Positions 1 through 30,761 of a stretch of DNA of 30,761 nt are shown here, one piece after another (the first letter of the stretch is position 1; every line of letters starts with the position of its first letter). Source of the stretch: a virus. The DNA is taken from the IMG/VR virus record IMGVR_UViG_3300029986_000928, positions 1-30,761 of that record, one strand, 5' to 3'. Position numbers and translations under genes: made by a program. The notes below the pieces were generated by a model. It was given only the letters and a program-made list of their open reading frames with translations. It made no database searches and was not told where the DNA came from.

Positions 1-732
1 CATTGGTGCAGCTTCTGCAATGGACCTAAATTCATCCCCTTGCAGTTTCCCACTGCCAAGTGCCTGCGTAAGCTGCAGCATGGCATCTTTTTGCTGCTCT
101 AATCCGGTCCCGCCAACAGTAAAGAGTTTTTGAATATTTTCAACAAACGGGACAATTACTTGTGGATCAGGAAAAGCCTCTTTTGCAGTTAATCCGATTT
201 TTGCCACAGCATCAGCCATTCCTGAATAACTACCTCGCGCCCTTAGAGCCGAATAATAGATCTGATCATTGAGCGCTACAGCTTGTTCTTGGCTGCTTGT
301 TATTAGCTTAATTCTGGCTACAATTCCACTATATTCATCACTCAATGAAGTAAGCTTATTTGCAGCTTGTGTTAACAATTCGACAATTTTCGTGATAGCC
401 ATAACTACCATACTTGCCAGCGTGAATTTCGCAAATGCATTCCCCATAGAATCTCCTATTCTATTGACTGCACCAGATATTCCATTCACGTTATTCTTTA
501 GATTATTTGCTGATGTCGAAGCAGTATTAAACCCACCTGCACTTGCATAAGCTGCCGCTCCAATATTTTCAATTTGAATGGCTGCTGCATGCGGCACAGC
601 ATTTTCTATTTTATTTGCCGCCACAGCTGCTTTTTCAAATTTTCCAGTTGTAGCTTCAGCAGCCTTGGCCATCTTTTGAAACTGTGGCGTAACACCATCC
701 GACAAAGCAATTGACTGCTCAATTGTTGCCAA
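1..732 (-). CDS. Tape measure protein, N-terminal part (cut by window edge)
   Basis: The minus-strand frame is open from 732 to the left edge and gives about 244 residues without a stop. It encodes the N-terminal domain of phage tape measure proteins, which set tail length and later pass through the tail tube. The segment GKLQGDEFRSIAEAAPM near the window edge is a hallmark of the tape-measure N-terminal domain (TIGR02675 type). A hydrophobic stretch lies around residues 90-105. I chose the TTG at 732 because AAAGGA stands 10 nt upstream and the resulting start, MATIEQSIALSDGVTPQF, looks like other tape measure starts. An ATG at 762 in the same frame lacks a ribosome site. The rest of the gene lies left of the window. 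Confidence 0.9.
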   Translation of the reverse strand, partial: MATIEQSIALSDGVTPQFQKMAKAAEATTGKFEKAAVAANKIENAVPHAAAIQIENIGAAAYASAGGFNTASTSANNLKNNVNGISGAVNRIGDSMGNAFAKFTLASMVVMAITKIVELLTQAANKLTSLSDEYSGIVARIKLITSSQEQAVALNDQIYYSALRARGSYSGMADAVAKIGLTAKEAFPDPQVIVPFVENIQKLFTVGGTGLEQQKDAMLQLTQALGSGKLQGDEFRSIAEAAPM

Positions 733-761
733 AATATCACCATCCTTTCTATAAGCAGGCA

Positions 762-858
762 TAAAAAATCCGCCCTATATAAACGGGCCTCTTCCTACTA
801 ACAGTTTTATGCTTTCAACTGTCTACTGTAAAAAAGAGAACCTGTCCATATTGGGCGG
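762..858 (-). terminator. Probable terminator of the exported moron gene
   Basis: An 11-bp inverted repeat with one mismatch (848-858 against 770-780, core CCGCCC/GGGCGG) encloses a smaller ACAGTT/AACTGT hairpin (817-822 with 801-806). On the minus strand the outer stem is followed at once by ATTTTTTAT. It lies just after the stop of the exported protein gene and just before the tape measure gene. The long loop makes termination strength uncertain. Confidence 0.45.
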
Positions 859-874
859 TTTTATCTGAATAAGC

Positions 875-1444
875 TTACTTTAGCACGCCTCCTGAATCTA
901 ATTTAACTGTATCATTTCCACGTTTTCCCACATTTGCCTTATGCTTATAATCAATATAACACTGAACAATTCGTTCAGCATCTGTTGAAAACGCCTGCGT
1001 CTCAAACCAATCATTATATGCTCCCGGAAAATTTTTTCTAAGAAAAAGTTCAAATGCTGTTCCTGGATATGACAAAAATACATTATTAGTTTTTGCCCGA
1101 GTTATCTTATATTCAGTCTCATTATAAGTAAAATAAAAATACTCATTCAAATCAATTCCCCTAAGATCCTGATAGGTAACATGCATAGAAGTAAAATTGT
1201 CATCAGACGTATCCTGAAAATATATTTGAAATTTATCGTCTCTTGGGTATCCACTCATTTTCAAATATCCATCATAAGCACCTTCTCCATCCGTGACAAC
1301 TAAATTTTTTGCATAAATTTTTGTTTGATTAACGATTACAAAGTATTGGTCATCTGTTTTTTCTTTGGACGTCTCTGCAAAACATGTCGATATCAAAAAA
1401 AAGCAGAAGACCATTAATAAAATAATTTTTCGTGTCATCTTCAT
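875..1444 (-). CDS. Exported protein of unknown function (probable moron)
   Basis: About 189 residues. The N-terminus is a clear Sec signal peptide: basic MKMTRK, a hydrophobic core of about 14 residues, then STCFA with cleavage likely after FAE or FA, near residue 23. The mature part is polar, rich in Tyr, Phe, Asp and Asn, with no domain that I recognise. An exported protein between the tail chaperone and tape measure genes does not fit a tail function. It has its own extended -10 promoter upstream and a hairpin downstream, the usual signs of a moron, a gene expressed from the prophage for the host's benefit or for exclusion. The start is uncertain: the first ATG and the ATG two codons on both have a GGA/GAGGA site at a usable distance. 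The gene looks AT-richer than the tail genes around it. Confidence 0.75.
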   Translation of the reverse strand: MKMTRKIILLMVFCFFLISTCFAETSKEKTDDQYFVIVNQTKIYAKNLVVTDGEGAYDGYLKMSGYPRDDKFQIYFQDTSDDNFTSMHVTYQDLRGIDLNEYFYFTYNETEYKITRAKTNNVFLSYPGTAFELFLRKNFPGAYNDWFETQAFSTDAERIVQCYIDYKHKANVGKRGNDTVKLDSGGVLK

Positions 1445-1472
1445 ACATCCTCATCCATGATATTTTCCCACT

Positions 1473-1481
1473 ATTATATCA
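1473..1481 (-). promoter_or_regulatory. Extended -10 promoter of the exported moron gene
   Basis: On the minus strand, TGATATAAT contains a perfect TATAAT (1478-1473) with the TG extension one base upstream. No good -35 hexamer is visible, which is common for extended -10 promoters. It lies about 30 bp before the start of the 875-1444 gene and only 8 bp past the stop of the frameshifted tail chaperone, so it would drive the moron separately from the tail operon. Confidence 0.5.
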
Positions 1482-1485
1482 TAAA

Positions 1486-2096
1486 TTAATGATGTTTTCT
1501 TTTTGCATCTTCTGCCTCTTTTTTATCCCGTTTCATTTTTATTGCAATCGCTGCAAAAACAAAGGCTCTTTCATTCTCCGGAAGACTAAATAATTCATGT
1601 GGAAATTTATGGAATTTGAGGAGAGCGTAATATGCTATATTCGCATATGGATCGCCCTCCTCAATTAGTTTTTTGCCTGTTTGATCTTTTCATCCATGCC
1701 GACTTGGAAACCGTTGGCTTGCGTAACGGCCATATAAAGGTCCGTATATTCTCCAGGTGTCAGCATCTTTTTGACGAGTTCTTCCGCTCCGACAACACCA
1801 TAAGATTCTTGTAGCTGTGCACTGTTTAAATTTGGATACACGACACATTCACAAATTAATGCCGTTGCGTATTTATCTTGATCAAGCGACGTCGCAGTCT
1901 GTCGAGACCCTGGAATAAACTCTTTTTTCTTACATGAATTTTGAAGAGACTCATTTTCATCGCTTGTAAGAACACGAATCTCCCAATCCAGCGGCGTTTT
2001 ATCAGCCCCCAAAAATCTTTTTGATGCCACATATTTTACATTTTCTGCTTTAATTGCATTTTCGGCCAAAAAGGCCTGTAAATTATCTTCTGCCAT
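1486..2096 (-). CDS. Tail assembly chaperone, long form made by -1 ribosomal frameshift
   Basis: This is the fusion product of the 143-residue chaperone below plus 60 residues read in the -1 frame, 203 in all. The zero frame ends with GCA AAA AAC TAA at 1676-1665. The heptamer A AAA AAC (1674-1668) is a canonical slippery site in the correct phase. After slipping, reading resumes at CTA (1668-1666) and runs through YANIAYYALLKFHKFPHEL to TAA at 1488-1486. The extension has no start codon or ribosome site of its own; the only nearby ATG is in another frame and stops after two more codons. Tail chaperones with short and long forms (lambda G/GT type) precede the tape measure gene in most long-tailed phages, and the position here fits. 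Coordinates span both frames, joined at 1668. Confidence 0.85.
1616..1674 (-). promoter_or_regulatory. -1 frameshift signal: slippery heptamer plus nested stem-loop
   Basis: Slippery A AAA AAC lies at 1674-1668. Three nucleotides later begins an 11-bp stem, TTGAGGAGGGC (1664-1654) with GCTCTCCTCAA (1626-1616), fully paired with one G-U. Its apical part contains a second 6-bp stem, ATATGC (1648-1643) with GCATAT (1635-1630), around a 7-nt loop. If the terminal A-U pairs fray, the spacer is 5-6 nt, the normal range for a stimulatory structure. The GAGGAG at the base of the stem also looks like a Shine-Dalgarno sequence, which can itself stimulate -1 slippage in bacteria. Confidence 0.85.
1665..2096 (-). 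CDS. Tail assembly chaperone, short form (XkdN-like)
   Basis: 143 residues. It sits in the place of PBSX xkdN, between tube and tape measure, and its sequence style fits that family: a mixed alpha/beta N-terminus (SKRFLGADKTPLDWEIRVL) and a C-terminal segment ending LTPGEYTDLYMAVTQANGFQ, where the conserved 'MLxPGEY' pattern is typical. It binds the tape measure protein during tail assembly and is not expected in the virion. Its last codons form the slippery site described above. The ATG start is separated by 16 bp from the tube gene stop. AGAGAGGAT lies in front of it. Confidence 0.85.
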   Translation of the reverse strand: MAEDNLQAFLAENAIKAENVKYVASKRFLGADKTPLDWEIRVLTSDENESLQNSCKKKEFIPGSRQTATSLDQDKYATALICECVVYPNLNSAQLQESYGVVGAEELVKKMLTPGEYTDLYMAVTQANGFQVGMDEKIKQAKN

Positions 2097-2112
2097 TTAT
2101 ATCAATCCTCTC

Positions 2113-2592
2113 TTATTGCATACCATTAAGCTGCGTGAATTCTTCGGGAAGTTCAAAGTCTTCAAATGTAAAGTCTACATCCTGCTCAAGCCAATCTCCA
2201 TCCGCATCAAAAGATGACAGAATCGATTCATCAAGGTTGCAATCCTTATAAATAACAGTCTGCCGACCTGCAGAAGATGTTTTATCTTCATTTGTTGTCT
2301 GAATATCAAAATAAATATCCTCGCCTGTATCTTTGTACTTTTTAACAAGTTTCGTAAACATGGATGTCGTATGATAGATTGTCATTTTTCCGGTACCTTC
2401 ACCGCCGGTTGTTTTATGGCCTACCATGGTACGTCCAAGAATCGGCACTTCTTTTTTTGTCTTCTTGAATTTCCCTTCAAAATTCTTTGCCTGCAGCAAT
2501 AAATAACGATTTCCATCAACCGTTATATAACAGCTGGCCAATTTTGCCGCTACAGCATCTTTGGCCAGCATCGTTCTAATTGCATCACCCAT
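2113..2592 (-). CDS. xkdM: Tail tube protein (XkdM family)
   Basis: 159 residues. It is the inner tail tube protein of contractile tails, polymerising inside the sheath. The family is recognised from ARTMLAKDAVAAKLASCYIT-like N-terminus followed by alternating beta strands, from the 'NFEGKFKKTKKEVPILGRTM' block and from the acidic C-terminal DVDFTFEDFELPEEF. Length matches XkdM proteins (about 145-160). It directly follows the sheath gene, as in PBSX. Start ATG has GGAGG-type spacing (GGAGGCGAATATATAA upstream). No oddities. Confidence 0.93.
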   Translation of the reverse strand: MGDAIRTMLAKDAVAAKLASCYITVDGNRYLLLQAKNFEGKFKKTKKEVPILGRTMVGHKTTGGEGTGKMTIYHTTSMFTKLVKKYKDTGEDIYFDIQTTNEDKTSSAGRQTVIYKDCNLDESILSSFDADGDWLEQDVDFTFEDFELPEEFTQLNGMQ

Positions 2593-2613
2593 TTATATAT
2601 TCGCCTCCTTCAC

Positions 2614-3969
2614 TTACGCTACAATTACATTCATGTAAAGTTTTTCCATACACATGGTTGGCTGCACCTGGTATTCACTCAAAACTGATTCCTTGGATTC
2701 GCCTTGTGTAGGAATTGGAACATCATCCGGACTAAAGTTTTGGATGGCCCTCACGCGTTGATATTCCTTGTGAAGCGCTACGATATCGCCCCACAGAGCA
2801 ACACGGCCATCTGGATCATTCTGCTCTTTGCCAAGATACGTTTTATTAAAGAGCCGTGCCACATCAATCGCAATCTGATCCAAAACTCGAATAACCTGAT
2901 TTGCTGAAAAATCTTCATTTTTCTTTTTGCTAAACGAAGTAAATGTATTGATATCCCTCAAAATATTAACATTTCCAACCACATTCCCCGATACAGAATC
3001 GGTCACGCCATGGAAAATCAGCATACCATCTGTAATCGCTTTTTCAAGTTCGGATTGTTTATGTGTTGTATCAATCGTAAATTCACCGTCATAGGTTTTA
3101 TTGGTACAAGATGCATTGATGGCACAAGACGCCTCTGCACCGGTTACCCAATACACGACTGCTGCTGGAGAAACGCCATCATCCTTTACCTTATTTTTTA
3201 TAGAAATAACCCCTTCAAAGTCAACGCCTAACTTATTATAGAGAACCGTTTGGAATTTCGCACCGACTGCATCACGCATACGTCTTGTAAACTGAATGAA
3301 TAAATCTTGAATGGTAGTGTCTGTACCTACATACCCCAGTGTATTGAAATAGTACGGTTCAATTTTATCAAGATATTCCTGATACTGAATACCACTTACT
3401 GCATCGCCATTCGTGCCGCCAGCAAGCGGCGTACCTGCCGTTGCGGTCATTGCATCCGTACGAATAAACGTTACATAATCATTATCGGCTGTATCATCCC
3501 AGCCACCGACAGCTGCCTGCTTATCGACTATAGTTTTGGAGCTATCCACCGCCATATAAGTCGTTACATCAAATTTGGTTGCATCATCGACATTGGCTGC
3601 GATAACAACCGTCAAATCATTGCCTCGAATCCCGCCATATTTTGCTGCAGCAATGACGCATTTTGCTTTAGCTGCATTGTTATTGATTCGGTAAAAATAA
3701 CCCGTTTTTAGATTTTTGAATAGGTCCCGCAGGCCTTTAAGTTTATCTGAAGTGTAATCATAACCGAAATATTTCATACTATATTTTTGAAAATCATCCG
3801 CACCAACGGTAAAAACTTCGCCTTCTGGACCCCAATCAAGCGTCAGTGGCATGGTTCCATAACCGCGATCGGCAATATCGGTTTTTGCCCGAACTTTGCT
3901 GACAAAATTTATATATGCACCTGGTAGTTTTTTATTTTGAAACAGCCAGGTACCTCCTCCTAACGCCAT
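2614..3969 (-). CDS. xkdK: Contractile tail sheath protein (XkdK family)
   Basis: 451 residues, normal for PBSX-type sheath proteins. The N-terminus (KLPGAYINFVSK) is the typical sheath handshake strand, followed by ADRGYGTMPLTLDWGPEGEV. The middle region (residues roughly 85-330) contains the variable protruding domains. The C-terminus VIRVLDQIAIDVARLFNKTYLGK followed by QVQPTMCMEKLYMNVIV is the conserved core that carries the C-terminal strand linking subunits. The protein wraps the tube and contracts on infection, so this phage should have a myovirus tail. It is followed after 21 bp by the tube gene, in the canonical order. Confidence 0.95.
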   Translation of the reverse strand: MALGGGTWLFQNKKLPGAYINFVSKVRAKTDIADRGYGTMPLTLDWGPEGEVFTVGADDFQKYSMKYFGYDYTSDKLKGLRDLFKNLKTGYFYRINNNAAKAKCVIAAAKYGGIRGNDLTVVIAANVDDATKFDVTTYMAVDSSKTIVDKQAAVGGWDDTADNDYVTFIRTDAMTATAGTPLAGGTNGDAVSGIQYQEYLDKIEPYYFNTLGYVGTDTTIQDLFIQFTRRMRDAVGAKFQTVLYNKLGVDFEGVISIKNKVKDDGVSPAAVVYWVTGAEASCAINASCTNKTYDGEFTIDTTHKQSELEKAITDGMLIFHGVTDSVSGNVVGNVNILRDINTFTSFSKKKNEDFSANQVIRVLDQIAIDVARLFNKTYLGKEQNDPDGRVALWGDIVALHKEYQRVRAIQNFSPDDVPIPTQGESKESVLSEYQVQPTMCMEKLYMNVIVA

Positions 3970-3975
3970 ATATCA

Positions 3976-4185
3976 TTACTCCTTTCCATTGATTTTTTCT
4001 TTAATCGGTTTCGAAAGAATCGTTTTAATTTTCGCATCTGCTTCTTTTAATGTATATTCTCGATCCGGATCCAGCGCAATCATGATGATATCGCATTGTT
4101 CACGGTATTTTTTTGAGCCTGATAAGGCTTCCCGTGTATACGTCGGTTCTGATGCTATTGCTGCTGTTTTTTCTTCATCAGCCAT
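3976..4185 (-). CDS. Small conserved-looking phage protein of unknown function
   Basis: 69 residues, charged, with a compact C-terminal half (EYTLKEADAKIKTILSKPI) that reads like a short helical domain. I do not recognise a family. It lies 2 bp after the terminator-type gene and 6 bp before the sheath gene, so it is translated within the tail operon, with AAAGGTAG upstream of its ATG. Small genes at this spot are common in PBSX-like clusters and may help sheath or tail-completion assembly; that is inference from position. Confidence 0.75.
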   Translation of the reverse strand: MADEEKTAAIASEPTYTREALSGSKKYREQCDIIMIALDPDREYTLKEADAKIKTILSKPIKEKINGKE

Positions 4186-4187
4186 AC

Positions 4188-4622
4188 TTAATCACTACCT
4201 TTCAAGTGTTGTGTTTGTGCAAGTGTCTGCATTTTAGGCACTGGATCAAGCACCCGAAACACAAAAATATTATAATTTACGAAAAAATGCAGTACGTTAT
4301 TCTGCACATTGGCAGACATATCAGTACCACGAATCAAATCATCCCCAAGATTGATATATTCCATCCCCATTAAAAGCGTTTGCTTAATCGTATTGCATTC
4401 ACGTGTAATGCTCTTATCGCCCTTTGGAAAATACTGAATATCAAAACTGTGCGTTTGTCGATAGCGATTGCGCATCACAAGCTCGTGCCCATCTATCAAA
4501 TCGACAACGAAAAAGCAGGGTTCTTTAAAATCCTGCTTAACCTCATCAATATGAATTTCATACATTTCACCAAATAATTCGTACAACCGCTTAGCGATTC
4601 CATCAATCATCTCATTTTCCAT
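4188..4622 (-). CDS. Tail terminator/completion protein (DUF6838-like, XkdJ position)
   Basis: 144 residues. The pattern of an N-terminal helix (MIDGIAKRLYELFGEMYEIHIDE), a strand with EPCFFVVDL, then RNRYRQTHSFDIQYFP and a C-terminal strand NNVLHFFVNYNIFVF matches the phage tail terminator-like family DUF6838, which lies between the gp10-like and sheath genes in many Bacillota prophages. It would cap the tail tube and form the tail side of the neck. Its start overlaps the end of the gp10-like gene by 11 bp. Confidence 0.8.
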   Translation of the reverse strand: MENEMIDGIAKRLYELFGEMYEIHIDEVKQDFKEPCFFVVDLIDGHELVMRNRYRQTHSFDIQYFPKGDKSITRECNTIKQTLLMGMEYINLGDDLIRGTDMSANVQNNVLHFFVNYNIFVFRVLDPVPKMQTLAQTQHLKGSD

Positions 4623-5172
4623 CCAGCACCTCCCTCAAAAACACTTCAAATTTCCTTTTGATGATTCCCGGAGCCTGCGTCTGCAACTCTTTTTCTGAAA
4701 TTGTCATCATGAACTGTCCTTTTACCCAGCCAGCTTTGAGCCGCTTTCCAATCGCCTGGACAAATCGACCAGGTTCTTGCCGATGGCCAAATTCTACATA
4801 ACTGGCATATGATACAGGATTTGTAATTGTAATTTGATAATTGCGCCCAACCTTATCCACTTTGAGCGACTGCGCATATTGTAAGGAATTTACCGTACCA
4901 CCGGACTCTGCTTCGGCTTCTGTTTTTGCCGTCCAGCCCCGTCGTAATACCCCGCCTTGCGAAATACGCTTTTGCTTACTCTTGCCATTGCCCAAAACAA
5001 CCGTTTCAAAAGTACCTTTCCCGACTGGCGTCCGCTTAATAACTTTCGCTAAAAAGCGCGCCGCAAGTTCTCTGGCACAGTCTTCATAAAACTGTTGTTT
5101 TTGTTGTCCATTTGCAGCTTTTTCTAATCGTTTTTGAAACGCTTTTAATTGACTAAAATCTGACTTACCCAT
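4612..5172 (-). CDS. HK97 gp10-like neck/tail-completion protein
   Basis: 186 residues. HK97 gp10 family features: basic N-terminus, the motif KVIKRTPVGKGT around residues 38-50 followed by GGVLRRGWTA, a strand region, then NPVSYASYVEFGHRQEPGRFV, where 'YAxxVExGH' is the signature. The C-terminus is a long helix. Its family adapts the head connector to the tail. The ATG overlaps the upstream stop (TAATG), so translation is coupled to the YqbH-like gene. Confidence 0.9.
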   Translation of the reverse strand: MGKSDFSQLKAFQKRLEKAANGQQKQQFYEDCARELAARFLAKVIKRTPVGKGTFETVVLGNGKSKQKRISQGGVLRRGWTAKTEAEAESGGTVNSLQYAQSLKVDKVGRNYQITITNPVSYASYVEFGHRQEPGRFVQAIGKRLKAGWVKGQFMMTISEKELQTQAPGIIKRKFEVFLREVLDGK

Positions 5173-5555
5173 TATGGATGCTCCTCATACAGCTCAAGGT
5201 TAATTTCTTGATGCGTTGAATAAACAGCCGCCTTACCGCTTTGCTTATAGGCTTCTGTACGGCCGTTCTGCACCACGTTTATTTTACTGCCGGGTTTAAT
5301 TACAAGATCCGGTGCTATAAATAATGTAATGGATTGTTCTAGTGAATCAGCCGTTTGTGAAGGCCCTGTTGCCGGTGCCGAAGAATACGACAACCGACAT
5401 GCTTGATCTTTGTAGGCTGTAATGTCCTTCTCTTCGGTAATATGTGTTACTGGATCTTTCACTTTCCCATATTCAGTAACAGTGCAACGGCCTTCATATG
5501 TTTTTTCCTGGGCTTTTCTAGCTAAACGCCGAGCCCGATCGATTGCACTTGTCAT
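5172..5555 (-). CDS. Head-tail connector / head closure protein (YqbH/XkdH-like)
   Basis: 127 residues. N-terminal basic helix (RARRLARKAQEKTYEGRCTVTEYGKV), then a beta-rich body with CRLSYSS, SITLFIAPDLVIKPGSKINV and a C-terminal YSTHQEINLELYEEHP. This layout is that of the YqbH/XkdH family that follows the gp6-like connector in PBSX and skin. It probably seals the portal after packaging. GGCGGGTGAG precedes the ATG, which overlaps the stop of the gene upstream by 4 bp. Confidence 0.85.
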   Translation of the reverse strand: MTSAIDRARRLARKAQEKTYEGRCTVTEYGKVKDPVTHITEEKDITAYKDQACRLSYSSAPATGPSQTADSLEQSITLFIAPDLVIKPGSKINVVQNGRTEAYKQSGKAAVYSTHQEINLELYEEHP

Positions 5556-5899
5556 TTCCAGCTCACCCGCCTATATCGATTTAACTGCATTGTGTAATTT
5601 TTAAGCAAAGCATCTTTAAAATTTGAATCAACACCGGCTCTAAACTGCGTTGTGGTATCGCCTTCGGCAATGGATGAAACGATCATCGGCAAATCCGCTT
5701 CTCCAATACTCTCATTTCTGTATAAATCAATTGCCATCCGGTAAGCTGTATTTGCTAGGCCGGATGGCAATTCAGAAATATTACAGTAATTCAAGATTGT
5801 TTCACTCACATCGTCCAGGATAAACGCAAGATTTACATCCTGCGTTGTATCCGTGACCGCAATCCCAAGCAAAGATTTTAACGTTTCAACAGTCAACAT
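5552..5899 (-). CDS. Head-tail connector protein (gp6/YqbG-like adaptor)
   Basis: 115 residues from the chosen ATG. Sequence MLTVETLKSLLGI, then 'DVNLAFILDDVSETILNYCN' and 'AYRMAIDLYRNE', is the typical all-helical phage gp6-like adaptor (PF05135 type), which binds beneath the portal. A GTG nine bases upstream (5908) is in frame and overlaps the capsid stop, but the ATG at 5899 fits the weak GGGTGA site better. It lies directly after the capsid gene, as usual. Confidence 0.87.
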   Translation of the reverse strand: MLTVETLKSLLGIAVTDTTQDVNLAFILDDVSETILNYCNISELPSGLANTAYRMAIDLYRNESIGEADLPMIVSSIAEGDTTTQFRAGVDSNFKDALLKNYTMQLNRYRRVSWK

Positions 5900-5904
5900 G
5901 ACAA

Positions 5905-6903
5905 TCACCCAATCTTATGTTTGAAAGCAACGATGCGAATCTGTTTCGGTTCATATACCGGTAGCCAGTTTTGAGCATCTTTCAATTCGGCACGGCTTGG
6001 ACCTTCGACTTTTGCAACCTTTGCATTCGTAAATTTAACGCCGCGTGGATGCAGAATCATTGTTTTACGATTGATGAGATAATCCACACCCGATCCTTTC
6101 TTTTTATCACGATCAATTTCTGTCGCTACAAAACCAACCGGCGACCCATTGCCCAGAGCAATCGCTCCCTGACCAAACAGATACGAGGTGTAAACTCCAT
6201 CGGCTACCGGACACCCATCGTCAATTACAACGCGTTTCCCCTGATATGCATCAAATGACACATCGACACTTGGATGTTCTGTCGTAATTAAATTCTGTTT
6301 TTTGAGATAGGACCACGTTGCGCTATGCATAGCCACCGCTGTGAGTTGCGCCTGGGCATCTCCTAAAAGCTGTTGTGCATCAATAAAGGAACTTGCCGAC
6401 CAAAGTTTCCCTGCATCGCTCTTCACTCCTGAAATATCCAGTAAATTTGTTGCAAGCGGCGTTGTGGCTGCACCACCATCTGGTGTGTACGTACCAAAAA
6501 TGCCATTTAATACGGCAATCAGTTCTTTTTGCATATCACGCGCCCAAAAACTTGCGACTAAACTTGCAATGGCTGCCATCGGATCTGAACCGGCAAGAGC
6601 CGCGGCAAGGTCTGTACCAGCCCACATTTTAGCCCTCCGGATAATGGCTGCCACATCTTTTTTCGATTCAATTTTATTTGCTTCAAGGTCAGCATCTTCA
6701 ATAATCTGTTCGGATTCACCTGTAAGATCAGCAAAGAACGGCATATTGATGGTTGGTGCTGCCTGACTTGCTAAACGGTCAAATTCTGCATCTGTTGTGA
6801 TAATACCGCACTGGATTAGAGCAGATAACTCGGCCGTACGTCGAATAACATACGGATTGAAAAGAGCGGGTACGATCACATCGGATAATTTTGTAATTGG
6901 CAT
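5905..6903 (-). CDS. Major capsid protein (gp13-like family)
   Basis: 332 residues. The start MPITKLSDVIVPALFNPYV and following RTAELSALIQCGII are characteristic of the gp13-like major capsid family (HK97 fold, PF20036 type). The central AGSDPMAAIASLVASFWARDMQ matches its long spine helix region and the C-terminus NAQNWLPVYEPKQIRIVAFKHK-like segment is the conserved A-domain end. No N-terminal scaffold domain is present; the separate scaffold gene lies immediately upstream, 15 bp away. This should be one of the most abundant products of the operon. Confidence 0.9.
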   Translation of the reverse strand: MPITKLSDVIVPALFNPYVIRRTAELSALIQCGIITTDAEFDRLASQAAPTINMPFFADLTGESEQIIEDADLEANKIESKKDVAAIIRRAKMWAGTDLAAALAGSDPMAAIASLVASFWARDMQKELIAVLNGIFGTYTPDGGAATTPLATNLLDISGVKSDAGKLWSASSFIDAQQLLGDAQAQLTAVAMHSATWSYLKKQNLITTEHPSVDVSFDAYQGKRVVIDDGCPVADGVYTSYLFGQGAIALGNGSPVGFVATEIDRDKKKGSGVDYLINRKTMILHPRGVKFTNAKVAKVEGPSRAELKDAQNWLPVYEPKQIRIVAFKHKIG

Positions 6904-6918
6904 ATTCTATATTCCCCC

Positions 6919-7539
6919 TTAAATTGTGACTCCTGCTTCAGCAGCCAAAGCTTTTGCCTGTGCAGGATCTTCTGTTAATATTTTTCCTTGTTCTGTGAGA
7001 TTGAAACTGTCTTTTGCAAATGGATTTTTACTGGCGCTGCCATCCGCACCACCATTTGGCACATAGTTTGCTTTGCCAGCCGCAGGTCTAAACAAAAACG
7101 CTTTACTCTCCTGCAGCGTTTTCACCTGTTCATCAAGACCTGTTATTTTGCCATCCTCCGATAAAATAAGCTTGGACTTGTCGAACAAGCCCACAACAAG
7201 ATCAACATCCTGCGCCTTATCTGCAATGGCTAATTTAATGGCGTTGGTAAATTGTAAATCCTTGAGTTTGGTTTCATATTCAGCAGTACTCGTTTTATTT
7301 GCTGTCTGTAAATCCCCAATTTGTTTTTTCAGACCTTCCACATCACCAGTCGATTTTTTCAACAAATCAAGCTGTTTATCACGTTCAACAACCTGACCTT
7401 CCAGGTCTTTCTTAGCTTCATTGACTTCGTTAAAACGTTCCTTGGTAACATATCCCTTGAATTCCTCACTACTAGCCGCCGCAACTTTTTGAGCAGTTGC
7501 TTCATCAAGCCCTAAAGCTATTAATTGTTCTTTTGTCAA
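6919..7539 (-). CDS. Capsid scaffolding protein (gp20-like)
   Basis: 206 residues. MTKEQLIALGLDEATAQKVA at the N-terminus, a long charged coiled coil (residues about 30-105: RFNEVNEAKKDLEGQVVERD and following) and a C-terminal NPFAKDSFNLTEQGKIL block are the signature of phage minor structural protein GP20 (PF06810), which acts as the internal scaffold. The C-terminal block interacts with the capsid protein. The start is TTG at 7539, preceded by AAGGGATGATTTCAA, and overlaps the TGA of the small upstream frame (TTGA), a coupling arrangement. Confidence 0.9.
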   Translation of the reverse strand: MTKEQLIALGLDEATAQKVAAASSEEFKGYVTKERFNEVNEAKKDLEGQVVERDKQLDLLKKSTGDVEGLKKQIGDLQTANKTSTAEYETKLKDLQFTNAIKLAIADKAQDVDLVVGLFDKSKLILSEDGKITGLDEQVKTLQESKAFLFRPAAGKANYVPNGGADGSASKNPFAKDSFNLTEQGKILTEDPAQAKALAAEAGVTI

Positions 7540-7700
7540 TTGAAATCATCCCTTCGTTCACATTTTTTAGCGCGGTTCATTCCGCTGTTGTCGTCTTGTT
7601 CTTTATCGCCTGCAATACTAAAAAGGCGAAACTCAGCTGATGTTATGACCGAAACATCTACGGAGATAAGTGGATCACCGCCTTTCACCTTGTAGCACAA
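7536..7700 (-). CDS. Possible small protein just upstream of scaffold (start unclear)
   Basis: A minus-strand frame of about 51-55 codons (KGGDPLISVDVSVITSAEF and on) stops in a TTGA overlap with the scaffold start, which suggests real coupled translation. Candidate starts are TTG 7700 or GTG 7688, both with no good ribosome site nearby. The strong site AAGGAGG at 7735-7729 instead serves an ATG at 7722 that reads only 15 codons in a different frame (stop at 7675) and overlaps this one. Either a leader peptide couples into this frame, or a frameshift or assembly error separates the two halves. I do not recognise the product. Confidence 0.4.
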   Translation of the reverse strand: MCYKVKGGDPLISVDVSVITSAEFRLFSIAGDKEQDDNSGMNRAKKCERRDDFN

Positions 7701-7747
7701 ACCATTTTACAAAAACAATCATCCGGATTCCTCCTTAAAAATGGGTA

Positions 7748-7779
7748 TAAAAATACCACCTACTGAAAAAGTAAGTGGT
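7748..7779 (-). terminator. Intrinsic terminator inside the structural operon
   Basis: On the minus strand, ACCACTTACT (7779-7770) pairs with AGTAGGTGGT (7764-7755), 10 bp with one G-U, around a TTTTC loop, followed by ATTTTTAT. It begins one base after the stop codon of the 49-aa gene. It would stop or reduce transcription from portal and MuF genes into scaffold and capsid unless antiterminated. Confidence 0.65.
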
Positions 7780-7929
7780 TTAATATATCGGTAATTCAAT
7801 TAAACATGATTCATAATCCATTTTAATTCCGTCTTTTGCAGCATTTTCAGCTAAGTCAATGTAATCCTGAATGTCTTTTTCGCTATACCCTAACTCTTTT
7901 GCTCTTTTTCTAAATTCATCTTTTTCCAT
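7780..7929 (-). CDS. 49-aa protein partner of the MuF-zincin (candidate immunity protein)
   Basis: 49 residues, starting MEKDEFRKRAKELGYSEKDI and ending with an acidic, hydrophobic LIELPIY tail. ATG at 7929 is preceded by AAAGGAAG at a usable distance. It overlaps the last 40 bp of the MuF-zincin gene in another frame and is followed directly by a terminator, so the two genes form one transcription unit. I do not recognise a family. In MuF polymorphic toxin loci the small gene directly downstream is often the cognate immunity gene, so that role is possible here, but it is inferred from position only. Confidence 0.75.
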   Translation of the reverse strand: MEKDEFRKRAKELGYSEKDIQDYIDLAENAAKDGIKMDYESCLIELPIY

Positions 7930-9758
7930 TCAGCATACTTCCTTTCAATGATTTCGCCTATCTCTTTCGCAATAGCGCGCGGATTTGGATTATTGCAATA
8001 CTCAGACCAAGCCTCTGCGATAAATTCACTATATCGATTTTTATTATTATTTTTCCATGCATATCTAGATAATTGTTCTGTTATTTCATTTACAGTATGC
8101 CCATCAAACAAAATTTTCACAGAATTAAGATTAGATATGCCAAGCATTCCATCAATTTGATGCCCGACTTCATGATCTAACACAGAACGTATTGTGTCAC
8201 ATCCAACCGGATGAAACTTATTCATTACATCGAATTGAAGATTTTCAAACAATTTCCCAGCATCTTTTCCTTGTACTTTGTTAAAAGCAACACCTGCGAA
8301 TTCTTGAAAGGCTTCCGTTTTGGGTAGCCAGCTCGATGCATAGACATCAGAAGGTACCCGCATCATAGACATAAATTTTTTCAGTTCTTGCTCTGCATAA
8401 GGTTTTAGCCTTTCCACATCAATGCCAGGATTTTGCTTAATAAAATTATCCAAAAAGACCTGTCTAGCAACTGGTTTTAATTGGTCATTACGCTTATGAC
8501 ATTCCCCTGTAAAATTAAATTGCTGTCTTAGCTCCGGAAATGCATTAAAGCTGTCTGTCAATCCGTGATTCCATTCATTGGCAACCTGCACGTCCAATCC
8601 TGTATAATCTGCATGTTTTATACCCAGGGTAGTCATAGCAAATTGATTAGCCTCTTGAATGGTTCTTACTTCTTTATATACTACTTTCTTTATACCATTA
8701 TCCACTGCTTTTTGCAATCCTTCTTTTGAGCCATTACCAACAAATGATTTTTTCCAGTCCTCATATTTCATAGTAGCTGGCACATGATACGTTTTTCCCT
8801 TCTCATTACGCGCGGCACGTTTACCATTATCATCTTCAAAATATGGAGCTGTACAACTGCGACACCAACAATGAAAGGGCGGTGCAGTTTTTCCTGGTTG
8901 AAAATCAGACATAGCAAAAACTTTACCGTCTAAATGACGGCATATGCTAGATGTTTTTCTATCAAGCGTGGCAACAATCTCATATTTATTGACGCCTAAA
9001 TTATTAAAACAATCTTTTTGACTGGCAGATGCGAAAAAAGCAGATTCGGTCATAACCAATCTACCGGCTGCACTCTTTGAACGATTCATGTTTTCAGATA
9101 AGGTACGGATCACTTTGTCTAAGCCATCGCCACGAATTGTTGCCTGTGTAAGTTCGGTATGAAGTTGATTCAACAGCTTATCTTTGTTATCCCATACCCT
9201 GTCTGAGAAATTTTTACCGTCCGGTGTCCATGGTTTTGATAAAATCTGTTGTATACTGACTTCATTCAACCGCTGCAATTGGATGCCAACGCCAATGCCT
9301 TTTTGTAGTTCAAACGCTGTATGGTAATAGCCATCCGCATACATCTGCTGCATTGTTTTATCTAAACCATCTAACTGATTGCCATACAAAACTTCAAGAG
9401 ACTGCTGAAGCTGTAGCTTCATAGACTCAAGTTTTGAAATATGCACTTTTGCTGATGCGTTTTCAAGTTGTTTGATCCAGGTGGAACTTACATTATTTTC
9501 TTCACCATGCTTGATATAGTCTTCGACGGTCCAGTGAAACTCTTTGAGTTCATTGGCGGTAAGAAGTTTTTTTGCATCGACATAAGAAATATCATTATTA
9601 ACCGCAAGGCGCTTATACCATAAAGACATATCGCGTTCCATAGTCTGTAATGCGACACGATATTGTTTTTCAACTTCCGTGTAATAATCAAGACCTTGAT
9701 CTAAAAGAGCGAGTTCTAACTGTTCAAAGCGACCGCGCCAATATTCAGCGTTTGGCAT
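7890..9758 (-). CDS. MuF minor head protein fused to a C-terminal zincin-like metallopeptidase domain
   Basis: 622 residues, about twice the length of a plain SPP1 gp7/MuF protein. Residues about 1-310 are the MuF head-morphogenesis domain: long helices, then CRHLDGKVF (Cys273) and PGKTAPPFHCWCRSCTAPYF, the conserved Cys/His cluster of Phage_Mu_F. Residues about 330-620 form a separate domain with HEVGH at 529-533 (HExxH zinc motif, followed by QIDG) and EFIAEAWSEY with Glu582 as likely third zinc ligand, as in gluzincin-like toxins. MuF proteins with C-terminal toxin domains are a known class of phage polymorphic toxins that ride in the head and may be injected. It overlaps the portal gene by 14 bp and the 49-aa gene by 40 bp. 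Alternative: a virion protease that acts on phage or host proteins at injection rather than a toxin against competitors. Confidence 0.88.
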   Translation of the reverse strand: MPNAEYWRGRFEQLELALLDQGLDYYTEVEKQYRVALQTMERDMSLWYKRLAVNNDISYVDAKKLLTANELKEFHWTVEDYIKHGEENNVSSTWIKQLENASAKVHISKLESMKLQLQQSLEVLYGNQLDGLDKTMQQMYADGYYHTAFELQKGIGVGIQLQRLNEVSIQQILSKPWTPDGKNFSDRVWDNKDKLLNQLHTELTQATIRGDGLDKVIRTLSENMNRSKSAAGRLVMTESAFFASASQKDCFNNLGVNKYEIVATLDRKTSSICRHLDGKVFAMSDFQPGKTAPPFHCWCRSCTAPYFEDDNGKRAARNEKGKTYHVPATMKYEDWKKSFVGNGSKEGLQKAVDNGIKKVVYKEVRTIQEANQFAMTTLGIKHADYTGLDVQVANEWNHGLTDSFNAFPELRQQFNFTGECHKRNDQLKPVARQVFLDNFIKQNPGIDVERLKPYAEQELKKFMSMMRVPSDVYASSWLPKTEAFQEFAGVAFNKVQGKDAGKLFENLQFDVMNKFHPVGCDTIRSVLDHEVGHQIDGMLGISNLNSVKILFDGHTVNEITEQLSRYAWKNNNKNRYSEFIAEAWSEYCNNPNPRAIAKEIGEIIERKYAEWKKMNLEKEQKS

Positions 9759-11154
9759 TTACATCAACCCCTTTAGACGAACGATCTTTATTGCCAAAGG
9801 TTTGCTTATAGTTATCCATTTCAGAGAGCTGTTCTTCTTTTTCTTTGGCCAACTGTTTTTCTTCTTCATCTGCATTTTCCACAAAGGGATGATTTTTTAT
9901 AATCGTCTTGCTTGAAATAATGCCGACCGAATCTTTACAGATTGTTGCAAGCTCTAAATCATTGGCTATCGATGTGCGGGTCCATGTTTGCGTGATGTTT
10001 GTAACAGCAATATTTTTCGCCTGGCAAATTGCTCTCACCAGATCGCCAAAGCCTAAACGAAATTCTGTTTCCATGAGTCCGGCTTTTAACTCTAAAAGTG
10101 AATACAGATATTTTAAAGCAACACCGGAAGCATTTCCGAAATCTTGTGGCTGCGGATCCACGCCTTGCCCCTGCTCAAATATGCCTTTGCGAGTCATATC
10201 CAAAAGTTTCTCTCTCGCCTCGATTGGAATATCGATTGTCACCGTTTCAAGACCTGACCGATCATCTGCACCAGTCGACTCCATTTTTACCGTTTTATAT
10301 TTCTTGATATCAGACAAAAAGCTGTTGAGGTCGGTGCCATTATAATTGGTCAGTAAGAAAATGATTTCTTGAATGTCTTCAAGATCATTGGCAAAGCCGC
10401 TGTAAACCTTATCATATGTATCAACCAAGGCTTTTACATTATCCAAATCACTGACTGCAATATTGTTGTTTGGAAATGGTATAAAGGGTACCCGACCCAA
10501 TGAATGCTTTAGCTGATTTGGTTCTTCACCAACCCCTGCATCCACAAAATTCATAAACAACGAGTATGCCACAAGCCCTGTATCAATTGTATCCTCAGCA
10601 GCTTTCTGATAAGCCCAGCATTCTGTATCTGTCCAGTATTCGTAAATATCCCACGTTTTTCCTTCATCATCAATATTTTTATAAACACGCAGCACCGCCA
10701 AAAGTTCTTTTTTTAGGTGCGTGGACCATATGGGGATAATCTGCTTTGAATCGACAATGCCATATTCAAATTCATTGTTTTCATTCATCCAATAATGGAG
10801 CCAGGCCATACCGGCATTGGATGCATTAACGCAGAGATCTTTGCAGTTTTTAGCGTATATATCGCCCAAAGTATCTGCTATCACTTGATTATTGGATGAA
10901 TTGCCAACATCAAACAGCGGCGGGGCGGTAAACATATACGACGCTTTCTGATTGACCAAAAGCCCATAAAAATTGCGCGGCACTCGGTTATCAGCACTGC
11001 GCAAAGGATTTTCTGTTTCATCATCTGGTTTTGTTTTATAGAGAATATCATTCTTGTTGCGATAATATCGCTCTGCTGTCAACGCATTGACAATCACGTT
11101 CGAATGACCAAGCGTGTGCTTCGCTATCAGTTTTTTTGCCGTTAGTATATCCAA
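9745..11154 (-). CDS. Portal protein (SPP1 gp6 family)
   Basis: About 469 residues, standard for SPP1-type portals. N-terminal ERYYRNKNDILYK followed by NRVPRNFYGLLVNQKASYMF is the conserved portal entry; the central GRVPFIPFPNN and the helix LDNVKALVDTYDKVYSGFANDLEDIQEIIFLL are diagnostic, as is FGNASGVALKYLYSLLELKA. The dodecameric ring at one capsid vertex is the DNA channel and terminase dock. I place the start at TTG 11154 because AAGGGGG lies 8 nt upstream; the in-frame GTG at 11163 would overlap that site. It follows TerL by about 13 bp. Confidence 0.93.
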   Translation of the reverse strand: MDILTAKKLIAKHTLGHSNVIVNALTAERYYRNKNDILYKTKPDDETENPLRSADNRVPRNFYGLLVNQKASYMFTAPPLFDVGNSSNNQVIADTLGDIYAKNCKDLCVNASNAGMAWLHYWMNENNEFEYGIVDSKQIIPIWSTHLKKELLAVLRVYKNIDDEGKTWDIYEYWTDTECWAYQKAAEDTIDTGLVAYSLFMNFVDAGVGEEPNQLKHSLGRVPFIPFPNNNIAVSDLDNVKALVDTYDKVYSGFANDLEDIQEIIFLLTNYNGTDLNSFLSDIKKYKTVKMESTGADDRSGLETVTIDIPIEAREKLLDMTRKGIFEQGQGVDPQPQDFGNASGVALKYLYSLLELKAGLMETEFRLGFGDLVRAICQAKNIAVTNITQTWTRTSIANDLELATICKDSVGIISSKTIIKNHPFVENADEEEKQLAKEKEEQLSEMDNYKQTFGNKDRSSKGVDVNAKR

Positions 11155-11167
11155 ATATATCACCCCC

Positions 11168-12415
11168 TTATTTTAATACGCTCATACCGCTTCTCCGCAT
11201 TTCATCTTCACAACCATAACGAATCGCATCGATCGCATGATTGTTTCTGTCTGGATAGGCGCTGATAAATTCACCATCTTTATTTTTCTCATACTCATAA
11301 TTCACAATTTCCTTGTAGGTATGCGGACAACGACGCTTATCAATTACAATCTTCGCTAGTCCCTGGAGCCATTTCATCCCATATTCAACGGAATCGGGAC
11401 CTTTTTTAGCGCCCCAAATATTTAAACCATAACCACGCATTTCAGAAATGGATTTTGGTTCTGCACTGTCTCCAGTTACGCGGCGCTGGCCCACTTTATC
11501 TTTAATTTTTTCATATGCCCTTTTATTGCTTAACTTTTGTTGATATACTTCGTCAAAAATATAAAGTATTTCATTCTTTTTATCATAATGCATATCAACA
11601 AACGCAAATGGATCCACAGCGAAACCAAAGTCTAAACCGTGTTTTCGACGGTCAAACATCAAAATTTCTTCATCCGTAATCATGCGCTCTTCCACATTAT
11701 CAAACACGCTACCACCAGTTCCAGTAACTTCACCAAGATACTCATGCCGATACAGTTCTTCACGGCTGTTTTTAAGCTTTTCAGCCTCAAGGAAAAATTG
11801 TTCGCCAAGCCAATTATTTGGCACTTGCAAATAGGTCGTGTGACTAATCAGACGATCTGCATCATCAATCAGCTGTTCACTATTTACCCAACTATCTCGG
11901 CTTTTTGGCGGATTGAATGAACTAAAACACCAAAACTCTTTACCACCACGCATGAGCGATTGATTGAGACTTCGTATTTCTTCCATACCGGTGAACTGGT
12001 CCAGTTCTTCATACCACACAATACCAACATATCCAAAAGGCAGCTTGATCGATTTTATTTTCGTCTTATCGTCAACACCAAAGAAAAGAATCTTTTGACC
12101 GGTGTGCTTATACGTAATTTCCAGTGGGCTTGTCTTGAATTTAAATTTCGATGTAAGCCCTAACTGCTCTATACCCCATTGAATCTGGTTAAACACACTA
12201 TTTCTAAGCGTATTGCCGACTTTGCGAAGGACTACTGCATGGCAATTGGGATGCTGTTTGAGTAAGAGTGGCACCTCAATACTGATAAACGAAGACTTTG
12301 TGCTGCCACGACCGCCTTTATTCCAATAGTGCGTATGACCATGTTTCTTTATATCGCGATGGACCTTTCGAAATGCTGGTGCGATAATCTCACTTAATCG
12401 AATTTTATTCATCAT
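11168..12415 (-). CDS. terL: Terminase large subunit (PBSX/Terminase_3 family)
   Basis: About 415 residues. It powers DNA packaging and cuts the concatemer. Walker A GGRGSTKSS lies near residue 34, Walker B YVGIVWYEELD near residue 130 and the coupling FSSFNPP near 165. The RNase H-like nuclease carries Asp in GLDFGF (about 262), GDSAEP (about 316) and NHAIDAIRY (about 396). All motifs are intact. The gene begins inside the end of TerS, with several in-frame ATGs in a repetitive GAT/ATG stretch; GGAG at 12428-12425 lies 9 nt before the ATG at 12415, which I chose. The longest frame starts at 12436. Confidence 0.95.
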   Translation of the reverse strand: MMNKIRLSEIIAPAFRKVHRDIKKHGHTHYWNKGGRGSTKSSFISIEVPLLLKQHPNCHAVVLRKVGNTLRNSVFNQIQWGIEQLGLTSKFKFKTSPLEITYKHTGQKILFFGVDDKTKIKSIKLPFGYVGIVWYEELDQFTGMEEIRSLNQSLMRGGKEFWCFSSFNPPKSRDSWVNSEQLIDDADRLISHTTYLQVPNNWLGEQFFLEAEKLKNSREELYRHEYLGEVTGTGGSVFDNVEERMITDEEILMFDRRKHGLDFGFAVDPFAFVDMHYDKKNEILYIFDEVYQQKLSNKRAYEKIKDKVGQRRVTGDSAEPKSISEMRGYGLNIWGAKKGPDSVEYGMKWLQGLAKIVIDKRRCPHTYKEIVNYEYEKNKDGEFISAYPDRNNHAIDAIRYGCEDEMRRSGMSVLK

Positions 12416-13196
12416 CACCATCATCTCCAATATCATCTATGATGCTTACCCCATCACTGTCATCGCCACCCTTTCTCAATGTTTCAACCTCAGCCCGTAA
12501 TTTTTCTACTCGTAATCGCTGCTCTTCTGTAGCCATTTCAGATCGGCAAAGTTCTTCGTACTGTTTAAGCATATTGGTCAATGCTGTCATAGCCGTAGAT
12601 TGCGCTTTTAGGAATGTAGCCTGCTTATCCCACGCAAATTGCAATTCATATTCTTCTTCCCATGATGAATCACCACTTTTCTGGCGTTTAAGAACCTTCG
12701 TCAAATCTTCATGATTCTCAACATACATTACCTTCTGTGCCCGAAGTATCGCTGCATACTTGATGCAAATATTTCCCCAAAGGATGTCGATTGGCGAAAC
12801 CTCTACCAATTCTTTTGCAATCTCCAATGTTTCGGGCGGCAGAAACTTTGCAAACAGTCCATGAGTCATAGCGTTTGCATTGCCTTTGGGCGGGCCACCA
12901 TTATTGCCAAGTCCATTTTTATTATTGGGCGGCGCACCATGCCCTTTTGCATTTTGATTGCCAGGTGGAGCTCCCTTTTTTATTGGAGCGTTCCCTTTTT
13001 CCAAGGGGAGCGCTCCCTTATTTGAATTGGAGCGCTCCTTTATTTTTTCGTCCCATTTATCTACCGTTTTCCACTTACGAATTTTTGAATCTGCAAGATT
13101 TAACTCTCTAGCAATGTCTTTAAGCAGTTTCTTCCCACCACTATCTTGCCAAAGCTGAAATGCTTTATCTCTGTCTGGACTTCTCGCTCTTCCCAT
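12405..13196 (-). CDS. terS: Terminase small subunit (XtmA-like)
   Basis: 263 residues. Residues 1-60 are the XtmA/PBSX-type HTH (SPDRDKAFQLWQDSGGKKLL, then DIARELNLADSKIRKWK), which recognises the packaging site. Residues about 55-115 are a low-complexity Gly/Asn/Pro/Lys linker (GAPPGNQNAKGHGAPPNNKN) typical of these proteins, ending in NANAMTHGLFAKFLP. The C-terminal half is helical and oligomerises, ending in an acidic tail. The DNA encoding the linker carries four evenly spaced palindromes, listed separately. The start ATG is close to AGGATGGTGG but with longer spacing than usual. Confidence 0.92.
   Translation of the reverse strand: MGRARSPDRDKAFQLWQDSGGKKLLKDIARELNLADSKIRKWKTVDKWDEKIKERSNSNKGALPLEKGNAPIKKGAPPGNQNAKGHGAPPNNKNGLGNNGGPPKGNANAMTHGLFAKFLPPETLEIAKELVEVSPIDILWGNICIKYAAILRAQKVMYVENHEDLTKVLKRQKSGDSSWEEEYELQFAWDKQATFLKAQSTAMTALTNMLKQYEELCRSEMATEEQRLRVEKLRAEVETLRKGGDDSDGVSIIDDIGDDGDDE
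12967..13038. repeat. Four spaced palindromes in terS, candidate packaging (pac) site
   Basis: GGAGCTCC (12967-12974), GGAGCGTTCC (12985-12994), GGGAGCGCTCCC (13006-13017) and GGAGCGCTCC (13029-13038) occur at steps of 18, 22 and 22 bp, each followed by CTTT-rich DNA. In SPP1-like pac phages the terminase binding site lies inside the small-subunit gene, so this cluster is a reasonable candidate. The repeats also encode the Gly/Ala/Pro-rich linker, so protein-level repetition could be the alternative cause. Confidence 0.5.
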
Positions 13197-13336
13197 TTTA
13201 CATAGTCACCACCATCCTAAAGTCAAAATAGTAATTATCTCCATTATCTTTCTATAGCTTTTCTTCCGTCCAATATTCTCACAAAATCTCTTTTTGATCT
13301 TCCCCAGTATAATATTCAATTGATTGGTACCCCTAC

Positions 13337-13365
13337 TTGACACAATATTGTCTGGTATATAGTAT
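13337..13365 (+). promoter_or_regulatory. Promoter of the flavodoxin-like gene
   Basis: TTGACA (13337-13342) and TAGTAT (13360-13365) are 17 bp apart; an alternative -10, TATGAT, lies at 13363-13368. The gene start follows 33 bp later with AAAGGAG (13386-13392) before the ATG. The perfect -35 and good spacing suggest strong expression, limited by the overlapping palindrome. Confidence 0.75.
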
Positions 13366-13383
13366 GATTATATATATCAGACA
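13349..13383. promoter_or_regulatory. Palindromic operator over the flavodoxin-gene promoter
   Basis: TGTCTGGTATATA (13349-13361) and TATATATCAGACA (13371-13383) are inverted repeats with one mismatch in 13 positions, 9 bp apart, covering the -10 region and probable start site. This is the geometry of a repressor operator, for example of HxlR, MarR or TetR type, families that often control reductases of this kind. No such regulator is encoded in the window, so a host protein would have to act here. Confidence 0.6.
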
Positions 13384-13398
13384 TAAAAGGAGAAAAAA

Positions 13399-13974
13399 AT
13401 GAAAGTGATGGGATTTATTGCAAGCCCTAGAAAAGAAGGCAACACCGCTTGGATAGTAAACAAAATACTCGAAGGTGCCAAAGAAGAAGGCGCTGAAACT
13501 AAATCATGGTATTTCAATGATCTTAATATCAAACCTTGCCAAGGTTGTTTGGCTTGCAAAAAGGGTGATCAAGGTTGTGTTATTAACGACGATATGCAAA
13601 AACTTTATGATGCGCTTGAACATACAGATGCCATTGTTTTCGGCTCACCGATTTACATGGGGCAAATGAGTTCCCAGGCGAAGATATTCACTGACAGATT
13701 ATTTGCGAGATTCTCTCCAAAATTTTCTCCGCATTTCAAAGAAAAAAGGAAAAAAAAGCTTATCCTTGTGTTTGATCAAGGTAATCCTGATTCTAGCCTG
13801 TTCCAGTCATATATTGATTATACGCAACATATTTTTCAACTACTGGAATTTGATGTTCAAAGCGTCCCCGTCATTGCTGGGATGCGAAATGGACCAGCTC
13901 ATGAAAGAAAAGAGTTACACACCACTATGAAAGATATAGGTTCGTCATTGGTTTCGGAACAATTTTCCAAATAA
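13399..13974 (+). CDS. Flavodoxin-like NAD(P)H-dependent FMN reductase (cargo gene)
   Basis: 191 residues. MKVMGFIASPRKEGNTAWIV is the flavodoxin-fold start with the SPRKxGNT FMN phosphate loop (residues 9-16). CQGCLACKKGDQGC (residues about 48-61) is the cysteine cluster found in iron-sulfur-flavoprotein-like and NADPH-dependent FMN reductases, followed by DDMQKLYDALEHTDAIVFGSPIYMGQMSSQAKIFTDR-type flavin-binding sequence. It probably reduces quinones, nitro compounds or similar substrates in the cytosol. It is on the opposite strand from all neighbours, with its own promoter and operator, no phage function, and its 3' end runs into a truncated ParB-like gene. It therefore looks like acquired host-benefit cargo. 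Confidence 0.9.
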   Translation: MKVMGFIASPRKEGNTAWIVNKILEGAKEEGAETKSWYFNDLNIKPCQGCLACKKGDQGCVINDDMQKLYDALEHTDAIVFGSPIYMGQMSSQAKIFTDRLFARFSPKFSPHFKEKRKKKLILVFDQGNPDSSLFQSYIDYTQHIFQLLEFDVQSVPVIAGMRNGPAHERKELHTTMKDIGSSLVSEQFSK

Positions 13975-14214
13975 ATAAGTTGCGATTCTGAACTTTCCCA
14001 AGAACAATGCAGCTTGTAAACGTCCATGACCACGAACAACAAAGCCAGAGCGTTTGGATACCGTTACCGATGTCCTCCAGCCCTGGCTTTGTATGATTTT
14101 CGCTAAAAGCTCTATTTGTTTTTTAGGATGCTGATTCGGATTACGCGGATTCGGCACTAATTCCGCTGGATCAATAAGCTCCGTGTATGAGCAATATATT
14201 GGTATTTCTTGCAT
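13945..14214 (-). CDS. Truncated ParB-like nuclease domain protein
   Basis: 89 residues. Residues about 10-72 are a ParB N-terminal domain: LIDPAELVPNPRNPNQHP, QIELLAKIIQSQGWRTSV and VVRGHGRLQAAL, with the RGHGR motif intact. Normal members go on from here, and those encoded just before phage terminases usually continue into a DNA methylase. Homology stops at LFLGK; the last 15 residues (FRIATYLFGKLFRNQ) come from DNA next to and inside the flavodoxin gene, which this frame overlaps by 30 bp. It is therefore a broken remnant, probably cut when the flavodoxin gene arrived. AGAGGGTG precedes the ATG, so it may still be translated. Confidence 0.75.
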   Translation of the reverse strand: MQEIPIYCSYTELIDPAELVPNPRNPNQHPKKQIELLAKIIQSQGWRTSVTVSKRSGFVVRGHGRLQAALFLGKFRIATYLFGKLFRNQ

Positions 14215-14282
14215 TGATTCACCCTCTTTAATTTTCTATAAAAACAGTCATTGTCGGCATCGCGTAAGCAATTGCATCTAAA

Positions 14283-14321
14283 AATGCAGATAACACTTAT
14301 TTTTAAAGTATTATCTGCATT
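14283..14321 (-). terminator. Long hairpin, probable terminator (possibly bidirectional)
   Basis: AATGCAGATAA (14283-14293) and TTATCTGCATT (14311-14321) form a perfect 11-bp stem that extends by ACTT/AAGT after one mismatch, with a 7-nt AT loop. On the minus strand it is followed by TTTAG within ATTTTTAG. It sits between the cytidine deaminase terminator and the ParB remnant. Confidence 0.5.
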
Positions 14322-14404
14322 CATTTCCGATAATAGAAGATTATTGGAACCTCATTTCACGGATTAATTTATGATGCCTACTTCTTTTTCCTCCTGATTT
14401 CAGA

Positions 14405-14436
14405 CAAAAGAAAAGACAGCTCCATAAAAAGCTGTC
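14405..14436 (-). terminator. Intrinsic terminator of the cytidine deaminase-like gene
   Basis: On the minus strand GACAGCT (14436-14430) pairs with AGCTGTC (14421-14415) around an 8-nt loop, followed by TTTTCTTTTG (14414-14405). It begins six bases after the stop codon at 14442. This is a standard rho-independent terminator. Confidence 0.85.
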
Positions 14437-14441
14437 CACAA

Positions 14442-14906
14442 TCATATATTGTTTTTTTTAGAGTCCGAAACTCTATTCCAGCCCCACCAGTTTGGCAGTA
14501 AATCTTCTAGGTGGATTATTTCACGTTTATCATAATCAACCATAATTTCGGTATCTTTATTTTTAACAGAAAGCTGCATCATAAATTCTCGGCAAGCGCC
14601 ACATGGCATACCGCTTATTCCTTGTGGTGGAGCATCTCTAAAGGCAATTAATCGTTTAATAACTGTTTGATTGCTGGTTATATACATATTTAGGGCAGCA
14701 ACGCGTTCTGCACATAAATTCATAACACCACTAGAGCTTTCTATACAGAAGCCTGTGTAGATATTACCATCTTCAGCTTCGAGTGCACATACAACGTGAT
14801 GGGTTCGGATGAATGGTGAAACGTTTGTTGGTTGATATTCTTTCATTGCTTCTACATATAAATGTTCCCAAATATCTCGATAGTCATTCGTTACTATGAT
14901 AATCAC
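14442..14906 (-). CDS. Cytidine deaminase-like protein (cargo gene)
   Basis: 154 residues. The zinc signature of cytidine deaminases is complete: NLCAERVA (Cys65, Glu67) and PCGACREF (Cys102, Cys105). The preceding VVCALEAEDGNIYTGFCIES matches the strand that contacts the nucleoside. The family converts cytidine or deoxycytidine to uridine; blasticidin-S deaminase-like or other substrates are possible, since the protein differs from housekeeping enzymes at its N-terminus and C-terminus. The start is a GTG at 14906 with a weak site. It lies alone between a terminator below and an imperfect CGGAAT/ATTCCG inverted repeat just upstream (about 14935-14965). It could salvage pyrimidines for phage DNA, or be host-benefit cargo. 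Confidence 0.85.
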   Translation of the reverse strand: MIIIVTNDYRDIWEHLYVEAMKEYQPTNVSPFIRTHHVVCALEAEDGNIYTGFCIESSSGVMNLCAERVAALNMYITSNQTVIKRLIAFRDAPPQGISGMPCGACREFMMQLSVKNKDTEIMVDYDKREIIHLEDLLPNWWGWNRVSDSKKNNI

Positions 14907-14998
14907 GACCTATACTGCATATTATTTTATTATCGGAATATCATTTTATAGAATTCCGACGCTCCATTCGATTTGATTGACGACACTCTTTCTTTTCG

Positions 14999-15490
14999 TT
15001 ATTTCCCCTTTTTTTTCTCTTGTTCTAACCAATATTGACGACTTCGCCTAGCCTGATCGCCTTCTTCATAACCTACTTTGTAACCTTCTTCAAGACCATA
15101 ACTATAAGCTAATTGCTCCGTTTCAGACATCTCTTCTTTAAATTTTTGTTTTTGGCAATCATACTCTCGCTTACGTTTCATTTCATCTATCATAGCGATT
15201 ATTCTTTCATTCTCCTTCGTCGCTACACTCTTTAGATTATGCAGCTTTAACGAAAAAACGCATTGAAATATCCATTTTATAACATTAAAAACTTCTGCCC
15301 CAAAATCTAATGCAGCTGACCCAACAACAAATATTCCATAAATCCATTGAATCATATTTACAATAAATTTCCCCCAGTCAGGAACGCCTTCCATATTACG
15401 CAAAAAATAAACTATTGATATAATTAACAATAGTTTTACAAACCTTTTCATATGATCTCGAATTCTTATCTTAGTAGCATCACTCAGCAT
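14999..15490 (-). CDS. Membrane protein with charged C-terminal tail, unknown function
   Basis: 163 residues. Two or three hydrophobic helices are visible: about 17-30 (FVKLLLIISIVYFL), 43-64 (IVNMIQWIYGIFVVGSAALDFG) and possibly 69-80. From about residue 95 the sequence is highly charged, with predicted coiled coil and the repeat YGLEEGYKVGYEEGDQ. I recognise no family. It is in the cargo zone, 28 bp downstream of a terminator and upstream of the cytidine deaminase-like gene, with only a weak GGGGT site before the ATG. Holin is unlikely given this position and the long cytosolic tail; a membrane-anchored exclusion or cargo protein is more likely. Confidence 0.7.
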   Translation of the reverse strand: MLSDATKIRIRDHMKRFVKLLLIISIVYFLRNMEGVPDWGKFIVNMIQWIYGIFVVGSAALDFGAEVFNVIKWIFQCVFSLKLHNLKSVATKENERIIAMIDEMKRKREYDCQKQKFKEEMSETEQLAYSYGLEEGYKVGYEEGDQARRSRQYWLEQEKKKGK

Positions 15491-15513
15491 ATAAATACCC
15501 CATATGAGTTAAA

Positions 15514-15540
15514 ATAAGCCGCCGACACCTTGCCGACGGC
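15514..15540 (-). terminator. Terminator at the left end of the early gene block
   Basis: On the minus strand GCCGTCG (15540-15534) pairs with CGGCGGC (15524-15518), 7 bp including one G-U, followed by TTATTTTAAC. Read on the plus strand it is followed by TTACATTTTTTG, so it may work in both directions. It follows the Zn-ribbon gene after an 81-bp non-coding stretch. Confidence 0.65.
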
Positions 15541-15621
15541 TTACATTTTTTGTTAAATTGTCATATAGATACACGACCAATTAAATGGATTATATCATAT
15601 CAGGCAAGTGCTTTCAAGCCT

Positions 15622-15960
15622 TTATGATTCAAATAATTGACTTTTCCCTGCCAATCCCGCATTTATCTGTGACAATGATTTCTTTTTCAGATCACCTTTT
15701 CGGCTTCTCCCTTTACTGCTTCCACCGCCTGCGCCCTTTAATGCCTCGCCCGCTGGCAATGGCTCAACGGGCGGCAAATTTGATTTATACTTTTCACGCA
15801 TTAAGCTCGTGATTACGTCATTTTCAATATGCGGATCAGCCTTATCACCCGGATAAAATATTCCATGACATTCCGGGCAAATATACCGATCATTTTCTTT
15901 ATCGTAAACCATAACGCACTTACATTCCTCGCACCAACGCGGATTTCTCTTTCTTCGCAT
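15622..15960 (-). CDS. Zn-ribbon protein of unknown function
   Basis: 112 residues. The first 35 residues hold a zinc ribbon: CEECKCVMVYDKENDRYICPEC, two CxxC pairs (about residues 10-13 and 29-32). The C-terminal half is Gly/Ser/Lys-rich and basic (GAGGGSSKGRSRKGDLKKKS), likely disordered and nucleic-acid binding. Start ATG is preceded by GGGAGGTCG and is one base from the upstream stop, so it is co-translated with the 89-aa membrane protein. No specific family recognised; a transcription or recombination accessory role is possible. Confidence 0.75.
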   Translation of the reverse strand: MRRKRNPRWCEECKCVMVYDKENDRYICPECHGIFYPGDKADPHIENDVITSLMREKYKSNLPPVEPLPAGEALKGAGGGSSKGRSRKGDLKKKSLSQINAGLAGKSQLFES

Positions 15961-15961
15961 C

Positions 15962-16231
15962 CTACGACCTCCCGATCTTCCATTCCGATATTACCATTAT
16001 GCCAGTGATTTTCACCGCTGGCATTTTCTTCTTATCTGCCACATATCGCTCAAACAGCCCAATATCCAGCCACTTCTCTTTCCAGTGATACGCATAATCA
16101 AACTTGTATCCTCGAACCTGTCCGATACTATCTTCGTAAGCCACTGTCACGTGCGACAAGCGATAAAGCTTGAAATACGATACCGCGATAAACACGACCG
16201 GCACCAACAAAACCATATACATCATTTCCAT
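15962..16231 (-). CDS. Small membrane protein, unknown function
   Basis: 89 residues. One N-terminal transmembrane helix (residues about 4-20, MYMVLLVPVVFIAVSYF), then a soluble part with VAYEDSIGQVRGYKFDYAYHW. GAGGAGAGG precedes the ATG. No family recognised. It lies between the Dam methylase and Zn-ribbon genes in the early operon. Confidence 0.7.
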   Translation of the reverse strand: MEMMYMVLLVPVVFIAVSYFKLYRLSHVTVAYEDSIGQVRGYKFDYAYHWKEKWLDIGLFERYVADKKKMPAVKITGIMVISEWKIGRS

Positions 16232-16292
16232 TCAAAACCTCTCCTCTACAAAGTTATTTTGGGGTGATAGCTGCGGTTTTCATATAACATTT

Positions 16293-17081
16293 TTATCCAA
16301 ATAAACTCATTCCTCTTGTGCATGCTGGATTAAGATAAACGGTCTCAATTGCACTACCGGCTGCATTTGTTGCTGTCCTCATACTTCGCTTTTCCCAGCC
16401 TTCAAGTTCAGTATTATATAAATCATTTTCATAGCTACTTATGATTAAATATCCCTTATGCTTCTTACAAATTTCAAGAAGTTCCTTATGTTCCTCCGGT
16501 TTTGCAAATTCGCATTCATAATGCAACTGTGTCTTTGTACTTTTTAAATATGGCGGATCTACATAAAGCAAAGTTTGCGTACGATTATACATGCCTATAA
16601 GTTCTCGCGCATCCATATTTTCTATCTGTGCCATTTTTAACCGTTCCACTGTTGCCAAGATTCGATTCGGCAGCTTGCACCAATATTTGGGTCTAAAAAC
16701 CGAATTTGTCCGGTCGTGAGCCCATGAAGTACTGCAGTATGTTTTACCGCCAAAGGCTTGCCATGTACGCACTAAAAACCGTCTAGCCTGTTCTATTTCA
16801 TCGCCCTTGCTTTCATAACAATCTCGATACTCTTCGCGACTATAGGGTGTCATTTCAATAACTCGAGCCAGCTCGTCTGCTGAGTTACGCACAACTCGGA
16901 ACAAATTCACGACGTTTCCGTCTATATCGTTAATTGTTTCGGTACCGCTCCGTGTCTTTTTGAAAAATACAGCTCCACTCCCGAAGAATGGTTCGCAATA
17001 TACTGCGTGCCTCGGGAACATATTAATAATCCAATCAGCCAAACGCCATTTTGCACCAGGCCATCTAAGTATGCTTTCCAT
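16293..17081 (-). CDS. dam: DNA adenine methylase (Dam/D12 class)
   Basis: About 262 residues, normal for D12-class N6-adenine methylases. Motifs: RWPGAKWRLADWI near the N-terminus, EPFFGSGAVFF (SAM-binding, about 30-40), INDIDGNVVNLF, and the catalytic DPPY at about 175-178. NPVFRPKYW-type target region (SVFRPKYWCKLPNR) lies between. It methylates phage DNA and may protect against host restriction; the target sequence cannot be read from the motifs, though GATC is common for this class. ATG 17081 has AGGAGG nine bases upstream; an in-frame TTG lies one codon earlier. No cognate nuclease gene is adjacent, so it is an orphan enzyme. Confidence 0.92.
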   Translation of the reverse strand: MESILRWPGAKWRLADWIINMFPRHAVYCEPFFGSGAVFFKKTRSGTETINDIDGNVVNLFRVVRNSADELARVIEMTPYSREEYRDCYESKGDEIEQARRFLVRTWQAFGGKTYCSTSWAHDRTNSVFRPKYWCKLPNRILATVERLKMAQIENMDARELIGMYNRTQTLLYVDPPYLKSTKTQLHYECEFAKPEEHKELLEICKKHKGYLIISSYENDLYNTELEGWEKRSMRTATNAAGSAIETVYLNPACTRGMSLFG

Positions 17082-17151
17082 CAACTAGTTCCTCCTGATA
17101 TTGCACTAGCCCAATAAATCGAGCTTCCATGTTCGTTATACATAAACCAAA

Positions 17152-17331
17152 CTAAGTATCTTCACCTACCGTCACCATTCTCCCATCCGTTCGATCATCA
17201 TTTGTTTGAGTTGTTTCCGCTGCCAAGATCTCGGCAAATCGTTTGCTTGCTTTTTTGTTCTTCCGATTCCATTCCCGAAAAGGCTTTATTCTATGCCTAA
17301 TTCGGTGAATCGGCAATATTCTATTTATCAT
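17152..17331 (-). CDS. Small basic protein, unknown function
   Basis: 59 residues from the ATG at 17331; a GTG at 17349 in the same frame is less likely because GAGGAG (17347-17342) fits the later start. The sequence is very basic in its first half (ILPIHRIRHRIKPFREWNRK) and acidic at the end. It follows the RusA gene directly. No family recognised. Confidence 0.55.
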   Translation of the reverse strand: MINRILPIHRIRHRIKPFREWNRKNKKASKRFAEILAAETTQTNDDRTDGRMVTVGEDT

Positions 17332-17345
17332 CAATTCATCGCTCC

Positions 17346-17747
17346 TCACACTTTTTCAATTTTTACGTAAATGCCTTGTCTGTCACTCCAAAACTTTTCA
17401 GTGATCTCACTTGCCACCTGGGCATCATCACCCCAAAACTCAAGCTTGGTCATAACATCTTTTAGCAGCTTAATCATATTGTCCGTATCTGGCTTTGTAG
17501 CTTTATACTCACCAGATCGATGCTTACCTGTGACTGGAAATAACCACTTTGTCATTAGCCTCACAGTCCCAGTAAACGGTTTTTCCGGTCTATGCGGGGC
17601 AAAATATGTCTCGAACTTGTTTCGCGCGTCTGCAAGCTCAGGCGGTTCATAAAAATGTGGTTTACCATTTACCACAGACACTTTCTTTTCCTGATGAGTT
17701 ACAGTCGGCACCCGCATCGAAATAAAAAATTCAATTGTCCGGCTCAT
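17346..17747 (-). CDS. rusA: RusA-type Holliday junction resolvase
   Basis: 133 residues, slightly longer than E. coli RusA (120). The catalytic segment KATKPDTDNMIKLLKDVMTK (residues 82-101) followed by WGDDAQV carries the conserved Asp residues (D87/D89, D97 and D107/D108), and PDxDN is the family signature. It cuts four-way junctions during phage recombination and resolves branched DNA before packaging. Start is preceded by GGGGGTAG; the gene overlaps the 77-aa gene upstream by 17 bp. Confidence 0.92.
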   Translation of the reverse strand: MSRTIEFFISMRVPTVTHQEKKVSVVNGKPHFYEPPELADARNKFETYFAPHRPEKPFTGTVRLMTKWLFPVTGKHRSGEYKATKPDTDNMIKLLKDVMTKLEFWGDDAQVASEITEKFWSDRQGIYVKIEKV

Positions 17748-17964
17748 AATCTACCCCCTGCCATTTGCCCGTTTCAGAATCAAATTTAATTACACGGTTA
17801 TTCATTGCCATATTAAAAACTTTTTGAGCAATGTCCGGCTGCTTAACAAGCCAATTGCAGACATCACTTTTCTTAACATCAAATTCGCCATTTTTATTTT
17901 TATGTGCCAGTGCTGGCATTTGTTTTGCACAATTTAAAAAATCATAATTTATTCTTTTTACCAT
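17731..17964 (-). CDS. Small phage protein, unknown function
   Basis: 77 residues: a short winged-helix-like layout can be imagined from DVKKSDVCNWLVKQPDIAQKVFNMAMNNRVIKFDSETGKWQG, with a helix pair followed by a beta hairpin, but I recognise no family. GAAAGGTG precedes the ATG. It overlaps RusA and is the first gene left of the repeat-rich non-coding stretch. Confidence 0.7.
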   Translation of the reverse strand: MVKRINYDFLNCAKQMPALAHKNKNGEFDVKKSDVCNWLVKQPDIAQKVFNMAMNNRVIKFDSETGKWQGVDYEPDN

Positions 17965-18029
17965 TTACATTTCACCTTTCGTTATTGAGAATAATTTCTA
18001 TTTACCGTTTTGGAAGAAATTTTTATTTT

Positions 18030-18092
18030 GTCAAGGATAGTGAAAAGTATGTCGGGGGGCTTTCTACGCCCCCGACTATTTTTTCCCTTGAC
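18030..18092. other. Nested hairpin in the non-coding stretch next to the primase-helicase
   Basis: Outer stem GTCAAGG (18030-18036) with CCTTGAC (18086-18092); inner stem GTCGGGGG (18051-18058) with CCCCCGAC (18069-18076). On the plus strand the inner stem is followed by TATTTTTT, so it also looks like a rightward terminator, although no rightward gene precedes it. The 333 bp between 17965 and 18297 hold this hairpin and the repeats below and no convincing gene. Confidence 0.6.
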
Positions 18093-18135
18093 CCCGCAGG
18101 TGGAAAAACGAAAAAGTATATGTAATATATATAGG

Positions 18136-18294
18136 TTTTCTTCCGATTCGGAAAAAGTCGATTTTAACCGATATTTTCTTCCGATTCGGAAAACGGAAAA
18201 AGTCGGTAGTTTTCTTCCTACAAGAATCGGAAAAAGTCGGCATTGTTTCGATATTTTCCGATTCGGAAGAAAAAGAAAATTATCGACTTTTTCC
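18136..18294. repeat. Iterated TTCCGATTCGGAA-type repeats, candidate replication origin
   Basis: Three direct copies start at 18136, 18174 and 18210 (TTTTCTTCC...GGAAAAAGTCG; the second has an insertion and the third a changed core) and a fourth, inverted copy lies at 18254-18279, followed by an inverted GTCG-type end (18280-18294). The core TTCCGATTCGGAA is almost a perfect palindrome. Iterons beside a primase-helicase gene and next to a strong hairpin are typical of phage origins. Function is inferred; no replication protein binding site is known for this family. Confidence 0.6.
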
Positions 18295-18297
18295 ATA

Positions 18298-20547
18298 TTA
18301 ACTTTCCTTTTTTGTCACCACTCCATGATTATCTATTACAAAGCCTTCATGTTCTTTTAGATGATTTTTTACAGTTTTTTCCGTTACACCACCATATTCA
18401 GCCATGCTTTTTACGGTTACTTCATTACCAAATGATTTCACAATATCATACGTAGATTCGACCGATTTTCTCCGATCATTCTTATGATCATCAGGCGATT
18501 TTTTCTTTTTAAAGTTTTTTCTCCAACTTTGCTGGTCACCTTCTGCATCAATATCTTTAAGAACACCAATCTCGTCCACATGATGAAGTGGATAGTCAAA
18601 CCAAAGGTCAATGGGTGGAAACTTCGGAAACTCACGAAGCGTACCTTCAATACGCCAAGCCGTCCGTTGACGAACCTTTTGCCTGGCAGCATACACGAAA
18701 TTATTCGTAAGTGAAGCATATGCATCTACCGTCAAAACCTTATGACAGTAGTCGAGCATGACCCGTTCGCTGCATTGATCGTCTTGTGAGATATCATCTT
18801 CCCACTTTGGATAATGTTCTTCAAGAAAAGCCACACAGGCCGCACAAACAGCTTTATTTTCTTCTTGCTTCACTAAATCCTCTGTGATCTCAAGTTCAAT
18901 CAGATCAAGTAATGCATCCGGATCGCGGGCAAATACGCCTGAGCCAGATGCTCTGTCCATGGAGCGTTTGCCTCCTTGTGCACCTTTGCTGTGATGATGG
19001 CAATAAATAACCGCACATCCAAGTTCAGTACATACCTTATCAAATTGGTTACAAAAGTTGGCCATCTGATCCGCGCTGTTTTCGTCACCAGTAATGACCT
19101 TGTAGATTGGATCGATAATGATGGCAAGATAATTTTTCTTAGCAGCACGTCGTATAAGTTTTGGCGCTAATTTGTCCATGGGTACGGACTTGCCTCTGAG
19201 ATTCCAAATATCAATATTGGAAAGATGCTCGGGCCGTAACCCTAGCTCTTCATAAACATCTTTGAATCGATGCAGACAGCTTGCCCTATCTAACTCGAGA
19301 TTTACATATAGAATTCGCCCTTGGGCGCAATCCCATTGAATCCATTTCTTACCTTCAGCAATTGCTATACATAACTCAATAAGACTAAAGGACTTACCTG
19401 CTTTTGATGGTCCTGCAATCAGCATTTTATGACCTTGGCGCAGCATATTGTCAATCAGCGGTGGTGCGAGATCTGGCAGGTTGTCCCAGGCATCCGCCAT
19501 GCTTTCCGGATTGGGTAGATCATCATTTACCGCCTCAATCCATTCCTGCCATTCAGCAAAACTTGTTTTCCCGATGTTGGTATCAACCAGCCATTGTTTG
19601 CGGGCATTGCGGATAACGCCAGGCATTCTCGAAAGCCTCGAGGGATTGCGGTTTTGACTATCGATTTCTAATCCATTTTTCTTACACACTGCATAGAGAT
19701 AATCTACTCGTTTACGGTATTCTTCATAACTTCCCGCATCGATCCGAACGATTGCATGCAGACTCTTACCGCCAGAATGCACCAGACAGGCAACAGGAAG
19801 CTCCAGTGTGCGAATAATTTCATTTTGCTTATCAATCTCCATGCTGTCGGATTCAACCAGCGCAAAACGGAACTCTGTAACATTCTCGTTTTTAACGCCT
19901 TTCCCATCGAGAGGATTGAAGCGGATCCACGCGCCGCATGCTTCGTTATAATCACCAAATACACCGCCAACATCGCCATCACAAATATTTAAAAGCTCAA
20001 TAAGTTCACCTGCAGTCCGATCGAAATTCCCCTTTGTGGGGAGATATTTATTGTCGCCTTCTTTTTGCCAGGAAGTTGTGACATAGCCTACATTTTCGGT
20101 ACTGTCAAAGAGTGTTTCTAAATATTTGATAAGATCTTTGACCGGATTCCATGTTTGCGGTTCAATCACTTCTTTGCCTTCCAGCCAATTCTTATCGATG
20201 AGGACTTTATTTTCTTTGGTGCTGCCAATAAAATCATCCCAGTCAAGTTCTTTATCTTCTCCACTAGAATAAGGTGGCTGCCAGCCGCTGCGTTTTGCCA
20301 TATCAACAATCGTGCCGGCCGTCACTAGATTGGTTGTTGTTCCTAAAAAGCTGGTCCATTTTTTAAAACATTCGCCGGCATGATACCGGGCAGTATCTCT
20401 TGCGCTCCACTGATCCCAATCGGATGCTGTATAGCCTTCTTCTTTTAAAGCCATCCCAACATTTACCCAATCTTGATAGGTAAGAGCTGCCGGATCAATA
20501 TACGCCAATAACGGCAGCAAATCATTTTTGTTATCATCCAAAGTCAA
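18298..20547 (-). CDS. Primase-helicase: PriCT-2, primase-like and RepA-like AAA domains
   Basis: 749 residues. Residues about 10-68 are a PriCT-2 domain (DPAALTYQDWVNVGMALKEE then HAGECFKKWTSF). Residues about 195-320 look like an archaeo-eukaryotic-type primase core: FALVESDSMEIDK, SGGKSLHAIVRID and DSQNRNPSRLSRMPG. Residues about 365-560 are a RepA/AAA_25 helicase with Walker A AGPSKAGKS (378-386), Walker B LAIIIDP (474-480) and YCHHHSKG. The last 55 residues (about 695-749) form a winged-helix domain. It would prime and unwind DNA at the adjacent repeat region. The start is a TTG at 20547 inside a TTGA overlap with the helicase stop, with AGGAGG upstream. No indication of truncation. Confidence 0.9.
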   Translation of the reverse strand: MTLDDNKNDLLPLLAYIDPAALTYQDWVNVGMALKEEGYTASDWDQWSARDTARYHAGECFKKWTSFLGTTTNLVTAGTIVDMAKRSGWQPPYSSGEDKELDWDDFIGSTKENKVLIDKNWLEGKEVIEPQTWNPVKDLIKYLETLFDSTENVGYVTTSWQKEGDNKYLPTKGNFDRTAGELIELLNICDGDVGGVFGDYNEACGAWIRFNPLDGKGVKNENVTEFRFALVESDSMEIDKQNEIIRTLELPVACLVHSGGKSLHAIVRIDAGSYEEYRKRVDYLYAVCKKNGLEIDSQNRNPSRLSRMPGVIRNARKQWLVDTNIGKTSFAEWQEWIEAVNDDLPNPESMADAWDNLPDLAPPLIDNMLRQGHKMLIAGPSKAGKSFSLIELCIAIAEGKKWIQWDCAQGRILYVNLELDRASCLHRFKDVYEELGLRPEHLSNIDIWNLRGKSVPMDKLAPKLIRRAAKKNYLAIIIDPIYKVITGDENSADQMANFCNQFDKVCTELGCAVIYCHHHSKGAQGGKRSMDRASGSGVFARDPDALLDLIELEITEDLVKQEENKAVCAACVAFLEEHYPKWEDDISQDDQCSERVMLDYCHKVLTVDAYASLTNNFVYAARQKVRQRTAWRIEGTLREFPKFPPIDLWFDYPLHHVDEIGVLKDIDAEGDQQSWRKNFKKKKSPDDHKNDRRKSVESTYDIVKSFGNEVTVKSMAEYGGVTEKTVKNHLKEHEGFVIDNHGVVTKKES

Positions 20548-22133
20548 AAGTCACCTCCTGGACAATATTCCTGCGGAACGATTCCTTTTGGAATATGCCA
20601 TCCTCCTCCTGCGATTCGATCAATTAAGTGTTTTGCATGGTCAAACTGCCATGTTCCGACATGTTGAAACCCGCGGCTTTCTAAAAAGCGAATCTGTTTC
20701 GGTGTTGTAAGTCCGTCTACCTTCCGCTTATCCAAACGATCCAAAAGTTTCGCCGCTTTCCCTGCATTTTCAATTTCATCGGGAAAGATGCCTAACTTTT
20801 CAAGCGTTTTTGCCTGTTTATCACTTGGCGGCCCCATTTCCCAACCAAAAGCCGGTACATATCCTGAAAGATCTTCTGACTGTATCGACATTTCAAATTG
20901 CAAGGGGTCCACAAGTTTCCGTTTCCTCTTTTTCATTTCTGCCAATTTCTTGGCCAAAGCTTCTTCGCGCTGTGCTATAACATCTTCCGCTGCTTGTTTT
21001 TCCACAACTTCCAAATCAAGAGGACATGGCGAGTCTTCTATTTTTTCCGTCATTTTCTTTGCAATATCTTCACTGGACGCAAGCAAATTTGCTGGCCGGC
21101 AAAGCTCATGGCGTTCTGTCATCCATAAAAAATCTAAGAGTAATAATTCTTCCTTGCCAGGAAAGAGCCGTGTACCGCGCCCCACCATTTGGCAATAAAG
21201 GCTGCGTACTTTGGTTGGCCGTAAGACAATGACACAATCAACACTCGGACAGTCCCAGCCTTCGGTAAGCAGCATCGAATTGCAAAGCACATTATATTTG
21301 CCTGCTTGAAAATCTTGTAGTACTTCGGCCCGATCTTCACTATTGCCATTTACTTCGGCCGCTTTAAAACCGGCTTCATTTAAAATATCTCTAAATTTCT
21401 GGCTGGTCTTTACAAGCGGCAAAAATATAACAATCTTACGATCGATACAATACTTAACCATTTCCTGTGCGATCTGAAAAAGATACGGATCTAGCACCGT
21501 TCCGAGATCACCTGCTTTAAAGTCCCCGCTTTGCATTCCTACACCTGTAAGGTCTAATTTCAGCGGTATAGTCTGCGCTTGAATCTTGCAAAGATAACCT
21601 TCACGAATTGCTTTTGGCAATGTATATTCATAGGCCATACTATTAAAATAGGCGCCAAGGTTTTGCATATCGCCCCGATCGGGCGTAGCAGTTACGCCGA
21701 GCACATCAGCTTCCTCAAAATATTGCAAAACATTTTGATAGCTGTCTGATATGCAGTGATGTGCTTCATCCACAATAATTACGTCAAAATAATTTTTGCT
21801 GAAACGCTTCAGCCTTTTTTCTCTGGTTAAAGTTTGTACCGAGCCGACAACGACCCGGTACCAGCTGCCAATACAGCTTTCTTCTGCTTTTTCCACCGAA
21901 CATGTAAGTCCGGTGGCTTTTTTTATCTTGTCACTTGCCTGATCGAGAAGTTCCCCGCGATGCGCCATAATTAATACACGGCTGCCATTACGGACACAAT
22001 CTTCGGTGACCTTAGCAAATACGATGGTCTTTCCGCACCCCGTCGGAAGTACGAGAAGCGTGCGCTTATTGCCTTTTCCCCACTCATCATGTATAGCAGC
22101 CCGCGCTTCCTCCTGGTACGTGCGAAGTTCCAT
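20544..22133 (-). CDS. SF2 DEAD/DEAH-box helicase
   Basis: 529 residues. Motif I LPTGCGKT (29-36), motif II VDEAHH (121-126), motif III TATPDRGD (148-155) and motif VI QMVGRGTRLFPGKE (about 327-340) are intact; N-terminal RTYQEEA is the Q-like motif. The C-terminal third is charged and unique, with a final TPKQIRFLESRGF and GTWQF...LIDRIAGGGWHIP block seen in phage copies of this family. It probably unwinds DNA during phage replication or recombination. The ATG overlaps the DUF669 stop (TAATG). Confidence 0.92.
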   Translation of the reverse strand: MELRTYQEEARAAIHDEWGKGNKRTLLVLPTGCGKTIVFAKVTEDCVRNGSRVLIMAHRGELLDQASDKIKKATGLTCSVEKAEESCIGSWYRVVVGSVQTLTREKRLKRFSKNYFDVIIVDEAHHCISDSYQNVLQYFEEADVLGVTATPDRGDMQNLGAYFNSMAYEYTLPKAIREGYLCKIQAQTIPLKLDLTGVGMQSGDFKAGDLGTVLDPYLFQIAQEMVKYCIDRKIVIFLPLVKTSQKFRDILNEAGFKAAEVNGNSEDRAEVLQDFQAGKYNVLCNSMLLTEGWDCPSVDCVIVLRPTKVRSLYCQMVGRGTRLFPGKEELLLLDFLWMTERHELCRPANLLASSEDIAKKMTEKIEDSPCPLDLEVVEKQAAEDVIAQREEALAKKLAEMKKRKRKLVDPLQFEMSIQSEDLSGYVPAFGWEMGPPSDKQAKTLEKLGIFPDEIENAGKAAKLLDRLDKRKVDGLTTPKQIRFLESRGFQHVGTWQFDHAKHLIDRIAGGGWHIPKGIVPQEYCPGGDF

Positions 22134-22594
22134 TAAAAGGATCCGGGTTTAAAAGTAGTTGGTTGAGTGGTTTCTTCATCAGGATATATAAACTGTTTCA
22201 CTTCATTGAATTTTTTACCATCATAAATTCGAATTCCAATTTTTGCTCGGCCTGTAGATCCCATCACTTTATTCCAGTCCATTTTGAGTTTTTCTCCATG
22301 TTTTTTCTGACCAATCCCACGGAAGAATGCACATAATAAACCTTCGCATTTACTGTGTAAGAAAAGATTATGGCGAATCGATGCCATTCCTTCCGGTGAT
22401 TCAACTTCCAGTACGATTTTTGCCTGATTGCACGGTCCGATCTTATCACTGCCAGGATATCTGGAACGTTCAAAACTTGCTACGCGAAACGCATATTCCC
22501 CTTCCGGTAACAAGATAAACTCGTTTTCCTTCTCGATTGTGTCATCCCATGCAAGTTCTGCTCCCATATCTGTTCCCATTTGTTCAAATCCCAT
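22133..22594 (-). CDS. DUF669 protein (probable single-strand DNA-binding partner)
   Basis: 153 residues. LLPEGEYAFRVASFERSRYPGS and IVLEVESPEG, then FLHSKCEGLLCAFFRGIG, are typical of DUF669 (PF05037) proteins, which pair with Sak4/AAA_24-type ATPases in phage recombination modules and are thought to act as ssDNA-binding proteins. It lies between the ATPase and the helicase genes. AGGAGGATATAAAT precedes the ATG. Confidence 0.88.
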   Translation of the reverse strand: MGFEQMGTDMGAELAWDDTIEKENEFILLPEGEYAFRVASFERSRYPGSDKIGPCNQAKIVLEVESPEGMASIRHNLFLHSKCEGLLCAFFRGIGQKKHGEKLKMDWNKVMGSTGRAKIGIRIYDGKKFNEVKQFIYPDEETTQPTTFKPGSF

Positions 22595-22617
22595 ATTTAT
22601 ATCCTCCTAAAATTTCA

Positions 22618-23829
22618 TTAAAACGGTATTTTTTGTTGTTCAATCATATTAAATACTTGATCCCAGGCTGCAATGAGGCAGCCATCAATAAAGCTTTGAT
22701 CATAGTTTTCAAGCGGCGTTCCAACCGGATAATATCCCTTACTGGATACCGCTTCCTGGATCTCTTGAACCGTCACATTATTACGTTTCATAAGATCAGC
22801 AAGCTTAGGCGGTACACCGCTTAAATCATTTTGTGCCGGTGGTTGAGGTTTCGGACCTGTGGTTGGTTGTATCGGCGCAGGTTCTTTTTGTTTTTTGATG
22901 CCTGCTTCATATTCTTCCTTACTGATTTCATGTGACATGCCGTCACCATCCATTAAAGGCTCCCCTTTTTTCAAAATCCAATACGCATCTGATTCGGGGT
23001 GGTACATATACATGTCATGATCCGCTATATTTTTATCTTGCACTGATTTCGGTGTTTCAGCTTTATTTTCCACTTTCACCGGCACAGGTGTCGCTTGCTG
23101 CATGGATTTATCATTTGGAATGCAATACGCGATGGATGCATAATCAAACGCTAATTCTGTTGCAAGATCGTGCCGGTTCTTTGCATCCCAGCAAGGATGA
23201 TGCTGGGAATGCATAACACGCGTGCCGCCTTGCGCTTTTTTCTTTTTGTCGACCTCAACTACATATTGCTTATAATTTGCGAAAAGTACCATATCGGCCC
23301 ATTCTTTTACCAGTGCCGATGTTTGGGAACCGGTCTTGTTCCCCAGTTTCAATTCATATCGATCATAACTGCCACATTCATCCGGCAATTCAAATTTACG
23401 AATGCTCGAATGTGCCGTAAGTACAATATTGATACCCACATCTGTTACATCACTTAAAAGATTAAGCAGCTTGCCAAACTCTTCTTTTACGAAAATATAT
23501 CCTTTCCCATAGCCAAAATCCTCAATACCTTTTTTATCATAGATAGAGCAAACATGCGCCACACAAAGCTGTTCAGCCCAATCAATTGTGTCGATAATAA
23601 GTGTCTTGCAGCAACCAGGCGTTTTTTTCACTTCCTGAATAGTTTGCATCATCATAGTCCAGCTGCTCGGTTTTGGTACCCGAGCAACATCCATTAAATT
23701 TGTACTTCCTTCCGTATCGATAAATAGTGGCTCCGGAAACGAAGCGGCAAAGGTTGATTTACCGATGCCTTCCGGACCGTATACCACAACTTTTTGCGCT
23801 TTAAAAACTGGACCTCTAATAATTTCCAT
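22618..23829 (-). CDS. Sak4/AAA_24-type RecA-like recombinase ATPase
   Basis: 403 residues. Walker A GPEGIGKST (18-26), FIDTEGS (36-42), Walker B TLIIDTIDW (76-84) and VLTAHSSIRKF are the pattern of AAA_24 (PF13479) phage ATPases, including Sak4 single-strand annealing recombinases. The C-terminal 130 residues (Pro/Gln-rich, about 255-403) are an extension that is less conserved. With the SMC-like ATPase, DUF669 and RusA it forms the phage recombination module. AGGAGAG precedes the ATG. Confidence 0.9.
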   Translation of the reverse strand: MEIIRGPVFKAQKVVVYGPEGIGKSTFAASFPEPLFIDTEGSTNLMDVARVPKPSSWTMMMQTIQEVKKTPGCCKTLIIDTIDWAEQLCVAHVCSIYDKKGIEDFGYGKGYIFVKEEFGKLLNLLSDVTDVGINIVLTAHSSIRKFELPDECGSYDRYELKLGNKTGSQTSALVKEWADMVLFANYKQYVVEVDKKKKAQGGTRVMHSQHHPCWDAKNRHDLATELAFDYASIAYCIPNDKSMQQATPVPVKVENKAETPKSVQDKNIADHDMYMYHPESDAYWILKKGEPLMDGDGMSHEISKEEYEAGIKKQKEPAPIQPTTGPKPQPPAQNDLSGVPPKLADLMKRNNVTVQEIQEAVSSKGYYPVGTPLENYDQSFIDGCLIAAWDQVFNMIEQQKIPF

Positions 23830-23841
23830 AATGAATCTCTC

Positions 23842-24033
23842 CTACTCTTCTACTTTTGTATGCGCTAAAGCGAATTCAATAAGTTGACAGGCTATTTTAC
23901 TTAATGGTTGATTGGCTTGTGTCGCAATTTCTTTTACTTTTGTATGAAGATCAACCGTAATTTTTAAAGGAAGCATATATTCTGTATTGCCAGCACTCCA
24001 TTTTTTTATAAGCAAACTATTTTCTTTATCCAT
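23842..24033 (-). CDS. Small RHH-like protein
   Basis: 63 residues. MLPLKITVDLHTKVKEIATQ followed by LSKIACQLIEFALAHTKVE matches a ribbon-helix-helix layout: one strand, then two helices, as in CopG/Arc-type DNA-binding proteins. It starts at ATG 24033 in a TGATG overlap with the SMC-like gene stop (AGAGGG upstream), so it is coupled to that gene. It may bind DNA or regulate the early operon. Assignment is from pattern only. Confidence 0.7.
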   Translation of the reverse strand: MDKENSLLIKKWSAGNTEYMLPLKITVDLHTKVKEIATQANQPLSKIACQLIEFALAHTKVEE

Positions 24034-25334
24034 CAAAATTTACCCTCTTCCCATATTTTTTTACTAGCAGGTACCACTGTTTCAAGCGGCATTTCTTCGC
24101 CTTTGATATAACCATCCTCAATAATAATGCTGCACTCATCGGACGTACTGACTCTGGTAGCAATAGCCTGCAAACCTTCTGCTTCAAGCCATGTACCAAA
24201 TTCCTGCAGCGTTTCAATATCCATCTGCTCAAGTTTATCCATAAGAACAAAACCGCACTCTGGATTCAGCTTACGAATAATCGCCGTAGCAACTTTAAGT
24301 TGTTCGCTGGCACTCATGTTGTCCCATTTATAACCTTTATAAGTAAGTTCCCCTTTATCTACCGATAAATCTGGCAATGGAAGATCGGCGTTATTCAAAA
24401 GAGCTGTGCGCTGTTTACGAATATCCGTAATTTCCTGTGTAATGCTATCCACCTGCTTAGAATATTCGTCGGCATCCATTTCCGCCTTTTCTCGGTCCAT
24501 ATTGGCACGAATTTTCATATTGAGCATATCGATATCATTAATATTTTTTTCAAGTTCCGTTGTATTTTCATCATGAAGATCCAACGCTGATTTTTGAGCA
24601 ATCACTAGATCTGCAGACACTTTTGCGTGTTCTTCTTTTTTAATAAGCAAGGCTTCTTCCATACGAATTACTTCTTGCTGTAAAATCACGGCTCGCTGTT
24701 TTAAAATATCAACCGACTGCCGTTTACGAGCATTCTCTCCATTTCTAGCAAGAATGTCCTGTTGCTTCCGGATCAATTCGGCTGCCGATACTGGCTCTTT
24801 CGGAACATCTGGGTGCATAACCAGCTCGGCTGCATATTTCTTTTTCTGATCGGCAATGCGTCCAATTTCAGTACGGCGATTATAAAGCTGTTGTTCTTTG
24901 AGATCAAGTGCACCCAGTTTGTCACCGACACCGATAATCTGTAATAAGGAATCCCCTTTTTCTTTATTGGATGCCTGCATAAACTTTGGCAGGTTCAGCG
25001 CCAGCTGTTCGACAAGTTCATCCAAAAGCCGCTGCCCACTTTTATTCCCTTTCGAATCGATTACTTTCAAATCACTATTTTTCCCCTTACGCTCTACAAT
25101 CAAACCATTCGAAAGTTCAATATGAAGATGTGGTGGAGTCATAGAGCCATTACGCTGCGCCTGCGACGGCTGAAATTTATTACCGCCAAGTACCCAGGCA
25201 ATCGCATCAAGAACTGAGGTTTTACCCTGCCCGTTTTTACCACCAATAATAGTCAAACCATTTTGAGAAGGCTCCATCCTTACTGCCTTTACGCGCTTTA
25301 CATTTTCTATCTCAAGATTATTAATCTTAATCAT
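24033..25334 (-). CDS. SMC/RecF-like AAA ATPase
   Basis: About 433 residues. Walker A GGKNGQGKTS lies near residue 32-41 (AxxGxNGxGKTSVLDAI), followed by a coiled coil of about 170 residues with many Glu/Lys/Gln (about 150-320), the ABC-type signature MSASEQLK and Walker B GFVLMDKLEQMD. The final 'IIIEDGYIKG' is typical for these phage ATPases. Such proteins act with recombinases of the Sak4 type in end processing. The catalytic Glu after Walker B is replaced by Lys (MDKLEQMD), though the Glu two residues later may do the job. ATG 25334 has AGGAGG seven bases upstream; a TTG six bases earlier is in frame. Confidence 0.87.
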   Translation of the reverse strand: MIKINNLEIENVKRVKAVRMEPSQNGLTIIGGKNGQGKTSVLDAIAWVLGGNKFQPSQAQRNGSMTPPHLHIELSNGLIVERKGKNSDLKVIDSKGNKSGQRLLDELVEQLALNLPKFMQASNKEKGDSLLQIIGVGDKLGALDLKEQQLYNRRTEIGRIADQKKKYAAELVMHPDVPKEPVSAAELIRKQQDILARNGENARKRQSVDILKQRAVILQQEVIRMEEALLIKKEEHAKVSADLVIAQKSALDLHDENTTELEKNINDIDMLNMKIRANMDREKAEMDADEYSKQVDSITQEITDIRKQRTALLNNADLPLPDLSVDKGELTYKGYKWDNMSASEQLKVATAIIRKLNPECGFVLMDKLEQMDIETLQEFGTWLEAEGLQAIATRVSTSDECSIIIEDGYIKGEEMPLETVVPASKKIWEEGKF

Positions 25335-25364
25335 TTCCAAGCCTCCTGTAATATGTTATAATTC

Positions 25365-25676
25365 CTAATAGATATTTTTACTTACCCCGAGATCCGCATT
25401 GGTTGCCGCCGATGCGGATTTTTCTATGAGTTCTTCCATCAAATGAATATCTTCTATATTCAGGCTAATCGCATTCATGATCATAGATGGCGGCTCCGAG
25501 GCTCTTTCGTTAGCCACACAAAAATCGGATGTAATTTTACTACGTGCGATAACTCTGCACCAAAGCTTTTTTCCACCGCTGATCTTTACGATCGTGTAAT
25601 CACTTGGCTGCGCAAAATATATACGTAGCCCTCTAAACTTGTCTGGAATATCATCGACTGTTAATTTTTCTGACAA
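25365..25676 (-). CDS. Early phage protein, unknown function
   Basis: 103 residues from TTG 25676, chosen because GGGGAGGTG stands at the right distance; a GTG at 25685 in the same frame overlaps that site. IPDKFRGLRIYFAQPSDYTIV and RVIARSKITSDFCVANERAS are the recognisable solid parts; no family known to me. It directly precedes the SMC-like gene. Confidence 0.65.
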   Translation of the reverse strand: MSEKLTVDDIPDKFRGLRIYFAQPSDYTIVKISGGKKLWCRVIARSKITSDFCVANERASEPPSMIMNAISLNIEDIHLMEELIEKSASAATNADLGVSKNIY

Positions 25677-25691
25677 ACTGCTCACCTCCCC

Positions 25692-25868
25692 TCAATGATG
25701 AAATTTTGTTGCCAATGCTTTTACCCTTTTCATGTTGGCTGATTCAATTGGAATACACAGCCGATCATCTCGGCATACTGGAACCAGCTGATCGCGGACA
25801 AACAACATAACATAGCTTTCTTCTGACTTAAATCTACGCCCGCATTGGAAACAATATGTTTTCGTCAT
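25692..25868 (-). CDS. 58-aa cysteine-rich protein
   Basis: 58 residues. YCFQCGRRF (Cys6, Cys9) and VCRDDRLC (Cys32, Cys38) could form a small zinc site. The C-terminus is basic. The ATG at 25868 shares an ATGA with the stop of the 28-aa membrane peptide, so the two are translationally coupled, which is the main evidence for both. Short phage zinc-finger proteins often act as transcription or anti-host factors, but nothing here tells which. Confidence 0.7.
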   Translation of the reverse strand: MTKTYCFQCGRRFKSEESYVMLFVRDQLVPVCRDDRLCIPIESANMKRVKALATKFHH

Positions 25869-25951
25869 CGAAACATCACAAGCCCTAAAATAACGCCAAT
25901 GATAAATACAACCAGGTAACCTCTTGGCATTAAAATGTTAAACCGTCTCAT
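25865..25951 (-). CDS. 28-aa single-helix membrane peptide
   Basis: A 28-residue frame: basic start MRRFNILMPRG, then a 16-residue hydrophobic helix YLVVFIIGVILGLVMF and a final Arg. It has ATGA overlaps on both sides, with the LysM lipoprotein stop (25951-25948) and with the 58-aa gene start (25868-25865), and GGATGAGGC just upstream. Both the sequence type and the overlaps argue that it is translated. The arrangement resembles tiny membrane partners of phage lipoproteins. Confidence 0.6.
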   Translation of the reverse strand: MRRFNILMPRGYLVVFIIGVILGLVMFR

Positions 25952-26262
25952 GCCTCATCCACCTTTACCCAATAATTAATACGCAGTTCATCACCAGGAT
26001 AAATCCCACATTCACTCGATCGATCCAAAAGCCAAGGATTCAGTTCTTTGATTCCAGATTGAAATTCCAAAATGTACCGTCGCCCGCCAGTATTTTTCTG
26101 TAAAAACTCTTCGGAAATGCTCCAAAGCGAGTCACCTTTCTGAACCGTGTACGTATCCTCTACAAGTTGTTGCCGGCTAGAGCAAGCGCCTGTCGAAAAT
26201 GTGACAATAGCTGTCAGTGCTACACCTAATAAAATTTTTTGGGATATGGTTTTTAAATTCAT
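25948..26262 (-). CDS. LysM-domain lipoprotein
   Basis: 104 residues. N-terminal signal MNLKTISQKILLGVALTAIVTF followed by STGAC, a lipobox with Thr at -3 (less usual) and Cys27 as the likely lipidated residue. Residues about 37-96 are a LysM domain: TYTVQKGDSLWSISEEF and IYPGDELRI, with a longer than usual middle (TGGRRYILEFQSGIKELNPW). It would sit on the outer face of the membrane and bind peptidoglycan. In tailed phages LysM proteins are usually tail or lysis components; here the gene lies in the early block next to the excisionase-like gene. AGAGGATGG precedes the ATG. Superinfection exclusion is one possible role, by analogy with known phage lipoproteins. Confidence 0.85.
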   Translation of the reverse strand: MNLKTISQKILLGVALTAIVTFSTGACSSRQQLVEDTYTVQKGDSLWSISEEFLQKNTGGRRYILEFQSGIKELNPWLLDRSSECGIYPGDELRINYWVKVDEA

Positions 26263-26275
26263 TCATACCATCCTC

Positions 26276-26566
26276 TCACTCAACTTTTTTAAGAAGTCTA
26301 ATGCTATCGGGTTTTCTGCCGCATGCTTTTTTCTTGCGTGGCGGCTGAATTTGTATAGGTACTGGCATTCGTGCAGCGATATCCGCTACATGCAACCCTG
26401 CAAATTGTCTCAATGCTTCAATACCATCTCGAATTGATATTCTTACGCCTCGTTTGCCAGTTGGAATATGTGGTATTTGGCCTTGTCTGACCATATTTCT
26501 AATTAACCTCTCTGGCAAACCAACACGTTTTGCAAACTTAGCTGGTACTTCAAACTCGGTTTCCAT
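26276..26566 (-). CDS. xis: Excisionase-like HTH protein
   Basis: 96 residues from the ATG at 26566 (AAAAGAGGTAAGGA stands before it); the frame continues 19 codons upstream to 26623 without a ribosome site. FEVPAKFAKRVGLPERLIRN then MVRQGQIPHIPTGKRGVRISI matches a winged/MerR-like HTH of the excisionase type (HTH_17), with the wing 'HIPTGKRGVRI'. The C-terminal part is basic and Pro-rich. It could aid integrase in excision or control the early promoter. The first half of the early operon lies directly downstream. Confidence 0.7.
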   Translation of the reverse strand: METEFEVPAKFAKRVGLPERLIRNMVRQGQIPHIPTGKRGVRISIRDGIEALRQFAGLHVADIAARMPVPIQIQPPRKKKACGRKPDSIRLLKKVE

Positions 26567-26636
26567 TTCCTTACCTCTTTTCGTAGGTTTTTTATCATCC
26601 ATGTCGAGTATTGGATATTCCATTTCATGCGAATTG

Positions 26637-26792
26637 CTATTTCTCGAAAGTAAAATTAAGATATATTGAAAGCGTATAGTTCCTGCTATACTCTTTCTCT
26701 ATTTTTGACACCAACGTTTTTACATCTTCAAATGTTGCATCACCGTTTCCAATGACAATGCTTACCGTCGTTATCATTTGAGGTTTATCCAT
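26637..26792 (-). CDS. 51-aa early protein
   Basis: 51 residues with a compact alpha/beta look: MITTVSIVIGNGDATFEDVK, LVSKIEKEYSRNYTLSIYLNF. AAAGGGGG at a good distance before the ATG (26792) is one of the best ribosome sites in the region. No family recognised. It is in the leftward operon between the Cro-like region and the excisionase-like gene and diverges from the 59-aa plus-strand gene. Confidence 0.65.
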   Translation of the reverse strand: MDKPQMITTVSIVIGNGDATFEDVKTLVSKIEKEYSRNYTLSIYLNFTFEK

Positions 26793-26887
26793 CTCACTCG
26801 CCCCCTTTCATACTAAAGTTCTTTTAATTTTCAAAAGGTAATTTTATTCCTCCTATCGAATGTGATTATTGGAAGGAGGTGGATGAT

Positions 26888-27067
26888 GTGCCTTATTTAG
26901 ATGAGAAAAAAGTTCATGACCTTGCAATCATTTGGACGCAAACAAAATGGCAAGATTATTTAAAAACAATTTCTTCTAATGAAAAGATTGATGAAGGACA
27001 TTTAATGAAAGAACTCTTTAGCATTTATAAAGATGCTTTCGATTATTTTTCAAATTTTGGAGAATAA
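26888..27067 (+). CDS. Small acidic protein, unknown function (rightward)
   Basis: 59 residues from GTG 26888, chosen because AAGGAGG (26873-26879) lies 8 bases upstream; the in-frame GTG at 26879 overlaps that site. PYLDEKKVHDLAIIWTQTKW and KELFSIYKDAFDYFSNF suggest a helical protein. It is the only rightward gene in the early block and its last 25 bp overlap the end of the leftward 62-aa gene. I recognise no family. Confidence 0.6.
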   Translation: MPYLDEKKVHDLAIIWTQTKWQDYLKTISSNEKIDEGHLMKELFSIYKDAFDYFSNFGE

Positions 27068-27231
27068 TCTGGTAAAACAACACTATAATGAGTAACACTT
27101 TGAGCTACCATTTCAGCAGTTGAAATAATTTGAGCAGTGTTAAAACCTTCATCTCTTAACATGCAGATGATTTTTGATACTGCTTTTTTCTTTTGTTCTT
27201 CACGTTTTTTAAATTCTTCGTATGATAACAT
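27043..27231 (-). CDS. Small helical protein, unknown function
   Basis: 62 residues from ATG 27231, preceded by GGGGAGAAAGG; an ATG six codons upstream (27249) is weaker. YEEFKKREEQKKKAVSKIIC forms a charged helix followed by MLRDEGFNTAQIISTAEMVAQ, a possible helix-turn-helix-like unit. It lies downstream of the Cro-like gene and ends tail-to-tail over the rightward 59-aa gene. Confidence 0.6.
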   Translation of the reverse strand: MLSYEEFKKREEQKKKAVSKIICMLRDEGFNTAQIISTAEMVAQSVTHYSVVLPDYSPKFEK

Positions 27232-27322
27232 ACCTTTCTCCCCTCTCATGCGGATTTGCTTTTAAATTGAATTGCAAGCTAACCACCACGACTCTCTACT
27301 TTTCAGCATTTTGTGTTGAAAC

Positions 27323-27592
27323 TTACATGGTGGTTCCTTGAAATGTTTTTTTTACTGGTTCAATTAATTTGTTGTTTCTTATTAAACGAATAAACTCGTT
27401 TTTATTGCCAAAAAAAATATTATTGGGCGATACTCCATATATAATTGGTATTTTTTCTATTACATCATAAGGCATTTTTGCACTATTATTTTCCCATCTA
27501 GCAAGTGTTTGATAATGAACTCCAAATAATTTACAAGCTTCTAATTGGCTATAGCCTGCATTTATCCGCGCTGCCTCTAAGGTTATTTGCAT
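27323..27592 (-). CDS. Cro-like XRE-family regulator
   Basis: 89 residues. Residues about 4-55 are an XRE HTH: TLEAARINAGYSQLEACKLF, GVHYQTLARWENN, typical helix 2-turn-helix 3 with the 'ARWE' end. It is the first leftward gene and is divergent from the CI-like repressor. GGGGGTGAAAAA precedes the ATG. Its coding sequence contains one copy of the same 18-bp operator found in the promoter region (27384-27401). Role by position: it represses the CI promoter and starts lytic growth. Confidence 0.88.
   Translation of the reverse strand: MQITLEAARINAGYSQLEACKLFGVHYQTLARWENNSAKMPYDVIEKIPIIYGVSPNNIFFGNKNEFIRLIRNNKLIEPVKKTFQGTTM
27384..27401. promoter_or_regulatory. Operator O4 inside the Cro-like gene
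   Basis: AAACGAATAAACTCGTTT here is the exact reverse complement of operator O1 at 27623-27640. It lies about 239 bp from O1, centre to centre, within codons for the C-terminal half of the Cro-like protein. Eighteen identical bases are unlikely by chance, and the site could allow repressor-mediated looping or roadblock. Confidence 0.7.
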
Positions 27593-27617
27593 TTTTTCAC
27601 CCCCTTAGCATGTTTTT

Positions 27618-27646
27618 AGTATAAACGAGTTTATTCGTTTAGTCAA
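27618..27646 (-). promoter_or_regulatory. Leftward lytic promoter with operator O1
   Basis: Minus strand: TTGACT (27646-27641), 17-bp spacer, TATACT (27623-27618). The spacer plus the first -10 base is exactly the 18-bp operator O1 (27623-27640), so repressor binding would block RNA polymerase. It drives the Cro-like gene and the early operon. Confidence 0.85.
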
Positions 27647-27663
27647 TATATTTTATAAATTAA

Positions 27664-27681
27664 AAACGAAAAAAATCGTTA
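27664..27681. promoter_or_regulatory. Operator O2 between the divergent promoters
   Basis: AAACGAAAAAAATCGTTA has the same AAACGN-N6-TCGTTN plan as O1 and O3. Its centre is 41 bp from O1 and 42 bp from O3, about four helical turns each, so all three sites lie on the same face of the DNA. Confidence 0.75.
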
Positions 27682-27698
27682 TTTATTTCATTTTATAC

Positions 27699-27727
27699 TT
27701 GCTTTAAACGTTTTTATTCGTTATAAT
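27699..27727 (+). promoter_or_regulatory. Rightward repressor promoter with operator O3
   Basis: TTGCTT (27699-27704), 17 bp, TATAAT (27722-27727), with operator O3, AAACGTTTTTATTCGTTA (27706-27723), in the spacer. It drives the CI-like gene at 27759, whose ATG has AGGAGG upstream. Repressor or Cro-like protein at O3 would shut this promoter. Confidence 0.85.
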
Positions 27728-27758
27728 TTACACATGAAACTAAGTAGGAGGGCTGGAA

Positions 27759-28238
27759 ATGCCAAGAAACCAGTTATCTAAATTTGATAGAGAGTTGCGC
27801 TCAACAATCTCAGCTAATTTGAAAAAGTACACCTCTCATTTAACGCAGGGGCAATTGTCTGCTATGACAGGAATACCAGCATCAACTTTATCAGGTTATT
27901 TTGCAATGAGATCAACACCTAATGCAGGAAACTTACAAAAAATTGTTGATTCTCTAAACATAAACAAGTCTGATATTGACCCTCGTTTTGCAGAAAAATT
28001 GAATACGCTCAATAAACATTCCAATAAGTCTCTTCCAACACTCACACCTAAAGATGAAAATCAAATTGCGAAAGATCTTGAAAACATGATAAATGCCCTC
28101 GATGGAGCTGCAGCGATGGGTGAACCCGAAGACGCTGAAGATATGGCTATGATCAAAGCTTCCCTTGAAACTGCAATGCGTTTATCCAAACGTATTGCAA
28201 AGAAAAAATTCACGCCTAAAAAATATCGTGATGAGTAA
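27759..28238 (+). CDS. CI-like phage repressor (XRE family)
   Basis: 159 residues. Residues about 15-65 are an HTH of the XRE type: LTQGQLSAMTGIPASTLSGYFAM, SDSTPNAGNLQKI-like end (RSTPNAGNLQKIVDSLNI). The C-terminal half is acidic and helical, not a LexA/CI peptidase domain, so induction must come through the ImmA-like protease encoded next (ImmR/ImmA logic) rather than by RecA-stimulated self-cleavage. It probably binds O1-O4. AGGAGGGC precedes the ATG. Confidence 0.87.
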   Translation: MPRNQLSKFDRELRSTISANLKKYTSHLTQGQLSAMTGIPASTLSGYFAMRSTPNAGNLQKIVDSLNINKSDIDPRFAEKLNTLNKHSNKSLPTLTPKDENQIAKDLENMINALDGAAAMGEPEDAEDMAMIKASLETAMRLSKRIAKKKFTPKKYRDE

Positions 28239-28268
28239 GCATTTTATATAACAAGGATGGTAGTACTC

Positions 28269-28721
28269 ATGGATGTAAAAAAAATTGCGACTGATTTAAT
28301 CGCAAAACACAAAACAAACGACCCTTTTACGATCGCCGACCTACGTGGCATTAACGTTTTGGACTGCCCCATGAAGTCGACGCTTGGTTATTACACAAAA
28401 TATAAACGTGTCCAAAACATCATTTTAAATAGCAATATACCGGAAGCACTTCGTAGTTTTGTCTGTGCACATGAACTTGGTCATGCAATATGCCATTCGG
28501 ATTTAAATACAAAATGGTTAAAAGAAAATACTTTGTTTTCTGTTGAAAAAATTGAAGTCCAAGCCAGCACTTTTGCTATTGAGCTTTTATTACCCGATAA
28601 AATTCTTTTAGAAAGTGCTGATTGTTCCATCTATACAATTGCAAAAGAGATTGGTATTCCAAAAGATCTTGTCTATTTAAAAAATTTTGCCCGCCTATCA
28701 GAACATATGTTTCCATTTTGA
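28269..28721 (+). CDS. immA: ImmA/IrrE-family metallopeptidase (anti-repressor)
   Basis: 150 residues from ATG 28269, the start that suits AAGGATGG; an ATG at 28257 lies inside that site. AHELGHAICH (HELGH, residues about 68-72) is the zinc motif and the downstream VEKIEVQASTFAIELLLPD contains the third ligand Glu (EVQA). Members cleave their partner repressor after an SOS or cell-cell signal; here the partner is the CI-like gene 30 bp upstream. Family length fits. Confidence 0.9.
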   Translation: MDVKKIATDLIAKHKTNDPFTIADLRGINVLDCPMKSTLGYYTKYKRVQNIILNSNIPEALRSFVCAHELGHAICHSDLNTKWLKENTLFSVEKIEVQASTFAIELLLPDKILLESADCSIYTIAKEIGIPKDLVYLKNFARLSEHMFPF

Positions 28722-28746
28722 TTTTCTCGTGATATCAAAATGGAAA
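28710..28746. repeat. 13-bp perfect inverted repeat over the immA stop codon
   Basis: TTTCCATTTTGAT (28710-28722) and ATCAAAATGGAAA (28734-28746), 11 bp apart. It includes the immA stop codon. There is no T-run on either side, so it is not a classical terminator; it may protect the mRNA 3' end or be a protein-binding site. Confidence 0.45.
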
Positions 28747-28790
28747 GACTGCCCCGAAAGACAGTAGTCTATGCAAATTATTTTCTATAA

Positions 28791-28834
28791 TATTCTTTTA
28801 AGTTATTTACTTTTATATTCTTTTAAGTTATAAT
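28791..28834 (+). promoter_or_regulatory. Promoter and direct-repeat operator of the HigBA-like operon
   Basis: TTTACT (28806-28811), 17 bp, TATAAT (28829-28834). TATTCTTTTAAGTTAT occurs twice as a direct repeat, at 28791-28806 and 28816-28831, 25 bp apart, overlapping both hexamers. Such repeats fit autorepression by the HigA-type antitoxin. Confidence 0.65.
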
Positions 28835-28858
28835 TATAAATGAAAGGGGGCTATATCA

Positions 28859-29221
28859 TTGTATGAAATTCATTTTTACTGTGATTTAAACGGAAATGAA
28901 CCGGTTAAAGAATATGTAAAAAAACTCGCCAGTAAAACCGACAAGGATAGTCGTATAAAGCTTAACAAAATTCGTGACTATGTGAAAATTTTAAGTGAGC
29001 ACGGTACTAGAGCTGGCGAACCTTATATGAAACATATTGAAGGTAACATTTGGGAACTTCGCCCCCTACGCGACAGAATTTTCTTTTTTAGCTGGAATGG
29101 TAATAGTTTTATTTTGCTTCACCAATTTATGAAAAAAACGCAGAAAACCCCCAAAAAAGAAATTGAGCAAGCACAGCGTAATATGAATGACTTTTTAGAG
29201 AGGAGTTTAGATAATGAGTAA
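28859..29221 (+). CDS. higB: HigB/RelE-type toxin (Gp49-like family)
   Basis: 120 residues. [22 protein letters not shown], then [25 protein letters not shown] and [22 protein letters not shown] are the signature of the phage Gp49-like (PF05973) RelE-superfamily toxins: 'ELRPxRDRIFF' and 'HxFxKKTxKTPxxEIxxA'. It is expected to cut mRNA at the ribosome. The start is a TTG at 28859 with AAGGGGG 8 bp upstream. Toxin-first order and an 8-bp overlap with the antitoxin gene are usual for HigBA. Confidence 0.92.
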
Positions 29222-29507
29222 AAATAAGATTACCCCGTTAGGCGAGAATTGGGATGACTTTGAAAAAACAATTTTCACGCCAGAAGAAATTGCCGCAAGT
29301 AATTTAAGAGTTGCTCTTGTTTCCGAGATTATAAACGCTCGCCAAGAACGCGGTATGACACAAAAACAATTAGAGGCAACCAGCGGTGTAAGACAACCTA
29401 TTATAGCACGATTAGAAAAGGGCTCTACTGACCCTCAACTTTCCACTTTGCTTAAAGTTCTGGCTGCTTTTGGTAAAACTCTTGCTATTGTTCCTTTACG
29501 AAAATAA
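29214..29507 (+). CDS. higA: HigA-type antitoxin (XRE family)
   Basis: 97 residues. Residues about 33-85 are an [66 protein letters not shown], a pattern typical of HigA antitoxins. It neutralises the toxin and probably represses the operon through the direct repeats. Overlaps the toxin gene by 8 bp; GAGAGGAG lies in front of the ATG. It is on the prophage border next to the integrase, so it may stabilise the prophage or act in phage exclusion. Confidence 0.92.
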
Positions 29508-29545
29508 AAAAAAGACCGTCTAGCATTACGAGTGCTAAACGGTCT
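29501..29545 (-). terminator. Strong leftward terminator between higA and integrase
   Basis: On the minus strand ACGGTCT-type stem: AGACCGT (29513-29519) and TAGCA (29521-29525) pair with TGCTA (29533-29537) and ACGGTCT (29539-29545), one C-A mismatch, 7-nt loop, then on the minus strand TTTTTTTTATTTT (29512-29501 region). The U-run is only on the left, so it stops transcription coming from the integrase side, and not the rightward HigBA transcript. Confidence 0.75.
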
Positions 29546-29636
29546 ATGGGGTAACTAACCTTGAGGTCAATCACCTAACCCACTTAAATTATACTTGATT
29601 GGCCTCTAAAAATAAACAATTTGGAGGTATTTAATT

Positions 29637-30761
29637 ATGAAAAAACGTGCAAATGGCGAAGGTACCATTTATTTCGATGAAAAAAAGCAGCTTTATCGGG
29701 CTATGCTTGTGACTCCTGCAGGTAAACGTATGACAAAATCATCAAAGGATGAAAGTCTCGTCAAAGATTGGTTAAATGAGCAGCGGCTACTGATCGGACG
29801 TAATCAGCATATCGAGCCAACGGGGATTACAGTGGGTCAATGGTTTGATACTTGGCTTGAGGTATACGCCAGGCACAATACAAAACCGCGTACGTATGAC
29901 CGCTATTGCTCTTTACTGGATAGAGCTGAGCCACTTCGCAATGTTAAACTAACAAATTTAACGCCTGCACATTTACAGAAACTTTATAACGACCTGTCAA
30001 AAATATATGCCGGCAATACAATGAAACACATCCACTTTTGTATTAGTGGCGCATTAAAGCAGGCAGTTATCAACAATCTTATCCACATTAACCCCACTAC
30101 GAATGTAAAAACACCCACAGCACGCAAAAAAGAAATCAACATTTTCACAGCAGATGAAGTCGATCAAATGATAAATGCTGCACCGGATTATCCTTGTGAA
30201 CCAAGTATTATTCTTGCCTATACAACCGGCATGCGGCTATCTGAACTTCTCGCCTTGCGTTGGGAAGATACAGACTTAAGGAAAGCTACCGATAAGATAA
30301 AATCAACGCTTACAATCAATCAGACAGTTCACAGAAGTTTCAGCGCGGGACTATATTTTTCCGACTGTAAAAATACAAGCAGCCATAGAACAATAACTCT
30401 CCCACATGAAACTGTGGTTGCGCTCAATAAATATAAACTTAAAACTGGACGTAGCACAGGCTTAATATTTGTAAACGGAAGTGACAACCCTTATGATTCT
30501 ACATCATACTCACGTCTTGTCTACAATAGAATGAAAACCGCATTAGGAATAGAAAATAAAGGTTTTCACTGTTTTAGACATACACATGCCAGCGAGTTAG
30601 TATCTGCAGGTATACCAATTCAAGAAGTTTCAAAACGCTTAGGTCATTCTAAAATCTCAACTACCTTGGATATATATTCGCACTGCGTACCAACTGAAGA
30701 TGATCGGATCACGGATAAAATATCCGAGTTTTTGAACAAAAATAAAACACATGCAAACTAA
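29637..30761 (+). CDS. int: Tyrosine recombinase integrase
   Basis: 374 residues, complete, with its stop codon as the last three bases of the window. N-terminal AP2-like arm-binding domain (NGEGTIYFDEKKQLYRAML), a SAM-like core-binding domain about 65-160, and catalytic domain with Arg200 (TTGMRLSELL), Lys about 245, His311-Arg314 (HCFRHTH), His337 (RLGHSKIST) and Tyr347 (LDIYSH). All active-site residues are present, so it should be functional. The attP/att site is expected just right of the window. GGAGGTATTTAATT precedes the ATG. Confidence 0.95.
   Translation: MKKRANGEGTIYFDEKKQLYRAMLVTPAGKRMTKSSKDESLVKDWLNEQRLLIGRNQHIEPTGITVGQWFDTWLEVYARHNTKPRTYDRYCSLLDRAEPLRNVKLTNLTPAHLQKLYNDLSKIYAGNTMKHIHFCISGALKQAVINNLIHINPTTNVKTPTARKKEINIFTADEVDQMINAAPDYPCEPSIILAYTTGMRLSELLALRWEDTDLRKATDKIKSTLTINQTVHRSFSAGLYFSDCKNTSSHRTITLPHETVVALNKYKLKTGRSTGLIFVNGSDNPYDSTSYSRLVYNRMKTALGIENKGFHCFRHTHASELVSAGIPIQEVSKRLGHSKISTTLDIYSHCVPTEDDRITDKISEFLNKNKTHAN

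What the first reader, a model, noticed from the sequence alone, without database searches (positions are those of the whole stretch)
7780..9758. MuF head protein carrying a zincin toxin-like domain, with a 49-aa overlapping partner gene
The minor head protein has about 290 extra residues with HEVGH (529-533) and a candidate third ligand Glu582. The gene is followed by an overlapping 49-aa gene and then a terminator, so the two make a small unit. MuF-linked toxin domains are a known polymorphic class, but this zincin variant and its tiny candidate immunity protein are worth attention. The domain could be co-injected and cleave a host target.
Basis: partly seen in the sequence, partly recalled or inferred. 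Interest (0 to 1): 0.7.

Follow-up and report, generated by a model that had tools for sequence, protein, structure and literature searches.

The report
Phage head protein carrying protease toxin
A temperate bacterial virus carries, fused to a structural protein of its head, a swappable zinc-protease domain that is probably injected into bacteria with the viral DNA, next to a tiny gene that very likely encodes the matching antidote; the general type of system is already known, but this protease-antidote pair has not been described.

Summary
The 622-aa MuF minor head protein (7890-9758, minus strand) ends in an independent 265-residue domain. AlphaFold2 folds it confidently (pLDDT 94, pTM 0.89), and its closest solved folds are family M34 zinc peptidases (anthrax lethal factor, Z 12; Pro-Pro endopeptidases, Z 8-9). 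H529, E530, H533, Y566 and E578 are invariant in 42 relatives. The domain is a swappable cassette. A phiC2 MuF protein 56% identical over residues 1-344 carries Ntox50 RNase instead, Negativicutes relatives carry ADP-ribosyltransferase or PBECR2 domains, and Abouo has no extension and no small gene. The 49-aa gene is real: it has purifying selection, a Shine-Dalgarno site and a following terminator. A 43-100-aa gene directly follows 42 of 48 zincin genes, against 21 of 115 control genes. The small genes fall into at least five unrelated families that track the zincin tree. Orphan copies of the 49-aa gene occur in two genomes without the zincin, one of them inside a CDI toxin/immunity array. 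Best reading: a MuF polymorphic toxin with an M34-like protease effector and a new small immunity family. Toxicity, target and neutralisation are untested.

The parts
8739..9758 (-). MuF minor head protein core, residues 1-340 of the 622-aa protein; homologous to complete short MuF proteins such as the 346-aa protein of phage Abouo
   Evidence: Pfam PF04233 and TIGR01641; Abouo gp4 covers residues 2-341 and ends there
8688..8738 (-). low-confidence linker, residues 341-357, after the conserved junction motif MKYEDWKK; C-terminal cassettes are swapped from about here on
   Evidence: pLDDT about 55-70 up to residue ~357, then 98; same junction before an unrelated C-terminus in L012
7893..8687 (-). 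C-terminal M34-like zincin (metallopeptidase) domain, residues 358-622: predicted effector
   Evidence: 58 loci with the domain; AF2 pLDDT 94 / pTM 0.89; VIA-align Z 12 to lethal factor, 8-9 to PPEP-1/3; some relatives hit Pfam ATLF
8160..8174 (-). HEVGH motif, residues 529-533: two zinc-ligand histidines and the catalytic glutamate E530
   Evidence: invariant H, E, H in 42 sequences
8061..8063 (-). Tyr566, candidate catalytic (transition-state) tyrosine
   Evidence: invariant; Y-x6-E spacing in 22 of 42 sequences
8025..8027 (-). Glu578, most likely third zinc ligand (first E of EFIAE; E582 and E586 are also invariant)
7780..7929 (-). 49-aa gene, predicted immunity protein (family F1), starts inside the muF gene (40-nt overlap)
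   Evidence: conserved in F1-type loci; dN/dS well below 1 in nearly all pairs; orphan copies; helix-helix-tail model pLDDT 81; no Pfam or NCBIfam match above cut-off
7938..7945 (-). Shine-Dalgarno-like AAAGGAAG eight bases before the ATG of the 49-aa gene
   Evidence: sequence
7755..7779 (-). intrinsic terminator directly after the 49-aa gene (ACCACTTAC..GTAGGTGGT, then ATTTTTAT)
   Evidence: hairpin plus T-run at the same place in L008, L009, L020, L021, L022, L024

Best explanation
This is a MuF-type polymorphic toxin-immunity module of a temperate phage. The MuF half places the protein in the phage head. The C-terminal M34-like zinc metallopeptidase travels with the virion, enters the recipient bacterium with the DNA, and cleaves one or a few host proteins, which slows or reprograms the recipient or weakens its defences. 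The 49-aa protein, translated from a start codon inside the muF gene with its own ribosome-binding site, binds and blocks the protease in the producing cell and in lysogens. Shown here: domain boundaries, zincin fold and active-site conservation, cassette swapping at one junction, and the conserved linkage, purifying selection and orphan copies of the small gene. Inferred: packaging and ejection (from MuF biology and the Apk2 precedent), proteolytic activity, toxicity, the host target, and inhibition by the 49-aa protein.
For: Position in terminase-portal-MuF-scaffold-capsid order of an integrase-carrying phage. Independent zincin fold closest to M34 peptidases; active site invariant in 42 sequences. 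Same MuF scaffold with other toxins: phiC2 56% identical over 1-344 with Ntox50 at E 1e-33; Negativicutes MuF relatives 53-55% identical with ADPrib_exo_Tox or PBECR2. MuF proteins without an extension lack the small gene: 0 of 7 against 16 of 20 with an extension, Fisher p 0.0004. Small gene of 43-100 aa after 42 of 48 zincin genes against 21 of 115 control genes, p 6e-17. Partner families F1-F5 need 9 changes on the zincin tree against 22.8 when shuffled. 49-aa gene: dN/dS below 0.5 in nearly all pairs. Orphan F1 genes in G306 and (twice) G086, which have no zincin at E 0.01 with the sensitive profile; one lies between hemagglutinin repeats and an Endonuclea_NS_2/YezG-like toxin-immunity pair. 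Published precedent: 191 MuF toxins, 20% with a metallopeptidase domain, 89% followed by a small ORF (PMC5576092); MuF toxin Apk2 is toxic in E. coli and neutralised by its neighbour IapK (PMC12226406).
Against: No experiment shows that any M34-type MuF domain is toxic, packaged or active. The window protein itself scores no Pfam peptidase family, and Foldseek alone gives only weak E-values (best 0.67). The partner-clade association could partly reflect shared phage ancestry. A distant relative of the 49-aa protein seems to be a chromosomal gene near lepB/ribD in several Negativicutes, so the family may have functions other than immunity.
Confidence: 0.72

Rival explanations
1. The zincin is not a growth-inhibiting toxin but an injected anti-defence or take-over protease: it cleaves a host defence or regulatory protein at the start of infection and favours the phage. 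The 49-aa protein only keeps it silent in the producing cell.
For: Head-packaged enzymes such as T4 Alt act this way (PMC5512222); Jamet et al. propose mild MuF peptidases that affect lysis-lysogeny or resistance to defence (PMC5576092). The tested linkage patterns fit it equally well.
Against: Orphan immunity copies in host genomes, one in a CDI array, suggest that bacteria gain by neutralising the domain, which fits harm to the recipient better. Swaps for RNase and ADP-ribosyltransferase toxins fit a toxin slot better.
Confidence: 0.2
2. The zincin is a processing enzyme of the head: a prohead or scaffold protease, or an autoprotease that trims the MuF protein during assembly.
For: Some PHROG relatives are labelled 'head maturation protease' (phrog_595), and one distant BFVD match is 'Capsid maturation protease'. 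Zincins in polyvalent phage proteins are proposed to be autoproteolytic (PMC5512222).
Against: Abouo has the same terminase-portal-MuF-scaffold gene order with no zincin, and phiC2 and others carry an RNase or ADP-ribosyltransferase there instead, so assembly does not need it. The domain is last in the protein, with no downstream domain to release, unlike MuF-zincin-PBECR2 proteins L104 and L106.
Confidence: 0.06
3. The 49-aa protein is not an immunity protein but a packaging chaperone or adaptor, or an unrelated small late gene, while the zincin is a toxin.
For: Small ORFs are common in phage late operons (21 of 115 large control genes have one). A related small gene may sit in unrelated chromosomal contexts.
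Against: It is missing where the extension is missing; unrelated families replace it in step with zincin clades; orphan copies lie without any zincin and in a CDI toxin/immunity array, where a virion chaperone would be useless.
Confidence: 0.12

Closest known systems
MuF polymorphic toxins (Jamet et al. 2017, PMC5576092)
   Same: MuF N-terminal domain, variable C-terminal enzyme (20% metallopeptidases among 191), small ORF directly downstream, temperate phage, DNA-packaging gene module
   Different: This M34-like zincin and its 49-aa partner family are not discussed in the main text searched; the supplementary toxin tables could not be read here
Apk2 / IapK / Aph1 of Streptococcus pneumoniae and other prophages (PMC12226406)
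   Same: MuF toxin gene followed by a small immunity gene; neutralisation by binding shown experimentally
   Different: Effector is a (p)ppApp synthetase, not a protease; two immunity genes
Peptidase family M34: anthrax lethal factor (Pfam ATLF) and Pro-Pro endopeptidases PPEP-1/2/3
   Same: Catalytic fold and HExxH...Y...E layout
   Different: Low sequence identity (mostly 11-19%) over about 150-185 residues; carried by a phage head protein with no lethal-factor-type delivery domains; target presumably bacterial
Zincin MPTase domains of polyvalent phage proteins and Tox-MPTase1-5 (PMC5512222, PMC3482391)
   Same: Zincin effectors of mobile elements, some MuF-linked
   Different: Often internal and thought to be autoproteolytic; the Tox-MPTase1-5 rows list no cognate immunity protein; here the domain is terminal with a dedicated small partner
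CDI / polymorphic toxin immunity arrays with orphan immunity genes
   Same: An orphan copy of the 49-aa family lies in such an array (L128)
   Different: The cognate zincin toxin is absent from that genome

Membership tests
MuF polymorphic toxin | N-terminal MuF domain | tested here: met
   PF04233 E 2e-16, TIGR01641 E 1.5e-23
MuF polymorphic toxin | C-terminal domain interchangeable with other toxin domains on related MuF proteins | tested here: met
   Ntox50, ADPrib_exo_Tox, PBECR2 or none on MuF relatives, up to 56% identical over the MuF part
MuF polymorphic toxin | Small ORF (<150 aa) directly downstream | tested here: met
   49-aa gene, conserved; 42 of 48 zincin genes against 21 of 115 controls
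MuF polymorphic toxin | Located in the packaging module of a temperate phage | tested here: met
   terminase, portal, scaffold, capsid neighbours; integrase, HTH repressor-like gene and IrrE-like gene in the window
MuF polymorphic toxin | Toxicity of the C-terminal domain and neutralisation by the partner | not testable with these tools
   needs expression assays
Peptidase family M34 (lethal factor / PPEP) | M34-type zincin fold | tested here: met
   AF2 model, VIA-align Z 12.1 (183 residues, rmsd 3.8) to lethal factor, 8-9 to PPEP-1; the listed rows are nearly all M34
Peptidase family M34 (lethal factor / PPEP) | HExxH, catalytic Tyr, third-ligand Glu with Y-x6-E spacing | tested here: met
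   all invariant; Y-x6-E in 22 of 42, longer by a loop insert in this protein
Peptidase family M34 (lethal factor / PPEP) | Recognised by the family's sequence profile (Pfam ATLF) | tested here: inconclusive
   6 of 41 full-length relatives hit ATLF at E<=0.01 (best 2.6e-5), this protein does not; PDB profile search E 0.0097
Peptidase family M34 (lethal factor / PPEP) | Proteolytic activity | not testable with these tools
   needs purified domain
Polymorphic-toxin immunity protein | Genetic linkage to the toxin domain, replaced or absent when the domain is | tested here: met
Polymorphic-toxin immunity protein | Orphan copies outside the toxin locus | tested here: met
   G306 and G086 (two copies), one in a CDI-type array
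Polymorphic-toxin immunity protein | Membership in a described Imm family | tested here: not met
   no Pfam or NCBIfam match above cut-off; this is a feature of naming, not of function
Polymorphic-toxin immunity protein | Binds and inhibits the toxin | not testable with these tools
   no complex prediction offered; needs assay
Autoprocessing zincin of polyvalent/PVC toxins | Sits between the trafficking part and a downstream toxin domain | tested here: not met
   zincin is C-terminal with nothing after it

The most novel reading that the evidence does not exclude
One small immunity family guards bacteria against a phage-delivered protease and has been captured into chromosomal immunity arrays (CDI loci), so that phage head toxins and contact-dependent toxins draw on a shared pool of antidotes. 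In addition, one protease fold is countered by at least five unrelated mini-inhibitors, mostly 49-70 residues long and several starting inside the toxin gene, which would be a new set of natural M34-type protease inhibitors.
Probability: 0.4. Interest if true: 0.65.

Novelty: new member of a known kind. Interest (0 to 1): 0.47.

Why it matters
Phage-borne MuF toxins are widespread, but only the (p)ppApp synthetase type has been characterised in the papers read here. This pair makes the protease branch testable with two small genes. The five partner families would be compact natural inhibitors of M34-type zinc peptidases. The orphan copies give a direct way to ask whether bacteria acquire immunity against phage-injected effectors.

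Tried and rejected
Direct Pfam and NCBIfam search of the C-terminus: only a weak FAD_binding_3 hit and one other sub-threshold hit, judged spurious. tblastn of the C-terminus (E 1e-3) and of the 49-aa protein (E 1) against annotated phages: nothing. A genome-contig scan with A1 chose MuF-linker patterns and so found mostly MuF neighbours, useful only for L008-L012. An alternative tail-as-pseudosubstrate idea (conserved LIELP-x end of many F1 proteins) was noted but is not supported across the family: L025, L028, L030, L032, L043, L048 and L066 lack it. Prohead-protease and autoprocessing readings were considered and rejected because phages with the same head gene order lack or swap the domain. 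Absence of other folds in the PDB list is not taken as evidence.

Full report
Observation. The window is a temperate phage genome or fragment with tyrosine integrase, IrrE-like and HTH genes on the right (29637-30761, 28257-28721, 27759-28238) and a minus-strand late operon. Terminase small and large subunits, an SPP1-type portal, the 622-aa MuF protein, the 49-aa gene, a scaffold and the major capsid protein follow in that order. The small gene has a Shine-Dalgarno-like AAAGGAAG eight bases before its ATG and a terminator directly after it.

Domain anatomy. Pfam and TIGRFAM place the MuF domain at residues 198-306. Phage Abouo encodes a complete MuF protein that stops where residue 341 lies here, and it has no small gene behind it, so residues 1-340 are the whole head protein and the rest is an addition. 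AlphaFold2, with an alignment of 42 natural domains, gives low confidence up to about residue 357 and about 98 afterwards (mean pLDDT 94, pTM 0.89). VIA-align puts lethal factor first (Z 12.1, 183 residues, rmsd 3.8) and then PPEP-1, -3 and -2 (Z 7-9); the 49 listed rows are nearly all M34 peptidases. Foldseek alone is weak (E 0.67). Six of 41 full-length relatives match Pfam ATLF at E 0.01 or better.

Active site. H529, E530, H533, S564, Y566, E578, A581, E582, E586 and R594 are invariant. The interval from Y566 to E578 is 7 residues in 22 of 42 sequences and 12 in 15 sequences with a loop insert. M34 enzymes have tyrosine and third-ligand glutamate 7 apart (established knowledge of lethal factor and PPEP-1), so E578 is the better candidate for the ligand.

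The domain is a cassette. Fifty-eight viral loci carry it. Pfam finds MuF in 31 of the 41 full-length parents, and Phage_min_cap2, VG15 or Mu portal domains in a few others. BLAST clusters show that the zincin with the same partner family F1 also sits behind N-termini not alignable with MuF (L043, L048, L066). Conversely, close MuF relatives carry other ends: phiC2 (55.7% identical over 1-344) has the RNase toxin Ntox50 at E 1e-33, and Negativicutes prophages 53-55% identical have ADP-ribosyltransferase (L101, L105) or PBECR2 nuclease (L104, L106) domains. In 30 MuF loci from Negativicutes, 16 of 20 proteins with an extension of at least 100 aa and a readable 3' side have a small gene behind them, against 0 of 7 short ones (the size limits were set after looking).

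The small gene. Synonymous differences far exceed non-synonymous ones among F1 genes (dN/dS mostly 0.05-0.5), so it is a selected protein. A 43-100-aa ORF starting within -60 to +30 nt of the stop follows 42 of 48 distinct zincin genes, against 21 of 115 other large genes in the same loci (Fisher p 6e-17). The partners fall into at least five families unrelated to each other by BLAST at E 0.01: F1 (this one, 20 loci), F3 (12), F2 with CxxC and AFPxGIP motifs (6), F5 (3) and F4 (2). On the zincin tree these labels need 9 changes against 22.8 when shuffled, although shared phage ancestry contributes. None of the partner proteins scanned reaches a Pfam cut-off.

Orphans. A profile of F1 finds strong matches (E 1e-19 to 1e-23) in five of 380 Negativicutes genomes. 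Three of these are known zincin prophages; G306 (one copy) and G086 (two copies) have no zincin even at E 0.01 with the sensitive profile. One G086 copy lies between a hemagglutinin-repeat protein and an Endonuclea_NS_2 toxin with its YezG-like immunity gene, that is, in a CDI-type toxin/immunity array (L128). The other lies beside an HNH-like gene and a transposase, and the G306 copy in a prophage-like remnant. This is the behaviour expected of an immunity gene, and is hard to explain for a virion chaperone.

Mechanism. Most likely the MuF part puts a few copies of the protein in the head, the zincin enters the recipient with the DNA and cleaves bacterial proteins, and the 49-aa protein inhibits it in the producer. 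Packaging is inferred from MuF literature. Experimental precedent exists for another MuF toxin: Apk2 is toxic in E. coli and is blocked by the neighbouring IapK (PMC12226406). Jamet et al. counted 20% metallopeptidases among 191 MuF toxins and a small ORF after 89% (PMC5576092). The finding is therefore a new member of a known kind, with a new candidate immunity family and an unusual link to a chromosomal immunity array.

Limits. There is no experiment, the target is unknown, complexes could not be predicted, and the supplementary toxin tables of Jamet et al. were not readable here, so an earlier listing of this exact domain cannot be excluded. Viral proteins named 'Lethal factor' and 'MuF-like minor capsid protein' in BFVD match the model, which shows that the resemblance is already present in automatic annotation.

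Noticed in passing
L090:1501-1686 (+); similar in L089, L091-L095: A conserved ~62-aa chromosomal gene of several Negativicutes, between lepB and ribD or near upp/radA, resembles the first 43 residues of the 49-aa partner (profile E 5e-9 to 2e-6 in these loci). It may be an ancestral or domesticated relative.
   Followed up: partly
L128:5878-6027 (-): Orphan copy of the 49-aa family inside a CDI-type array with hemagglutinin repeats, repeated VTKKERPL-starting cassettes and a YezG-like immunity gene.
   Followed up: yes
window 7755-7779 (-): Terminator after the toxin/partner unit stands inside the late operon, before scaffold and capsid genes, and its position is kept in relatives with different sequences; how capsid genes are transcribed past it is unclear.
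   Followed up: partly
window 28859-29507 (+): Gp49-like (DUF891) gene followed by an HTH gene, which looks like a HigBA-type toxin-antitoxin pair next to the integrase.
   Followed up: partly
window 13399-13974 (+): NADPH-dependent FMN reductase/flavodoxin-like gene on the plus strand next to the minus-strand terminase genes: a possible cargo gene.
   Followed up: partly
L104 and L106: MuF proteins with an internal zincin motif (HEYGH, HEFAH) followed by a PBECR2 nuclease: possible autoprocessing zincin releasing a nuclease, unlike the terminal zincin here.
   Followed up: partly
L036, L049, L068, L071, L072, L073: Partner family F2 (CxxC ... AFPxGIP ... GDxGI), a putative metal-binding mini-protein behind the same zincin domain, without a Pfam match for the two members scanned.
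   Followed up: partly
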